Shown here: one piece after another, positions 1-56,081 of the stretch
Numbering within the stretch: the stretch's first letter is position 1
How the letters are laid out: each line of letters opens with the position of its first letter
Assembly: GCA_003645255.1 (NCBI GenBank)
Contig: QNES01000007.1
Span: 1-56,081, forward strand
DNA: 56,081 bases
From: Gammaproteobacteria bacterium
Lineage (GTDB): Bacteria > Pseudomonadota > Gammaproteobacteria > Beggiatoales > Beggiatoaceae
Direction of reading: 5' to 3'
Made by a program: the position numbers and the translations under genes
Notes under the pieces: generated by a model
What the model was told of the DNA's origin: nothing
The model's input: only the letters and a program-made list of their open reading frames with translations
Databases searched by the model: none

Positions 1-163
1 AATCACCCAAAAGTCTAATTTAAATCTTGAGTCAAAAAAACATTTTGATAATCAATTTGACTATGAATTGACTATGACAGGATCGGAAATAAAATGTTAA
101 GATACTTTTGTACACCTACTTATATCACAACTCTATAGATTGATACTATAAATTATTCTTTTT

Positions 164-307
164 TTAGAGTTTTGCAAGAACCTCCCATGATTGTTTATTA
201 TCATTCTGTTTTGTTAATGTTTGCCTAATCAAACCGACAAGACGCAATTGTTCCTTAATGGGAATGGGTGCGATATGTCGTTGATATATTTGTTCTATGG
301 TTTGCAT
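164..307 (-). CDS. small hypothetical protein, antitoxin-like, 47 aa
   Basis: A 47-residue reading frame starts at ATG 307 and ends at TAA 164-166. A GGGA stretch about 8 nt upstream can serve as ribosome binding site. The protein begins MQTIEQIYQRHIAPIPIKEQ and is mostly helical and charged. This layout resembles small antitoxin-like proteins I recall from cyanobacteria and large sulfur bacteria, usually found beside a PIN or RelE toxin. No toxin is visible in the 163 bases downstream, so the gene is either an orphan or its partner lies outside the window. The function is not established. Confidence 0.5.
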   Translation of the reverse strand: MQTIEQIYQRHIAPIPIKEQLRLVGLIRQTLTKQNDNKQSWEVLAKL

Positions 308-464
308 GTTGGTTTCCCATTCAAATTATCATTGATACCTTGTTCAAGCATTCTAACACATCAAATCCAAAAGCATTAACTTTTTACTTGATATTCAAGT
401 TTTAAAAGTCAAAATATTTCAAGAAATTTTTGGCAAAAAGAAGTGTGTTTTATCTTTTTGCCTG

Positions 465-668
465 TTGATATTAACGCAAGTTAGTATGGCAAATTCAAAT
501 TCAGAGGAGAAAGAATCTGATGAGAATTATCGTTGTGATGGAAGAGTGTGGTGTTCAGAGATGACTTCATGTGATGAAGCGACATATTTTACACGAAACT
601 GCCCTGGCACAAAAATGGACGGCGATGGTGATGGTATACCATGCGAAAGCCAGTGGTGTAGTTGGTGA
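465..668 (+). CDS. Excalibur-domain secreted peptide, start unclear
   Basis: The C-terminal 40 residues match the Excalibur calcium-binding module: spaced cysteines, then DGDGDGIPCE, with the DxDxDGxxCE pattern intact. The first conventional start in frame is TTG 465, which leaves only a short hydrophobic start. The frame stays open upstream to 357. From about 429 it would read GKKKCVLSFCLLILTQVSMA, which looks like a complete signal peptide cleaved after SMA. No ATG, GTG or TTG begins that stretch; the nearest codon is ATT at 426. Either a rare start is used, or the gene has lost its start. Excalibur modules are normally found in extracellular or envelope proteins. Confidence 0.55.
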   Translation: MILTQVSMANSNSEEKESDENYRCDGRVWCSEMTSCDEATYFTRNCPGTKMDGDGDGIPCESQWCSW

Positions 669-746
669 TTATATAGTTATGTAGGGTGGTTTCGAGGTTT
701 GAGGTTGCCCACCACATTCGTCATAATAATATTTTGGATTGAGTCT

Positions 747-1418
747 TTAATAGCTAACGTGTTTATTTGAATAAACATCTGTTTCATCTATCATTTCAGC
801 ATGATCACCTTTTGAATGGCAAACAAAAATTTTGGCATTCTCAACTGATGAAACAATAAACGGCGAATGAGTAGTGACAATGAGTTGCAAGTTTGGAAAT
901 ATTTCCTGAATTGATTGTATAAATGTTTTTTGCCATTTTGGATGCAGGTGATTTTCTGCCTCATCAATCAGAAGAATACCTTGCGTTTTACATAATTCTT
1001 CGATGGGATATTTGTTTAGGACATGTATTGAATACATTTTTCCTAATAATGAAACCATACGCTGTATTAAATAGAGATTTCCACTGCTTAATTTTTCAAG
1101 TGAAATTTCTTGTCCGGTTTGTGATACGATTGGTTCTAATGTCGTTCTGGCAACATATTTAAACTCACCATCAATCAAGCTTAATTTGATTATCTTTTTT
1201 AGAATTTCAAAAAGGCGAACACCTAATTCTCTTTCTGCATGATTATCGCTACTTTTTAAATAATCAAAAAAGCTTATGAATTGAGCGACTTCAACATTTT
1301 TTTGTATGCCATTAAGTGAATTTAGATAAATATTTTCAGGAATAGGTGCCACCCAATTTTTTACTTCAAAACTATCAGTTGACAATTTAGAAGTCCAATA
1401 ATCAACAACCCAATTCAA
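747..1418 (-). pseudogene. C-terminal fragment of an AAA (OLD/RecF-like) ATPase
   Basis: This 223-residue frame contains the Walker B region GILLIDEAENHLHP and the H-loop VTTHSPFIVSSV of ABC-type AAA ATPases of the AAA_15/AAA_21 kind. The signature-like segment EKLSSGNLYLIQRM lies before Walker B. The P-loop (Walker A) and the whole N-terminal half are absent. Upstream of 1418 there is only repeat-rich sequence containing an inverted-repeat element at 1527-1638. Family members are usually 350-600 residues and often belong to phage-defence systems. I read this as a gene truncated at its 5' end, so it is probably inactive. Confidence 0.7.
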
Positions 1419-1526
1419 CGATAGTTAGTTTGTCAGATTAAAAGTAACTCATTGATTTTTATGGTTTTTTAAATAGTTCCCCCCTTTATAAACCTAATAA
1501 AATCGTAACGACTTAGCCTTAAATTG

Positions 1527-1638
1527 AGTACAACGGATTAGGGAATTGCTACGGATTATTTTATCAGCCTCAAATGATAATCCATTAATTGATCGCAGCT
1601 TTACGAAGGAAATGAAATATCCGTTGATCCGTTGTACT
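1527..1638. repeat. 112-bp element with perfect 12-bp terminal inverted repeats
   Basis: AGTACAACGGAT at 1527-1538 is matched by its reverse complement ATCCGTTGTACT at 1627-1638. A further copy of one arm occurs at 6284-6295, where it supplies the last codons of the DUF488 gene that ends there. It looks like a small non-autonomous element. No target duplication was evident. Confidence 0.5.
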
Positions 1639-1695
1639 AAATCAAACTGAAAAATCCATATAAATTATGCCATAGCGGGCATTTCAACTAAGATT

Positions 1696-1716
1696 GGGTG
1701 GGTAGAAAACCCACCC
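1696..1716. repeat. hairpin, GGGTGGGT stem
   Basis: GGGTGGGT (1696-1703) and ACCCACCC (1709-1716) are separated by a 5-base loop. There is no U-run, so this is not a typical terminator. The rest of 1419-1891 holds no gene that I can see. Confidence 0.45.
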
Positions 1717-1823
1717 TAACTAAAATTAAAAACATCGTTTAAATATTTTGCGTTTGGCATTTTAACACATTGTGGTTTGATGAGGAGCAAAATTTGTTAT
1801 AATATCGTTTTTCAGGAGAGTCT

Positions 1824-1856
1824 AAACCTGACAGGTCTCGAATACTTGTCAGGTTT
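1824..1856. repeat. CCTG(A/G)CAGG-type palindrome, degenerate copy
   Basis: AAACCTGACAGG and CTTGTCAGGTTT form imperfect inverted arms of the same family found at 7644, 13192, 14405, 19171 and 46571. It lies just upstream of the Uma2 fragment and may mark where that gene lost its N-terminus. Confidence 0.55.
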
Positions 1857-1891
1857 TTGGAAGTTTTTTTATAAAAATATATAAAATTATC

Positions 1892-2086
1892 ATGCGGGTT
1901 GTGTCATTACCTGAACCCGATTTAGTTTTATTACGCCCAGTTACCCATTTTTATCGGGAAAAACATCCAACTGCAAAAGATGTATTTCTATTGATAGAAG
2001 TTTCGGATACGACGGCAATTCTTTATGGTTGCCCTTTTTTGTATTTCACCCAAATGAAAAACGCTATAATGCTGAGGGCTGGATAG
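1892..2086 (+). pseudogene. Uma2-family (DUF820) endonuclease fragment
   Basis: The translated stretch LPEPDLVLLRP then REKHPTAKDVFLLIEVSDTT is the core of Uma2/DUF820 proteins, a PD-(D/E)XK-like nuclease family that is very abundant in cyanobacteria and Beggiatoaceae. About 60 residues are missing before this core, and everything after the DTT motif is missing. From about 2027 the frame runs into a repeat (TTTTTTGTATTTCACCC and following) that recurs at 44118-44161, so the similarity ends at a repeat boundary. Normal length is about 190 residues. This is a relic. Confidence 0.7.
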
Positions 2087-2143
2087 GTTCATATAATTGT
2101 TATCTGCTAATAACTCAACAAGATAATCACAAAGGAACAGTCA

Positions 2144-5100
2144 ATGTGGAAAACAAAGGGTTTTACACCCTATTTAATCATCGTATTTTTGAATGCGTTT
2201 ACTGATCTCGGGCATAAAATTATTATCCAAAATGCCCTATTTAAGTATTTTGATGGCACTGAATTACGGATTTATACCGCGATTATCCAGGCAATGATTT
2301 TATTGCCCTTTATCATGGTTTTTACCCCCGCCGGATTTTTGTCGGATAAATTTCCCAAAAATAAGGTTATCAAAGTGGCAGCTTTTATGGCTCTGCCTAT
2401 CACCATTATGATTACCTGGTGTTATTACATAGGTGCTTTTTGGTTAGCTTTTTTGTTGACTTTTGTTTTGGCATTGCAAAGTGCCTTTTATTCACCAGCG
2501 AAATATGGTTATATCAGAGAACTGGTTGGAAAAAATAATTTAGCGTCGGCTAATTCTGCCGTGCAAACTATTACTATCGTTGCAATTCTAGCAGGTACTT
2601 TGGTTTATACCCTGTTATTTGAAAGTTTATTTTCCACAGATTTTCAATCAATGGGAGATATTCTCCAATCCGTGAAATATGTCGGGTTCTTTTTGATCGC
2701 AGGAACGCTTATCGAAGCATTATTAGCTTGGCGCTTACCTTTGAAAGAGCAAAAGAATAAGCAACTTCACTTTGATGTCAGCAAATATCTGCGGATGCGT
2801 TCTCTCAAAGATAATTTGAAATGCGCCTGGTCCCATCAAGGGATTTGGTTAAGTATTATTGGCTTATCTGTGTTTTTTGCCATTAACCAAGTTTTATTAG
2901 CGACATTCGGTGCCCACCTTAAAGACGTAGTGGGAGAGACTGATACGCGCATTGCTAATGGTATTATGGCTTTGGGCGGCATTGGTATTATTTTAGGTGC
3001 TATTTTCGCTGGTAAAGTTTCCAAAAACTATATTGAAACCGGTATTATTCCACTGGGTGCGTTAGGTATTTGTATCTCTTTGATTATTCTACCTTTTCTA
3101 AGAGATTCGATTTCCCTTTCATTCCTATTTATCTGCTATGGTTTTTTTGGTGGATTATTTATTGTACCCCTCAATGCCCTCATTCAGTATTACGCTAAAG
3201 AAGGTGAAATGGGAACCATTATAGCCACTAATAACTTTATCCAAAATATTTTTATGCTCACATTTTTGGGTGTTTCTATTGGTTTAGCTTATACTCATTA
3301 TTCCAACCAATCTGCTTTTTATATACTCGCGAGCGTCACTTTCATCGGCACCCTTTACGCCATCGCTAAATTGCCCCAGTCTTTCATTCGCTATCTTATT
3401 GGCGGTATGTTTAAACGACGCTACCAAATACAAGTCATCGATATGAAAAATATGCCATCCATCGGGGGTGTTTTACTATTAGGCAATCATGTCAGTTGGC
3501 TTGACTGGGCGATGCTACAAATTGCTTCACCTCGCCCTATCCGGTTCGTCATGCTTCGTACCTATTATGAAAAGTGGTATTTCAAATGGTTTTTTGATCT
3601 ATTCAAAGTTATTCCCATTGGACGCGCAGGCAGTAAACAAGCACTTGCGCAAGTCCGAAACAGTCTTAGTCAAGGTGAAGTAGTGGCTCTATTTCCGGAA
3701 GGGCATATTAGCCACAATGGTCATCTCAGTATTTTCAAATCAGGCTTTGAAAAAGCGGTTAAAGATTCTAATGCGGTGATCGTTCCATTTTATTTAAGGG
3801 GACTTTGGGGAAGTTTATCCTCGTATGCGACTCGTAAATACCGTTATTCCACCGGCAATGCAGGTTTGCGTAGAATTACGGTCGGATTTGGGAGGGCAAT
3901 CCCGCCCAGTGCGACTGCTAGTGAAGTGAAACAAGCTGTTTTAGAAACCTCTATCCATACCTGGCAAGAATATATTAAAACTTTGGAACCACTACACATC
4001 AGCTTTTTACGCACTGCAAAAGCGCAAAGCAACCAAGTTTGCGTTATAGAGCCTAAGAGCGAATTGACTTATGGACGCATACTCGCAGCAGCCATCGTTT
4101 TTGCCCGTAAACTTAAACCCCTTATGAGCCAGCAAAATATAGGTATTTTACTACCTTCCTCTACGGGAGCGGTTTTAGCTAATTTGGCGGTATTAATTAA
4201 TGGTAAAACCGTAGTCAATCTGAACTACACCGCCGCTTCTAGCACCGTCGCAGCTTGCATGGAAAAGGCGGCGATTAAAACAGTTCTCACTTCCAAACGA
4301 TTTTTGACGAAATTGGAGGAGCGAGGCATTGATCTTAATCCATTGAAAGCCCAAGCCAATTTTGTCTATTTAGAAGAAGTGAAACAGGAAATCTCCAAAT
4401 CTTCCCTGATTTTCGCATTTTTACAGGCTAAATTATTACCGGCAGCGGTTTTGAAAATGTTGTACTTTGAAAAAACGGCTCTAACGGATACCGCTGCGAT
4501 TCTCTTTAGTAGTGGCAGCGAGGGCGTTCCCAAAGGTGTCCAGTTGACGCATTTTAATATTATGGGCAATATTAAGCAAATTACTGCGGTGCTCAATCCG
4601 CCAGATGAGGAGGTGATGCTTAATTCCTTACCGATCTTCCATGCTTTTGGACTCACTGCCACGACTTTTTTGCCGCTGATTGAGGGCATACCGATGGTTT
4701 GCCAACCTGATCCGACGGACGCTAAAACGATTGGTCGTCTAATTGCACAATATCAAGTGACGATTTTAATTGGCACCTCTACTTTCTTGCGTATCTATGC
4801 ACGCAGCCGCAAAATTCATCCTTTGATGTTTCAAAGTTTGCGTATTGTTGTCGCAGGGGCAGAACGTTTGGCACCTGAAGTGCGTCTAGGCTTCAAAGAA
4901 AAATTTGGAAAAGACATTTATGAAGGTTATGGTGCCACCGAAACGACACCTGGGGCATGCATCAATAGTCCAGATATTCTTTTATCTTTTTCAGGCGATG
5001 TTCAAATCGGTAATAAGGTAGGAACAGTCGGACTCCCTCTACCCGGTACGACAATCAAAATTGTTGATCCCAATACCTTAGAAGAATTGCCTATTGGAGA

Positions 5101-5578
5101 GGCGGGATTAATCCTAATCGGTGGTCCCCAGATTATGAAAGGCTATCTCAATGATCCCGAAAAAACCAACGCGGCTATTGTGGAAAAAGACGGAGTACGT
5201 TGGTATAAATCTGGCGATAAAGGTAAATTGGATATCGACGGCTTTCTCATCATCTTAGATCGCTATTCCCGTTTTGCCAAACTAGGCGGAGAAATGGTTA
5301 GCCTGGGAGCCGTTGAAATTCAAATAGCGGAAATTATTGACAATCAAGACGTAGAAGTACTTGCCATCACATTACCCGATTCCAGTAAAGGAGAAAAAAT
5401 TGTTCTACTGGTTGCTGGTGACATAGAACTCGATCAGCTCAAAAGCCAAATTCTCAAAAGTAAGCTCAACCCTTTGATGCAACCTAAAACCTATTTAGCG
5501 GTAGAAACCATACCTAAACTTGGTACGGGTAAAAATGACTTTGGGCAAGCTAAGAAAATGGCACTTTCTCTCTCTTGA
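2144..5578 (+). CDS. aas: LplT-Aas fusion: lysophospholipid transporter, 2-acyl-GPE acyltransferase, acyl-ACP synthetase
   Basis: This 1144-residue membrane protein joins three activities used to re-acylate lysophosphatidylethanolamine at the inner membrane. Residues 1 to about 410 are a major-facilitator segment resembling LplT, which flips lysophospholipid inward. Residues about 430-620 are a PlsC-type acyltransferase with NHVSWLD near 448 and FPEGH near 515. Residues about 630-1140 are an AMP-forming acyl-ACP synthetase with ILFSSGSEGVPKGV near 785, GYGATETTP near 927 and GDKG near 1023. In E. coli lplT and aas are separate adjacent genes; fused versions are known in other bacteria. AAAGGA 8 nt before ATG supports the start. 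A strong hairpin with T-rich tail follows at 5607. Confidence 0.92.
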   Translation: MWKTKGFTPYLIIVFLNAFTDLGHKIIIQNALFKYFDGTELRIYTAIIQAMILLPFIMVFTPAGFLSDKFPKNKVIKVAAFMALPITIMITWCYYIGAFWLAFLLTFVLALQSAFYSPAKYGYIRELVGKNNLASANSAVQTITIVAILAGTLVYTLLFESLFSTDFQSMGDILQSVKYVGFFLIAGTLIEALLAWRLPLKEQKNKQLHFDVSKYLRMRSLKDNLKCAWSHQGIWLSIIGLSVFFAINQVLLATFGAHLKDVVGETDTRIANGIMALGGIGIILGAIFAGKVSKNYIETGIIPLGALGICISLIILPFLRDSISLSFLFICYGFFGGLFIVPLNALIQYYAKEGEMGTIIATNNFIQNIFMLTFLGVSIGLAYTHYSNQSAFYILASVTFIGTLYAIAKLPQSFIRYLIGGMFKRRYQIQVIDMKNMPSIGGVLLLGNHVSWLDWAMLQIASPRPIRFVMLRTYYEKWYFKWFFDLFKVIPIGRAGSKQALAQVRNSLSQGEVVALFPEGHISHNGHLSIFKSGFEKAVKDSNAVIVPFYLRGLWGSLSSYATRKYRYSTGNAGLRRITVGFGRAIPPSATASEVKQAVLETSIHTWQEYIKTLEPLHISFLRTAKAQSNQVCVIEPKSELTYGRILAAAIVFARKLKPLMSQQNIGILLPSSTGAVLANLAVLINGKTVVNLNYTAASSTVAACMEKAAIKTVLTSKRFLTKLEERGIDLNPLKAQANFVYLEEVKQEISKSSLIFAFLQAKLLPAAVLKMLYFEKTALTDTAAILFSSGSEGVPKGVQLTHFNIMGNIKQITAVLNPPDEEVMLNSLPIFHAFGLTATTFLPLIEGIPMVCQPDPTDAKTIGRLIAQYQVTILIGTSTFLRIYARSRKIHPLMFQSLRIVVAGAERLAPEVRLGFKEKFGKDIYEGYGATETTPGACINSPDILLSFSGDVQIGNKVGTVGLPLPGTTIKIVDPNTLEELPIGEAGLILIGGPQIMKGYLNDPEKTNAAIVEKDGVRWYKSGDKGKLDIDGFLIILDRYSRFAKLGGEMVSLGAVEIQIAEIIDNQDVEVLAITLPDSSKGEKIVLLVAGDIELDQLKSQILKSKLNPLMQPKTYLAVETIPKLGTGKNDFGQAKKMALSLS

Positions 5579-5606
5579 ATGCGATAAAGCTGTTTGCGTT
5601 AAGCCA

Positions 5607-5636
5607 GGGCGAACATTAGTGTTCGCCCTTGTTTTC
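5607..5636 (+). terminator. intrinsic terminator after aas
   Basis: GGGCGAACA (5607-5615) and TGTTCGCCC (5620-5628) form a perfect 9-bp stem with a TTAG loop, followed by TTGTTTT. It lies 28 bases after the aas stop codon. Related GTTCGCCC arms occur near 51700. Confidence 0.75.
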
Positions 5637-5715
5637 TGAAAAACTGGGTTTATTGAAGCCGTCACGGTGTCTCAGCTAAGGAATGTGCATAAAATAATTT
5701 AGTCAACTTCAAAAA

Positions 5716-5732
5716 CAGACCTGGCAGGTCTG
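5716..5732. repeat. short AGACCTG palindrome
   Basis: CAGACCTGGCAGGTCTG is a compact palindrome of the AGACCTG family, in the convergent gap between aas and the DUF488 gene. Confidence 0.6.
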
Positions 5733-5772
5733 GTTTTGACTTTGATTTGACGAAGTTATTTCAGGCACGATC

Positions 5773-6207
5773 CTAAAGATGTTTTATTTCAAGATTTTCC
5801 CAGTTCTGACTTAAATACTCCGCAACCAAACGCCGATGACATTGCCCTGGCGTATCTTCACTGCATAATAAGCAAGCTTCATGGAAAATATCCTGCTCAC
5901 ATTTTTCCTCAATTTTCCGCTTTTGCATTAAAGCTAAAAATTGTTCTTCATAAACTGACCAATCACCTTTATTTTTTTTATATTCATCTAAAATAGCTTT
6001 AGTCGGTGCCAGTTCTGGCTTGTGAACATAATCAATGTCACAGAGTGCTTTCAGGAAGTAGATTAAATCCTCTTTTTTGGCAAAACCAGCGAGTTGAGAT
6101 TTGTTATTAAGACGAATGTCTATAAGACGCTTAACCCCCGCCTTTTTAAGCCGATTAAAAAAATTCTCTGCCGTTTTTTTCGTAAAACCAATTGTATAGA
6201 GTTTCAT
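5773..6207 (-). CDS. DUF488 family protein
   Basis: A protein of 144 residues starting MKLYTIGFTK, the usual DUF488 opening. I chose ATG 6207 because a longer in-frame extension to 6237 would consist of repeat sequence and family similarity starts at this Met. The C-terminal signature CSEDTPGQCHRR (Cys, Cys-His-Arg) is present. The biochemical role of DUF488 is not settled; the conserved Cys/His/Arg cluster suggests a catalytic or nucleic-acid-linked function. It follows another DUF488 gene (6281-7546) in the same direction after 73 bp, so the two may be co-transcribed. A degenerate TAACTGA-type array immediately precedes the start. Confidence 0.85.
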   Translation of the reverse strand: MKLYTIGFTKKTAENFFNRLKKAGVKRLIDIRLNNKSQLAGFAKKEDLIYFLKALCDIDYVHKPELAPTKAILDEYKKNKGDWSVYEEQFLALMQKRKIEEKCEQDIFHEACLLCSEDTPGQCHRRLVAEYLSQNWENLEIKHL

Positions 6208-6244
6208 TAAGTTATCAATTATCAGTTGTAGGGGCAATCCCTTG
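6208..6244. repeat. degenerate TAACTGA units followed by a GTAGGGGCAATCCC repeat
   Basis: On the minus strand the sequence CAACTGATAATTGATAACTTA ends at the ATG of the DUF488 gene, a weak version of the arrays at 16820 and 27190. On the plus strand TGTAGGGGCAATCCCTTGTGG begins at about 6217 and recurs at 44101; a shorter form is at 40456. Confidence 0.55.
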
Positions 6245-6280
6245 TGGGTGCAACGTATTAGTTTATCAATGGGTATTTCC

Positions 6281-7546
6281 TTAATCCGTTGTACTCTCAG
6301 TATAGGCTATTTTTTCACCTTGCATATCATAAGCACGCTCAATTAATTGCTTCGGATTCAGAAATAAATCTTGTTTGGATACTGATAGCACCTCCATTAA
6401 ACGTTGTTCCATCAGAAGTTGCGTTTCAATACTGCCATCTTCCAAAATATGCTTAATTTCCATATCATCAGCGCGTAAATGGCGACAAATTAAAATCGTT
6501 CGATGACAATTAATCGGATCCTTTTCAGAACACATTAACGCGATACGATAAGACTCCATACCCTTATTTAGCCGATTAATACCTGCCTTAAAGCTATCCG
6601 TTTGAAGCAGACGAGCATATTGGACTTTGCCCTCATCATTATAACAACTGGCATCTTGACTTCTTGCTCCCAATTCTTTGCCTAAAAAAACATAAGCAAT
6701 ACGGTTATTTTTCAGGGTTTGTTTCAGTGCTTCATAATTAAATTGTGGATTATACTTGCTATGAGGATGAGAACGCACATCACATAATGCGGTAATATTA
6801 TGTTTTTTCAGCAAGTTTAAAAAATCATCAATTGAGTGATTAGAATGCCCAAGGGTATAAATTTCCTTCGTTTTTAAGAATATAATTCCTGCCACAAGCT
6901 TATAGCAATCATCCTCAAAAGGTTCGCTCAAACTCAGACACAGATAGACTTTATCTGTTATTGGGTAATCCCCATTCGGTTGATTTTCATAATGCTTTTC
7001 AACGGTTAAATCGGTGACAGAAAACTTATATTCTTGCTGATGATAAATAAAATGCGCCTGTATTTTCTTATCAACACGGTAGCCGGTAGAAACGCAGATC
7101 GTAAGAGAGTCGGGCTGAATAAATAACAATGACGTGTCAACTTCATCCTTGACTAATTTTGCAGGTATTTTATCATTATTACCCTGAGAACTATGGTAGC
7201 CATTCACCCAAATTGATTCGACTGAATCGCACAAATGTGATAAGAGCTTTACTGGGAGAACCGACTTTTTCACCCACGATTGATGATTATCTATTAAATA
7301 ATTTTCTGTTTGATATTCATGTGATTGATGCGATAGCAGTGGTACGCTGATCACATCTAACAGTTGTGGTCCTTTACCCTTTTCCAATATCATATTCGTT
7401 TCGGAAAGCTCCCCGGTTTCTTGACGACTGACCGGTCTAATCCAATTATGCGTCAATTGGTTATTGACAATTTCTTTACCTGCCACACAACGCTTTCCGC
7501 GTTTGCGAGAAGTTGCTAAACACACAATGGTTTTATAAAAAGTCAT
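6281..7546 (-). CDS. two-domain protein: N-terminal dual OB-like domain plus C-terminal DUF488
   Basis: A 421-residue protein. The N-terminal ~220 residues begin with MTFYKTIVCLATSRKRGKRC and include NWIRPVSR. I recognise this as similar to the dual OB-containing domain often fused to DUF488, but only by general pattern. Residues about 228-370 are a full DUF488 domain: YTLGHSNHSIDDF, CDVRSHPHSKYNPQF, and the signature CSEKDPINCHRT. The last residues (ESTTD) are encoded inside one arm of the repeat at 6284-6295, so the C-terminus has been altered by that insertion. It precedes the shorter DUF488 gene. OB folds suggest nucleic-acid binding, but this is inference. Confidence 0.8.
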   Translation of the reverse strand: MTFYKTIVCLATSRKRGKRCVAGKEIVNNQLTHNWIRPVSRQETGELSETNMILEKGKGPQLLDVISVPLLSHQSHEYQTENYLIDNHQSWVKKSVLPVKLLSHLCDSVESIWVNGYHSSQGNNDKIPAKLVKDEVDTSLLFIQPDSLTICVSTGYRVDKKIQAHFIYHQQEYKFSVTDLTVEKHYENQPNGDYPITDKVYLCLSLSEPFEDDCYKLVAGIIFLKTKEIYTLGHSNHSIDDFLNLLKKHNITALCDVRSHPHSKYNPQFNYEALKQTLKNNRIAYVFLGKELGARSQDASCYNDEGKVQYARLLQTDSFKAGINRLNKGMESYRIALMCSEKDPINCHRTILICRHLRADDMEIKHILEDGSIETQLLMEQRLMEVLSVSKQDLFLNPKQLIERAYDMQGEKIAYTESTTD

Positions 7547-7643
7547 GACTTTGTATTAGCATTTTATAATAAGGAGTGAGGCTTTAATATACTCAGCGCG
7601 GGAATAAACTTAATTTTTTCAATAAAACAGGTAGTTTGGGTAA

Positions 7644-7676
7644 AGACCTGCCAGGTTTTAAAAACATGGCAGGTCT
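7644..7676. repeat. AGACCTG palindrome (33 bp)
   Basis: AGACCTGCCAGG and the inverted arm ATGGCAGGTCT flank a TTTTAAAAAC centre. It lies 65 bp downstream of the pheA stop. Confidence 0.75.
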
Positions 7677-7741
7677 GACGTGGCTATATTAATTTTTGTG
7701 AGTTGCTTGTAGAGGCATTCTTTAGTGTTTCTCTCATAAAA

Positions 7742-8824
7742 CTACGAGATCGCGCTGGGATAGGAGCCAAGATGTTTCAGCAGGGAAGTATGCTTTTTCA
7801 AAGCTTGCATCGCTTTGCTAATTGACGCATCTTCAATGTGTCCTTCAAGATCAATAAAAAATACATATTCCCAAATGCCCTGCTGAGTTGGGCGAGATTC
7901 AATGCGTGTCATGTTGATCTCATTTTCGCTGAATGGCTCAAGTAATTGGTATAACGTCCCTGGTTTGTTGGAATTAGAGAGCAATAATGAGGTTTTATCA
8001 GTATCCGTTGGCGGTACGTTTTGTTTGCCAATTACCGCAAAGCGGGTAGTGTTATTAACATTATCTTCAATACGTGAAGCCACTATTTGTAATTTATAAA
8101 TCTCTGCGGCGGCAATGCCAGCAATTGCAGCAACTCCTTCTTCAGTAATAGCGCGTTGCGCCCCTTCAGCATTGCTGTTGACGGCGATGCGTTCTATTGA
8201 GGGTAAATGACTATCCAGCCACAAGCGACATTGGGCGAAAGATTGTTGGTGGGCATAGATTCGCTTAACTTGCCCTAATCCATCGTTCATGGATAGAAGA
8301 CAATGATGAATCGGTAATTCAATTTCCCCACAAATTTTTAAGGGAGAATTTATAAAACAGTCTAGGGTCTCATTAACGCCTCCTTCAGTCGAATTTTCGA
8401 TTGGCACAACGCCATACTGAGCAGTATCGGCTTCAACTTCCCGAAAAACTTCGTCAATTGTTTGCTGTGGCACAGTTTGCACAGAATGGCCAAAATGTTT
8501 AAGCACAGCGGCTTGGGAATAGGTACCGGCTGGACCTAAAAAAGCGACATTAAGTGTTCTTTGCAAAGCTAAACAGCCCGATATAATTTCCCGAAATATT
8601 CGGGTTAATACCTCATTTGGCAAAGGACCTTGATTGCGTGCTATAACATTATGCAATACTTCAGCTTCACGGCTTGGTCGATAAATTTTCAGGCTTTTCT
8701 CTTTACCTTTAGCCTGTGCCACTTGTTTCGCTAAATTAGCACGTTCTGTAATAAGATTTTGAACTTGTGCATCTAATTGATCAATACCGATACGGAGTTC
8801 ATTTAAACTTTGATTGGTAGCCAT
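7742..8824 (-). CDS. pheA: bifunctional chorismate mutase / prephenate dehydratase (P-protein)
   Basis: A 360-residue protein that converts chorismate to prephenate and then to phenylpyruvate for phenylalanine synthesis. Residues 1 to about 88 form the AroQ-type chorismate mutase helix bundle. Residues about 92-270 form the dehydratase, with FLGPAGTYSQAA at its start, ENSTEGGVNETLD and the catalytic NTTRFAVIG near the end. Residues about 282-355 form an ACT domain with ESRP, the phenylalanine feedback site. Length and domain order match gammaproteobacterial/pseudomonad P-proteins. The serC/tyrA/aroA neighbours often seen beside pheA are not present here. Confidence 0.96.
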   Translation of the reverse strand: MATNQSLNELRIGIDQLDAQVQNLITERANLAKQVAQAKGKEKSLKIYRPSREAEVLHNVIARNQGPLPNEVLTRIFREIISGCLALQRTLNVAFLGPAGTYSQAAVLKHFGHSVQTVPQQTIDEVFREVEADTAQYGVVPIENSTEGGVNETLDCFINSPLKICGEIELPIHHCLLSMNDGLGQVKRIYAHQQSFAQCRLWLDSHLPSIERIAVNSNAEGAQRAITEEGVAAIAGIAAAEIYKLQIVASRIEDNVNNTTRFAVIGKQNVPPTDTDKTSLLLSNSNKPGTLYQLLEPFSENEINMTRIESRPTQQGIWEYVFFIDLEGHIEDASISKAMQALKKHTSLLKHLGSYPSAIS

Positions 8825-8933
8825 AATGTTTTTTGATATTTAATCTTCCTAAAAATAAATTTCACAGAGCGATAACGAAAGTTCGCACTATGAATAATAT
8901 CACATATTAGAGGAGAGGAAATGATAAAAATCC

Positions 8934-10967
8934 TCACGGTTGAGTTTGAATAGAGGTTATTTCAGCACTCTCTAGCAAAGGTAATGTTGAACTGGAAGTA
9001 TCTGCTCCACCTTTTAATGGACGCATAGCATAGCCAAATCCCATAACATTTCCAGCGATTTCACAACCAACAGCAGCGATAACGCGCATTTGTAAGAAAA
9101 CGGCACCCGTACTAATTAGAGCAGCTACACTGCCCAACATAGCTAGGATTCTTGTCGTATCGACTGATAAATTTTCAGCCACTTCAAATAAAGTGGGCAA
9201 ATGAGATATGTTGCCATCCATTAATACAATTTGTGCGAAATCTTTTTTAACCGCACTTGCATCAGAAAAAGAAATTGACACATTTGCTTGCTTTATTGCA
9301 ATGCTATCATTAACACCATCACCAACAAAACAAACAGTCTTCCCTTGTTTTTGCAGATTTTCTACTATAGTCGCTTTATCCTGCGGGAGGACATCATGAA
9401 AATAACTATCTATTTCCAATTCTCGCGCTAACTTTTGAGTCGATTGTTTATGATCACCGGAAACGATACCAATATGTTTAATTTTGTGTTGCCGCAGATT
9501 ATCTAGCATCACTTTTATTTCTGGTCTCAATTGCGGTTTTATTTCAATAGCACCTTTGATATGTTTATTGACAGCGACAGCCACTAAAAAATGTCCTTGT
9601 CTATGCCAATCGGCTTGGGTTTGTTTAATAATCTCAGGGAGACTAATACCTTCCATATCCATAAATCGCAGACTACCGACTTGGATAATGTCGTTTTCCT
9701 TATGAACCGTAATACCGTAACCCATTTGATAATGGACGTTTTCTACTGGAATAGTTGTTAAGTCATTATCTTCTGCATGTTTAAGGATGGCGCGGGCAAT
9801 TGGATGGGTGAGTTTATGTTCTGCTGCTGCTGCATAGTTTAAAACCTGTGTTTCACTTAGCTCATCACAAATGATCATTTCTCCTACTATAGGCTGTTCT
9901 ATAACTAAAGCACTAGTCTTATCAAATAAAACCGTATCGACTTTACGCAATTCTTCAAGTGCTCGTCCATCTTTTACTAAAACCCCTTGCTTTGAGAGAA
10001 AAATTAAATAATTAAAGGTTTGCAAAGAAGCAAAGGTTTTCATAGCATTGCCGGGACTGCTATACAATAGGGCAGTTGCTGGTAAAACGCCAATAAATGG
10101 CAACAATACAACAGAAGCACCTATTAATGGTACGGCTAGGTTGTCAGCCCATTTTTCGCTACGTGACTGGAGAGAGGTTTTATACTCCGCCGTATCCTTT
10201 AAAATATCACATACTTGAGCCGCTGTTGTATCAATGCTGGTGTGTTCAATTTTTACTAAAATTCTACCATTGACAACCAATGTTGCAGCAAGCACATGAT
10301 CACCAACGGTTTTCTCTGCTAATACAAACTCACCCGTGAGTGCGTGTTGATCAATCATTGCGGAACCGCCAACAATTTTACCATCAACCGGGACGATATT
10401 GCCAGTATTGACAACAATAATATCATTCACCTGAACGATTTCTATGGCGGTTTCGACTTCGCTACCATCCTGAGTCAATAACCAAACTTTGTTAGGCTGT
10501 TGTTGGCAAACATCGTTAATTATTGCATTGGAGCGGTTTTGCGTTTTTATAACCATTTTATCGCCAAGGTGATATAATCCGGTAACTAATGCCGCTGTAA
10601 AAATTTGCCCGGTTCCTATACAAACCACACTGACAATGGAATTGAGCAAATCATTTTTAACCTTTTTTTCAACCAATAGGGATTTTTCTGCTTCCCTTAT
10701 AATAGGAACGGCACTGTAACTAATTAAACCTAAAGCAATTAATTTAATGGGATAAAAAATATAGCCGATCAGTATTGTTGCAATTCCGACTATATTTACC
10801 TTCAAATAATGATCAACCTGTTTTTCATCTTGACTCACTTCAACAGGGTTGATTAAAGCATTTTTCTTGACATCTTTAACCGGCTCAGTTTTTTTAGCGC
10901 GTTTTTTTTCAATAACTCTTTTTACGATATAAACGGCAGCTAACGTTTCAAAACCTAATAGTATCAT
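8934..10967 (-). CDS. P-type ATPase of the metal-pump type, degenerate phosphorylation loop (paralog 1)
   Basis: A 677-residue membrane protein with the layout of its three paralogs in this window: charged N-terminus without a metal-binding domain, an early hydrophobic pair, actuator domain with LTGE near residue 210, then phosphorylation and nucleotide domains, THPIA and GDGVND. The phosphorylated Asp is D349, but the almost invariant DKTGTLT reads DKTSALV, and TGES reads TGEF. The membrane motif before the P-domain reads YSSPGN where classical P1B pumps have CPC. It may be impaired or a regulatory pseudo-pump. It follows paralog 2 with a hairpin in the 88-bp gap and is probably the second gene of that transcript. 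Substrate unknown. Confidence 0.85.
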   Translation of the reverse strand: MILLGFETLAAVYIVKRVIEKKRAKKTEPVKDVKKNALINPVEVSQDEKQVDHYLKVNIVGIATILIGYIFYPIKLIALGLISYSAVPIIREAEKSLLVEKKVKNDLLNSIVSVVCIGTGQIFTAALVTGLYHLGDKMVIKTQNRSNAIINDVCQQQPNKVWLLTQDGSEVETAIEIVQVNDIIVVNTGNIVPVDGKIVGGSAMIDQHALTGEFVLAEKTVGDHVLAATLVVNGRILVKIEHTSIDTTAAQVCDILKDTAEYKTSLQSRSEKWADNLAVPLIGASVVLLPFIGVLPATALLYSSPGNAMKTFASLQTFNYLIFLSKQGVLVKDGRALEELRKVDTVLFDKTSALVIEQPIVGEMIICDELSETQVLNYAAAAEHKLTHPIARAILKHAEDNDLTTIPVENVHYQMGYGITVHKENDIIQVGSLRFMDMEGISLPEIIKQTQADWHRQGHFLVAVAVNKHIKGAIEIKPQLRPEIKVMLDNLRQHKIKHIGIVSGDHKQSTQKLARELEIDSYFHDVLPQDKATIVENLQKQGKTVCFVGDGVNDSIAIKQANVSISFSDASAVKKDFAQIVLMDGNISHLPTLFEVAENLSVDTTRILAMLGSVAALISTGAVFLQMRVIAAVGCEIAGNVMGFGYAMRPLKGGADTSSSTLPLLESAEITSIQTQP

Positions 10968-10995
10968 AATTTTAACTTAATATTCAGTTCTTCTT

Positions 10996-11028
10996 AGAAA
11001 TACTCTTTTTTGAAAAAATAGTATTTCT
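10996..11028. repeat. AGAAATACT-type hairpin (33 bp)
   Basis: AGAAATACTCTTTTTT and AAAAAATAGTATTTCT form a long AT-rich stem. It lies between the two tandem P-ATPase genes. Confidence 0.75.
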
Positions 11029-11055
11029 TTCCATTAAAGTAGTTAGCATTAAAAA

Positions 11056-13089
11056 TTAAAAGAGCATATCCTTTAACGATTTTTTCTTTTGTTCAAGTTG
11101 TTTTAAAGGATGCATAGCATGAGCTGTTCCAAAACTAAAAGCTATTGTAAAAAACAATATTGATTTGCTAATTCCTAACCCTAAGAAAGCATTGCCCGCA
11201 ATATTAATTGTTCCATATCCAGCCCAAAACAATAAATTGTGGCGCAAATTAACATTCAATTCACCTGAAATAGCAAAAATATCTTCAAGATGAGATAAGC
11301 TACCATCCATTAACACTACCTGAGCCATATCAGTCGCAATGGATGATGCGCCCCGTAAAGAAATGGAAACATCTGCCTTCTTCATCGCAATCACATCATT
11401 TATACCATCTCCAACAAAACAGACCTTACGCCCTTCTTTCTGAAGCTGTTCAACAAGGTTCGCTTTATCTTGCGGAAGGACTTGAGAGTAATAGCTGTCC
11501 AAACCAAGTTCTTGTGCCAACTTTTTGGTAGGCTGTTCATAATCACCGGATACAACTGCAATATGTTGAATACCACGTTGGCGTAAACGCTTGATAACTT
11601 GTTTCACTTCAGGACGTATTTGTGGACGTATTTCAATTGCGCCTTGGACTTGATGATTGACCGCAACCATAATCAAGGAATAACCTTCCGCCTGTGAACG
11701 CGCCATAGCGACTTCTATTGCAGTTGGTAAAGTCATTCCTTCTGAGATGATAAAACGAGCACTACCAATCTTGATGACTTGATGATTAAGGGTCACAGTC
11801 AGACCGTAACCTATTTTATAGTTAGCATCCTCTATTTCAGGTAGACGCAACTGTCGTTCCGCAGCCTTTTGCAAAATGGCGTGAGCAATAGGATGTGTGA
11901 GCCTATGTTCGGCAGCGGCGGCATAAGTTAATACCGCATCTTCTCCTAATTCGCCACAAAGAATAATTTGCCCAATTTCTGGCTGACCATGGGTTAATGT
12001 TCCCGTTTTATCAAAGAGCACGGTATCTATTTGTGTCAATCTTTCAAGAGCCCGTCCATCTTTGACTAAAATCCCCTTGCTTGCAATCAAACTGAGATGG
12101 TTAAACGTATGCAGTGAACCTTGCGCTTTAATTGTATTAGTAGGGGCACTGAAGAGAATAGCCGTTGCTGATGACATACCGATAAACGGTGCTGATAATA
12201 CACTTGCTGCAAATAAAGGAGTTGCCACTTTATCTGCCAGTTCTTCTCCTCTCAATTGCAAACTCGTTTTAAAGTCTGCCGTATGATTCAATATTTCCCC
12301 AAGTTTAGCGACAGTGGTTTCAACCCCGGTTTTTTCAACTTTAATATGTAATTTGCCACTGACTATAATTGTAGCGGCGAATACTTGTTCACCAATACCT
12401 TTTTCTGCCGGTATAGCTTCTCCAGTTAAAGCATGTTGATCAATTGTTGCCATACCGTTAACGATAATGCCATCAATTGGAACTATCTCACCCGTTTTCA
12501 CAACAACAACATCATTGATATTAAGAGCTTCCAATGGGACTTCGATTTCTATATGCTCCTGTAATATCCATACTTTATTGGGTTGCTGAACAAAAACATC
12601 TGTGAGCATTTTAGTGGACATATCTTTGCTTTTATACACCATTTTATGAGCTAGGTGATAAATCAAAGCTTGAACAGCGCATGTTGGATAATAAACCATA
12701 GCAAAAGTCAAAATATTGACGGTAGCCGTTAGAAAGTCATTATTAATGCGTTTATTCAATAACGCATTTTCGGCTCGCTTGAAAATGGGAAAACATACAT
12801 AAAAAAGTGTCGTGACACTTAAAATAGTTAAAAGAGGAAATAAAATAAAATAATTGGTCACCGTTAAACCTAAGGCTACAACACTCACTTTATAATAGTG
12901 CTTACATTCTTTTTCAATATTGTTGTTGCTCGTATTTTCAAGATCAGATTGGATTAGTTGATTATTGTCGTTATCTTTAACGACATCTTTCACTGGCGAA
13001 TGTGGCGTTTTTTTAATTGAGGATTTGTAACGTTCAAATAGCCTAAATCCAACATAAGCACCAAGTATTATTCCAATATTAGCTAACAT
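11056..13089 (-). CDS. P-type ATPase of the metal-pump type (paralog 2)
   Basis: I place the start at ATG 13089 (MLANIGIILGAYVG), preceded by CAGGAAC at good spacing, rather than at an earlier in-frame Met. This gives 677 residues, equal to paralog 1. Catalytic motifs are intact: LTGEAIPAEK, DKTGTLTHGQP with D360 phosphorylated, THPIAHAIL, and GDGINDVIAMKKADVSIS. The metal-site region reads FSAPTN rather than CPC, and there is no N-terminal heavy-metal domain. The Thr-His-Pro motif is typical of P1B pumps. Probably expressed together with paralog 1 downstream. Transport of a transition metal is inferred from the family; the ion cannot be read from the sequence. Confidence 0.88.
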   Translation of the reverse strand: MLANIGIILGAYVGFRLFERYKSSIKKTPHSPVKDVVKDNDNNQLIQSDLENTSNNNIEKECKHYYKVSVVALGLTVTNYFILFPLLTILSVTTLFYVCFPIFKRAENALLNKRINNDFLTATVNILTFAMVYYPTCAVQALIYHLAHKMVYKSKDMSTKMLTDVFVQQPNKVWILQEHIEIEVPLEALNINDVVVVKTGEIVPIDGIIVNGMATIDQHALTGEAIPAEKGIGEQVFAATIIVSGKLHIKVEKTGVETTVAKLGEILNHTADFKTSLQLRGEELADKVATPLFAASVLSAPFIGMSSATAILFSAPTNTIKAQGSLHTFNHLSLIASKGILVKDGRALERLTQIDTVLFDKTGTLTHGQPEIGQIILCGELGEDAVLTYAAAAEHRLTHPIAHAILQKAAERQLRLPEIEDANYKIGYGLTVTLNHQVIKIGSARFIISEGMTLPTAIEVAMARSQAEGYSLIMVAVNHQVQGAIEIRPQIRPEVKQVIKRLRQRGIQHIAVVSGDYEQPTKKLAQELGLDSYYSQVLPQDKANLVEQLQKEGRKVCFVGDGINDVIAMKKADVSISLRGASSIATDMAQVVLMDGSLSHLEDIFAISGELNVNLRHNLLFWAGYGTINIAGNAFLGLGISKSILFFTIAFSFGTAHAMHPLKQLEQKKKSLKDMLF

Positions 13090-13191
13090 GTATAAGTTCC
13101 TGTTATTGTTATGGAGTTCAAGTTTTTGCCTGGTAAAAATACAAACTTTTGTACGCCTACTAAAAGTGTTCAAAAAAATAATTTCTGGCTC

Positions 13192-13225
13192 AAACCTGCC
13201 AGGTTTTAGAAACCTGGCAGGTTTT
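13192..13225. repeat. AACCTGCCAGG palindrome (34 bp)
   Basis: AAACCTGCCAGGTTTT and its inverted partner AAACCTGGCAGGTTTT, in the gap between the patatin gene and P-ATPase paralog 2. Confidence 0.75.
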
Positions 13226-13289
13226 GTGAAGTGATTTATGTGAAAAACGATAGATGCGAAAATGCATCCTCGCCCTTTTGCCTAAATAT

Positions 13290-14264
13290 CTATGACACTA
13301 ATTGATGACAAATTTTATCTATGTTATTGTTTTCCTTAACAATTAAATCTTGCGCTGACTTTTCCAAAACCATAATATTTTCTTCAGTGGTATTATCAAA
13401 TCCGATATTTTCTTCCGGTAGCTTAACTTGAAAGCGATAATAATGGCTACCCGGTTTGGCTGAAAAAATTTCATTTAATTGGTAATCCACCATATCGTTG
13501 CTGCCCTTTATCATCAGCCTGAACAAAGGACGAAGCCATAGTGCTAATCCCCAATTAACGGCACCTTGATAGGAAACCTTTTCACTCCCTGTACCCAAGG
13601 AAACCATCAAAATATCTGAACGTTTAAGTGTCGTCGCTTCGGTAAAAGCACACATCGCTGGATTATTAGCAACAACGCCACCATCTATTAAAAAATGATA
13701 AGTTTTATGATCAGCCATGTTTAAAAGTTTAAAAGGCTCAAAATAGCCGGGTGCCGCAGTTGTCGCACGAATAATATATTTCATCATAAAATTTTTTCTC
13801 ACCCATTGTTTCGCTAATCTGCTTTTGAAGAAAAAGGGCTTATTTGTGTTTAAATCATAACTTACTAGCAATATGTCTGTTATAGCGGATTTTAATTCAG
13901 TATCCCCACAATATTCTTTCAACACTTTTTTAAGGCCCTGATGAGAGTATCTTTCATCAAGTAGTCCCAAGCCCGTCATAATTGAGTGCAAGGTTTCCTG
14001 TAAAAATATCATTTGCCCTCGGTTTTTAAATAGTTTGACAAAATCTTTAGCTGAATAGGCGGCTTTTCTAGTTTCCTTATCAGGAATGTTAAGACCCGCT
14101 GCGATAATACCCCCAGTTGAAGTTCCAGCCACTAAGTCGAACAATTCACTAATAGGCTTACCAGTGCGCTTTTCAAATTCTACTAATATCAATGCAGGAA
14201 TAAGCCCCCGAATACCACCCCCATCAATGGATAGAATTTTATAGGGTTTATTTTCTTTTGACAT
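13290..14264 (-). CDS. patatin-like phospholipase
   Basis: A 324-residue acyl hydrolase starting MSKENKPYKILSIDGGGIRG. I prefer ATG 14264 because the Met at 14297 lies inside a hairpin repeat and adds residues outside the family. The oxyanion motif GGGIRG, the nucleophile elbow GTSTGG (S49) and the DGG motif (D194) give the complete Ser-Asp dyad. Patatins release fatty acids from membrane lipids. Similar single-domain proteins act as CBASS effectors (CapV), but no cyclase is adjacent, so a defence role is not supported. It lies downstream of glgB on the same strand, separated by 260 bp that hold two palindromes. Confidence 0.92.
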   Translation of the reverse strand: MSKENKPYKILSIDGGGIRGLIPALILVEFEKRTGKPISELFDLVAGTSTGGIIAAGLNIPDKETRKAAYSAKDFVKLFKNRGQMIFLQETLHSIMTGLGLLDERYSHQGLKKVLKEYCGDTELKSAITDILLVSYDLNTNKPFFFKSRLAKQWVRKNFMMKYIIRATTAAPGYFEPFKLLNMADHKTYHFLIDGGVVANNPAMCAFTEATTLKRSDILMVSLGTGSEKVSYQGAVNWGLALWLRPLFRLMIKGSNDMVDYQLNEIFSAKPGSHYYRFQVKLPEENIGFDNTTEENIMVLEKSAQDLIVKENNNIDKICHQLVS

Positions 14265-14295
14265 GATTTTTGTATTTTTGTTTATAATGGTGTAC

Positions 14296-14328
14296 AAAAA
14301 ATGCTATTTTTTTAAAAATAGTATTTCT
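14296..14328. repeat. AGAAAT-type hairpin, variant stem
   Basis: AAAAAATGCTATTTTT and AAAAATAGTATTTCT form an imperfect stem about 32 bp upstream of the patatin start codon. Confidence 0.65.
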
Positions 14329-14404
14329 GATGGCATTTTCTAAAAAATTGGAGGAACAAAAAACATGAAACACACTATAGTTTTTTATGAAAATAAAAGT
14401 TATC

Positions 14405-14437
14405 AGACCTGCCAGGTTTTCAAAACATGGCAGGTCT
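14405..14437. repeat. AGACCTG palindrome (33 bp)
   Basis: AGACCTGCCAGGTTTT and AACATGGCAGGTCT arms. Nearly identical to the copy at 7644-7676, including the ATGG deviation in the right arm. It lies between the glgB stop and the patatin start. Confidence 0.78.
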
Positions 14438-14527
14438 TAAAGCCAAAATATTTATCTGAACATCTATATACCCATGTTCAGCCACCTCCCATTTTTTGAA
14501 AAAAATAGTTTTCCATTAAATGCTGAG

Positions 14528-16819
14528 TCACGCGATGGCTAGATTATCATCAGCAGATTTCTGACTAGCTACTTCCTTAGTTTTAGCGACTTTTTTACTA
14601 GCCACTTTCTTTGTTAGTTTTTGTTGTTCTATTTTTTCAGGTTCCGCATTTTCAGCCACCAATTTAAGAATAATACCGGCTAAAGGTGGCAAGGTAATCG
14701 CTATCGAATAGGGGCGCTCCATCCAGGGCTTATCTTCCGTTTTCAAAATAGCAGCCCCATTACCCACATTACTACCCCCATAACATTCCGCATCAGAGTT
14801 GAGGACTTCTTTATAGATACCTGGTTTAGACACACCAATCTGATAATTATGGCGAGGTATGGGAGTTAAATTAAGTGCGATGACTAATTCATCCTGCTCA
14901 CTTTTACGTAAATAAATCAGCACCGACTGTTCAGCATCGTGACAATCAATCCATTCAAACCCATGCCATTCAAATTCATGTTGGTACAACACTTCGGTTT
15001 GGTGATAGAACCTATTTAAGTCTTTGACGAGCAGTTGTAAGCCCTTATGAAAAGCATAATCAAGCACATACCAATCTAAGGTATTAGCACTATTCCACTC
15101 AATACCCTGACCAAATTCCGTCCCCATGAAGAGCAGTTTTTTACCAGGATGGGTAAACATATAAGTATAAAGTAGGCGCAAATTAGCAAAACGTTGCCAC
15201 TCATCCCCCGGCATTTTATTCAGCATGGAGCCTTTACCATGTACCACTTCATCATGTGAAAAGGGCAGCAAGAAATTTTCCGTAAAGGCATATAACATAC
15301 TGAAAGTCAGCATATCTTGGTGATGTTTCCGATGAATTGGCTCTTTAGACATATAAGTCAAACTATCATTCATCCACCCCATATTCCATTTGAGGCTAAA
15401 ACCTAAACCATCAACATCAGTAGGATGCGTGACTTTGGGCCAAGAGGTAGATTCTTCAGCCATAATCAATACACCAGGATGCTCTCCATGTGCTACTGTA
15501 TTAAGTTCTCGTAGAAAAGCCATCGCATCTAAGTTTTCACGTCCCCCATGCTCATTTGGAACCCAATCTTCACGGGAATAATCTAAATAAAGCATAGAAG
15601 CGACTGCATCCACTCGCAAACCATCCATGTGCATTTCCTCTAACCAATATAAAGCACTAGACAGTAAGAAATTTTTGACTTCATAGCGGCTGTAATTATA
15701 AATCAGCGTTTCCCAATCTAAATGTTCACCTTGACGAGGATCTTCATGTTCATAAAGGGGGGTGCCATCAAAACGAGCTAAACCGTGTGCATCTTTAGGA
15801 AAATGAGCGGGGACCCAGTCTAAAAACACTCCAATATTGTGCTGATGACAATAATCTATGAAATAGCGAAAATCGTCAGGCGTACCGTAGCGACTTGTCG
15901 GTGCATAATAACCGGTAGTTTGATAGCCCCAAGAACCATCAAAGGGATGTTCAGTAATGGGCAATAATTCAATATGGCTAAAACCCATATCGGTGACATA
16001 ATCCACCAAACGCTTGGCTAATTCGCGATAATTAAGAAATTCACCTTCTGGTCCTCGTTGCCAAGAACCAAGATGTACTTCGTAAATGGACATAGGTGCG
16101 TGCTGCCAATCCCATGTTTTGCGTTTTTCCATCCATGGCTTATCGGTCCAAGCATAAGGCTTTTTATCGGTCACAATAGCGGCGGTATTGGGACGTACTT
16201 CAAATTGTTGTCCATACGGATCGGACTTTTGAAAAATATCACCGGTTTGTCGATTGCGAATTTCAAATTTATATAAAGTGCCGGGGGCAATATTGGGAAT
16301 AAATAATTCCCAAATACCGTTACTGCCATGGGTTCGCATCGGATGAGCGCGTCCATCCCAACGGTTAAAATCCCCTACGACACTGACACGCCCCGCATTA
16401 GGTGCCCACACTGCAAACAATACACCCCCTACGCCATTGACTTCATGGACATGCGCCCCTAAAAAGCGGTAGGTATGCCAATGTTTGCCCTCACTAAATA
16501 AGTGCATGTCAAAGTCGGATAGTTGAGGCGAAAAACAGTAAGGATCATGGGTAATATGTTCACGATGATCCTTATCGCGCCAAATCAAGCGATAACGTTC
16601 TGGAATTTTAGTGGTGCCTTGCCATTCAAAAATATCTGTTCCCTGTATCCGTCGCATGGACAAATTGCCCTCTACGATGGCAACTTTTTCTGCATAAGGA
16701 ATATACACACGTACCTGAGTACGTTTATTAACGGTATGTTTGCCAAGCACCGAAAAGGGATCATGGTGACAGGCATCAACTATTTTCTGTCGATCAGCAT
16801 CAAGCTTTGGATTATTCAT
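14528..16819 (-). CDS. glgB: 1,4-alpha-glucan branching enzyme
   Basis: A 763-residue GH13 enzyme that introduces alpha-1,6 branches into glycogen. An N-terminal CBM48 pair precedes the catalytic barrel. [17 protein letters not shown] carries the nucleophile D404, MAEESTSWP the acid/base E455, and [12 protein letters not shown] the third carboxylate. These positions match E. coli D405, E458 and D526. The last ~35 residues are a Lys/Ala-rich tail ([18 protein letters not shown]) not usual in GlgB. The ATG sits directly against a TAACTGA array, so no normal ribosome binding site is visible. Other glg genes are not in the window; galU at 33649 could supply UDP-glucose but is not linked. Confidence 0.97.
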
Positions 16820-16866
16820 TATCAGTTGTCAGTTATCAGTTATCAGTTATCAGTTCCCAGTTCCCA
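16820..16866. repeat. TAACTGA heptamer array abutting glgB start
   Basis: Read on the minus strand, units of AACTGAT repeat about four times with variants (AACTGGG, AACTGAC) and end in AACTGATA directly before the glgB ATG. The array occupies the place where a ribosome binding site would be expected. A related array is at 27190-27236. Confidence 0.85.
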
Positions 16867-16920
16867 TAATGTCAAAGCAAATTATAGAAACCGAGCATAA
16901 CTGGGGGCTTGATATTTTTC

Positions 16921-17736
16921 TTAATCTGAAAATTGTGCGTCTTCCAACCATTGGATGGCACCTGTGGGACAACGAAAAGTCGCATCTGGACGGGCAGGTC
17001 CCCCTGCAGTGTAATCAACAACGGGTAGATTGTTTTCCATGTGAATTAAACCAGGCGCGGCATCCATCACACACCGCTCACAGCCATCACAAGCGGTAGC
17101 ACAAAGTACACGCGCCGCTTCACCTTCAAGGGGAATGAAACATTGTACAAATAATTTATGATTCAGCGGCACAATTTCAAATAAATCACGCGGACAATCG
17201 GCGACACAGTCACCACAGGCTGTACATTTATCAATATCCACTACCGGTATGGCATTATCATTCATCTGAATCGCGTCAAAGGTACAAGCTTTTTCACAAT
17301 CAGCTAGTCCTAAACAACCCCATGCACAACCTTTACCTCCTCCAGAAACGATGGCAGCAGCATGGCAACTTTCAAATCCCTTATATTCTGCGATTTGATG
17401 AGCTTGAGCTTTGCCGCCGGCACAATGTAGGCGGGCGACACATTTTTCCTGTTTACCAGGATCAACATCAAGCACGTCAGCAATGATTTCAATGACATCT
17501 GGACTTGCCACAGTGCAACCACTCGGTTGCTGTACACCTTGGGCGATGTTTTCCGCAAAACCGTGACATCCCGGTTGTCCACAAGCACCACAGTTAGTGC
17601 CAGGAAGTAGGTTTTCAACCTGTTCAATACGTGGATCTTCTTGTACTCGCAAAAAACGGTAAGCTACTGCGAGAATAATACCAAAAAATAAGCCCAACCC
17701 GGTCATAATCGCAGGGGCTACAAAAATGTCTTGCAT
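16921..17736 (-). CDS. rnfB: RnfB-like iron-sulfur protein
   Basis: A 271-residue protein with one N-terminal membrane helix (about residues 8-28), then the Fe-S motif NCGACGQPGCHGFAENI, and two ferredoxin-type 4Fe-4S clusters, of which CTACGDCVADCPRDLF is clearest. A further C-terminal Cys set reads CATACDGCERC. This is the layout of the longer RnfB form, the subunit of the Rnf complex that passes electrons between ferredoxin and NAD at the membrane. GGAG before the ATG supports the start. No rnfA, C, D, G or E lies beside it, so it is either a detached subunit or a stand-alone redox protein. Confidence 0.88.
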   Translation of the reverse strand: MQDIFVAPAIMTGLGLFFGIILAVAYRFLRVQEDPRIEQVENLLPGTNCGACGQPGCHGFAENIAQGVQQPSGCTVASPDVIEIIADVLDVDPGKQEKCVARLHCAGGKAQAHQIAEYKGFESCHAAAIVSGGGKGCAWGCLGLADCEKACTFDAIQMNDNAIPVVDIDKCTACGDCVADCPRDLFEIVPLNHKLFVQCFIPLEGEAARVLCATACDGCERCVMDAAPGLIHMENNLPVVDYTAGGPARPDATFRCPTGAIQWLEDAQFSD

Positions 17737-17854
17737 AAAAATACTCCGTGATATACTTATTTATCTAAAGCAAAAAATTTTATTAAAACTAAATAATAAA
17801 GTTTTTTAAATTTTTTTGGTAAAATTTGAACATTGAATAATAACTAAAAATCCG

Positions 17855-18487
17855 ATGACTACCAAACGTCTTAAAATTCCCCCTACTAAAAGTACCTTAT
17901 TGATTCTTAAGCGCAAAGTCGCTTTTTTAGAAATGGGTGCCAAACTACTTGAACGTAAAAAAGAATTACTGACACGCTTAGTCTATGAGCGTCTCAAACA
18001 ATACCGTGCCCTTCGTCAAGAAGCTAAAAAGGCTTTGGAAACCGCCTATTATTGGCTTGGTATGACTCATACACGCATGGGTAATCGTTCTTTACAGCAA
18101 GCAGCACTCGGTTTAAAGCCACCGCTTGAAGTTAAAATTTTGCCACGTAGTAGTATTGGTGTACAATATCCGGCAGTGACAGCGGCACGTCTTCCACTTC
18201 AACCTGTAGGCTTAATGGGGACCGATAGCAGTTTTGATGAAACGCGCCGCCATTTAGCCGATATGGTTGTTCTTTTTGCTCGCCTTGGAGAAGCTGAAAC
18301 TGCCCTATGGCGTTTATTGGAAGAGCAACGCAAAACACAAAAACGGGTTAATGCTCTTAAATATAATGTCATTCCCAAATATTGTACGACTATTCATTTT
18401 ATCAAATCGACTCTGGAAGAAGAAGATCGTAATACATTATTTCAAATTAAGGTATTACGAGAACAGCGTGATCAAAAGGAATTATAA
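17855..18487 (+). CDS. atpD: V/A-type ATPase subunit D
   Basis: A 210-residue, mostly helical protein. Its N-terminus ([20 protein letters not shown]) and C-terminus ([20 protein letters not shown]) are the conserved ends of subunit D, the central rotor stalk of V/A-type ATPases. The normal length is about 200-215. The remaining subunits (A, B, C, E, I, K) are not adjacent, which is unusual because these genes normally form one operon. It ends 8 bp before pyrE, and the pyrE ribosome binding site lies in its last codons, so the two are co-transcribed. It may serve a V-type enzyme encoded elsewhere in the genome. Confidence 0.9.
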
Positions 18488-18495
18488 AACCTATC

Positions 18496-19146
18496 ATGTA
18501 TCCTTATCAACGAGATTTTTTAGAACTTGCGATAGGACAAAATGTCTTACGTTTTGGTGATTTTACCTTAAAATCTGGCAGGCAAAGTCCCTATTTTTTT
18601 AATCTGGGTTTATTTAATACAGGCAAAACTATAGCAAAGTTAGGGCAATTTTATGCAGAGGCAATACAAAAGTCAGGTATAGACTTTGATGTATTGTTTG
18701 GTCCAGCCTATAAGGGCATTCCCATCGTAACCGCGACAGCTATTGCTTTAGCTGATTATCATCATCATCCTATTCCCTATTGCTTCAACCGCAAGGAAAT
18801 GAAAGATCATGGTGAAGGCGGGAGCATTGTTGGGGCATCTTTAACGGGTAAAGTTTTATTGGTTGACGATGTGATCAGCGCGGGAACCGCAATACGTGAA
18901 GTGATACCTATTATTCATGCCGCTGGAGCACAATTAGCTGGTGTCGTGGTGGCGCTTGATCGTCAAGAGTGGGGGCAAACGATAGGGCTTTCTGCCCTGG
19001 GTGAAATTGAACAAACCTACCATATTCCTGTGAAAAGTATTGTCAATTTAGATTATTTAATCAGTTATCTTGAACAACAACCGGATAAACAGGAAATTTT
19101 GAAGACGATTCAAGCGTATAGGCTTGTTAAAGATGGGCGTGGCTAA
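18496..19146 (+). CDS. pyrE: orotate phosphoribosyltransferase
   Basis: A 216-residue enzyme adding ribose phosphate to orotate in pyrimidine synthesis. The PRPP-binding loop [16 protein letters not shown] is intact, and the gammaproteobacterial N-terminus ([22 protein letters not shown]) and [11 protein letters not shown] are clear. AAGGA lies inside the end of the preceding ATPase D gene, showing translational proximity. Length is normal. Confidence 0.96.
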
Positions 19147-19170
19147 AAAAAACTATCCTACGTTCGTTGT

Positions 19171-19203
19171 AAACCTGCCATGTTTTAAAAACCTGGCAGG
19201 TTT
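19171..19203. repeat. AACCTGCCA palindrome (33 bp)
   Basis: AAACCTGCCATGTTTT and AAAAACCTGGCAGGTTT arms, located 25 bp after the pyrE stop. Confidence 0.72.
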
Positions 19204-19244
19204 GGTTTTAACATTTCGGAAATTATTAAAACCGTTATCCGATT

Positions 19245-19276
19245 AGAAATCCGATTTTTTCAAAAATCGGATTTCT
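19245..19276. repeat. AGAAATCCG-type hairpin
   Basis: AGAAATCCGATTTTTT and AAAAATCGGATTTCT form a near-perfect stem in the convergent gap between pyrE and the exported protein at 19287. It could act as a bidirectional end signal, but the stem is AT-rich. Confidence 0.75.
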
Positions 19277-19286
19277 TCAAAATAGG

Positions 19287-20675
19287 CTATTGCACCTCAA
19301 AATCAAGAGGCTCGATTCCATTAAAAATAATATCTCCATTTTCTAAACGATAGCCTACATAAATAGTAAACTGAACGGGAAAATTTAGTCCCAATACGGA
19401 AAATGGACCACTATAAACAATTGTTTCCAAAGTTTCAGGTAACGCTTTACTTTCCACGGCAGTCAATAAATCCATTTGAAACCCCCAATCTTTCCAATCC
19501 ACATCATCACGCATAAATTGCACTTGACTCGTACCTTTTTTGTACACCGCTACAATTAATATATCCGCCTCTTTCCCAACATGAGATGGATCAACTTGGA
19601 TAGTTGCAGAAAGCGTGACATTATCAGTTTGAGCAAACGTCAGATGATTACCAGATAAACCACTGTCTGTCTTTATTTGGCTGATAAAGTAGGTATTAGT
19701 GTCGAAAAATACACCAGTTGGGTGAATCCCCATACCAACTACTGCTGATTCATCCAATTCATCTGGATCATCCAAATCCGTGGCGGATGACGCGACGGTG
19801 ACATTAAAGACTAAAATATCGTTTTCTGTCGGCTCGTTTAGTAGCAGATGACTGATATTGATATAATAAGTTTCACCAGCCGTGAAAGTCATGTTGAGTT
19901 GTGATTGTATATTTTCTTCTTCAACTTCACCATCATCACTATCATTACTATCATCATCATTACAAATGAGTTCCTTCTTCAAAGGGTGCTTTTTCCCAAT
20001 CCATACCGAAAGCACTGTATCATAGTTAGAACCAAAAGTATCTAAGACTAACGTTTTCTCCTTTTTTGGTTTGTATTGATACCATACACTATTGCTGCTA
20101 TTTGTCGCACACTTTGATAAAAGCTCTTTTGGTTCAATGCTTGCTGTGTTGGTTTGTTGACGATGGCTATAGGGAAAGGTATCGCCAATATTAATAGCTT
20201 TCGATAATTTATCGTTGCTTAAAGGTTCAAGCACGTTTGCATGAAATTCCAAAGTACCTGTTTCATTATTAAAACCATTGACACTGATGAAATAGTTTGT
20301 TTCACCAGTGAGCGTCGTATTGAGTTGGGATTGTGAAATACCATCCATCCCATCATCATTACACGCGATTTCAAATAATGGGTGTTCATCCCCCTCCCAA
20401 ATCGCAAGCACAGTGTCATAATCGGAATCAAAAGTATCAACGACAAAATTTTCATCTTTAGAGGGAGTATATTGATACCAAACACTGGCGCCACTAGCTG
20501 TACAAGAAGCAGATAATTCAGATTCAGCGACAGTTGAGGAAGTAGTGCTTTGAGTATGATTGTAAGGAACGACAATTTCAATCGCACCCGTTAAATCATC
20601 ATTAGCAGGTGGTTCTGCATAAACCACTGAGATAAGTGGCAAAATCAATAGGAAAATCAATTGATTGTATTTCAT
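19287..20675 (-). CDS. exported protein with two PPC-like beta-sandwich repeats
   Basis: I place the start at ATG 20675, which has GGAG at 9-nt spacing and begins a clear signal peptide, MKYNQLIFLLILPLISVVYA. The mature protein of about 440 residues holds two repeats. Each begins with a NDxLxxAIxI-type motif and continues with SVWYQY, a DYDTVL strand (AIWEG or SVWIG) and a Cys-Asn-Asp-Asp turn. This is the pattern of the bacterial pre-peptidase C-terminal type domain, often binding calcium or surface polymers. An Asp/Glu-rich spacer (around SNDSDDGEVEEE) interrupts the second repeat. The C-terminal 150 residues are unassigned. It probably belongs with the large surface protein upstream (20824-25404). 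Confidence 0.75.
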   Translation of the reverse strand: MKYNQLIFLLILPLISVVYAEPPANDDLTGAIEIVVPYNHTQSTTSSTVAESELSASCTASGASVWYQYTPSKDENFVVDTFDSDYDTVLAIWEGDEHPLFEIACNDDGMDGISQSQLNTTLTGETNYFISVNGFNNETGTLEFHANVLEPLSNDKLSKAINIGDTFPYSHRQQTNTASIEPKELLSKCATNSSNSVWYQYKPKKEKTLVLDTFGSNYDTVLSVWIGKKHPLKKELICNDDDSNDSDDGEVEEENIQSQLNMTFTAGETYYINISHLLLNEPTENDILVFNVTVASSATDLDDPDELDESAVVGMGIHPTGVFFDTNTYFISQIKTDSGLSGNHLTFAQTDNVTLSATIQVDPSHVGKEADILIVAVYKKGTSQVQFMRDDVDWKDWGFQMDLLTAVESKALPETLETIVYSGPFSVLGLNFPVQFTIYVGYRLENGDIIFNGIEPLDFEVQ

Positions 20676-20785
20676 AAACATTTTCTCCATCGTCAGGCGA
20701 TAAAAACTAAAAAACCAAGCTTCTTCTTCAAGAAACTTGGTTTTTTGGTACAACTTAACAACTTATTGGGTAATTAGCCCTTGTT

Positions 20786-20818
20786 AGAAATACTATTTCT
20801 TGAAGAAATAGTATTTCT
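20786..20818. repeat. AGAAATACT-type hairpin, perfect 15-bp arms
   Basis: AGAAATACTATTTCT, a three-base TGA centre, and AGAAATAGTATTTCT. The left arm and the reverse complement of the right arm are identical. It lies 6 bp after the stop codon of the large surface protein. Confidence 0.8.
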
Positions 20819-20823
20819 TTTTA

Positions 20824-23800
20824 TTAGGGCTGAGTAGTTACATCCTCAGGAAGGCAAGATTCCTCCCAAGTGATACCCTCAATATCATAGTAATCGTCCG
20901 TTTTGACATAGATTTCATCTACTAGCTGACAATCTTCATCAAGACCATTAACCTTCCAAGCATGAATGTTCAAGTCTGAATTTCTATGGAGAGCAAACAA
21001 CAACACATTGCCAGTGTACATATCCAGAGCTTCAGTCGCACCTGGCATGGTGAGATTGTCACAAACTCGCCCAACTTCTTCTTTTTCACTGTCCCAGGCA
21101 TATAAAATTCTATTAGCAGTACCATAGAGTACTTTACCTTCGATATCCCAAGCCAGTGCTTCAATAGCCAGATCCGACTCAGCTATCAATGTTCCTTTCC
21201 CAGTTTCCAGGTCGATTGTTAGCAGACCTTCACTATCAGCCCAAGCCCACAGTACCCCAGTCTTTGGATGGAAGGAAATGCCGGAGACTTCAAAAAATTT
21301 CTCCCCACTACCAATACCACCTTCACCAATGGGAGTTATTTCACCCGTCTCTTTATCAACTTCATACAATTGACCTTTTGGATGTTCTTTATCGGGATCA
21401 TCACCTGAAGTGGCATACATTATACCCGTGACTGGGTGTATATCTACGGCTTCAATATCATGACCTTCGTATAGAGGACCAAGTGGTGACACCTCGAATT
21501 CTATTTCATCATCAACAGGAACCACGGTGAAAAATTGGGTATCATTCAGCCCTTCATCGTGCAAAGCATACAATTTAAGCTTTGGACATGATGCTATTTC
21601 ATTATGGAACCCAAAGTCAACTGTCAAGTCAGTACGCGCTTCTACATCCAACGGATCGCTAGGATTACTGAGATTCACGACTGCCGTCACAACACCAATC
21701 TCCTCAACCATTGCCTTTCCATTATCATCATGGTCAACATGATTGTTCGGATCAGATGCGCCTTCACTACTCACCAAATCAGCTAAGGGCTTACCAGTCT
21801 CGAAATTGCTGGGATCAATCTGAACAATATAATCACCTTCAACAAGTTCCTTAAACAGGTAAAAACCAGGCACACCACCATCAGTATAGGTCTGCGTACT
21901 AGTCACTGACTTATCCTCACCCTGCGTATATTCACCATCACCATTGACATCCCAATACAGGTTGACTTTAACTTTATCAATACCCTTTTCTTCGCCAGCA
22001 TCATAAATGCCGTTTCTATTCTCATCCAACCATACACGGTTACCTAACGCGAGAACACTTGGCTTTTTAATGATGCCTGCATCCCAACTAAGATCATTAT
22101 CACCTATTTCCAGTGAGATTATTTCCGTCACACCATCATTGTCTGGATCAGAATCAGCAATATCTGATGTATCAGTCGCATTTTGAGTAGTGAACCCGTC
22201 GGCATTGAGAGGCAAATCACTAAACTTGACAAAGTATTGCCCAGACTTAATATCATCAAACAGATAATAGCCAGGATAACCATCAACGTTGTTTTTCGTC
22301 AATGTACTCTTAACCATATCACCGTTATTTTCGTATAGGGTTACCTGTACACCATTTATACCATTATTAGCACTTTCATCTTGTTCGCCATTTTCATTGC
22401 GATCAAACCACACGTAGTTACCCAATGCAGCCGTGCCTTTTTCTATCAATCCCATATCCCAACGACGATCATGTTTCAGATTTTCCAAGAAAATGATTGG
22501 AGTCTTATGCGTTTTAGGATCAACATCAGAATCATTACTATCAGTATCATCCTTACCAGTATCTTGATCCATCGGCGAAATTTTATAACCGGTTGGCGGG
22601 AAAAACTTCAAAATAAAATTCCCTTCGGTTAAGAACGAGAAAATATAATAACCAGGATTCTCGTTTTCATCGTTGGCAGTAAGTACAAATCTGTCAAACA
22701 CAAACTTATCATTTTTGGCTTGCTTGTATAATTCAACTCGCACACCATTGAGTCCCACTTCTTTTTTATCTTGGATACCATCTTCATCTTTATCAATCCA
22801 AACATAGTCTCCTAAAACAGCCGGCTCAAAGTCATTCACCTCAATACCCACTTTAATCGGCTCTGAAGATAGCAATTTCGTACCAGTATCTACACGAGTA
22901 GCGACATAACCAAAGGAATTCCATGCTATCGTTCCGACTGGCGCGTTTATTGGGGCATACATGGGCCAGGTTAATTCTAATTTATCACCAGGCTTAACCA
23001 CTCTGTCACCAAAATCAAAGCGTAATGAACGCACTTCAGTAATAGGTTCTGGCAAAATCGTACTCCATGCAGGGTCTTTGCATCCCCCAACCGGTGCTTC
23101 TTCGTCGATCCACACTTCAGTACGGCAAGGCCTTTCCTCAGTGCTATATTTTACAATAATACCATTGCCCGCTTGTACTGCCCCGATCAATTGGGGTTGC
23201 CATTTTGAATGGCGTTCTTCGTTAATAGTGACCGCTATGTCAGAAATAAAGGGTAAAACATCTATAACTACCACATTCGTCATAGAGACATTGCCCGTAT
23301 TTTCAACAACCAAGCGATAATCTAAAGTACCTGATCTTGCCGTTTTTCCAGAATCAGGATACTTGTGCCAGCTAGGATCCAATTGGCCTTTCACCCACTT
23401 GATGGATTCCATAGACGCTAGGATACCTGCAGTCACAATGGTTGGTTCACTCGCGCAAATCAATTCCTTACTATCACCATCACCATCAATGTCATCCACG
23501 TCTGCTACATTAGCAAGGCATTTGTTTGTGCTAATAGTCGTACTCGGATTCTTAGCGAGCACATAAGCCGTGTTAGTAATCTGACCAGGAGCTGTCGTTG
23601 ATTTTAGCTTTGTAACCAGTTTTACTCGGAGATATTTTCCAGATGCAAGCGAATAAGCAGACCATTTCCAAGATAATACTGTCTTACCAGCACTGTTTTT
23701 GCTTTTAAGAAAAATTGGTTTAGACGCACCTGATGCGTTTCCTCCCAAAAATTCCTGACTGTCATACTCTAAACTATCGTCTAAAATGTCAACAATAGTC

Positions 23801-25404
23801 GGTTCATCAAGAAGGGCACTTGAACCCCAATTATTTAAAAGTTTGAGTTCGTATTCCACTTCACCGCCAGGTGTAATCGCGCTTTCCCCAATAATAGTTT
23901 TCGTTATTCGTGGAACGGCTGTACCATATACCACTAAAGTCTTTCTAGTCGTCGTATTGTTTTGGGTGTCATTTTCGTAGGTGTATTCAGCGGCAGCTGT
24001 GTTTACAATCTCGTCACCTACCTGTACTGGAGCACCATTATGATCATTTGACAATACAGTAACCGAAAAACCATTTAAATCAGTTGTTTTAGTACTATCG
24101 GAACGGAATCCTTTTGGTACATTGGGCAATGTCCAACGCAATTCAGTAATGTATTCATTGGTATCCAATCCCAAGTCGGACACATTAACAGACTGACCGG
24201 CAGGGGTGGCAAAAGGATTACCAGATAATGGGAGCCATACATCACTCTTCGTATTAGTCTTGTAATCAATGTTAACCTCAATTGAACCGTCGGCTTGATT
24301 ATTGTTACCAGTACGCAGACTCGTTACGACTAATTGTGTTGGTACGGTATCTGTGATAACCATATTTGTCAGTTCGACATTGCCGGTATTCTTGATTTTA
24401 AACCCATAGTCAAGCGTTCCCGCTGGCATAACTTTGCTGGTACCCTGCTTAATAATACTGAGATTAGGAGTGCCAGCACCCAGACCTTTTCCGAAAGTTC
24501 CAGTTGCCCCCTTAGTATAAGTCTTCTCCACCTCGCCAACAGGCGTACCGGTAACTTCAACCGTATTGGTTAGTTCACCTTCATCGAAATCTGTTGATGG
24601 ATATTGCACTTTGACATCATAGTAATTAAGACAATTTCCAACCGATAAATTTTTGGTAGGCCAAGTCACCTTATGCGTGACTTCATCGTAAACGCCATTT
24701 TTTGTTGCTGAAATAAATTTTGCATTTGGCAACAGAGGATCAACGATGGTCACATTCTGCAAGTCTAGCTTGCCTTCTCCACCTTCATTGCATAGCGTAA
24801 TTCTATAGGTGGTATCCACGTCTAGTTTAGGCGTACTGTCCAAAAGTTTCTTAGTTAGAGTCACAACACTTTCAGCCGTCACAGTAACAGTCGTCGTATT
24901 GCTGACCACAGTCTCCGCATTGGAACCTTCAATTTTGGTTTCGTTGCTTACTTCAGTACCATCAGGACTTTGACCATTTTCAAGCCTAACGGTCAGGGTA
25001 AGTTCACCGGTGGAACCAGCCGGAAGCACATTAGCGGCAAAACCTTCAACACCGCCAAAATGCCATGTCACGACATTCCCTTCCACTGTAACGGAATTAA
25101 TGTGTTCGTGTTCAGCACCGGTCTTTCCCTCTACTATGAGTATATCGACTATGCCAGGGGGCAATGTGCTTGTCAGTTTCGCATCGTAGCAATGTTCTTC
25201 AATGCCAGCACACGAATACTTCAAGTTATACTTGAAAGACTCGCCTGCTAAAACCGTCGTGAGATCACCGTCAACGCTTGATTCAAGCGTTAGTTGTGCT
25301 GCTTGGATATTAACTACCATACCCAATGCCATAAATACTCCTACCAACCAGGGTAGTAAGTATGAATTAGTGCTTCGTCGAAGAAGCAAAAGGATATTTT
25401 TCAT
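20824..25404 (-). CDS. giant DUF11/SdrD-type surface protein
   Basis: A 1526-residue exported protein starting at ATG 25404, with GAGGAG at proper spacing and a signal peptide ending near VVNIQAAQ. Several DUF11-like beta repeats, each with a NTGNVxLTNxxxxD-type motif (KNTGNVELTNMVITDTVP, ENTGNVSMTNVVVIDVLP), fill residues about 60-870. Three SdrD B-like calcium-binding repeats follow at about 900-1220: LGDYVWIDKDEDGIQD, LGNYVWFDRNENGEQD and LGNRVWLDENRNGIYD. The last ~280 residues resemble a beta-propeller (MYATSGDDPD, GILWAW-like strands). No LPXTG or PEP-CTERM anchor is seen. Likely a sheath, adhesion or extracellular-matrix component. Next to the PPC-like exported protein in the same direction. 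Confidence 0.87.
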   Translation of the reverse strand: MKNILLLLRRSTNSYLLPWLVGVFMALGMVVNIQAAQLTLESSVDGDLTTVLAGESFKYNLKYSCAGIEEHCYDAKLTSTLPPGIVDILIVEGKTGAEHEHINSVTVEGNVVTWHFGGVEGFAANVLPAGSTGELTLTVRLENGQSPDGTEVSNETKIEGSNAETVVSNTTTVTVTAESVVTLTKKLLDSTPKLDVDTTYRITLCNEGGEGKLDLQNVTIVDPLLPNAKFISATKNGVYDEVTHKVTWPTKNLSVGNCLNYYDVKVQYPSTDFDEGELTNTVEVTGTPVGEVEKTYTKGATGTFGKGLGAGTPNLSIIKQGTSKVMPAGTLDYGFKIKNTGNVELTNMVITDTVPTQLVVTSLRTGNNNQADGSIEVNIDYKTNTKSDVWLPLSGNPFATPAGQSVNVSDLGLDTNEYITELRWTLPNVPKGFRSDSTKTTDLNGFSVTVLSNDHNGAPVQVGDEIVNTAAAEYTYENDTQNNTTTRKTLVVYGTAVPRITKTIIGESAITPGGEVEYELKLLNNWGSSALLDEPTIVDILDDSLEYDSQEFLGGNASGASKPIFLKSKNSAGKTVLSWKWSAYSLASGKYLRVKLVTKLKSTTAPGQITNTAYVLAKNPSTTISTNKCLANVADVDDIDGDGDSKELICASEPTIVTAGILASMESIKWVKGQLDPSWHKYPDSGKTARSGTLDYRLVVENTGNVSMTNVVVIDVLPFISDIAVTINEERHSKWQPQLIGAVQAGNGIIVKYSTEERPCRTEVWIDEEAPVGGCKDPAWSTILPEPITEVRSLRFDFGDRVVKPGDKLELTWPMYAPINAPVGTIAWNSFGYVATRVDTGTKLLSSEPIKVGIEVNDFEPAVLGDYVWIDKDEDGIQDKKEVGLNGVRVELYKQAKNDKFVFDRFVLTANDENENPGYYIFSFLTEGNFILKFFPPTGYKISPMDQDTGKDDTDSNDSDVDPKTHKTPIIFLENLKHDRRWDMGLIEKGTAALGNYVWFDRNENGEQDESANNGINGVQVTLYENNGDMVKSTLTKNNVDGYPGYYLFDDIKSGQYFVKFSDLPLNADGFTTQNATDTSDIADSDPDNDGVTEIISLEIGDNDLSWDAGIIKKPSVLALGNRVWLDENRNGIYDAGEEKGIDKVKVNLYWDVNGDGEYTQGEDKSVTSTQTYTDGGVPGFYLFKELVEGDYIVQIDPSNFETGKPLADLVSSEGASDPNNHVDHDDNGKAMVEEIGVVTAVVNLSNPSDPLDVEARTDLTVDFGFHNEIASCPKLKLYALHDEGLNDTQFFTVVPVDDEIEFEVSPLGPLYEGHDIEAVDIHPVTGIMYATSGDDPDKEHPKGQLYEVDKETGEITPIGEGGIGSGEKFFEVSGISFHPKTGVLWAWADSEGLLTIDLETGKGTLIAESDLAIEALAWDIEGKVLYGTANRILYAWDSEKEEVGRVCDNLTMPGATEALDMYTGNVLLFALHRNSDLNIHAWKVNGLDEDCQLVDEIYVKTDDYYDIEGITWEESCLPEDVTTQP

Positions 25405-25884
25405 AATTTTACTGCTCCTCAATTTATTCAGGCAGTTACAATGGAGCAAACATAATATTCAAAAAAACTGAGAATGAAATGCCCAACTTAAATTGAGCGT
25501 TTTCAAACGCAAGTTTAGAATATATGTTTACCCGCCATTAATATTCAATTTTCAGAATAAATAATTTGACAAATGTAGGTGCAATCCTTTATGCTTCTTG
25601 CCCTTATGTGTCTGCAAGTTATTTTTTTGAACACCTATACTTGGTTTAACTTTAAAATCATTTTATTCAATTTCAAAAAGTTAATCTAAATGACTAATCA
25701 AGATTTCAAGCATATCGTTATCATGCAAGTTCCTTTCCAAAATATAAGTAATTGTTTTTATTAATTTTATTAATTATTAAAGGTGGATAGATTGCAAAAT
25801 GCAATGCAAAAAATATTAGCAAAAATAAAAAAGAAGGGCAGATACGTGTCAATTCGGATTCGGATTTATAATATACCAGCATTT
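25405..25884. other. gene-poor AT-rich interval
   Basis: No reading frame worth reporting. It contains the upstream region of the giant surface protein, a small GCGTTTTCAAACGC hairpin near 25498, and a diverged ATGTAGGTGCAATCC fragment near 25575 related to the GTAGGGGCAATCCC repeats. The strong AT bias (for example runs of TTAAT near 25765) is suitable for promoters, but I cannot name one. Confidence 0.4.
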
Positions 25885-27189
25885 TTATAACACACCACTC
25901 CGTTTAATTTCCAAATACCGATTTACCATCTTCACGGGCAATTGCTCCGGCTCAGTATCTAAATAGATAATTCCATGTTTTTTTAAAGCATCACGGGTAT
26001 CTAAGCGAGCATTTAAATAGTCAAGCGTCGCTGCATGGCGCAAAGCTTCTTGAAAAGTATAAACTGGTTGTTTGAGCATCTCGTTAAGGATACGTTCTTG
26101 TAAACTAGCCAGTAATACCAGATGTTTTTTACGGAGCAATTTTAAAGCCGGTAATAATTCATCACTATCTTCATCGCGTAAATTAGAAATCAGGATCACT
26201 AAAGCGCGTTTATTATGTCTTTGCATCAGTTGATTAGCGGCATTTAAATAATCACTGCTTTGAGTTGTCGCTTGTAAATCATACACTGTATTTAAAACGA
26301 CATTAATGGTATTCATGCCCTTGCGCGGTGCCAGCCAACGTCGTTCACCGCTAAAAGTCATCAATCCTAGCGCGTCTCCCTGTCGCAATGCGACATAAGA
26401 TAGTAATAATATCGCATTTAAAGTATAATCAAAATGGGATAAAGAGCCATCTTGTGCTAACATGCGCCGCCCACAGTCAATTAAAAAAATAATTTGTTGA
26501 TCGCGTTCATCCTGGTATTCTTTTGAAATCAATTTTTTATGACGAGATGTCGCATTCCAATCAATTTGACGCAAAACATCCCCGGTACGATATTCCCGTA
26601 ATTGATGAAATTCTAAACCTTCGCCTCGCCGTTGTAATTTGCGGATACCTAATTGCCCAAGCCGATTTTCCGTTGCAAATAATGCATATTTAGTCACCGT
26701 CGCAAAATTCGGGTAAACTCGTATGGGTGTTTTAAGCTTAATATAACGATAATGTTTCCAAAAGAACCAAGGTGAATATAGCAATAAATGCACTCCCCCA
26801 AATTCGGTTGCTCCCCGCTGTTGAGGGCGGATACGGTATTGTGTTTCTATCTCAGCTGTGGCTGGGAGAGTTAATTTTTGCGGTTGCCCTTGTAAATCAC
26901 TATTAACAGGATAATCATCAAATACTTCTATTATATAGGTAGTAGAAGTAGGATTATAAAGGCGAAGGTTCACGAAATTCCATACCCCTAAGGGCAAAGA
27001 GCCGGATACTTGGCGTTGTACCTTCATCCCAGGTAATCGCCAAACGCGCCAGGCATCAATAAGGGCTAACCCTAATAAAATCATGCCGGCGAGTTGCCAA
27101 TAAACTATCAGAAATGGGCGCAGACTAGCTGCAGTGGCTAAAATAAGCCATAAAAAAAGAGCCAAAAAGGCATAAGGTGCAGGTTTCAT
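25885..27189 (-). CDS. DUF58 domain protein
   Basis: A 434-residue protein with two membrane helices at residues about 8-45, a beta-rich middle and the DUF58 core EYRTGDVLRQIDWNATSR followed by a von Willebrand-like fold (FLIDCGRRML). DUF58 proteins usually stand in operons with a MoxR ATPase and vWA/transglutaminase proteins and are thought to assist assembly or maturation of envelope or enzyme complexes. None of those partners is adjacent here. The start codon lies directly beside a 47-bp TAACTGA array shared with the divergent permease gene. Confidence 0.88.
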   Translation of the reverse strand: MKPAPYAFLALFLWLILATAASLRPFLIVYWQLAGMILLGLALIDAWRVWRLPGMKVQRQVSGSLPLGVWNFVNLRLYNPTSTTYIIEVFDDYPVNSDLQGQPQKLTLPATAEIETQYRIRPQQRGATEFGGVHLLLYSPWFFWKHYRYIKLKTPIRVYPNFATVTKYALFATENRLGQLGIRKLQRRGEGLEFHQLREYRTGDVLRQIDWNATSRHKKLISKEYQDERDQQIIFLIDCGRRMLAQDGSLSHFDYTLNAILLLSYVALRQGDALGLMTFSGERRWLAPRKGMNTINVVLNTVYDLQATTQSSDYLNAANQLMQRHNKRALVILISNLRDEDSDELLPALKLLRKKHLVLLASLQERILNEMLKQPVYTFQEALRHAATLDYLNARLDTRDALKKHGIIYLDTEPEQLPVKMVNRYLEIKRSGVL

Positions 27190-27236
27190 TTTCAGTTTTC
27201 AGTTATCAGTTATCAGCTAACAATTCCCAATTCCCA
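27190..27236. repeat. TAACTGA array forming the whole divergent intergenic gap
   Basis: TTTTCAGTTTTCAGTTATC, then TCAGTTATCAGCTAAC and AATTCCC repeats fill all 47 bases between the DUF58 start (27189) and the permease start (27237). There is no room for two ordinary divergent promoters or for Shine-Dalgarno sequences. Confidence 0.82.
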
Positions 27237-28256
27237 ATGTTTTATTTTATAATCGCTTCAATCTTATTCATTACCACAGGTATTATTGGCATCGCAATGG
27301 GTAGCACCGATATACCTATCACTATTGTATTACAAATATTAGCTTCAAAAATTTTGCCCAGTGGCTGGATAGAAACATCGGGCATCACTGAATCACAACA
27401 GGTGATTATTTGGCTTATTCGGACCCCGCGTGTGATTGTTGCAGCCCTGGTAGGTGCTGCCCTTGCCATAGCAGGTGCACAAATGCAAGGCTTGTTTCAA
27501 AATGCCCTTGCTTCCCCCAGCATCATCGGAACAAGTTCAGGCGGTGCCCTGGGGGCAGTCATTGTTTTGGCAACCGGTTTATCTTCTCGTTCCTGGTTTT
27601 ATATTCCCCTTTTTGCATTTTTAGGTGCTTTTTTAGCCCTGTTTACTGTTTATGCCCTGGCGACACGGCGTGGTAATACCCCGGTTGCTACCTTATTATT
27701 AGCCGGCGTTGCCCTGAATGCCCTGATAGGGGCGATGACTTCTTTTGTTATTACCTTGGCTTATGTAGAATATGAAGTGGCGCGGGAAATTATTTTTTGG
27801 CTAATGGGAGGGCTTGATAGCCGGACCTGGTCCCATGTTTGGATAGCCTTGCCTGGTATTCTGTTAGGAAGTTTTATTGCCCTTTTTTATACTCATGAAT
27901 TAGATATCTTACTAATGGGAACTGATACTGCTTATTCCCTCGGTGTTGAGGTTGAGTCAGTTAAAAGAATTATCTTAACCAGCACCGCGCTATTAACGGG
28001 AACAGCAGTCGCTGTCAGTGGCGTAGTTGGTTTTGTCGGATTGGTTATTCCCCATATTGTTCGCATCATGGTTGGACCATTACACCGTTATTTAATCCCA
28101 GCCAGTGCTATCACCGGTGCCACTTTTCTCATTTTAGCAGATTTATTAGCACGTACTCTACTTCGCCCTGAAGAAATACGCTTAGGAATTTTAACGGCAA
28201 TTTTCGGTGCGCCTTTTTTTCTTTACTTGTTAATGCGACATCGTTGGGAAATCTAG
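27237..28256 (+). CDS. FecCD/BtuC-family ABC transporter permease
   Basis: A 339-residue permease starting at ATG 27237 (MFYFIIASILFITTG). I discard an upstream start because it would translate the repeat array. About nine to ten membrane helices are visible, with family motifs RTPRVIVAALVGAALAIAG, GTSSGGALGA and the late GLVIPHIVRIMVGP loop, which contacts the ATPase subunit. These systems import iron-siderophore complexes, heme or cobalamin. The ATPase and the substrate-binding protein are not next to it, so this permease is separated from its partners within this window. Confidence 0.93.
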   Translation: MFYFIIASILFITTGIIGIAMGSTDIPITIVLQILASKILPSGWIETSGITESQQVIIWLIRTPRVIVAALVGAALAIAGAQMQGLFQNALASPSIIGTSSGGALGAVIVLATGLSSRSWFYIPLFAFLGAFLALFTVYALATRRGNTPVATLLLAGVALNALIGAMTSFVITLAYVEYEVAREIIFWLMGGLDSRTWSHVWIALPGILLGSFIALFYTHELDILLMGTDTAYSLGVEVESVKRIILTSTALLTGTAVAVSGVVGFVGLVIPHIVRIMVGPLHRYLIPASAITGATFLILADLLARTLLRPEEIRLGILTAIFGAPFFLYLLMRHRWEI

Positions 28257-28265
28257 TAAAGGGGC

Positions 28266-28298
28266 AGAAATCAGATTTTTTGTAAAAATCGGATTTCT
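28266..28298. repeat. AGAAATC(C/A)G-type hairpin
   Basis: AGAAATCAGATTTTTT and AAAAATCGGATTTCT arms (one mismatch), 10 bp after the permease stop and before the convergent gene end at 28310. Confidence 0.72.
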
Positions 28299-28309
28299 AC
28301 ATACTAATT

Positions 28310-28828
28310 CTAACTATCACAATCTTCTGTCGGTGAAGGAAGCGAAGATGATGGCATAACAAACAATTCACCATTGTTGACAAGAAGTAGGGTATTAATT
28401 GTGATTTTTGTATTTATGCTAATTTCAATTTTATTATTTTCAACACTTATTTTTTCTATATGCACTTTGGTATCGACAGGTATCGAATTATTTGATTCGG
28501 GTTGACTCGTTTCTTGCGCTTTATAACCCGCTTCTTCAAGCCATTGACAAATACTGCGCCAATTTTCTATCCTTTCTTGCTCTCGGTTGACGATTGTTTT
28601 AACGTACTTATACAAGTTTTTACACAAATTAACTTCAAGCCCTCTCACATCTCGGTGGAGTATTCCCGCAATTTCAGCGGGGCTATAGCCACATAATAAG
28701 CCACGCAAATGAAGTTTTTCAATTCGCGTGATATTTTTTCCTTTAACGACAGTCAAGTCATTATACAAACGCTCTAAATCCCAATTATTCTCCGCTTGGG
28801 TAAATTGTTCATCGGTGTGTGCTGTCAC
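28310..28828 (-). CDS. helix-turn-helix protein of cyanobacterial effector-associated type
   Basis: A 172-residue protein. Residues about 30-75 (ITRIEKLHLRGLLCGYSPAE followed by IAGILHRDVRGLEVNLC) resemble the LuxR/sigma-like helix-turn-helix found at the N-terminus of many cyanobacterial and Beggiatoaceae multidomain proteins that carry WD40, NTPase or TIR modules. Here no effector module follows. Residues 100-172 are low-complexity and end in Ser/Pro/Asp-rich sequence. It may be a stand-alone regulator or the remaining N-terminus of a larger protein. An AT-rich 230-bp interval (28829-29062) separates it from the divergent secreted gene. Confidence 0.55.
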   Translation of the reverse strand: MTAHTDEQFTQAENNWDLERLYNDLTVVKGKNITRIEKLHLRGLLCGYSPAEIAGILHRDVRGLEVNLCKNLYKYVKTIVNREQERIENWRSICQWLEEAGYKAQETSQPESNNSIPVDTKVHIEKISVENNKIEISINTKITINTLLLVNNGELFVMPSSSLPSPTEDCDS

Positions 28829-29062
28829 TATTATGAATCCTTATAAAAAATTATAATGCAAACTAACGTACAAAATAATAAATATTAGTTGTATTAACCT
28901 AAATTTTCAGGTAAAATGATCATCCAAGATTGGAATCACATAAATTAATATTTATTATAACATAGTATAACAAATTTTATAATTTTTATTAGTTTTATTT
29001 AAATATAGCATATTAATAATCCAAGAAATTATTGATATGTATAACTTTTGAGGAAATGATAT

Positions 29063-29566
29063 ATGCGTTTCAAATCTCAATTACTATCAACAATTATGTT
29101 GTTAGTATTTTTCACTGCCCCTGCGTCGGTATTGGCAGAACCACTTTTTTTCCCACCTATGGAATGTCCTACTTTTATTAATGAAGTGAACATTACTGAT
29201 ATTAAAGATTTTTATAAGGTGGGAGATAAATTAGACATAGGTGTACATGTAGCCTTTGATAGTGACAGCTCATATAAACAAGTTAATTTGTGGATTGTCA
29301 TTAGTATGCCTGGTGGTTTGTTGTATATGACAGGTGACATGATTAGTCCATTTTCACCTACCCCTATAGCATTCAGAGAATCTGTAGAACGCTTGAAAGA
29401 CGACTATGTGGTCTTTAGTAATTTTGAAATACCAGGAGGGCTGGGTGGTGATTACGTTATTTTCGCTTTCTTTACTAAAGAGAAGGTAAAAGATTTAGAT
29501 AATGTTTTTATGGCGATTGTATCCAATATAGCATCTGCAAATTTCACAATTAGTAATAATTGGTGA
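29063..29566 (+). CDS. small secreted protein, paralog A
   Basis: A 167-residue protein with a clear signal peptide (MRFKSQLLSTIMLLVFFTAP, cleaved near VLAEP). GAGGAAATG gives a good ribosome binding site. The mature part contains VGDKLDIGVHVAF, YKQVNLWIVISMP and GGDYVIFAFFTKEK. These align with the C-terminal domain of the next gene, so the two form a paralogous pair. No known family recognised. The beta-strand pattern suggests a small beta-sandwich. It may be a cell-surface or periplasmic protein. Confidence 0.7.
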   Translation: MRFKSQLLSTIMLLVFFTAPASVLAEPLFFPPMECPTFINEVNITDIKDFYKVGDKLDIGVHVAFDSDSSYKQVNLWIVISMPGGLLYMTGDMISPFSPTPIAFRESVERLKDDYVVFSNFEIPGGLGGDYVIFAFFTKEKVKDLDNVFMAIVSNIASANFTISNNW

Positions 29567-29594
29567 TTTGGTGATAATGTAGTATTCCTAATTT

Positions 29595-29617
29595 CGTGTG
29601 GTAGAAACTACCACACG
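29595..29617. terminator. hairpin between the two secreted paralogs
   Basis: CGTGTGGTAG and CTACCACACG make a perfect 10-bp stem with an AAA loop. The stem continues imperfectly into AATTT/GGAATT. There is no strong U-run, so termination would be weak, or it may protect the upstream message. Confidence 0.5.
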
Positions 29618-29641
29618 GAATTACTAAAGTAGAAAATCATT

Positions 29642-30397
29642 ATGAAAAAACAATTCATTGATTTATTTTTGCTTAGTTTAGTTTTTTTTATGGCATTAAG
29701 CCCGTTAGTAAAGGCTGAAGAAACCCTATTTGATGAACCACCACCTCCATTTTTACCTCCGTTTCCGTATGATGATTTTGAGAAACCAACTATACTTGAT
29801 GAAAATGGTGAACCTATCACTGGAGTAAAAAAAGAATGGTTTGAAAATGGTGAAAACTATGTCATGGATAACCCATATATGTATGGTTTGTATACATCTG
29901 ATGACGTAGATACAAGCTTTTCTGAGGGTATTTATGAAGGTGTTAATAATCCTCAAAATTATGAGTGGTTAGTGGGTAAGCCAGCAAGTACTGGATTAAG
30001 TATAACAGATTATAATAAAGAGCCAGATGATCGTGATGTGACACATTATTATGCTGGAGAAACAATTGATATCAGTGTTCGTGTACCAATTGACATGCCC
30101 TACTACAAACAAGTTGACTTGTGGGTTATTATTAAATTACCTTCTGGTGATTTTTTATATAAGGTTGACGATCCGTTTAATCCATTTGTATTTGATCCAC
30201 AAACAGCATTTATGAAATCAATACAAAACGTTGATGAAACTTACCAAATATTACAGTATCCTGTATCATCAAACATAAATGGGAATTTTACGATTTATGT
30301 TTTCTTCAACAAGGAAAAAAGCGGGCTTGAACATTTTTTTAGCACAATAAAGTCAAATATTGCTGTTTTTAAATTTACTATTATAAGTGATTTTTAA
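29642..30397 (+). CDS. small secreted protein, paralog B
   Basis: A 251-residue protein with a signal peptide (MKKQFIDLFLLSLVFFMALS, cleaved near VKAEE). A Pro/Glu-rich segment (EPPPPFLPPFPYDDFEKP) and a region of about 80 residues with no match come next. The C-terminal ~115 residues (YYAGETIDISVRVPID, YKQVDLWVIIKLPSGDFLY, FFNKEKSG) are related to the full mature part of paralog A. It lies 75 bp after paralog A, probably in the same transcript. Function unknown. Confidence 0.7.
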   Translation: MKKQFIDLFLLSLVFFMALSPLVKAEETLFDEPPPPFLPPFPYDDFEKPTILDENGEPITGVKKEWFENGENYVMDNPYMYGLYTSDDVDTSFSEGIYEGVNNPQNYEWLVGKPASTGLSITDYNKEPDDRDVTHYYAGETIDISVRVPIDMPYYKQVDLWVIIKLPSGDFLYKVDDPFNPFVFDPQTAFMKSIQNVDETYQILQYPVSSNINGNFTIYVFFNKEKSGLEHFFSTIKSNIAVFKFTIISDF

Positions 30398-30431
30398 ATC
30401 ACTCATAGCGAAACCTACCACATTGAGCAGT

Positions 30432-30749
30432 TTATACCACCGCCTCTTGCCATTCAATTGGTTTAATAAATTGATATCTCTGATGTTTTTCTTTGTCATT
30501 GATGATATGCCATAAATCAATTTTTAATTGCATGTTTAACCAATATTCAACACTGGTACCAAAAAGTCGGCTTAAACGAATGGCAATATCAGGCGTAATC
30601 CCTTCTTGGCTATTAACAATCTCATTAATCCTTTGAACCGGCACATCTATCCTATCAGCCAGGAGTGAAGGGGTTAGGTTAAGCGGTTGCATAAACTCTT
30701 CAAAGAGAATTTCACCAGGCGTAAAAGGTTTGCGTTTAGTGATGTTCAT
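30432..30749 (-). CDS. higA: HigA-family antitoxin / XRE regulator
   Basis: A 105-residue protein with the conserved opening HPGE-like segment (KPFTPGEILFEEFMQPLNLT) and an XRE helix-turn-helix including RINEIVNSQEGITPDIAIRL and FGTSVEYWLNMQ. GGAGCT at proper spacing supports ATG 30749. HigA neutralises the ribosome-dependent RNase HigB and represses the operon. The toxin gene upstream (30794-30967) appears to lack its N-terminus, so the module may be inactive. Confidence 0.9.
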   Translation of the reverse strand: MNITKRKPFTPGEILFEEFMQPLNLTPSLLADRIDVPVQRINEIVNSQEGITPDIAIRLSRLFGTSVEYWLNMQLKIDLWHIINDKEKHQRYQFIKPIEWQEAVV

Positions 30750-30793
30750 AACATAAGCTCCATTTTAATTATACTTCAAATTGGAAATTGTCA

Positions 30794-30967
30794 TTAATGA
30801 TATTGCTCCAGTGATACATTATAAATGTCACCTTCAGACCATCGAAAGATTAAACGCCAAGGACCATTGACTCGTATAGCCCAATAGCCCTTTAGTTCTC
30901 CTGTCAATTGATGAAGATGATTGCTTGGAGGATTTCGCAAATCATCTATACAAGTGGCTAAATCCAT
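30794..30967 (-). pseudogene. higB: truncated HigB-type toxin
   Basis: From ATG 30967 the 57-residue frame contains LRNPPSNHLHQLTGELKGYW, then AIRVNGPWRLIFRW and the C-terminal QYH. This is the C-terminal two thirds of HigB/RelE-type toxins, normally about 90 residues. A stop codon occurs in frame five codons upstream, and the usual first ~35 residues are not found. It lies 44 bp before higA, the standard order for HigBA. Likely non-functional unless the short form is active. Confidence 0.7.
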
Positions 30968-31027
30968 AGAGTCAGGTTTGATTCATAGAGTGTGACATTC
31001 ATTTAATCCGTGTAATCCTGTTCAAAA

Positions 31028-32335
31028 CTATTCTCCCGCCATAAACGCCTCAATCTCCGCCACCGTTTTCGGCAAATCTGCAGTTAATACTTCATGCCCT
31101 CCTTTTGTAACCAATATATCGTCTTCTATGCGAATACCGATATTCCACCATTTGTCAGATATATCATCCGCAGCCGAAATATAAATCCCCGGTTCCACCG
31201 TCAATACCATTCCCGGTTCTAAATCTCGCCAAGTTTCATCCACCTTATAATTGCCACCATCGTGGACATCCATGCCTAACCAATGACCGATACGGTGCAT
31301 ATAAAAGCGTTTGTAAGCTTCCTCTTCTATTAATGGCTCTAATTTACCCATCAATAATCCTAATTCTAAAAGCCCTTGAGTGACTACTTTTATTGCCGCT
31401 TGATAGACTTCAATCCACTTATTGCCAGGGTAAATTTTATTTAGAGCAGCCCGTTGTGCTTTGAGAACGAGTTCATAAATAGCCTTTTGCTCGTCCGTAA
31501 AGTGCCCATTGATAGGAAAAGTGCGTGTGATATCAGAAGCATAATGATTCAATTCCGCCCCCGCATCAATAAGTACCAATTCGCCATCGTTCAGCACATT
31601 ATCATTTTCTATATAGTGAAGCGTACAAGCATTCTTACCCCCTGCCACAATCGCTGGAAAGGCGGGAGAACGACAACCACTTCGCAGTAATTCATGGACA
31701 ATCTCTGCTTCCAATTCATATTCATATAAACCAGGGCGACAATATTGCATAGCCCGTTTATGAGCGTGGATAATAATTTTAGCAGCAGCACGTATGGCAT
31801 CCACTTCCACTTCCGTTTTACGCAAACGCATTTCATCTAAAACATAGTCTAAAGCGACTATTTCATGGGGTGGAACAACACCTTTGCGAACATACCCACG
31901 AAGTTGGTTCACCCATTCCATCATTTTCTCGTCAAAATCTTGATAATAACCCATTGGATAGTATAAACGGCGACAACTTTCCATGATGCCAGGCACAATA
32001 TCATCAATGTCAGTAATGGGAAAAGCATCATCAGCACCATATATTTCACAAGCCCCTTCTAAGCCTGCACGGTTACCATGCCAAGTTTCTTTCTCCAGGT
32101 CCTTTTCACGGCAAAATAATAAATATTGCCCTTGTTCACGGTGCGGCACAATGACAGCCAATGCCTCTGGCTCCGGGAAACCAGTCAGATAATAAAAATA
32201 ACTATCCTGATGATAAGGATAATGTACATCACGGTTACGGATTTTTTCAGGTGCTGCCGGTAAAATGGCGATACTCTCTTTCCCTAAAATGTCAATTAAT
32301 TTTTGACGACGGCGTTTAAATTCACTTTTATCCAT
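31028..32335 (-). CDS. pepP: Xaa-Pro aminopeptidase P
   Basis: A 435-residue M24B peptidase that removes N-terminal residues preceding proline. It has an N-terminal creatinase-like domain and a C-terminal pita-bread fold carrying the two-metal site: LIDAGAELNHYASDITRTFP (two Asp), MHRIGHWLGMDVHD (His), LTVEPGIYI (Glu) and GIRIEDDILV (Glu). Its start overlaps the ygfB stop by 8 bases, the standard ygfB-pepP arrangement. The ubiH/ubiI genes that follow pepP in many gammaproteobacteria are absent. Confidence 0.96.
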   Translation of the reverse strand: MDKSEFKRRRQKLIDILGKESIAILPAAPEKIRNRDVHYPYHQDSYFYYLTGFPEPEALAVIVPHREQGQYLLFCREKDLEKETWHGNRAGLEGACEIYGADDAFPITDIDDIVPGIMESCRRLYYPMGYYQDFDEKMMEWVNQLRGYVRKGVVPPHEIVALDYVLDEMRLRKTEVEVDAIRAAAKIIIHAHKRAMQYCRPGLYEYELEAEIVHELLRSGCRSPAFPAIVAGGKNACTLHYIENDNVLNDGELVLIDAGAELNHYASDITRTFPINGHFTDEQKAIYELVLKAQRAALNKIYPGNKWIEVYQAAIKVVTQGLLELGLLMGKLEPLIEEEAYKRFYMHRIGHWLGMDVHDGGNYKVDETWRDLEPGMVLTVEPGIYISAADDISDKWWNIGIRIEDDILVTKGGHEVLTADLPKTVAEIEAFMAGE

Positions 32336-32876
32336 TTACTTCACCATTTATTTCACTTGTTTGAGTTAGCTCTTCATATAAGTTTATAACTCCCACTTTT
32401 ATATATTCAACCACTTGCATATAATCTTCTTCCAGCTCTTCCTCATCAGAAGCGGGTGCAATTTGTGAAATAGAAATGACATCATTAACAAATCCTCTGG
32501 TATCCTCTTTCAAAGTTTCTGTTTCAATGCCCATTAGCCCTAAGCCAAACAATAATCCTTCACACCATCCCCCTAATGCCTGAGTTCGCTCCGATAGGGA
32601 AATCTCATCAGCCGGCAATAAGGGCATAAATTCACAATTAAAGGAATTTAATTGTTCTAACGTATAATTTTTGACTAATACTAACTGTTGCTGGCATTGA
32701 GAAGCTAAACCATCATTAACAGCCGTTTCACCCAGCACATGTTTTAGCCATATATCAGAAGAAAAAGGCTGCGAAGTACATAATAAACCACATAAAATGC
32801 CATGTGTTTCTGCGGCTGACATTAAAGCACCAACGTGCTCTAGGGATTTATTCAACAATTCATAAATTTCATCCAT
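32328..32876 (-). CDS. ygfB: YgfB/UPF0149 family protein
   Basis: A 182-residue helical protein with the family features: AAETHGILCGLLC near residues 21-33, GWCEGLLFGLGLM near 107 and the acidic C-terminal EEDYMQVVEYIKVGVINLYE. UPF0149 proteins are nearly always encoded upstream of pepP, as here with an 8-base overlap. In some species YgfB modulates regulators; a precise role is not general. Confidence 0.9.
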   Translation of the reverse strand: MDEIYELLNKSLEHVGALMSAAETHGILCGLLCTSQPFSSDIWLKHVLGETAVNDGLASQCQQQLVLVKNYTLEQLNSFNCEFMPLLPADEISLSERTQALGGWCEGLLFGLGLMGIETETLKEDTRGFVNDVISISQIAPASDEEELEEDYMQVVEYIKVGVINLYEELTQTSEINGEVNG

Positions 32877-32912
32877 ATTATATTACCTTTTTTTCCAAAA
32901 AATCAGCTAAAA

Positions 32913-32943
32913 AAATCCGATTTTTGGAAAAAATCGGATTTCT
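32913..32943. repeat. AAATCCG-type hairpin
   Basis: AAATCCGATTTTTGG then AAAAAATCGGATTTCT. Its right end is 3 bp from the ung stop codon, inside the probable operon between ung and ygfB. Confidence 0.78.
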
Positions 32944-32945
32944 AA

Positions 32946-33635
32946 TTACCAATTAATGGGTTGTTTATCATATTGTTCCAAATAATAATTGGTTTGACTG
33001 AAATGCTGGCTACCGAAAAATTTTTTAGCCGATAAGGGCGAGGGATGAGCCGTTTTTAAAACCAGGTGTTTCTCTTCATCAATAATCTTGCCCTTTTCTT
33101 GAGCATAATTGCCCCAGAGTAAAAACACGACTTTATCTTTTCGTTCGGAAATCAAACGAATCACGGCATTAGTAAATTGTTCCCAACCTTTATTACGATG
33201 CGATGCGGCTTTATTCGCTCTAACAGTCAGGATTGCATTTAGCAATAATACGCCTTGTTCAGCCCAGCGTTCTAAGTTGCCCGATGTTGGCATTTCTTGC
33301 CCTAAATCGCTTTGAATTTCCTTGAAAATATTTTTCAAAGAAGGCGGTATTTTCACACCCTCATTGACGGAAAAACAAAGTCCATTTGCTTGCCCTTCAC
33401 CATGATAGGGGTCCTGTCCAAGAATAACGACTTTCACCTCATCAAAATGGCATTTTGAAAACGCATTTAAAATCAATGGGTTAGGTGGATAAAGGGTTTG
33501 TGTGTTCGCTTCTTCATCAAGAAAAGCAAGCAGTTTTTGAAAATACACTTTTTCAAATTCGCTCGCTAATTCGTTTTTCCAAGATGGAACAAGTTGTGTT
33601 TGTATATTCATCGTTGTAAAAACTACGTTTCCCAT
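32946..33635 (-). CDS. ung: uracil-DNA glycosylase
   Basis: A family 1 UDG of about 221-229 residues that removes uracil from DNA. The water-activating loop GQDPYHGEGQANGLCFSV and the Leu-intercalation loop HPSPLSAKKFFGSQHF are intact. Two starts are possible: the Met at 33635 with GGAGA very close to it, or the Met at 33611 (MNIQTQLVPSWK), which fits the family N-terminus better. It lies in the same-direction run esterase-galU-ung-ygfB-pepP. Confidence 0.96.
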   Translation of the reverse strand: MGNVVFTTMNIQTQLVPSWKNELASEFEKVYFQKLLAFLDEEANTQTLYPPNPLILNAFSKCHFDEVKVVILGQDPYHGEGQANGLCFSVNEGVKIPPSLKNIFKEIQSDLGQEMPTSGNLERWAEQGVLLLNAILTVRANKAASHRNKGWEQFTNAVIRLISERKDKVVFLLWGNYAQEKGKIIDEEKHLVLKTAHPSPLSAKKFFGSQHFSQTNYYLEQYDKQPINW

Positions 33636-33648
33636 TCTCCATTCAAAA

Positions 33649-34542
33649 TTAGAAATTTTTTTGACAAATACTTAACAAATGTTCTTTAAACGCTTCGCGT
33701 AAATTTGGATGTTGTAAAGCATAATCAATTGTCGCCGTCAAATAGCCCAATTTATTGCCGCAATCATAACGTACACCTTCAAATTGACAAGCTAACACTT
33801 CTTCTTCTGCTAACAATAGGGCAATTGCATCGGTTAGTTGAATTTCCCCGCCTGCTCCTTTTTCTATTTTTTCCAAATGGTTGAAAATCGCTGGTGTGAG
33901 TAGATAACGTCCTACCACTGCCAGCGTAGAAGGGGCTTTATCCGGTGACGGTTTTTCAACAATGCTATTGATTTTCAACACGCCTTCATACAACAAGTTA
34001 GGTTCGATAATACCATAGCGGTTAGTTTCTGCCTTTTGAACATTTTCAACCGCAATCACGCTACAATGCTGTTTTTCATAAACATTAACCATTTGCGATA
34101 AACAAGATTGTTCTTGTCCATCAATTAAATCATCAGCCAAAATCACGGCAAATGGTTCATCACCCACCACCGGCTTCGCACAGAGTACCGCATCACCTAG
34201 CCCTAATGCCTCTTGTTGGCGAATATAAATACAGGATACACCTTCGGGTACAATATGCTTCGTGAGGTCCAACAAATCATATTTGCCACGCCGTTTTAAT
34301 TCATCCTCTAGTTCTTGATTTTTATCAAAGTGATCTTCAATCGCACGCTTACTACTACTTGTCACGAAAATCAATTGTTCAATACCAGCGGCAATAGCCT
34401 CTTCAGCAGCATATTGAATAAGAGGCTTATCAACAATAGGTAACATCTCTTTAGGGCTGGCTTTAGTCGCCGGTAAAAACCGTGTACCTAAACCAGCTAC
34501 CGGAAAGACGGCTTTACGAATGTTTTTTCTGAATTTTTTCAT
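33649..34542 (-). CDS. galU: UTP-glucose-1-phosphate uridylyltransferase
   Basis: A 297-residue enzyme making UDP-glucose for polysaccharide and envelope glycan synthesis. The nucleotide-binding segment VFPVAGLGTRFLPATKASPK, then EMLPIVDKPLIQY, and the later VEKPSPDKAPS are typical. I use ATG 34542 because it matches the family N-terminus; ATG 34566 with AGG upstream is a possible earlier start. It ends 13 bp before the ung coding region, so the two are probably co-transcribed. Confidence 0.95.
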   Translation of the reverse strand: MKKFRKNIRKAVFPVAGLGTRFLPATKASPKEMLPIVDKPLIQYAAEEAIAAGIEQLIFVTSSSKRAIEDHFDKNQELEDELKRRGKYDLLDLTKHIVPEGVSCIYIRQQEALGLGDAVLCAKPVVGDEPFAVILADDLIDGQEQSCLSQMVNVYEKQHCSVIAVENVQKAETNRYGIIEPNLLYEGVLKINSIVEKPSPDKAPSTLAVVGRYLLTPAIFNHLEKIEKGAGGEIQLTDAIALLLAEEEVLACQFEGVRYDCGNKLGYLTATIDYALQHPNLREAFKEHLLSICQKNF

Positions 34543-34591
34543 GATTAAATCTTTTCTGTTTTTCATCAAACCTAATATCTACATTTTTGAA

Positions 34592-35257
34592 TCATGCCAA
34601 CCTAGCACTTAACCATTGACTAATATCAACGATTTCTGCGGCATTGACACTATGTTGCATACTATAACTATGCCATTCTACTTCATAGCCCAGTTTTTCT
34701 AGCTGTGCACGACTACGTTCCCCATGGCTAAAAGAAATAACGGGATCGTCTTGTCCATGAGCCATGAAAATAGGAATTTGACAATTAGCGGTGTGCATTT
34801 CTTTTTCCACCGTATCAGCTAATGGCAAATAAGCAGAAAGTACCATAATACCAGCGAGTGGAAAGGCATATCGTAAGCCCGTATGCAATGCAATGACCCC
34901 ACCTTGAGAAAATCCTGCTAAAACAATACGTTGCGTTGAAATACCGCGCTCAATCTCCTGGGATACATACTGACAAAGGATTTGTTCAGAATCATGTATA
35001 CCTTGGGTATCTTGCCGGGCAGGCAGTTCCATTGCAATCACATCATACCAACCTGGCATCACCATACCACAGTTAATAGTAATCGGGCGATGTGGCGCGT
35101 GTGGAAAAATAAAGCGCGTGTGGCGCGTAAGTGTATGCGACAATTCTTGAACAATTGGTTCAAAATCATGCCCATTCGCCCCTAAACCATGCAGCCAAAT
35201 CACACTTGCATTAGCCGGTTCAGTGGGTTCTATAACGACGGCATTCGTATTATTCAT
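34592..35257 (-). CDS. carboxylesterase / acyl-protein thioesterase-like hydrolase
   Basis: A 221-residue alpha/beta hydrolase of the phospholipase/carboxylesterase family. LHGLGANGHDFEP carries the oxyanion hole, GFSQGGVIALHTGL the nucleophile Ser, HGQDDPVI the Asp, and QHSVNAAEI the His. This is the EstB/YpfH-like group that cleaves short-chain esters or thioesters in the cytoplasm. It is the first gene of the run leading to pepP, about 25 bp before galU. Confidence 0.93.
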   Translation of the reverse strand: MNNTNAVVIEPTEPANASVIWLHGLGANGHDFEPIVQELSHTLTRHTRFIFPHAPHRPITINCGMVMPGWYDVIAMELPARQDTQGIHDSEQILCQYVSQEIERGISTQRIVLAGFSQGGVIALHTGLRYAFPLAGIMVLSAYLPLADTVEKEMHTANCQIPIFMAHGQDDPVISFSHGERSRAQLEKLGYEVEWHSYSMQHSVNAAEIVDISQWLSARLA

Positions 35258-35302
35258 ATTAGTTTTAATTTTAAGCTTTTAGGAGTGACGCACCCATTTT
35301 TA

Positions 35303-35335
35303 AGAAATACTCTTTTTCAAAAAAATAGTATTTCT
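35303..35335. repeat. AGAAATACT-type hairpin
   Basis: AGAAATACTCTTTTT and AAAAAATAGTATTTCT, upstream of the esterase and in the divergent gap to the glycosyltransferase. Confidence 0.75.
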
Positions 35336-35445
35336 AAATAACTTATTTTTGAAATCATTAGCAAAAGTTATTGTCTTTAAAGTATTATATTTTATTCTAT
35401 CATATTTCGTAACGACTCAATCTTACTACTCAACCTTAGCGTATT

Positions 35446-35477
35446 AAAAATACTATTTTTCAAAAAATAGTATTTTT
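35446..35477. repeat. AAAATACT-type hairpin
   Basis: AAAAATACTATTTTT and AAAAATAGTATTTTT arms with a CA centre. It is the second copy in this 240-bp divergent gap and lies 22 bp before the glycosyltransferase start. Confidence 0.75.
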
Positions 35478-35499
35478 TTACATAAATATCTTAAAAAAA

Positions 35500-36411
35500 A
35501 TGAAAACGCTCGCTTTAGTCGTTTCCTATAATGGCGAAAAAACAATTTGCAGTGCATTAAATTCATGCCTCACGGATGAACATGTATCTGATCTTTCCCT
35601 ATTAATCATTGATAATGCCTCAACGGATGGCACTATCACCGCAATCCAATCCCTTAATCTTAATCAACTTAATATTATCCAAATGCCCCGCAATGTTGGG
35701 GTAGCAACCGCCTATAATCTAGGATTAAAAAAAGCTAAAGAATTAGGTGCCAAATGGTTATTTTTGCTGGATCAGGATAGTGTTTGCTTACATTGTTGCT
35801 TAAATAATTTGTTGGAAGAAGCTAATTTGCTGGAAAAACAGGGAAAGCCAGTCGGTGCGGTATGTGCAAATATACAGAGTTGGTTCTTTCCTGATTGTAC
35901 TCACTTTCCATACTATTGGGAGGGCAATTCACTGGTAACGGCGCACCAAAGTATAGAATCTTCATCTGAAATAGTTATTCCCATAGATTCATCGCTCAGC
36001 TCCGGCACCCTTTATAATGTGGAAGCACTAAATGCAATTGGGGGATTTCGAGAGGATTATTTTATAGATTTTGTGGATCATGAATGTCATATACGTTTAC
36101 ACCAGGCGGGTTGGAAACTTTGGTGGCATAAACATGCGATACTTTATCATCGACTAGGAATCTTTCAAAAAATGACGGATGAGGGATTATGGATTGAACA
36201 TCAGCCCTATCGTTATTATTATATGGCTAGAAATATGTTTGAAGGGCAGCGCCGTCTGGGTGGAAAACCAGCAGCAGCGCGTTTTGTCAAGCGGGATTTG
36301 TTTGGACATATACAACGTCTGTGGCGATATGGAAAAAGTCCATTGAAAAGTAGTTTTTTTCTGATAAGGGGTATCATAGATGGATTTTTGGGCAGAATGG
36401 GTCCACGCTAG
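35500..36411 (+). CDS. GT2 glycosyltransferase, rhamnosyltransferase-like
   Basis: A 303-residue GT-A enzyme. It starts with TLALVVSYNGEKTICSALNS and has IIDNASTDGT, the metal site LLDQDS (DxD-like) and the acceptor-side segment FIDFVDHECHIRLHQAGWKL. This pattern fits WbbL/RfbN-type rhamnosyltransferases acting in O-antigen or capsule assembly from a dTDP-sugar. No sugar-nucleotide or polysaccharide genes are adjacent. The start has no strong ribosome binding site, only an A-rich tract. Confidence 0.9.
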   Translation: MKTLALVVSYNGEKTICSALNSCLTDEHVSDLSLLIIDNASTDGTITAIQSLNLNQLNIIQMPRNVGVATAYNLGLKKAKELGAKWLFLLDQDSVCLHCCLNNLLEEANLLEKQGKPVGAVCANIQSWFFPDCTHFPYYWEGNSLVTAHQSIESSSEIVIPIDSSLSSGTLYNVEALNAIGGFREDYFIDFVDHECHIRLHQAGWKLWWHKHAILYHRLGIFQKMTDEGLWIEHQPYRYYYMARNMFEGQRRLGGKPAAARFVKRDLFGHIQRLWRYGKSPLKSSFFLIRGIIDGFLGRMGPR

Positions 36412-36435
36412 ATAAATTTGATATACTTAATTGCC

Positions 36436-37644
36436 CTAACCTAAATTAGCAACCTCGTTCAAGCCATTGACAAAGGCAGATAAACTAGCGCGTGGCATCA
36501 TTACCAACTGCTTGGCATTGTGTTTACAATAGCGTTTGACTTTATTCATCGCCTCGTGGCTGATACAATCCAGTGGACATAGCACCGCATCTGCCTGACA
36601 AAGATTTGATTCTAATTTAAAATGACTTTCTTCGCGCCCACCATCGTGATAGATAAAATGACCGTTATATTGTTCAACTAAATGATTGAAATGGCGGGAT
36701 ATGCCTTTTCTACCCCCGACAAAGAGAATACAACGACCACACAAATTAGGGCAGTTTTTGCATCCCAAACATTCAGAACATTCCGTATTTAATAGATGAG
36801 ATAAACTGGTTTCTAAACTATCACGTTCTTGGCAAGTTTGCTCCAAGGCTTGTTCTAAACTCAAATGACGATCTTCGGCAGATTGGGCATAAGATTTCCA
36901 CTGTTCTACCCGATTTGCCAGATGTTTCGCCTGTATTTGCTCAACCGTCAATTGAGTGGCAAATTCCTTCACCTTTTTCCTGAGTTGTTCTACCAAATGC
37001 TCTTTTTCATAAGCTTCTAATTGCGTTTGAACATGCTGTAACTTATTTTCGGTTGCGCCCGCCGTTTTTAAACGGTTATTTAATACACAAATCATCTCAT
37101 CTTTTTCATTTAAACGCTTTTGGGTATTGACACGAAGATCGGAAACCTGCTTTTCTAATTCTTTAGTCCGCTGCCGTAATTGGCTAAGTTCCAACATATC
37201 CACACGAATAGAAGCACCTGATAAGTGTGAGAGCATATGTATTTCACCATAAATTTCATCCAGCAACTCTTTAGAAATAACAGGGTGTGTCACCATAGCC
37301 CAATAGGCACCAGCCACTTCGCCACTTTTAAGGGCTTCTTGCCAGTTCGTTTTTAAAATTTCTACACAGCGTATTTTAGCAAATCGCCGAATGACAGCTT
37401 GGTGCTTCTTATCAAGATATTTTTGAAGCCGCCGATTAGTATAAGATGATTCACTCGCAATATTCACAAAAACGCTATGCAAATCATGATCACTCGAAGT
37501 TGACTTGATAGACAGTTTTAACTGGCGAACCATTTTTCGCAGTTCATCTAAAGTCAAACAAGTACCAATCACACTGCAATGAAAATGTGTCGCTAATTGG
37601 TTTAATTTGGTACGCTGTGTTTGTCTATTTATTAGTAAGTTCAT
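36436..37644 (-). CDS. DUF2325 protein with coiled coil and Cys cluster
   Basis: A 402-residue protein from ATG 37644 (MNLLINRQT). A longer frame would run into repeat sequence. The N-terminal ~150 residues are helical. Residues about 155-285 form a long coiled coil. A Cys cluster reads CSECLGCKNCPNLCGRC near 295, and the C-terminal ~100 residues are DUF2325 (CILFVGGRKGISRHFNHLVE, YHDGGREESH). DUF2325 proteins have no settled function. The Cys cluster could bind zinc or an iron-sulfur centre. It is the last gene after ftnA and the 48-residue Cys-rich peptide in one direction, suggesting an iron or redox link. Confidence 0.82.
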   Translation of the reverse strand: MNLLINRQTQRTKLNQLATHFHCSVIGTCLTLDELRKMVRQLKLSIKSTSSDHDLHSVFVNIASESSYTNRRLQKYLDKKHQAVIRRFAKIRCVEILKTNWQEALKSGEVAGAYWAMVTHPVISKELLDEIYGEIHMLSHLSGASIRVDMLELSQLRQRTKELEKQVSDLRVNTQKRLNEKDEMICVLNNRLKTAGATENKLQHVQTQLEAYEKEHLVEQLRKKVKEFATQLTVEQIQAKHLANRVEQWKSYAQSAEDRHLSLEQALEQTCQERDSLETSLSHLLNTECSECLGCKNCPNLCGRCILFVGGRKGISRHFNHLVEQYNGHFIYHDGGREESHFKLESNLCQADAVLCPLDCISHEAMNKVKRYCKHNAKQLVMMPRASLSAFVNGLNEVANLG

Positions 37645-37692
37645 AACAGATTTTAAAAAAATAGGATTTCTAGCATATCTGACAAGCAATAT

Positions 37693-37839
37693 CTAATTCT
37701 TTCTATTCTTATTAGATGAACATCTGGAACAATTTTCACATTGACCGGAACAAGCATGTTTATCATTGGATTTATGTTGTCCATTAGCCAATTTAATGGG
37801 TTTGATAGAAACCGTTTTTCGAGTACAATCAGACATCAT
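37693..37839 (-). CDS. 48-residue Cys-rich peptide
   Basis: ATG 37839 (or the second ATG at 37836) is preceded by AGAGAAGA about 6 nt away, and the frame ends with TAG at 37693. The peptide is basic with Cys at positions 5, 30, 34, 37 and 40. The last four make the motif CSGQCENCSRC, closely resembling the Cys cluster of the downstream DUF2325 protein (CSECLGCKNCPNLCGRC). It sits 48 bp before the DUF2325 start and 100 bp after ftnA. It probably binds a metal ion or cluster. I know no family for it. Confidence 0.65.
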   Translation of the reverse strand: MMSDCTRKTVSIKPIKLANGQHKSNDKHACSGQCENCSRCSSNKNRKN

Positions 37840-37860
37840 AAAAATCTTCTCTTATGTTAA

Positions 37861-37893
37861 AGAAATCCGATTTTTGGAAAAAATCGGATTTCT
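37861..37893. repeat. AGAAATCCG-type hairpin
   Basis: AGAAATCCGATTTTTGG and AAAAATCGGATTTCT arms. The core is identical to the copy at 32913-32943. It separates ftnA from the Cys-rich peptide gene. Confidence 0.8.
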
Positions 37894-37938
37894 AATTAAT
37901 TAATGGCTAAAATAGTGCCACAACTCAGTTAGCGGCAC

Positions 37939-38466
37939 TTAGCTGCGCTTTTTAACCAACTTTTGCTGCTCAGTTGCCATTCGTTTGATCTCCTTGTCCA
38001 TCATGAACAAGCGCTTACCGCTACCCTCAGTAATCAACTCAATCTTTTTGACAATGGAATTGAACAGATGTTCTTCTTCATGTTGTTCAGCAACGTACCA
38101 TTGCAGGAAGTTATGCGTGGAATAATCCGGTTCTTCCAGGGTTAAACGAACCAAGTTATTTATCTCCTTGGTAATGTAGCACTCATGTTCATAAGTTTGC
38201 TGAAACACATCAACAACAGACTTATATTCAGTGGGGGGTGCTTTGATTTCACCAATCACCGCCATATTGCCTGTTTCGTTGATGTATTTAAACAGGTGGT
38301 GCATGTGCTGTATTTCTTCATCAGCATGTTGCCGCAAAAATTGGGCACAACCCGGCAAACTGTTGAGTTCACACCAAGAACTCATTTGCAAATATAAATT
38401 TGCGGAATAATATTCCAGGTTAACCTGGTGATTCAAACGTTCAACCAATTTTTCGCTTAACATCAT
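37939..38466 (-). CDS. ftnA: non-heme ferritin
   Basis: A 174-175-residue FtnA-type ferritin. It stores iron as a ferric core inside a 24-subunit shell. The ferroxidase ligands are present: NLEYYSANLYLQMSSW, HADEEIQHM and EQHEEEHLF. Two ATGs in tandem start the frame, with AAGGAA immediately upstream. The C-terminus is Lys-rich. Upstream are three Fur-like palindromes (38515-38591), and a single TAACTGA unit lies at 38476-38482. It leads a three-gene run with the Cys-rich peptide and the DUF2325 gene. Confidence 0.96.
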   Translation of the reverse strand: MMLSEKLVERLNHQVNLEYYSANLYLQMSSWCELNSLPGCAQFLRQHADEEIQHMHHLFKYINETGNMAVIGEIKAPPTEYKSVVDVFQQTYEHECYITKEINNLVRLTLEEPDYSTHNFLQWYVAEQHEEEHLFNSIVKKIELITEGSGKRLFMMDKEIKRMATEQQKLVKKRS

Positions 38467-38514
38467 TTTTCCTTATCAGTTAGGTAAAGATTATTCACTC
38501 CAAATTCATTTTCA

Positions 38515-38591
38515 GATAATCATTATAAATAAGAATCATTATCAATTAAATTTTGAAGTATGCTCATTGTATTACAAATGAGAATCATTTG
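38515..38591. promoter_or_regulatory. cluster of Fur-box-like palindromes upstream of ftnA
   Basis: Three sites resemble the Fur consensus built on GATAATGATAATCATTATC: GATAATCATTATAAATAAG near 38515, AATAAGAATCATTATCAA near 38528, and the perfect palindrome CAAATGAGAATCATTTG at 38575-38591. They lie 50-125 bp before the ftnA start. Control by iron through Fur is inferred; the direction of control (repression, or activation by displacement) cannot be told. Confidence 0.7.
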
Positions 38592-38756
38592 CAAATAAAT
38601 TTTTTGAGCGCAAAAAAAGAATCGGTGAAATTAATAAATTAATGATATAAGTTATTGATATATAACAAATATTAAAAAAAATGGTTGATACCCGAATTTA
38701 AGACTTGACATTTTATTTATTTTTAGAGTATACTGAAATATTTTTTATTTATTTTT

Positions 38757-38823
38757 AAAAAGGCCAATCTGGTGGAAAACCAGGTTGACCTTTTTAAGAC
38801 GCGGAGCGTTTTTTCAGGCATTC
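38757..38823. repeat. two-hairpin structured repeat, copy 1
   Basis: AAGGCCAATCTGGTGG with its inverted partner AACCAGGTTGACCTT, then AAGACGC-GGA-GCGTTTTTT and CAGGCATTCC. A second copy in the same orientation is at 39684-39752. Similarity fades into GGAAC-GAAAA beyond the end. Read on the minus strand, the element ends in a stem and a U-run, so here it can terminate the retropepsin-like pair (38862-39556). Confidence 0.72.
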
Positions 38824-38861
38824 CGTCAGTTTGGGAACGAGAAAAATTCAAGGGCTTGTGA

Positions 38862-39236
38862 TCAATTGACATTCTCTAATGTTAGCCTGTCCATTTTTCT
38901 ATCAACAATTAGCCGTCTGTGCTTAAGCCACTGCAATCCCATTAAAACGTGAGTAAACTCATTACCACCAATCACTTCAATAGCGAATTCTTGTTCATCA
39001 AAAAAAACGGTGCCAGCATAAAGATTAAATTCAATAATTCCGTTGGCGGTATACTTTTTTTGAGTCTTGATAAATGCCCAGCCTAAACTCTCTACATCTT
39101 GAATATTCATTGCTATCCAATCTGTGAAGCCTGTGTCGAGTATGGCATGCGTGAACATAACCGATTTATCACTGGCTATTAAACCCATCTCGAAAAATAG
39201 TTCGCCCTGACTATTAATGTTACCTCTAATAATCAT
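38862..39236 (-). CDS. retropepsin-like (clan AA) single-domain protein
   Basis: From ATG 39236 (MIIRGNINSQGELFFEMGLI) the product has 124 residues. It has the fold pattern of single-domain aspartic proteases: AILDTGFTDWIAM carries DTG, followed by a flap region and a late hydrophobic-hydrophobic-Gly triad (VLMGLQWLKHRRL). The residue after DTG is Phe rather than the usual Ala/Ser, so activity is uncertain. The ATG overlaps the stop of the upstream gene as ATGA, which implies translational coupling. Small pairs like this are common in cyanobacteria and large sulfur bacteria, but the role is unknown. Confidence 0.75.
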   Translation of the reverse strand: MIIRGNINSQGELFFEMGLIASDKSVMFTHAILDTGFTDWIAMNIQDVESLGWAFIKTQKKYTANGIIEFNLYAGTVFFDEQEFAIEVIGGNEFTHVLMGLQWLKHRRLIVDRKMDRLTLENVN

Positions 39237-39556
39237 ATTCGACCACACGCCCCGGTTTCGTTTAAGCACATTTCCATGATAACGGCAGTTGGATGTTTCT
39301 GCTTCGCTTTTTGGAAAGCCACTTTTGGTTCTGGATCAATAAAATAGTCACCACTGTCTGGTTCAATATGAATTGACCAACCATAATGATCAGCTTTTAA
39401 TTGAGGGGCCACTTTGTCAAAAATAGCCTGACAACGTTGACCAAAAACCTCATTTTTCGCCTGACGTTTCGCGATCTCTTCTTTAGAAAGTCGCTGTCTA
39501 TTGGGGAAAAGAGGGCTACCCGGGGGGACTTTTCTAGATTTAGGTTTGGTTTCCAT
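39233..39556 (-). CDS. hypothetical partner of the retropepsin-like protein
   Basis: A 107-residue protein with a Pro/Lys-rich N-terminus (METKPKSRKVPPGSPLFPNR), a helical middle and a C-terminal part (WSIHIEPDSGDYFIDPEP, then AFQKAKQKHPTAVIMEMCLN). I do not recognise a named family. I recall small proteins with this layout encoded just before retropepsin-like genes, as here with an ATGA overlap. The stable pairing suggests substrate, regulator or toxin-antitoxin-like partner. Confidence 0.7.
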   Translation of the reverse strand: METKPKSRKVPPGSPLFPNRQRLSKEEIAKRQAKNEVFGQRCQAIFDKVAPQLKADHYGWSIHIEPDSGDYFIDPEPKVAFQKAKQKHPTAVIMEMCLNETGACGRI

Positions 39557-39600
39557 AAAGTTATTTCTCCCGTTGTTTTACCACTTGCTTTTAAATATCA

Positions 39601-39630
39601 AAAATACGATTTTTTGAAAATAGTATTTCT
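39601..39630. repeat. AAAATACG/TAGTATTTCT hairpin, mismatched
   Basis: AAAATACGATTTTTT and AAAATAGTATTTCT. The left arm has the CGA of one family and the right arm the AGT of the other, so this copy breaks the pairing seen elsewhere. It lies about 45 bp upstream of the 107-residue gene. Confidence 0.6.
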
Positions 39631-39683
39631 AACAGACTAATGGATACAAAAATATTATATCACACACCAATGGGCGGAAAATA

Positions 39684-39752
39684 AAAAAAAGGCAATCTGG
39701 TGGAAAACCAAGTTGGCCTTATTAAGACGCGAAGCGTTTTATCAGGCATTCC
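39684..39752. repeat. two-hairpin structured repeat, copy 2
   Basis: AAGGCAATCTGGTGG, AACCAAGTTGGCCTT, then AAGACGC-GAA-GCGTTTTAT and CAGGCATTCC. Loop and wobble differences from copy 1 keep the stems. It lies upstream of the retropepsin-like pair, so that pair is flanked by direct copies about 930 bp apart. Confidence 0.72.
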
Positions 39753-39792
39753 CAAACACAAACTCTGGAAACAAGGAAAGCTACGCTTTAAT

Positions 39793-40045
39793 ATCATTTA
39801 TGCCTATTATTTGAAGAACCTGAATCAGCCATAGTGGCAGCTAATCGGTTTATTAAATTATATCCACGCCCATGTAGATTATGCTTATTACCTCAAAGGC
39901 TTAGTCCATTTTGATCTAGACCAGGGTATGTTAGCTCGTTTATTACCACTGGATCGTTCGCAACGTGATCAAAGTGCTGCTATGCAGTCATTTCTGGATT
40001 TTTCTGAATTAGTCGCCCGGTTTCCTAACAGTCAATACAGCAAAG
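39793..40045 (+). pseudogene. bamD: bamD (outer-membrane assembly lipoprotein) remnant
   Basis: Three reading frames together give the BamD centre: IIYAYY, then [19 protein letters not shown], then [20 protein letters not shown], followed by [20 protein letters not shown] and FPNSQYS. There is a frameshift near 39811 and another at CGCCCATG near 39875. The N-terminal lipoprotein signal and the C-terminal TPR region are missing. The similarity stops at AAAAATAGTATTTTTA, half of an AGAAATACT-type hairpin. An intact bamD is expected elsewhere because the protein is essential in relatives. Confidence 0.75.
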
Positions 40046-40220
40046 CAAAAATAGTATTTTTAATGGTTATATCCATTTCGGAGTTCACAAAAAAACTTGA
40101 ACCTCAAGTTTTAAGGCTTGTTATTTTGGAATTAAGCCTTATTAATGGGTATTTTACGGTAAAATCTGTTCTTGGGGTTGTTCTTTCCCTCTTTTCGCTT
40201 ATTTTAATCTAACTAATTGA

Positions 40221-40363
40221 TTATAACAATACCTTCGCCAAAATGTAAAAATCGTCAATTTCGAGCAGCCGTCAATTTGTAACTTATTGATTTTACTAAA
40301 AATAAAAATCAGTATTTTTTGGGAAATGGCTAAAATTTTAAATTGGCGAAGGTATTGTTATAA
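40221..40363. mobile_element. 143-bp element with perfect 21-bp terminal inverted repeats
   Basis: The left end (40221-40241) begins TTATAACAATACC, and the right end (40343-40363) is its exact reverse complement, ending GGTATTGTTATAA. The interior has no coding capacity. It looks like a MITE-type non-autonomous element. It lies between the bamD remnant and the TolC-type gene. I found no clear target duplication. Confidence 0.7.
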
Positions 40364-40559
40364 AGTAGAATATTTTTTAAAATCTAGCCATTTGCGATAC
40401 ACTATTATTGTTAAGAAATGGGAAATTATTTCATGAACATTCCTAACGCAATATCAGGGGCAATCCCTTCGCGCAAGCCGTTGATTGGTATATTATTTTT
40501 TGCGAGTTGCCTTTTTCAAACAAGCTGTTAGGATTACTACACCACTTTGGAGGAAATTT

Positions 40560-42173
40560 ATGCACTTTTCTTTTGGTAAACGGCGATTCTTACGTCGTTC
40601 CCTTACATTGCTTTCATTGCTCATGGTGATACCATCATACATGGCTTTCGCCCAGGCACCTTCGGAATCTACTGAGCAATTGAATGTCAATGATCTTATC
40701 ACCTTGTCAGGTGGACCACTCAGCTTACAGCAGGTAGCCCTTATTACCCTGGACAATTCACCTAGTCTTTTCCAGGGACAACTGGGGGTGGAGTCTGCTA
40801 TAGCCAGTGCCCGGATTGCGACCGGGGCATTTGACATCAACACTTCTGTGTCTAGCAATGTCAAGAACAACAGACCAACCTCTAGTAATGATCAAGACAC
40901 ACAGAGCCTAACCTTTTCGTTAAACGAACGCTTCAGAACCGGTGTTAGTGCCTCTGCGAGTGCAGGTATCAACCGAACTGATGACCGTATTAAGCCTCAA
41001 GACACAAACAATCTCTCTAACCTCAAGTTAAATATCACTATTCCCTTACTAAAAGGCGGAGGTTACGTTTCAGCGGCTGCCGGTGAAAATGTCGCTTTGC
41101 TGAAAAGTCAGGCTGCGGAATTGGGTTATTACCATAGCGTTTCAAAGTTATTGCTTAGTAGTACCAATGCTTATTGGAATTACAAAGCCGCAGTAGAATC
41201 TCTCAAAATCCAGCAAGATTCTGAGCAAAGGATACAAAGTTGGGTTGATGCAGTGAAAGAGGGTGCCAGTTCGCAAGGGGGAACGCCGGATGAAGCTAAT
41301 GTATCTCGCGTCAAAGGTTACTTAGCCAGTAAGCAGAAAGAAACGACCACCGCGGCTCAAGCGGTGTATAGTACTAAAAGTGCTCTAATTGTCGCCATGG
41401 GCATTTCTAGTGAAGAAGTCGACAACATAGGTGAACCTTCTGAAAAATTTGCGGTTGGTTGGAACGAAACTGTGGCGAAACTTGAACAGCAATCGCTGCA
41501 GGCTAAATGGATTGCTGAGGCGAAAGAAAAGCGCCTAGATATCCAAGCTGCTAAACTGACCCAAGAGTCCACAGCAGTTAATTTAGCCAAAACGAGGCAT
41601 GATGTGCTACCCCAGCTTAATTTAACTTTGAGTGCCAGTCGTAGTGCTATAGAATTAGGCGATGGTTATAGTCGCTATGTTGATGCTTTGAACGGTGATC
41701 CTCGTGGTAATGATGTCGCGGCGACGCTCACGCTTTCTTATCCGTTGGGTAATAATGTTGCGAAAGGTCAACGTGACGTAGCCAATGTCTCCAATCAACT
41801 TAACATTATTAAGTTGAATGATTTGATAAGGACAATCAGAGTGCAAGTCGGGGTTGATGCAAACGATCTGATGCGTAGGCTAGATGAAACCACAGCAACA
41901 TTAGAAGCGGTCGAGCTTTATAAATCTTCTTTAGATGGAAGCTATAATAGCTCTCGTGACAATTTGTTAGGTGATCCCCTTACCATCTTTAGTTTGATGG
42001 ACCTCGACGAGAAGCTTACTGAAGCAAAAAATGACCACCTTACTAGTTTACAAGAGTTGGCTAAAGCGACAGCCCAACTCCGTTATCAGACAGGCACAAT
42101 TCTTTCTAGCATGAGTATGGATACTAAAAAATTAGTATTGGAAGATATGTCAACAATACCTGGTATTGATTAA
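40560..42173 (+). CDS. TolC-family outer-membrane channel
   Basis: A 537-residue outer-membrane efflux protein. I use ATG 40560 with GGAGGAAATTT in front; it opens a signal peptide, MHFSFGKRRFLRRSLTLLS, cleaved near AFAQA. Two long helical repeats of the OEP family follow (SLQQVALITLDNSPSLFQGQ opening; later RHDVLPQLNLTLSASRSAIE and TLTLSYPLGN). Such proteins form trimeric exit ducts for type I secretion or RND/ABC efflux. No inner-membrane pump is adjacent; the nearest membrane partner is the DUF697-like gene 320 bp downstream. Confidence 0.87.
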   Translation: MHFSFGKRRFLRRSLTLLSLLMVIPSYMAFAQAPSESTEQLNVNDLITLSGGPLSLQQVALITLDNSPSLFQGQLGVESAIASARIATGAFDINTSVSSNVKNNRPTSSNDQDTQSLTFSLNERFRTGVSASASAGINRTDDRIKPQDTNNLSNLKLNITIPLLKGGGYVSAAAGENVALLKSQAAELGYYHSVSKLLLSSTNAYWNYKAAVESLKIQQDSEQRIQSWVDAVKEGASSQGGTPDEANVSRVKGYLASKQKETTTAAQAVYSTKSALIVAMGISSEEVDNIGEPSEKFAVGWNETVAKLEQQSLQAKWIAEAKEKRLDIQAAKLTQESTAVNLAKTRHDVLPQLNLTLSASRSAIELGDGYSRYVDALNGDPRGNDVAATLTLSYPLGNNVAKGQRDVANVSNQLNIIKLNDLIRTIRVQVGVDANDLMRRLDETTATLEAVELYKSSLDGSYNSSRDNLLGDPLTIFSLMDLDEKLTEAKNDHLTSLQELAKATAQLRYQTGTILSSMSMDTKKLVLEDMSTIPGID

Positions 42174-42287
42174 TAATGTTATTCTTGTACTAATGTTCTG
42201 CGATAATGCCATGCTGTAAGGATTTTCCTGTGTGTAGGCGCACACTCAGATTGGATAACTTTTTATATTAGCAAATATCTATATAAA

Positions 42288-42410
42288 ATGGCACAGGGAA
42301 TTAACGTGGTGGGTTCGGTTATTACCAGACCTATTATTTCTGCGGCAATCACTTACGCAATAGGTAAGCTTTTTGTTAAACATTTTGAGTCCGGGGCATG
42401 GTTAAAATAA
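42288..42410 (+). pseudogene. C-terminal fragment of a DUF697-like gene
   Basis: A 40-residue frame ending AITYAIGKLFVKHFESGAWL parallels ATSYAIGRVFIEHFESGGTF near the end of the complete gene that follows at 42495. The remainder of the protein is not found upstream, where only a short open stretch runs. It is a decayed duplicate directly in front of the intact copy. Confidence 0.65.
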
Positions 42411-42494
42411 GATTTCTCCCTAAATAACATAAGTAGTTGAAATATAACACAAAAATTCACTTTTTTTCATTGGTAACGACAATTGGAGGTATTT

Positions 42495-43034
42495 ATGACA
42501 ACTGAAACCACCCCTACTGGCACTGAATCAAGTCACATAGACAAAACCACAACCCTTTCCTTGGAAGGGAAACTTCAAGAACGGGTTAATAGAGCTGAAG
42601 AAGCCCATAAGACGGTCAAAAAATACGTCTTGGGTACTATGGCACTAGCGGTAGTGCCATTGCCACTGGTGGATTTGGCAGCAGTAACGGCTGTCCAAGT
42701 CAAAATGGTACATAGTATTGCTAATCAGTATGAAGTACCATTTTCTGAAAATGTGGTGAAATCACTGATAGCTGCTCTAACCGGTGGTGCGTTAACGTTC
42801 ACAACGGCTACACCAATTGCCAGTTTGGTTAAAGTGGTACCGCTCATTGGACAAGTCGCAGGCTTTATTGGTTGTGCTGTAATGTTCGGTGCAACCTCTT
42901 ATGCCATTGGTAGGGTATTTATTGAGCATTTTGAATCAGGTGGTACTTTCCTTGATTTTGATCATGAAAAAATGAAAGTGCATTTTCAAGAGCTTTTTGA
43001 AGAAGGACAAAAGTTAGCAACGGCTAGCAAATAA
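42495..43034 (+). CDS. DUF697-like membrane protein
   Basis: A 179-residue protein starting MTTETTPTGTESSHID, with GGAGG before the ATG. After a polar N-terminus, residues about 45-145 carry the DUF697 pattern VVPLPLVDLAAVTAVQVKMV and two or three Gly/Ala-rich hydrophobic segments. The end is an amphipathic tail (FQELFEEGQKLATASK). DUF697 occurs in YcjF-type proteins and in small proteins encoded near metal P-type ATPases. Here the third P-ATPase starts 1.2 kb downstream in the same direction. Function unknown; a structural or membrane-organising role is possible. Confidence 0.72.
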   Translation: MTTETTPTGTESSHIDKTTTLSLEGKLQERVNRAEEAHKTVKKYVLGTMALAVVPLPLVDLAAVTAVQVKMVHSIANQYEVPFSENVVKSLIAALTGGALTFTTATPIASLVKVVPLIGQVAGFIGCAVMFGATSYAIGRVFIEHFESGGTFLDFDHEKMKVHFQELFEEGQKLATASK

Positions 43035-43046
43035 ACAGTTATAGAA

Positions 43047-43070
43047 TCCCCGCTTTGCATCGGGGACTTT
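43047..43070 (+). terminator. hairpin after the DUF697-like gene
   Basis: TCCCCG (43047-43052) pairs with CGGGGA (43061-43066) across an 8-base loop, followed by CTTT. It lies 13 bp after the stop codon. A weak to moderate intrinsic terminator. Confidence 0.55.
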
Positions 43071-43840
43071 GGCACTATCCCAAAAATAATATACTTATCC
43101 CAGTTTTTCAAAAAAAAACGTAACGACTCAGGGCTTGAGTAAAGGATTGCATCTACAACAATATTCATAAGTTTCGTTCAGAAAATATTCATACGTAGGT
43201 GCAATTTGGCCTGTCGAAATACAAAACGATTATTTCTATTTTTTTGCTTCAAGATTATTCCAAGAGGCGTGTCCCTACATGGAATCCTGCGATTATGAGA
43301 TTTTATGATATAAATCATAATGTTACACTCCATTTTGACTGGAAAATGGCTTGAATAATAGCTCAATTATAAGTAGTTATAAGAGGTTAAGGTACGCAAT
43401 CATTTATAAAAAACAGAAATTAATTTTTACCTAAAAATGGCAACTGTTTTGTAAAATAACAATAATAACAATAGGTTATAAGATTTTGTCTTCATCTAGC
43501 TAAAATATTTTTTATCTCTTATTTTCAATAAGCTACAATCTAATTGCCATTTTTAGGTTTTAATCCATTTCGACAGGCTAGGACGATACCCTATAGATTT
43601 TCAGATAAATCACTTCACAAATTTAAAATATTATCCTTTATTTTTCAATAAGCTATAAATATGCAATCGTGAATTTATTTATATGGAATCATCAACTTTG
43701 GAGCAGTTAAAGGGCTACCCCCTCACCACGCTACATGTATACAAATTTGCCCCGCCACTTGAAGTTATGTAGGGTGTGCAAGTCTTTTTTTGCCCACCAA
43801 CCGTTTAAAAAAAAGTCCAAAATTTACCCGTTAGTAGTAT
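43071..43840. other. gene-free interval with nested inverted repeats
   Basis: No credible gene. ACCTAAAAATGGCAA (43429-43443) is inverted as TTGCCATTTTTAGGT (43544-43558). GCCTGTCGAAA near 43210 is inverted as TTTCGACAGGC near 43567, so the two pairs are partly nested. TTTTCAATAAGCTA occurs near 43522 and again near 43643 as direct repeats. This reads as layered remains of small elements. Confidence 0.5.
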
Positions 43841-43885
43841 ACTCTATGCACACATCATTCGCCTTAGAATAAATGTGCATAGAGT
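43841..43885. repeat. ACTCTATGCACA inverted-repeat element, short copy
   Basis: ACTCTATGCACA (43841-43852) and TGTGCATAGAGT (43874-43885) flank 21 bases. The same 12-bp ends bound the larger element at 46252-46444 on the other side of the P-ATPase gene. Confidence 0.75.
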
Positions 43886-43908
43886 AGAAGTTTTTTGAGG
43901 GTATAAAA

Positions 43909-43934
43909 GAAATACCATTTAAAAAAATGGTATG
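43909..43934. repeat. AGAAATACCATTT hairpin
   Basis: AGAAATACCATTT and AAATGGTATGCC form a stem variant of the AGAAAT hairpin family. It carries ACCA/TGGT in place of ACTA/TAGT. Confidence 0.6.
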
Positions 43935-44100
43935 CCCTTTTAAATTTAGGCTATTTTCTGGAGTTGCGGCTAAATAAAATACCCCTTATCAGTAAATCAA
44001 TCCCAAAATTTCTCAAAAAATTTGGGTTTGAAATGGGTATATTATTTTCACGCTCCTCCCTAAAGATATAGCATTTCCCTTTTGAGTGAAGTACATCTTT

Positions 44101-44161
44101 TGTAGGGGCAATCCCTTGTGGTTGCCTTTTTTTGTATCTCACCCAAACGAAAAACGCTATA
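44101..44161. repeat. GTAGGGGCAATCCC...AAAAACGCTATA repeat
   Basis: TGTAGGGGCAATCCCTTGTG matches the copy at 6217. The following TTTTTTTGTATCTCACCC and AACGAAAAACGCTATA match 2027-2074, where the repeat truncates a Uma2 gene. The sequence ends 36 bp before the third P-ATPase start. Confidence 0.6.
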
Positions 44162-44196
44162 TCCAACTTTGTCGTTTAACTTTTTAGGAATAATTT

Positions 44197-46245
44197 ATGA
44201 TTCTCGAAATGTTGGTTTTAAGTGGAATTTTTTATACAGGATATTCAAGCCTTAAAAATATGCCATCTGCGAGAAATCTCCAGGTAGCCATTGCAAATAG
44301 TAAATCAACACCACTTATTGGGGAAAGGGCTCAACTCCAAAAAGTCCAAAAACCGAATTTTAGGCTAGAAACTGATAAAGAAGCCAAGCATAATATGATA
44401 GCGGCTTTGTTAGGACTGGTACTTGCTACAACGGGTGCCATTTTTTATTGGCCATTAAGTTTCTTCAGTATTCCTTTTTTTGTTTATTCTAGTAGGCTGG
44501 TTTATAAAAATACTTATGAGATGACTAAACAAGGTAAAGTCAATGTTAATAGCTTGGTAACTATTACCATTGCCGGTTGTGTCATCCTTGGGCGTTTTTT
44601 TATTGCCAGCTTAATCGTTTTTTTAATTAAACTGGCTACCAAGCTCACCACAATGGTCGTTCAAGATTCCAGACAAAAACTGCTTGATGCCTTTGGACAA
44701 CACGCAAATTTTGTTTGGATTCTGGTTGAGGGTACTGAAATAAGGGTACCCTTTCACGATTTACAGATTGATGATGTGGTGGTGGTACATGCAGGTGAAA
44801 TTATTCCTGCTGATGGTACTATTGTCGAAGGTATGGCAAGTATCGATCAACATATTTTAACGGGGGAGGCAAGGCCCATAGAAAAAAGTTTAGGAGAAGA
44901 GGTATTTGCAGCAACGGTTATTTTATCAGGAAAGATTAACATTAAAGTGGAAAAAGCCGGTGAAGAAAGCACCGTAGCCAAAATCACTAATATTCTAAAC
45001 AACACTGTTGATTTCAAATCATCAGTTCAGTTTCGTGCAGAAACGTTGTCTGAAGCGTTGGTTGTTCCAGTACTGCTTGCTGGTGGAGTGGCATTACCTA
45101 TGTTAGGTTTTGCAGGGGCGTTAGCGGTCGTTAATGCCCACCCCAAAAACAAATCAATGATCATTGCCCCCCTTACCATCCTGAACTATCTAAACTTGGC
45201 ATCCAAGCAAGGTATTCTTGTCAAAGATGGGCGTTCATTGGAACTGCTTCGTCAAGTAGATACTATCGTTTTCGACAAAACGGGTACTTTGACCGAAGAG
45301 CAACCTCACATAGGCACTATTCATAGTTCTTCTAGTTATGAGCAAAACGAGATTCTGGTTTATGCGGCGACGGCTGAATATAAGCAGAAGCATCCTCTTG
45401 CTAAGGCTATCTTGCAAGAGGCTGAAAACCGTCAGTTGAGTCTGTTATCAATAGAAGATAGTGAATATAAATTAGGTTATGGGATAGCCGTTTATGTAGA
45501 TGGGAAAACCATTTATGTAGGCAGTGAACGTTTTATGGATGTGGAAGGCATTACTATTCCTTCTAGTATAACACAACAGCAAGCTTTTTGCCATGAGCAA
45601 GGATATACTTTAGTCATCGTTGCGATTGACAGTGAAGTCATCGGAGCGATTGAGTTGTTGCCTACTGTACGTCCAGAAGCAAAAGCGGTTATTGATAGTT
45701 TGAAACAACGCCCAAATATCAAAGCAACCTACATTATTTCTGGCGATCACGAAATACCGACTAGAAAATTAGCCCAAGAGTTAGGTATCGATCACTACTT
45801 TGCCGAAACGTTGCCTGAAAATAAGGCTAATATTATTGAAGAATTGCAACAACAAGGTCATTTTATTTGTTATATCGGTGATGGTATAAATGATTCGATT
45901 GCGCTAAAAAAATCCGAAGTATCCATTTCGCTACGTGGTGCCTCTACTATTGCCACCGACACGGCAAATATTGTCTTAATGAATCAAGGTTTAAGCCATC
46001 TTAATTCACTATTTGACATTTCCATGCAGTATAATGCCAATATGAATAGAACGTTTGCCATGATGATTATACCTGGTATTATCGGTATAGGTGGTGCTTT
46101 TCTGTTAGGTTTTACTATTGTCCAAACGCTTATTTTAAACATAATTGGTTTAGTTCTTGCGGTAGGCAATGCCATGACACCTTTGTTAACCGCACCATCT
46201 TCTAGCAAACCGACAGAAGAGCAGATAAATTTGATAGAGCATTGA
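44197..46245 (+). CDS. P-type ATPase of the metal-pump type (paralog 3)
   Basis: A 682-residue pump. N-terminal hydrophobic segment, then a polar linker without a heavy-metal domain, a two-helix hairpin, the actuator with LTGEARPIEKS, and the P-domain DKTGTLTEEQP with D360. KHPLAKAIL is the His-Pro motif of P1B pumps, and GDGINDSIALKKSEVSIS is intact. The membrane motif reads NAHPKNK where CPC is normal. TTTAGGAATAATTT before ATG provides a moderate ribosome binding site. The 12-bp repeat ACTCTATGCACA occurs on both sides of the gene (43841 and 46252). Substrate not determined; metal transport is inferred from the family. Confidence 0.88.
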   Translation: MILEMLVLSGIFYTGYSSLKNMPSARNLQVAIANSKSTPLIGERAQLQKVQKPNFRLETDKEAKHNMIAALLGLVLATTGAIFYWPLSFFSIPFFVYSSRLVYKNTYEMTKQGKVNVNSLVTITIAGCVILGRFFIASLIVFLIKLATKLTTMVVQDSRQKLLDAFGQHANFVWILVEGTEIRVPFHDLQIDDVVVVHAGEIIPADGTIVEGMASIDQHILTGEARPIEKSLGEEVFAATVILSGKINIKVEKAGEESTVAKITNILNNTVDFKSSVQFRAETLSEALVVPVLLAGGVALPMLGFAGALAVVNAHPKNKSMIIAPLTILNYLNLASKQGILVKDGRSLELLRQVDTIVFDKTGTLTEEQPHIGTIHSSSSYEQNEILVYAATAEYKQKHPLAKAILQEAENRQLSLLSIEDSEYKLGYGIAVYVDGKTIYVGSERFMDVEGITIPSSITQQQAFCHEQGYTLVIVAIDSEVIGAIELLPTVRPEAKAVIDSLKQRPNIKATYIISGDHEIPTRKLAQELGIDHYFAETLPENKANIIEELQQQGHFICYIGDGINDSIALKKSEVSISLRGASTIATDTANIVLMNQGLSHLNSLFDISMQYNANMNRTFAMMIIPGIIGIGGAFLLGFTIVQTLILNIIGLVLAVGNAMTPLLTAPSSSKPTEEQINLIEH

Positions 46246-46249
46246 AAAC

Positions 46250-46445
46250 CTACTCTATGCACACAACCCGCTTGGAAATTATCTAACTAAGTATGTAGGT
46301 CGGGTTAGCTTATCAAGCGCTTTGTTATAACGTAACTCGACATTTACCTAATAAAATAAATAGCCCTTTGTCGGATTACGTTTTTTTGCAGCGCAAAAAA
46401 ATCTAACCCGACCTACTTAATTTAGAGAATTATGTGCATAGAGTC
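46250..46445. mobile_element. nested inverted-repeat element with 11-bp target duplication
   Basis: ACTCTATGCACA (46252-46263) and TGTGCATAGAGT (46433-46444) are the ends. GCATTGAAAAC occurs at 46239-46249 and again at 46446-46456, flanking the element as a duplication. Inside sits a second palindromic element, GTAGGTCGGGTTAG at 46295 and CTAACCCGACCTAC at 46403-46416. The left duplication contains the stop codon of the P-ATPase gene, so the element landed exactly on the gene end. Confidence 0.75.
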
Positions 46446-46483
46446 GCATTGAAAACGGGCTATCCCTACAAACCAATGATAAA

Positions 46484-46516
46484 AGAAATGCCATTTTTTG
46501 AAAAAAGGGTATTTCT
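46484..46516. repeat. AGAAATGCC hairpin variant
   Basis: AGAAATGCCATTTTTTG and AAAAAAGGGTATTTCT. The stem triplets pair imperfectly. Confidence 0.6.
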
Positions 46517-46570
46517 GCTCTTCTTAAATCCTAACAAGTTTTATTTATAGATGTCCAGATAAGTTCCAAC

Positions 46571-46607
46571 CAAGACCTGTCAGGTTTTTAAAACCTGACA
46601 GGTCTTG
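46571..46607. repeat. AGACCTG palindrome, near-perfect 37-bp copy
   Basis: CAAGACCTGTCAGGTTTT and AAAACCTGACAGGTCTTG are exact reverse complements around one central base. Both arms have T/A where other copies have C/G, a compensated change. Confidence 0.8.
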
Positions 46608-46671
46608 GTCCTGGACAAAACTTTTCTGGATAGCTATGTAACCGCGTTCAGTAAGAATAATTGGGGTTAAG

Positions 46672-46749
46672 AATAATTGGGATCAGAGTAAAATTCATAA
46701 GAAACAATAATGCTTGTCAAAAATTAATATTACTCTGACCCCAATTATT
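46672..46749. repeat. 78-bp REP-like inverted repeat
   Basis: AATAATTGGGATCAGAGTAA (46672-46691) and TTACTCTGACCCCAATTATT (46730-46749) pair with one mismatch. An extra AATAATTGGGG precedes at about 46657. It abuts the truncated P-ATPase fragment. It resembles REP sequences linked with IS200-like transposases, but no transposase is here. Confidence 0.6.
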
Positions 46750-46968
46750 GCGCATAATAGGAACCATTGCATTTACAATATTAATACCTAACGTGCTGTA
46801 ATATAAAAATACTGCTCCGCTAATTCCCATACCAAAGATTAAAACACCGGTTATACAAGTAATGCCAGATGCTGTGTTTAACATTGTACCTGAGTTTATG
46901 CGGTTATTTAAATCATTAGCTATTTGCAACAAATAAGGCAGATAAGCTAAATCTGGTTTTATTAACAT
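46750..46968 (-). pseudogene. duplicated 3' end of P-ATPase paralog 4
   Basis: The 75 codons from MLIKPDLAYLPYLLQIAND to GINIVNAMVPIMR repeat the C-terminal end of the pump at 49551-51569 (IKPDLSYLPYLLQMAND ... NAMVPILR). By eye the DNA agrees at roughly nine bases in ten, starting about 46753 versus 49573. The fragment lies beyond the methyltransferase/PLP genes, so the three-gene cassette is bracketed by two copies of the pump's end. At its left end it is fused to the 78-bp inverted repeat. Confidence 0.85.
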
Positions 46969-47057
46969 AAGAAAATTTCATATAAATATTGAATGTTTTC
47001 AATAAGTTAAATTTATAAATATCCAAAAAAATATTTTACTTTAACCCAATTTATTAG

Positions 47058-47726
47058 TTACATCATATACATAAAAACTTCATGCTCTATTGTTCTGCCG
47101 TTCATTAATTTTCTGTGAGGATACCGGTTTTTATAACATAATTTAAAATTATCATCCATCCACTGTAATATCTTCAATCTTTTTTGATCTGTTGGGTTAT
47201 TTGTCAAATTAAAAACAATATAAGTATTTGCAGATAATAATTTGACGTAATTTTGATAGTCATTAAGAGCAAGATGATTTGCGGCAGCACTCATAATCAT
47301 GCCGTTAAATTCATATCTTTTCAGTTCGGCAATATTATCCCTTCCTAAGACATAAGTTTTATCATAAGTGTTTGGGTTATCGCGATTTAGTGCTATAATT
47401 GCTTCCTGCAAAATTTCAATGCCTACTAATAATTCAACTTTGGTTGAACTATTATCCTTTATATACTTACCCATAAGACCGCTTCCGCAGGCTATATCCA
47501 ATATCCGCCATCGGTTTATATCCGTTATTTCCGATAATGGCCTCCAAAGTTCAGAATAGACATCGCACTCCAGCAATCCGCAAATTAATTGCTGGTATAA
47601 ATTTGGGTACTTATACAACGAAGCATAATCCCAAATATTCAGAGTCTCTGTTCTTCCATCATCATGTTCGAGATCAAAAAATTCTTCGCCTTGGCGAGAA
47701 CCGTAATATTTTGTTATTTTATACAT
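47058..47726 (-). CDS. class I SAM-dependent methyltransferase (cassette gene 3)
   Basis: A 222-residue protein. Motif I is ILDIACGSGLMG (D77-G83) with acidic loop VGIEIL. A N-terminal domain of 70 residues (LNIWDYASLYKYPNLYQQLI) precedes the Rossmann fold. The later segment MSAAANHLALNDYQNYV replaces the usual motif IV. The substrate is not evident, though the layout resembles small-molecule methyltransferases. Its start overlaps the end of the PLP enzyme gene by 8 bases, so they are coupled. It is the last gene of the run that begins with the P-ATPase. Confidence 0.8.
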   Translation of the reverse strand: MYKITKYYGSRQGEEFFDLEHDDGRTETLNIWDYASLYKYPNLYQQLICGLLECDVYSELWRPLSEITDINRWRILDIACGSGLMGKYIKDNSSTKVELLVGIEILQEAIIALNRDNPNTYDKTYVLGRDNIAELKRYEFNGMIMSAAANHLALNDYQNYVKLLSANTYIVFNLTNNPTDQKRLKILQWMDDNFKLCYKNRYPHRKLMNGRTIEHEVFMYMM

Positions 47727-48699
47727 AACTAGTTTTAATTTTATTCTGGGTTAGAAACCGAGGATCATAGATTTTAGATAGGTATTTAATTCCGTTATCG
47801 GCAAGTACCGTAACTACTACGTCCTCCCTTTTTAAACGATTGGCAACGATAGTTGCGGCAAAAACATTGATACCGCTGCTGCCACCTACGAATAAACCTT
47901 CCTTTTCGGCTAATTTATGACAAGTAGAAATCGCTTCTTGATCGGAAACTTGTAATACTTCATCAATTACTGAAAAATCTAAACACTGTGTCGGCTTTTG
48001 TTTCCCGGCTCCTTCGATGAGATAAGATTGGGTTGTGGCTACAGGTTGATATTGAGGATTGTTTTTTAAGTAGCCATTGTAGTAATAGCTGTGAATATTT
48101 GAATAAAGTGGATCCGCCAAAGTAACCTGAATGGCCTGTTTTTTTTCTTTTAAGAATTTAGCGGTACCTGAAATACATCCAAAAGTGGAACCCGTCATGA
48201 CAAAATGGGTAATTTTTCCATTTGTTTCCTTCCAAATTTCCGGCCCTAATGTCTTATAATAGGTTTCCGGATTATAAGGATTATCATATTGATTGACATC
48301 AAAATAATCATTGTCTTGAGCCAGTTTTTTTCCATATTCAACATAATCGCGTTCATCTACGACAATTAATGTCGCATTAAATGACTTGATATGATTTTGT
48401 TTCTCCATGCTACATTTATCAGAAACGACGATAATGACTGAATAGCCTTTGATGGCACCAAGCATTGCAATGCTACAACCGGTATTGCCACTGGAAGAAC
48501 AGACAATAGTATCATCGGGTTTCAACTGATTTGTAGCTTCCGCCATTTCCAAAATATATTTTGCAATCCGGTCCTTCATACTAAAACTGGGATTCAGAAA
48601 TTCACATTTAGCGTAAAGTTGTGCTGCCCTTGTTAAAGAGGTTAAATCAACTAACGGAGTTTTTCCGATTAAGTCGATAAATTTCGATGCGTTTGCCAT
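47719..48699 (-). CDS. fold-type II PLP enzyme, cysteine synthase-like (cassette gene 2)
   Basis: A 326-residue enzyme of the cysteine synthase/cystathionine beta-synthase group. K42 in NPSFSMKDRIA binds PLP, SSGNTG (69-74) grips the substrate, and GGSSG near 275 lies in the C-terminal domain. It has no CBS domain. The sequence departs from housekeeping CysK/CysM (NPSFSMKDR instead of NPxxSVKDR, GSTFGCISGTAKFLKEK instead of GTGGTxxG), which suggests a specialised role such as amino-acid building block synthesis. Flanked by methyltransferase genes. Low-efficiency alternatives: 2,3-diaminopropionate-type or cystathionine beta-synthase-type chemistry. Confidence 0.82.
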   Translation of the reverse strand: MANASKFIDLIGKTPLVDLTSLTRAAQLYAKCEFLNPSFSMKDRIAKYILEMAEATNQLKPDDTIVCSSSGNTGCSIAMLGAIKGYSVIIVVSDKCSMEKQNHIKSFNATLIVVDERDYVEYGKKLAQDNDYFDVNQYDNPYNPETYYKTLGPEIWKETNGKITHFVMTGSTFGCISGTAKFLKEKKQAIQVTLADPLYSNIHSYYYNGYLKNNPQYQPVATTQSYLIEGAGKQKPTQCLDFSVIDEVLQVSDQEAISTCHKLAEKEGLFVGGSSGINVFAATIVANRLKREDVVVTVLADNGIKYLSKIYDPRFLTQNKIKTSYV

Positions 48700-48788
48700 T
48701 TTTATCTCCTAAAAAATGAGTCCAATCTCCATGGCAACTTGCTGGAAATTAGACAATATTCACGGAAGGCAGGTTATATCCAATCTTG

Positions 48789-49517
48789 TCAGCATTTTTG
48801 TTCAAACTGTAGAACATATATTTTTTTATAATAACTGCCATCAATCAATTCAATCTCTCTTTCGTGAAGTTCTATTGCTGACATTTTAGCAACATGTGGA
48901 TAAAACAATTTTCTTAGAAGCACAGTTTTTTTATGTTTTTTTATGACAGCCAAATTGTATTTTTGTTGAACCTCTTCCAAGAGTGAATCTATTTTCAACA
49001 AAGAAGAAACGCCCAAATATATTGTAATATTATCAAGTTGTTGTCCTGATACCCATATAAAAAAGTTATCTATCAACTTTCGTCCATTTTTACCACCATC
49101 CCGGAAAATTCTTTCACTTTCTTCTTGAAAAGAATTAATATCAACTAAATCAGTCGGTAGTTGCGGTGGGTTGAAAGTAATCGCATCAACTTGATTTGCC
49201 AAGAGATCAAGTTGCTCGAACGAGCCTTCGATAAGGCGGTATCTTTCTTTTTCAATAAGATATCGATTGAGATTTCTCTGGGCGAGTTCCACGGCATCAT
49301 GCTGAATATCATTGAAATAAACAAAAGGGATTCGATTTAACAGTGCATAAATACCGATAATACCGCTGCCGCAACCTACATCAAGTAAACGTCTATACTT
49401 ATTGACTTCAAAGCTCTCGCACATTATCTCGCTAAATGGCGTTTTATCCGCGATACCCGGTTTACTATCAAGATGAATTTTTTGAAATGGATATTGTATG
49501 TTCGTTTTCATGGACAA
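48789..49517 (-). CDS. HemK/RsmC-like SAM methyltransferase (cassette gene 1)
   Basis: A 242-residue protein with DVGCGSG (46-52), an acidic D70 after strand 2 and the catalytic NPPQ at 116-119. NPPY/NPPQ motifs mark amino-group methylation of bases or glutamine. Its N-terminal substrate domain is short compared with HemK, and the C-terminal ~100 residues are unusual. The gene starts 33 bp after the P-ATPase stop in the same direction, so it is likely in the same transcript. The target is unknown. Confidence 0.8.
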   Translation of the reverse strand: MSMKTNIQYPFQKIHLDSKPGIADKTPFSEIMCESFEVNKYRRLLDVGCGSGIIGIYALLNRIPFVYFNDIQHDAVELAQRNLNRYLIEKERYRLIEGSFEQLDLLANQVDAITFNPPQLPTDLVDINSFQEESERIFRDGGKNGRKLIDNFFIWVSGQQLDNITIYLGVSSLLKIDSLLEEVQQKYNLAVIKKHKKTVLLRKLFYPHVAKMSAIELHEREIELIDGSYYKKIYVLQFEQKC

Positions 49518-49550
49518 TGCTTTCAGTTGGTTTAACTGTATTTGAATTGA

Positions 49551-51569
49551 CTATTTTAACGTTTTTTCACGCAGAATAGGAACCATTGCATTTACAATAT
49601 TAATACCTAACGTGCTGTAGTATAAAAATACTGCTCCGCTAATTCCCATACCAAAGATTAAAATACCGGTCACACAAGTAATGCTAGATGCCGTGTTTAT
49701 CATTGTACCTGAATTTATTCGGTTATTCAAATCATTAGCCATTTGCAATAAATAAGGTAGATACGATAAATCTGGTTTTATTAAGACAATTTCTGCCGTA
49801 TCGGTAGCGATAGTTGCCGCGCCGTGTAATGAAATGGCGACATCGGCTTTTTGTAAGGCAACCGCATCATTAATCCCGTCACCAATAAAACAGACTTTTC
49901 GCCCTTGTTTTTGTAGGTTTTCAACAATCAATGCTTTATCTTCCGGTAGAGTTTCAGCGTAGTAATTTTCTATACCAAGCGTTTCCGCAAGCTGTTGAGT
50001 CGGTTTTTCTTGATCACCGGAAATAATATAAAGTGTCATACCTTGTTGGCGTAATGTGGTAGCGACTTTCTTAGCATTTTTTCGGAGCGAGGGACGTAGT
50101 TCAATAACGCCCATCAGGTATTGATTTTCCAAAGCAATATAGATTAGGGAATGGCCCTTTTCAGCACATTCAATTTGCACAGACTTTATATCATTAGGGA
50201 TATTAATCTTGGCACTTTCCATAAAACGCTCACTGCCCAGCAAAATCGTTTGCACTTCTGAACCGGCTTCAGGGTCTACAAAACTCACGCGAATACCATA
50301 TCCAACTTCATAATCACTATTTTCTATGGGAAAACTGCGTAAGTTTTGTTGAGCCGCTGCTTGACAAATGGCTTGTGCAATTGGATGTTTTTGCCGTTGT
50401 TCTGCGGTGACAGCATATTGTAACAATTGTTTTTCAGTAAATCCATTGCAGGCAACGATACGTTTTACTTGGGGTATTGTTTCCGTTAAGGTGCCTGTTT
50501 TATCAAAGATAATGGTATCTACTTCAGCTAATTTTTCTAAAGCGCGTCCATCTTTTACCAAGATACCATGATTTGAGGCAATTCGCAGATAATTCAGTAC
50601 GGAAAGCGGTGCTACAAGTCGCATCTGATAACCAAAACCGGAACAGGATAATGCTAGGGCCTGACTAATTCCTAATAATGGTAAGGCAGTTGCCATAGCA
50701 AGCAGGGATATACCTGCACCTTTTTCAACAATTTCTTCGCCACGCGATTGGATATGACTTTTAAAGTCAGCCGTTTTTTTCAAAACTTCCACAATCTGAC
50801 CGGTGACGGTTTCTTCACCTTGTTTTTCTACTTGAATATGCAACCAGCCCGAAAGTAGCATTGTTGATGCGAATACTTTATTTTCTTGGCTTTTCTCAAC
50901 CGGTTGGCTCTCACCGGTTAACATACATTGGTCAATCGTTCCCTCACCAATAATAATTTTGCCATCTGCGGCAATCATTTCTCCGGCGCGTACAACCATA
51001 ATATCATTGGTTTGTAAAGTATTTAACAGCACCTCAATTTCAAGATGTTCCCGCAATATCCAGACTTTCTTAGGCAAACTGCCAAAGATATTATTTATAT
51101 CCGTATGGGTACTGCGCTCCGTTTTTATAATAAGTTTACGGGCGGTAAAAAACATAGTAAAAAGAACCGCAGCGGCTAAATATTTTCCAAGTACCAGCAC
51201 ACCAGTAACACATAACCATTCAAATATTCCCACCATGCGTTGTTTTTGTTTAAAAATAACATGATGAGATTTTTTAAGATAATGAAAGTAATTGTAAGTC
51301 AATAAAGGAATGCCAAGTAACGTAAGAGGGGAATAAAAAATCGCACCGACACCGGTTAACCCTAAAGCGACTAGTGAAACACGTTGATAATGAGTTGCTT
51401 CAGCCTCGCTTTTTAAGATATCAGTTTTGGTTGGAGTAGCCGTTTTTACCAGTGAATTTTTTTCAGGCAATGTTGAAATTATATTTTTTGGTCGGCGCGA
51501 TAGTTGCTTATCTTTCCATACGGCAAACAATATACCGCCAATTGCTAAAGAAATCGTGATTAAGGGCAT
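49551..51569 (-). CDS. P-type ATPase of the metal-pump type (paralog 4), head of a four-gene run
   Basis: A 672-residue pump with the same layout as paralogs 1-3: N-terminal helix, linker, helix pair, actuator with LTGESQPVEKS, DKTGTLTETIP with D356, KHPIAQAIC, and GDGINDAVALQKADVAIS. The metal-site motif is SCSGFGY, with neither Pro nor a Cys pair. No N-terminal metal-binding domain. All ATPase motifs are intact, so it should be active. It is followed in the same direction by a methyltransferase, a cysteine-synthase-like enzyme and a second methyltransferase. Its 3' end is repeated at 46750-46968. Confidence 0.88.
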   Translation of the reverse strand: MPLITISLAIGGILFAVWKDKQLSRRPKNIISTLPEKNSLVKTATPTKTDILKSEAEATHYQRVSLVALGLTGVGAIFYSPLTLLGIPLLTYNYFHYLKKSHHVIFKQKQRMVGIFEWLCVTGVLVLGKYLAAAVLFTMFFTARKLIIKTERSTHTDINNIFGSLPKKVWILREHLEIEVLLNTLQTNDIMVVRAGEMIAADGKIIIGEGTIDQCMLTGESQPVEKSQENKVFASTMLLSGWLHIQVEKQGEETVTGQIVEVLKKTADFKSHIQSRGEEIVEKGAGISLLAMATALPLLGISQALALSCSGFGYQMRLVAPLSVLNYLRIASNHGILVKDGRALEKLAEVDTIIFDKTGTLTETIPQVKRIVACNGFTEKQLLQYAVTAEQRQKHPIAQAICQAAAQQNLRSFPIENSDYEVGYGIRVSFVDPEAGSEVQTILLGSERFMESAKINIPNDIKSVQIECAEKGHSLIYIALENQYLMGVIELRPSLRKNAKKVATTLRQQGMTLYIISGDQEKPTQQLAETLGIENYYAETLPEDKALIVENLQKQGRKVCFIGDGINDAVALQKADVAISLHGAATIATDTAEIVLIKPDLSYLPYLLQMANDLNNRINSGTMINTASSITCVTGILIFGMGISGAVFLYYSTLGINIVNAMVPILREKTLK

Positions 51570-51714
51570 AAGAATAAATGGGTTTAGAATATAATTGTTT
51601 ATTATTCAATAGTTCAAACAGTTTTTGTAAGTTATTGTTATTATCTGTAGGGTGCGAACCTTTGTTATCGCCTTGGCTTAATATAATGGCAGTGATGTGT
51701 TCGCCCTCCTTCCT

Positions 51715-53877
51715 TTAATTTTCAGGTAGATTAGTATGAACCGGCAAACGCATAATAAAAGTACATCCCTGTCCCAATTCACTTTCAACGACAATATCCC
51801 CCCCCATAATTTGACAAAACTGTTTAGTAATGGCTAATCCTAAACCACTACTACTATATAGGTGTGTATGGGTTGTATCAGCCGGTATGAAAGCTTGAAA
51901 TAATTTTTGAATTTGCTCCTTTGTCATGCCAATACCTTGATCAGTGATGCGGAATAAAATCCAGTCCATAAGATTAACCGATTCTCGGGTGACGGTTATT
52001 GAAATCGTACTTTGTTTAGAGAATTTGGTCGCATTACTCAATAAAGTGAATAAATTGCGCCGTAATTTCGTTAAATCTGTGGACATCGTACCCAACGCTG
52101 AATCGCAATTTACTTTCAAAATATTGGATTGTTTTTCCAATAATGGTGCAATGGTACTTGCAACATCCTGAATCATGGGGGCTATATCAAAGGTATCTAT
52201 ATATAAATCCATTTTACTTGATTCCATTTTAGACAAATCTAATAGATTATTAATTAAATCCAACAAATGGTAGCTTGCCCCATGAATTTTTTGTAAATCA
52301 GGCAGAAAATCTTCCTGTTTTTGCTCTTTCGCATCTTCTTGCAACATTTCCGTATAACCAATAATAGCATTCATTGGGGTGCGGAGATCATGACTCATGT
52401 TTGCCAAAAAGTGTGATTTTACCTGGTTGGCTGTATCACTTTGCACTTTAGCACGTTTAGCTTCTAATTTATATTTTTGAATTTCTACTCGTGCTTTTTG
52501 GATTTGTAGGCGTGCTTTTTGTATTTTTTCATGAGCATTTTGCATTTTACGCCGGTTTTTGACTAATTGACTATGGTATCGTTTAATTTGCTCTTTTTGT
52601 TTAGCCTGAATTAAACGTGACGCTTCCAAGTGCATAAGATATTCATAACTTTCGCTACTGGTTTTAAGTATATCGCTGGCTAATTGTCTGAAAACTTTAG
52701 CTAACAGGCGTATTTCAGTGACACTTTTTCGACTAACCAATACTTTGCTGGGAGATTGGCTAAGCCCTTGAATGGTATTGAGTAAATTTGATATAGGCAA
52801 AATCAGAGTTTTGAAGAATACCCCTACCATAATCATTAAGCTTATGAAAATAATAGTGCCACTGATGATAAAGATGCCATAAAAGTTACCCTGTTTCAAT
52901 TCGCTTGTTTGTTGATAACTCACTAAAGTCCATGGCAAAGTCCCTAATTTTTTAGAAGATAGACTATATAGGTTCCCATTTCCATTTTTCACTTCTATAT
53001 AAGAAATATTTTGGTTAAGAACCTTTTTCCAAAACGGCTGTTTTAAATAAAAATATTGACGTTCTGTCGCATTGATAAAAGAAAGTTGCCTACTGCCTAT
53101 TTTCCCGATTTTGCTTAATAACAAACCTTTTTTGGAATCTACTAGCAACATTCCCCCAGTTTCCCCCAATTTTTGGTTTTCAACTTCTTCAAAAAATGGA
53201 TCAGCCAGTATGCTGATACCAACGACACCGGTAAAGGTTTGCATAAGCTTAAATCCTTGGCTAATACTAAACACAGGCACATTGTTGGTATAATCCTGAT
53301 CAAAATAAATGGGAGTAATTTGCATATCAACTGGAGCCTTGCCCTTGGTTTTAAAATGATACTTGCTCATGTAATACCAAGCATTTCTAGGATTATTGGC
53401 ATAACTGGGTTCATTAAATGATTTCTGTAGCATATATTGCGGATTGTTATATTTTTTGGTATTATGCAAAGCTATATTTTTGTAAACTAATAACAATTTG
53501 CCCCGATGATTAAAGAGTCGTTGCGCATGGTATGGTTCTATGGCAATATAATGACTATAATGATTTTTTTCAAACTGTAGATTGTCAGCCATCAAGTTTT
53601 GAAGAAACGCTATTTTATCATTCATGTTCTCAGATTTTGAATCCAAAATAGATACATACTTTTTAAGACGATAAACATTTTGCTTACCTAATTCAATTTC
53701 TTTATCTAATTGCTGTGCTAACGCAGTGACAGATTGTTCAAATTTAAAATAAGCAAATTGATTTTGTAATTGGCTATGTTTATTAATAAATAGTATGATA
53801 GAACATAAGACAATCAACGCGATAACCACCACAAAAAATAATAAAATATTCTTTATATTCAATAAATTATAATTCAT
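51715..53877 (-). CDS. membrane sensor histidine kinase, Cache type
   Basis: A 720-residue kinase. I use ATG 53877 (MNYNLLNIKNILLFFVVVIA) with AAGGA upstream; earlier Mets extend a basic segment. Helix 1 spans about residues 10-31. A large periplasmic part follows, Cache-like and ending near residue 330, then a second helix near 335-360, a HAMP-like segment (LILPISNLLNTIQG) and a long Lys-rich coiled coil (about 420-480). The HisKA motif is FLANMSHDLRTPMNAIIGYT with phospho-acceptor H496. The ATPase domain carries LLSNATKFS, DQGIGMTKEQ and SSGLGLAITKQFC. No receiver domain; the partner response regulator is not in the window. Confidence 0.92.
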   Translation of the reverse strand: MNYNLLNIKNILLFFVVVIALIVLCSIILFINKHSQLQNQFAYFKFEQSVTALAQQLDKEIELGKQNVYRLKKYVSILDSKSENMNDKIAFLQNLMADNLQFEKNHYSHYIAIEPYHAQRLFNHRGKLLLVYKNIALHNTKKYNNPQYMLQKSFNEPSYANNPRNAWYYMSKYHFKTKGKAPVDMQITPIYFDQDYTNNVPVFSISQGFKLMQTFTGVVGISILADPFFEEVENQKLGETGGMLLVDSKKGLLLSKIGKIGSRQLSFINATERQYFYLKQPFWKKVLNQNISYIEVKNGNGNLYSLSSKKLGTLPWTLVSYQQTSELKQGNFYGIFIISGTIIFISLMIMVGVFFKTLILPISNLLNTIQGLSQSPSKVLVSRKSVTEIRLLAKVFRQLASDILKTSSESYEYLMHLEASRLIQAKQKEQIKRYHSQLVKNRRKMQNAHEKIQKARLQIQKARVEIQKYKLEAKRAKVQSDTANQVKSHFLANMSHDLRTPMNAIIGYTEMLQEDAKEQKQEDFLPDLQKIHGASYHLLDLINNLLDLSKMESSKMDLYIDTFDIAPMIQDVASTIAPLLEKQSNILKVNCDSALGTMSTDLTKLRRNLFTLLSNATKFSKQSTISITVTRESVNLMDWILFRITDQGIGMTKEQIQKLFQAFIPADTTHTHLYSSSGLGLAITKQFCQIMGGDIVVESELGQGCTFIMRLPVHTNLPEN

Positions 53878-53940
53878 AACCATTCCTTTTTTGGCATGAT
53901 TTAAAAATGATGAAACAGACTTTTTTTGGTTGATTGGCAT

Positions 53941-54653
53941 CTTAATAATATACTACAAACGACTTCAGAACATTTTTGCTTCAATACCCAATTGGGAAAC
54001 GCTATAGTCATTGAGTCGCTTTATTAAATAGTTTGTAATGTGGTTAAGAAATTTGGGAATACGAAGTCGATATAAAAATGTAAAGTCATGAAAAAAAAGT
54101 GATGAAAAAAGCTTAACAATATCATAAATGGGTTGAATGGGAAGAACAGGCGTATATCGAAAAGTATCCTGATTTAATGACAGGGATTAGTTGTACAAAA
54201 CGACTGACAAAGTCCGTCTTCCTTTGTACCATCGGTTGGGACTGCTCAACCAGGACTCTAGTTGCAATTCTTCTGGATTATCAACAGAGAGCGAATTACA
54301 TATTCATAGATTTGAGTAGATTTATAGGAACAGATGAACCAATACAGGTTTACAGTGAACTGCTAAATAAAAAACTTCTGTAAAATCATATAGTTATAAA
54401 TAGGCACCTGTCCTGTACAAAGAATTTTTATCATAAAAAAAGCTGAAGTCAGCAATGATTACTGACGACAGCCTTGATAATCTTTGAAACGCGTGGGTTT
54501 CCTTTTAGGAGTGAGAATAAGCTGTGCTGCTAGCGACCCTATTTTTACTGAGTATTATAGTTAGGGATAAGACGATATACAGCTGTTTCACCAAAAGGAC
54601 TTCGCCTGTTAGCAAAGCGGCGCCAGCAAAATGATTTCTCCGACCCACTCTCT
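53941..54653. other. gene-poor interval upstream of the kinase and downstream of aspS
   Basis: A reading frame near 54130-54380 (WVEWEEQAYIEKYPDLMTGI and following) has no family I know and may be a decayed gene. GCTGAAGTCAG (54440) and CTGACGACAGC (54460) form an imperfect hairpin without a clear U-run. I see nothing else that I can support. Confidence 0.35.
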
Positions 54654-56081
54654 CTATTCCTTTTTAGTAGATTGTGGTGTTCGCAAACGAATATGCAATT
54701 CTTGTAATTGCGTTTGACTCGCTTGAGAGGGGGCAGAAGTGAGTAAACAACTCGCCGTTTGTGTTTTGGGAAAAGCAATGACATCACGAATAGAACTTGC
54801 ACCGCTCATGAGCATCACTAAACGATCTAAACCAAAAGCAATCCCCCCGTGAGGTGGACAACCATATTTCAGTGCTTCAAGCAAAAAGCCAAATTTTTCA
54901 TGCGCTTCTTCTTCACCAATACCCAGCATCCGAAAGACTGCCGATTGCATCTCTGGACGATGAATACGAATTGAGCCGCCACCAATTTCTTCACCATTCA
55001 AAACCATATCATAAGCACGCGATAAACAGGTACCCAAATTGGCTTCAAGGTTTTCAATATCTGATTCATTCGGTGCTGTGAAAGGATGGTGTAAGGATGT
55101 CCAACGTTTTTCTGTTTCATCCCATTCAAACATAGGATAATCCACTATCCACAAAGGTTTCCAGCCTTTTTGGACTAATTTCATATCGGTGCCGATTTTT
55201 AAACGTAACGCACCTAATGCTTCATTAACAATTTTAGCTTTATCCGCCCCAAAGAAAATCAAACTGCCCGAAGTCGCTTTGGTGCGTTTTAAAAGTGCCT
55301 CAATGGCGTTATCCGGTAAAAATTTGAGAATGGGAGATTGCAAGCCGTCACGCCCGGTACTTATATCATTCACCTTTATATAAGCTAAACCCTTGGCACC
55401 ATAATTTCCAACAAAACCGGTATAGTCATCAATTTGTTTACGAGATAATGTTTTACCATTAGGCACATAAAGGGCAGCAACACGCCCTTCAGGATCATTG
55501 GCTGGATTAGCAAAAACTTTAAATTTAACTTCGGTCATTAAATCGCTGATTTCAGTGATTTCCAAGGGGACGCGCAAATCAGGCTTATCTGTCCCATAGC
55601 ACTGCATAGCCTCATGATAGCTCATGACTGGAAATGGATCGGGCAACGATTCATTAAGCATTTCTTTAAACAGCAGACGTATCATAGATTCCATCAAATT
55701 TTTAATGACGGTTTCATCGACAAAGGACATTTCAATATCCAGTTGGGTAAATTCTGGCTGTCGATCTGCCCTTAAATCCTCATCACGAAAACAGCGTACA
55801 ATTTGATAATAACGCTCCATACCAGACATCATCAACAATTGCTTAAATAATTGTGGCGATTGTGGCAGAGCAAAAAACTGTCCGGAATGGGTGCGACTGG
55901 GAACTAAGTAATCGCGTGCGCCTTCGGGGGTTGCTTTGGTCAGCATGGGCGTTTCTATTTCTAAAAAGCCCTGTTCATCCAAAAAGTGACGCAAAAATGC
56001 GGTGATTTTCGCCCGTAATTGAATACGCGCCAACATCTGGGGACGACGTAAATCAATATAACGATAGCGTAATCGAATTTC
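54654..56081 (-). CDS. aspS: aspartyl-tRNA synthetase, C-terminal part (runs off window)
   Basis: The frame is open to the right edge (beyond 56081), where it reads [13 protein letters not shown], a motif before class II motif 1. Motif 1 (FLEIETPML), motif 2 ([19 protein letters not shown]) and motif 3 ([13 protein letters not shown]) are all present, plus the bacterial GAD insertion domain (about 160 residues in the middle). Full-length bacterial AspRS has about 590 residues; about 475 are visible, and the N-terminal anticodon-binding domain is missing. The C-terminus ends [13 protein letters not shown]. Confidence 0.95.

Follow-up and report, generated by a model that had tools for sequence, protein, structure and literature searches.

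A P1B-related ATPase gene without the CPC motif, in a row with a PLP enzyme and two methyltransferase-like genes: a possible small-molecule pump cassette in a Beggiatoaceae genome

Organization of the locus

The window is a stretch of 56,081 nucleotides (contig QNES01000007.1) from a gammaproteobacterium of the Beggiatoaceae. Within positions 46750-51569, four genes follow one another on the minus strand, in the order pump2, MT1, PLP enzyme and MT2, and are followed by a copy of the pump2 3' end. The pump2 gene (49551..51569) encodes a P1B-like P-type ATPase of 672 aa, recognized by its catalytic motifs and by TIGR01525. MT1 (48789..49517) was assigned by profile search to the class I SAM methyltransferases, MTS/PrmC-like kind, and carries an NPPQ motif, which we take to be of the N-methyltransferase type. 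The third gene (47719..48699) encodes a fold-type II (PALP) PLP enzyme, as indicated by PF00291 and by structure comparison, and MT2 (47058..47726) a protein of 222 aa, methyltransferase-like by reading of its sequence. Pump2 and MT1 are separated by 33 bp, MT1 and the PLP enzyme gene by 89 bp, and the PLP enzyme and MT2 genes overlap by 8 bp; the co-directional row with a terminal copy, described in an earlier note on this DNA, is confirmed, the copy measuring 220 nt.

The copy (46751..46970, minus strand) appears to be the tail of another pump2-type gene, with its frame still open. The remnant stops at a MITE/REP-like repeat element containing an inverted repeat (46660..46760, no strand assigned), identified by its genome-wide matches. 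A second member of the same pump family, pump1 (44197..46245, plus strand), is convergent, shares 42% identity with pump2, has PKN at the CPC position and lacks an operonic partner. A promoter scan gave 23 hits, against 23.5 expected, and a terminator scan 6, against 3.6 expected. The two window pumps also have neighbours that are housekeeping-like or patatin-like by reading of their sequences.

Pump2 and the TM4 motif

The motifs DKTGT, TGES and GDGIND are all present in pump2, which also matches PF00122 and PF00702 and is therefore a P-type ATPase. Against TIGR01525, the profile of the heavy-metal subfamily, it scores 382.9 bits, the cut-off being 346.25. The metal motif of P1B ATPases, located in TM4, is CPC, or SPC/TPC; in the phmmer alignment against CopA (3j08), CPC is replaced by FGY in pump2. 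An N-terminal HMA domain, frequent in P1B heavy-metal ATPases though not universal, was reported for neither pump1 nor pump2 at E 0.001. Among the matches listed, CPC was found in 0 of the 69 pumps picked by similarity to pump2. All together, 30 different tripeptides occupy this position in 76 family pumps (the 69, plus 7 P-type ATPases from further pump loci kept as CPC-less), and in a tree the family pumps (83, likewise kept for lacking CPC) branch apart from 5 CPC pumps. The link of the pump to metals, cited in the earlier note, is weakened by these results. The TM4 motif and the cassette do not correspond one-to-one, since pumps with PKN or FGY have partners that differ between loci. The predicted structure of pump2 (pLDDT 41.3) was left out of the analysis.

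The copy of the pump 3' end

The two 3' ends (46751-46970 and 49570-49789) align on the same strand over 220 nt with 92% identity. When the copy was searched against the whole genome, the match to pump2 was far above chance (E 7e-87), and a 36-bp match was found on another contig (C10:47679-47714). The open frame of the copy (46717-46968) continues into the repeated element, which has 86 matches in the genome, half-elements and both strands counted. Over 210 compared bases, pump2 matches the copy at 195 and the pump of G019, a genome of another genus, at 190; the copy and the G019 pump agree at 186, so that pump2 and the copy form the closest of the compared pairs.

Two origins had been offered for the copy: a 3' end regenerated upon insertion of the cassette, or a former second pump reduced to its end. 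The latter fits better, since the two sequences have already diverged at 15 of 210 bases; this approaches the 20 differences between pump2 and the G019 pump and makes a fresh duplication or a regenerated end unlikely. The copy most likely represents the end of a second pump gene related to pump2, stopping at the repeat element; an older insertion is a less likely origin. Remains of the front part of such a pump were not found between MT2 and the copy (46960-47070 compared with pump2 and its surroundings; best E 1.4). An integrase-type island at the pump 3' end was also considered and rejected: MT1, the PLP enzyme and MT2 match no integrase family, and the arrangement of an integrative element, with an integrase between near-identical att copies, was not found, MT2 being without any match and the copies differing at 15/210. 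Pump remnants occur at three places, namely the window, C10 and G018:C85.

Enzymes of the cassette

The PLP enzyme scores 239.5 bits against PF00291 (cut-off 35), which places it in fold-type II. By sequence, the nearest solved structure is 9k2p (CapA1, E 2e-62), followed by CBS and CysK. For the predicted structure of this cysteine-synthase-like enzyme (mean pLDDT 82.5), Foldseek gives a TM of about 0.8 to CysK and places 9k2p, at 38% identity, at rank 2 behind CysK. Scores remain under the equivalog cut-offs tried: 284.9/387 bits for PRK10717, 254.8/600 for CapA, 253.1/510 for CBS and 209.3/350 for SbnA. In the glycine loop of fold-type II PLP enzymes, STFGC replaces GTGGT; the catalytic Lys is conserved. 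MT1 shares 25% identity with MTb of the C10 operon, and MT2 matches nothing in Pfam or NCBIfam at E 0.001.

Distribution of the enzyme set and related loci

Among 57 genomes, that of the window included, the MT1-PLP-MT2 set was seen in the window's genome only and was not found in the 56 relatives searched, its one instance being that beside pump2. Relatives of MT2 occur in 5 of the 56 other genomes, where the stretches examined around them contain neither a PLP enzyme nor a pump. One of them lies next to a PP-loop-like protein that shares 44% identity with its C10 counterpart. A scan of the named genomes gave 6 relatives of the PLP enzyme; the one examined (L071) lies, by reading, in an ordinary sulfur amino-acid context.

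The third pump tail, on C10, stands before an SbnA/SbnB-type operon. The two genes are adjacent and exceed the respective cut-offs (446.9/350 and 431/327 bits), as expected of a pair for 2,3-diaminopropionate synthesis; SbnA and SbnB are known from a siderophore pathway. The nearest pump to pump2 among the matches listed is that of G019, with 89% amino acid identity. At the DNA level the two are about 91% identical, against 79% for AspRS, the one gene compared between the same two genomes. The G019 pump lacks the MT1-PLP-MT2 set: about 380 bp, with a stretch that is hairpin-like by reading, precede the next same-strand genes, which encode a methyltransferase of two domains as well as radical SAM proteins.

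Pairing of pumps with enzymes across the family

Pump loci were taken down a ranking by similarity to pump2 that covers part of the matches, and are therefore not a random sample. The 32 control ATPases are of the copper type and were defined by CPC, which is thus present in 32/32 by construction. Loci L113 and L114, both within the 76, were included for a PLP match near the pump; L115, L130 and L131 were excluded from the pump counts, and L139 and L205 contained no pump under the filters. An operonic partner within 120 bp was found for 53/76 pumps and 13/32 controls (one-sided Fisher p 0.0046), a gap of at most 30 bp for 38/76 and 7/32 (p 0.0055), and a gene overlap for 14/76 and 0/32 (p 0.0049); Fisher values ignore the relatedness of loci. 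Without L113 and L114 the pump figures become 52/74, 37/74 and 14/74, and when the window and near-identical loci are dropped too, 46/65, 34/65 and 14/65 (p 0.0043, 0.0036 and 0.0022). With neighbouring pumps counted, the nearest upstream gene is co-directional for 64/72 pumps against 13/30 controls, and the nearest downstream gene for 52/72 against 16/31. As a family-wide pattern, these pumps adjoin small-molecule enzymes more often than control ATPases do; 23 of the 76 pumps (pump1 included) have no partner within 120 bp, some of them at contig ends.

Partners are diverse small-molecule enzymes, named partly by profile results and in several cases by reading of the sequence. Profiles identified PEP mutase, phosphonopyruvate decarboxylase, AEP transaminase and a carbamoyltransferase-like protein near pumps, as well as EgtD, with intergenic gaps up to about 150 bp; TauD and enolase-superfamily enzymes are also among the partners. 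NRPS-type neighbours are few: 10/84 pumps, again retained for lacking CPC, have one, and 0/32 CPC ATPases. Partner set A1 was obtained from 92 adjacent genes, 6 of which were removed by a length filter; two more, open at the locus edge, were removed, leaving 84/86 with the three window enzymes included. Control set A2 comprises 84/86 sampled genes, after removal of one pump fragment and of the PEP mutase of L121; the latter belongs to the surroundings of a pump, so A2 tilts toward the pump-enzyme reading by one row. Control set A6 holds 20/22 genes, two being open at the edge. Family tables cover the first 25 families, and among those listed Methyltransf_25 accounts for 9/84 partners and 3/84 other operonic genes. 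The remaining operonic genes in the vicinity of pumps are likewise metabolic.

Partner clusters spanning genera number 15; in 10 of them a cross-genus pair of pumps reaches at least 63% identity, against an all-pairs median of 43%, and the remaining 5 join pumps of ordinary distance (35-51%). Similar pairing was seen in five genomes that belong to three further families of the phylum (2 candidates per genome scored): in two an NRPS-type protein overlaps the pump, two have a carbamoyltransferase and one a LOG-type protein.

Proposed function and alternatives

The observations to be explained are the gene order, the loss of the motif, the family-wide pairing with enzymes and the divergence of the copy. 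We favour, at a probability of roughly 0.45, a dedicated small-molecule pump with its own enzyme cassette, within a P1B-derived family devoid of the usual metal site. That motif was lost while relatives stand beside many different enzymes suggests pumps for home-made molecules rather than metals. The four genes would form one co-transcribed operon, and their large pump family would have dispensed with the metal site typical of P1B ATPases. A small molecule derived from an amino acid would be made in the cytoplasm by the cassette, the PLP enzyme exchanging the beta substituent of an activated serine before the product is modified by one or both methyltransferases. Pump2 would use ATP to move the finished product, or something closely derived from it, through the inner membrane, the most conjectural of these steps. 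The 220-nt copy would be the leftover of another related pump gene once at the same place, ended by the repeat element. A wider version, possible though more doubtful, is that a bacterial P1-type ATPase lineage has become dedicated to the export of organic small molecules, the TM4 site being lost and diversified, the pumps travelling with substrate-making enzymes and the 3' end serving as joint between cassette and pump.

The enzymes might instead be hitch-hikers, adjoining pumps in islands of gene turnover without a functional link. The high DNA identity of the pump2 and G019 pumps relative to AspRS, despite different neighbours, would agree with this, as would the three pump remnants and the metabolic nature of the other operonic genes. 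Tight co-directional spacing, with overlaps in 14/76 pumps against 0/32 controls, recurrence of partner types across genera (with closer pumps in 10/15 clusters) and rediscovery of the pairing in other families speak against it, and we consider it unlikely. A pump still handling metal, held by non-CPC residues or by a ligand (metallophore or buffer) made by the cassette, would account for the TIGR01525 score and for the SbnA/SbnB genes, known from a siderophore pathway, behind a pump tail. This reading is somewhat less likely still, given the absence of CPC from 69/69 similarity-chosen pumps among the matches listed and the lack of a reported HMA domain in pump1 and pump2; no obvious metal theme, moreover, is common to partners like EgtD or the pair of TauD and enolase-superfamily enzymes. 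Least likely, finally, is an indirect role, in which the pump moves a counter-ion, lipid or polyamine needed by the pathway or because of its toxicity: P-type ATPases of other classes do move lipids, and the motif variety at the CPC position could be accommodated, but one common ion or lipid would not require 30 different tripeptides.

Relation to known systems

Bacterial P1 ATPases are not known to carry substrates other than metals and potassium. Pump2 resembles the P1B heavy-metal ATPases CopA and ZntA in catalytic motifs, domain order and TIGR01525 score, and its residues 129-622 align to CopA; pump2 differs in the lack of a reported HMA domain, and its family in the replacement of CPC, in forming a separate branch and in its commoner tight operons. 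The PLP enzyme has the fold of CapA1, CysK, CBS and SbnA, and their Lys, but stays below their NCBIfam cut-offs and departs from them at the glycine loop. Among metallophore clusters with a P-type ATPase, mycobacterial ctpB adjoins isonitrile lipopeptide genes. A P-type ATPase gene also lies within the cyanobacterial lusichelin metallophore cluster, where it is listed as a heavy-metal ATPase and read as a component of siderophore export or import (PMC12210259), which favours the metal-ligand alternative. Unlike such clusters as described, the present family has lost the metal motif and varies its partners by locus. An organic substrate, conjectured for pump2, is documented for the P5B ATPase ATP13A2, which moves polyamines (PMC8564547) and in this respect favours an indirect role; that enzyme is eukaryotic and of another class, its kinship to pump2 being taken at the superfamily level.

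In titles and abstract openings, with most subscription journals outside reach, no description of such a pump family was found. If the proposed function is correct, P-type pump chemistry would be widened by a lineage with about 30 substitutes for the metal motif beside small-molecule enzymes, and the pump would serve as a genomic handle on numerous small cassettes of biosynthetic genes that might escape cluster finders.

Elsewhere in the window, a profile search identified a DUF697 membrane protein (42483..43034, plus strand); genes of this type occur at a distance of up to 5 kb from 7/84 pumps (6 genes), against 0/32 CPC ATPases.

The sampled pumps of the pump2 family lack the CPC motif

The P1B-like P-type ATPase pump2 (49551-51569, minus strand) is the first gene of a co-directional row, followed, after 33 bp, by the methyltransferase MT1 (48789-49517), after a further 89 bp by a cysteine-synthase-like PLP enzyme (47719-48699), by a second methyltransferase, MT2 (47058-47726), overlapping the latter gene by 8 bp, and by a copy of the pump2 3' end (46751-46970, 220 nt, 92% identical to pump2), all on the same strand; the layout described in the earlier note, with these gaps, overlap and terminal copy, is thus confirmed. 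The window contains other pumps of the same family, at 44197-46245 (pump1, convergent to pump2), 8934-10967 (minus strand) and 11056-13173.

A search of 57 genomes with pump2 gave matches of E 1e-60 or lower in 35, a single genome having as many as 16 among the matches listed; those close to this threshold may be metal pumps. In a phmmer comparison with CopA, the CPC tripeptide, the usual metal motif of TM4, was aligned to FGY of pump2. CPC was absent from all 69 pumps selected for their similarity to pump1 or pump2. With 7 others, kept as lacking CPC, they form a set of 76, where 30 tripeptides occupy this place, FGY being found 19 times. A FastTree tree set 83 family pumps apart from 5 CPC pumps, and placed pump2, within a group of 7, as sister to a pump from G019, a genome of another genus.

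Operonic pairing with biosynthetic enzymes

Partner genes, defined as lying on the same strand with a gap of at most 120 bp, were counted alike for the 76 pumps and for 32 control copper-type ATPases, selected for having CPC. A partner was present for 53 pumps vs 13 controls, a gap of at most 30 bp for 38 vs 7, and an overlap for 14 vs 0 (one-sided p about 0.005 each, relatedness being ignored). The corresponding counts were 47, 34 and 13 for the 69 similarity-chosen pumps, 52, 37 and 14 of 74 without two loci picked for their PLP match, and 46, 34 and 14 of 65 when the window and near-identical loci were also left out. A co-directional downstream gene within 30 bp, neighbouring pumps included, followed 24/72 pumps, compared to 1/31 controls.

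The 84 partners matched Methyltransf_25 (9), TPP enzyme domains (4), Cys_Met_Meta_PP, Pyridoxal_deC, TauD and MR_MLE (3 each), PALP (2, one being the window's own) and Aminotran_3 (2). Among 84 other operonic genes from the same loci, Methyltransf_25 was found 3 times, and no such PLP family occurred at least twice among the matches listed; for 20 partners of control ATPases, the families listed were of the kind of thymidylate synthase, UreF and RnfD. At a distance of up to 5 kb, 10/84 pumps and 0/32 controls have an NRPS, adenylation or thioester-reductase protein. With intergenic distances of at most about 150 bp, pumps are accompanied at one locus (L121) by PEP mutase, phosphonopyruvate decarboxylase and AEP transaminase, and at another (L127) by EgtD, all above profile cut-off; a KamA-type radical SAM protein and a NodU-like carbamoyltransferase, both below cut-off, are found near a third pump (L132).

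Fifteen partner clusters (gap up to 300 bp) span at least two genera. In 10 of them a cross-genus pump pair is at least 63% identical, the median of all pairs being 43%: TauD and enolase-superfamily (63%), thioester reductase and TPP enzyme (68%), PP-loop (73%), radical SAM (81%), PLP decarboxylase (82%), TPP enzyme (94%) and two methyltransferase clusters (100%). The other five are at ordinary distance: sulfotransferase-like (51%), NRPS (49%), DUF697 (46%), Cys/Met PLP enzyme (44%) and the PLP pair of the window and locus L113 (35%). At L147 (genome G013) and L152 (genome G001), a pump and two methyltransferase-like proteins are 100% identical between two genera, perhaps by very recent transfer or binning error.

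Among 398 sampled genomes of the phylum, the family was found at E 1e-160 or better in 6, including the window's own. The other five represent three families: in two, the pump overlaps an AMP-binding/methyltransferase/PP-binding/reductase protein, in two it adjoins a carbamoyltransferase (the second by sequence reading), and in one a LOG-type protein.

Pump copies and remnants

Apart from itself, the copy matched pump2 and a stretch of 36 bp on another contig, C10, in a search of the whole genome (4.41 Mb, 313 contigs). Over 210 aligned bases, identities are 195 for pump2 and the copy, 190 for pump2 and the G019 pump, and 186 for the copy and the G019 pump, the copy being thus closer to pump2. 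Its open reading frame is kept. The copy shares Ala, Leu and Met with the G019 pump in place of the Ser, Ile and Leu of pump2, and has other residues in common with pump2. Because of this divergence and of the residues shared with the G019 pump, it is hardly a fresh duplicate; by sequence, it is most likely the 3' end of another pump2-type gene. It terminates at a repeat element (46660-46760) with 86 genome matches, half-elements and both strands counted. The element, about 100 bp long with inverted ends (GGGGTCAGAGTAA...), is also found at locus L070 (2700-2813 and 5843-5956).

DNA identity between pump2 and the G019 pump is about 91% (mean of 100-column windows); AspRS, the single gene compared, is 79% identical to G019 and 83% to the two genomes of the window's own genus. 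In these two, none of the pumps listed as matches exceeds 45% amino-acid identity to pump2. Transfer of pump2 between lineages is probable.

On C10, SbnA comes directly after the final codons of a pump (...NAMVPIMREKR), whose stop overlaps a GTG start. This operon encodes SbnA (TIGR03945, 446.9 bits) and SbnB (TIGR03944, 431 bits). It also carries a PP-loop-like protein that matched no Pfam family and two methyltransferases; one of these, MTb, shares 25% identity with MT1. In a third remnant (genome G018, contig C85; L115 1700-2600), TM4 lies closely before the last codons, the middle being absent. In G019 (contig C97; L231 666-3100), an MT2 relative adjoins a PP-loop-like protein that shares 44% identity with its counterpart in the C10 operon; by sequence likeness, this pair of genes links the gene types of the two cassettes.

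Proposed role of the cassette

The predicted model of the PLP enzyme (pLDDT 82.5) is closest by fold to CysK (Staphylococcus) and CapA1 (Capnocytophaga), and the closest solved structure by sequence is also CapA1 (9k2p). This kinship, with scores below the equivalog cut-offs shown, makes it a predicted beta-replacement-type enzyme. MT1 is an MTS/PrmC-like methyltransferase with an NPPQ motif; MT2 had no match in the profile search, and is methyltransferase-like from a DIACGSG stretch. The product would be a methylated, beta-substituted alanine or a derivative.

Sequence, motif, gene order and pairing are observed; the likeliest scheme is as follows. The cytoplasmic cassette enzymes would make a small molecule, which pump2, phosphorylated at DKTGT, would take up from the cytoplasmic side and move outward on ATP. 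The enzymes could instead be hitch-hikers beside the pump, with no functional link; pump and cassette do come apart, in the G019 pump and in the C10 operon, and this reading is kept for that reason, though as an improbable one. It is somewhat less probable still that the pump handles a metal for which the cassette makes a ligand, a reading retained because a heavy-metal P-type ATPase is among the genes given for the lusichelin metallophore cluster (PMC12210259). By titles and opening lines of abstracts, in a literature where subscription journals are mostly outside coverage, no paper describing such a pump family was found.

Upstream of pump2, and co-directional with it, a sensor histidine kinase gene lies at a distance of 145 bp (51715-53940, minus strand; HisKA, HATPase_c, and dCache with a score below cut-off); it is a possible regulator. 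The pump at 8934-10967, flanked by another pump and by a chorismate mutase/prephenate dehydratase-like gene (by sequence reading), carries DKTSA, not DKTGT, at the phosphorylation motif, a change that may leave it inactive or altered. DUF697 membrane proteins recur near family pumps (window 42483-43034; loci L141, L144, L145, L223 and L225), being found within 5 kb of 7/84 pumps (6 genes) vs 0/32 control ATPases.
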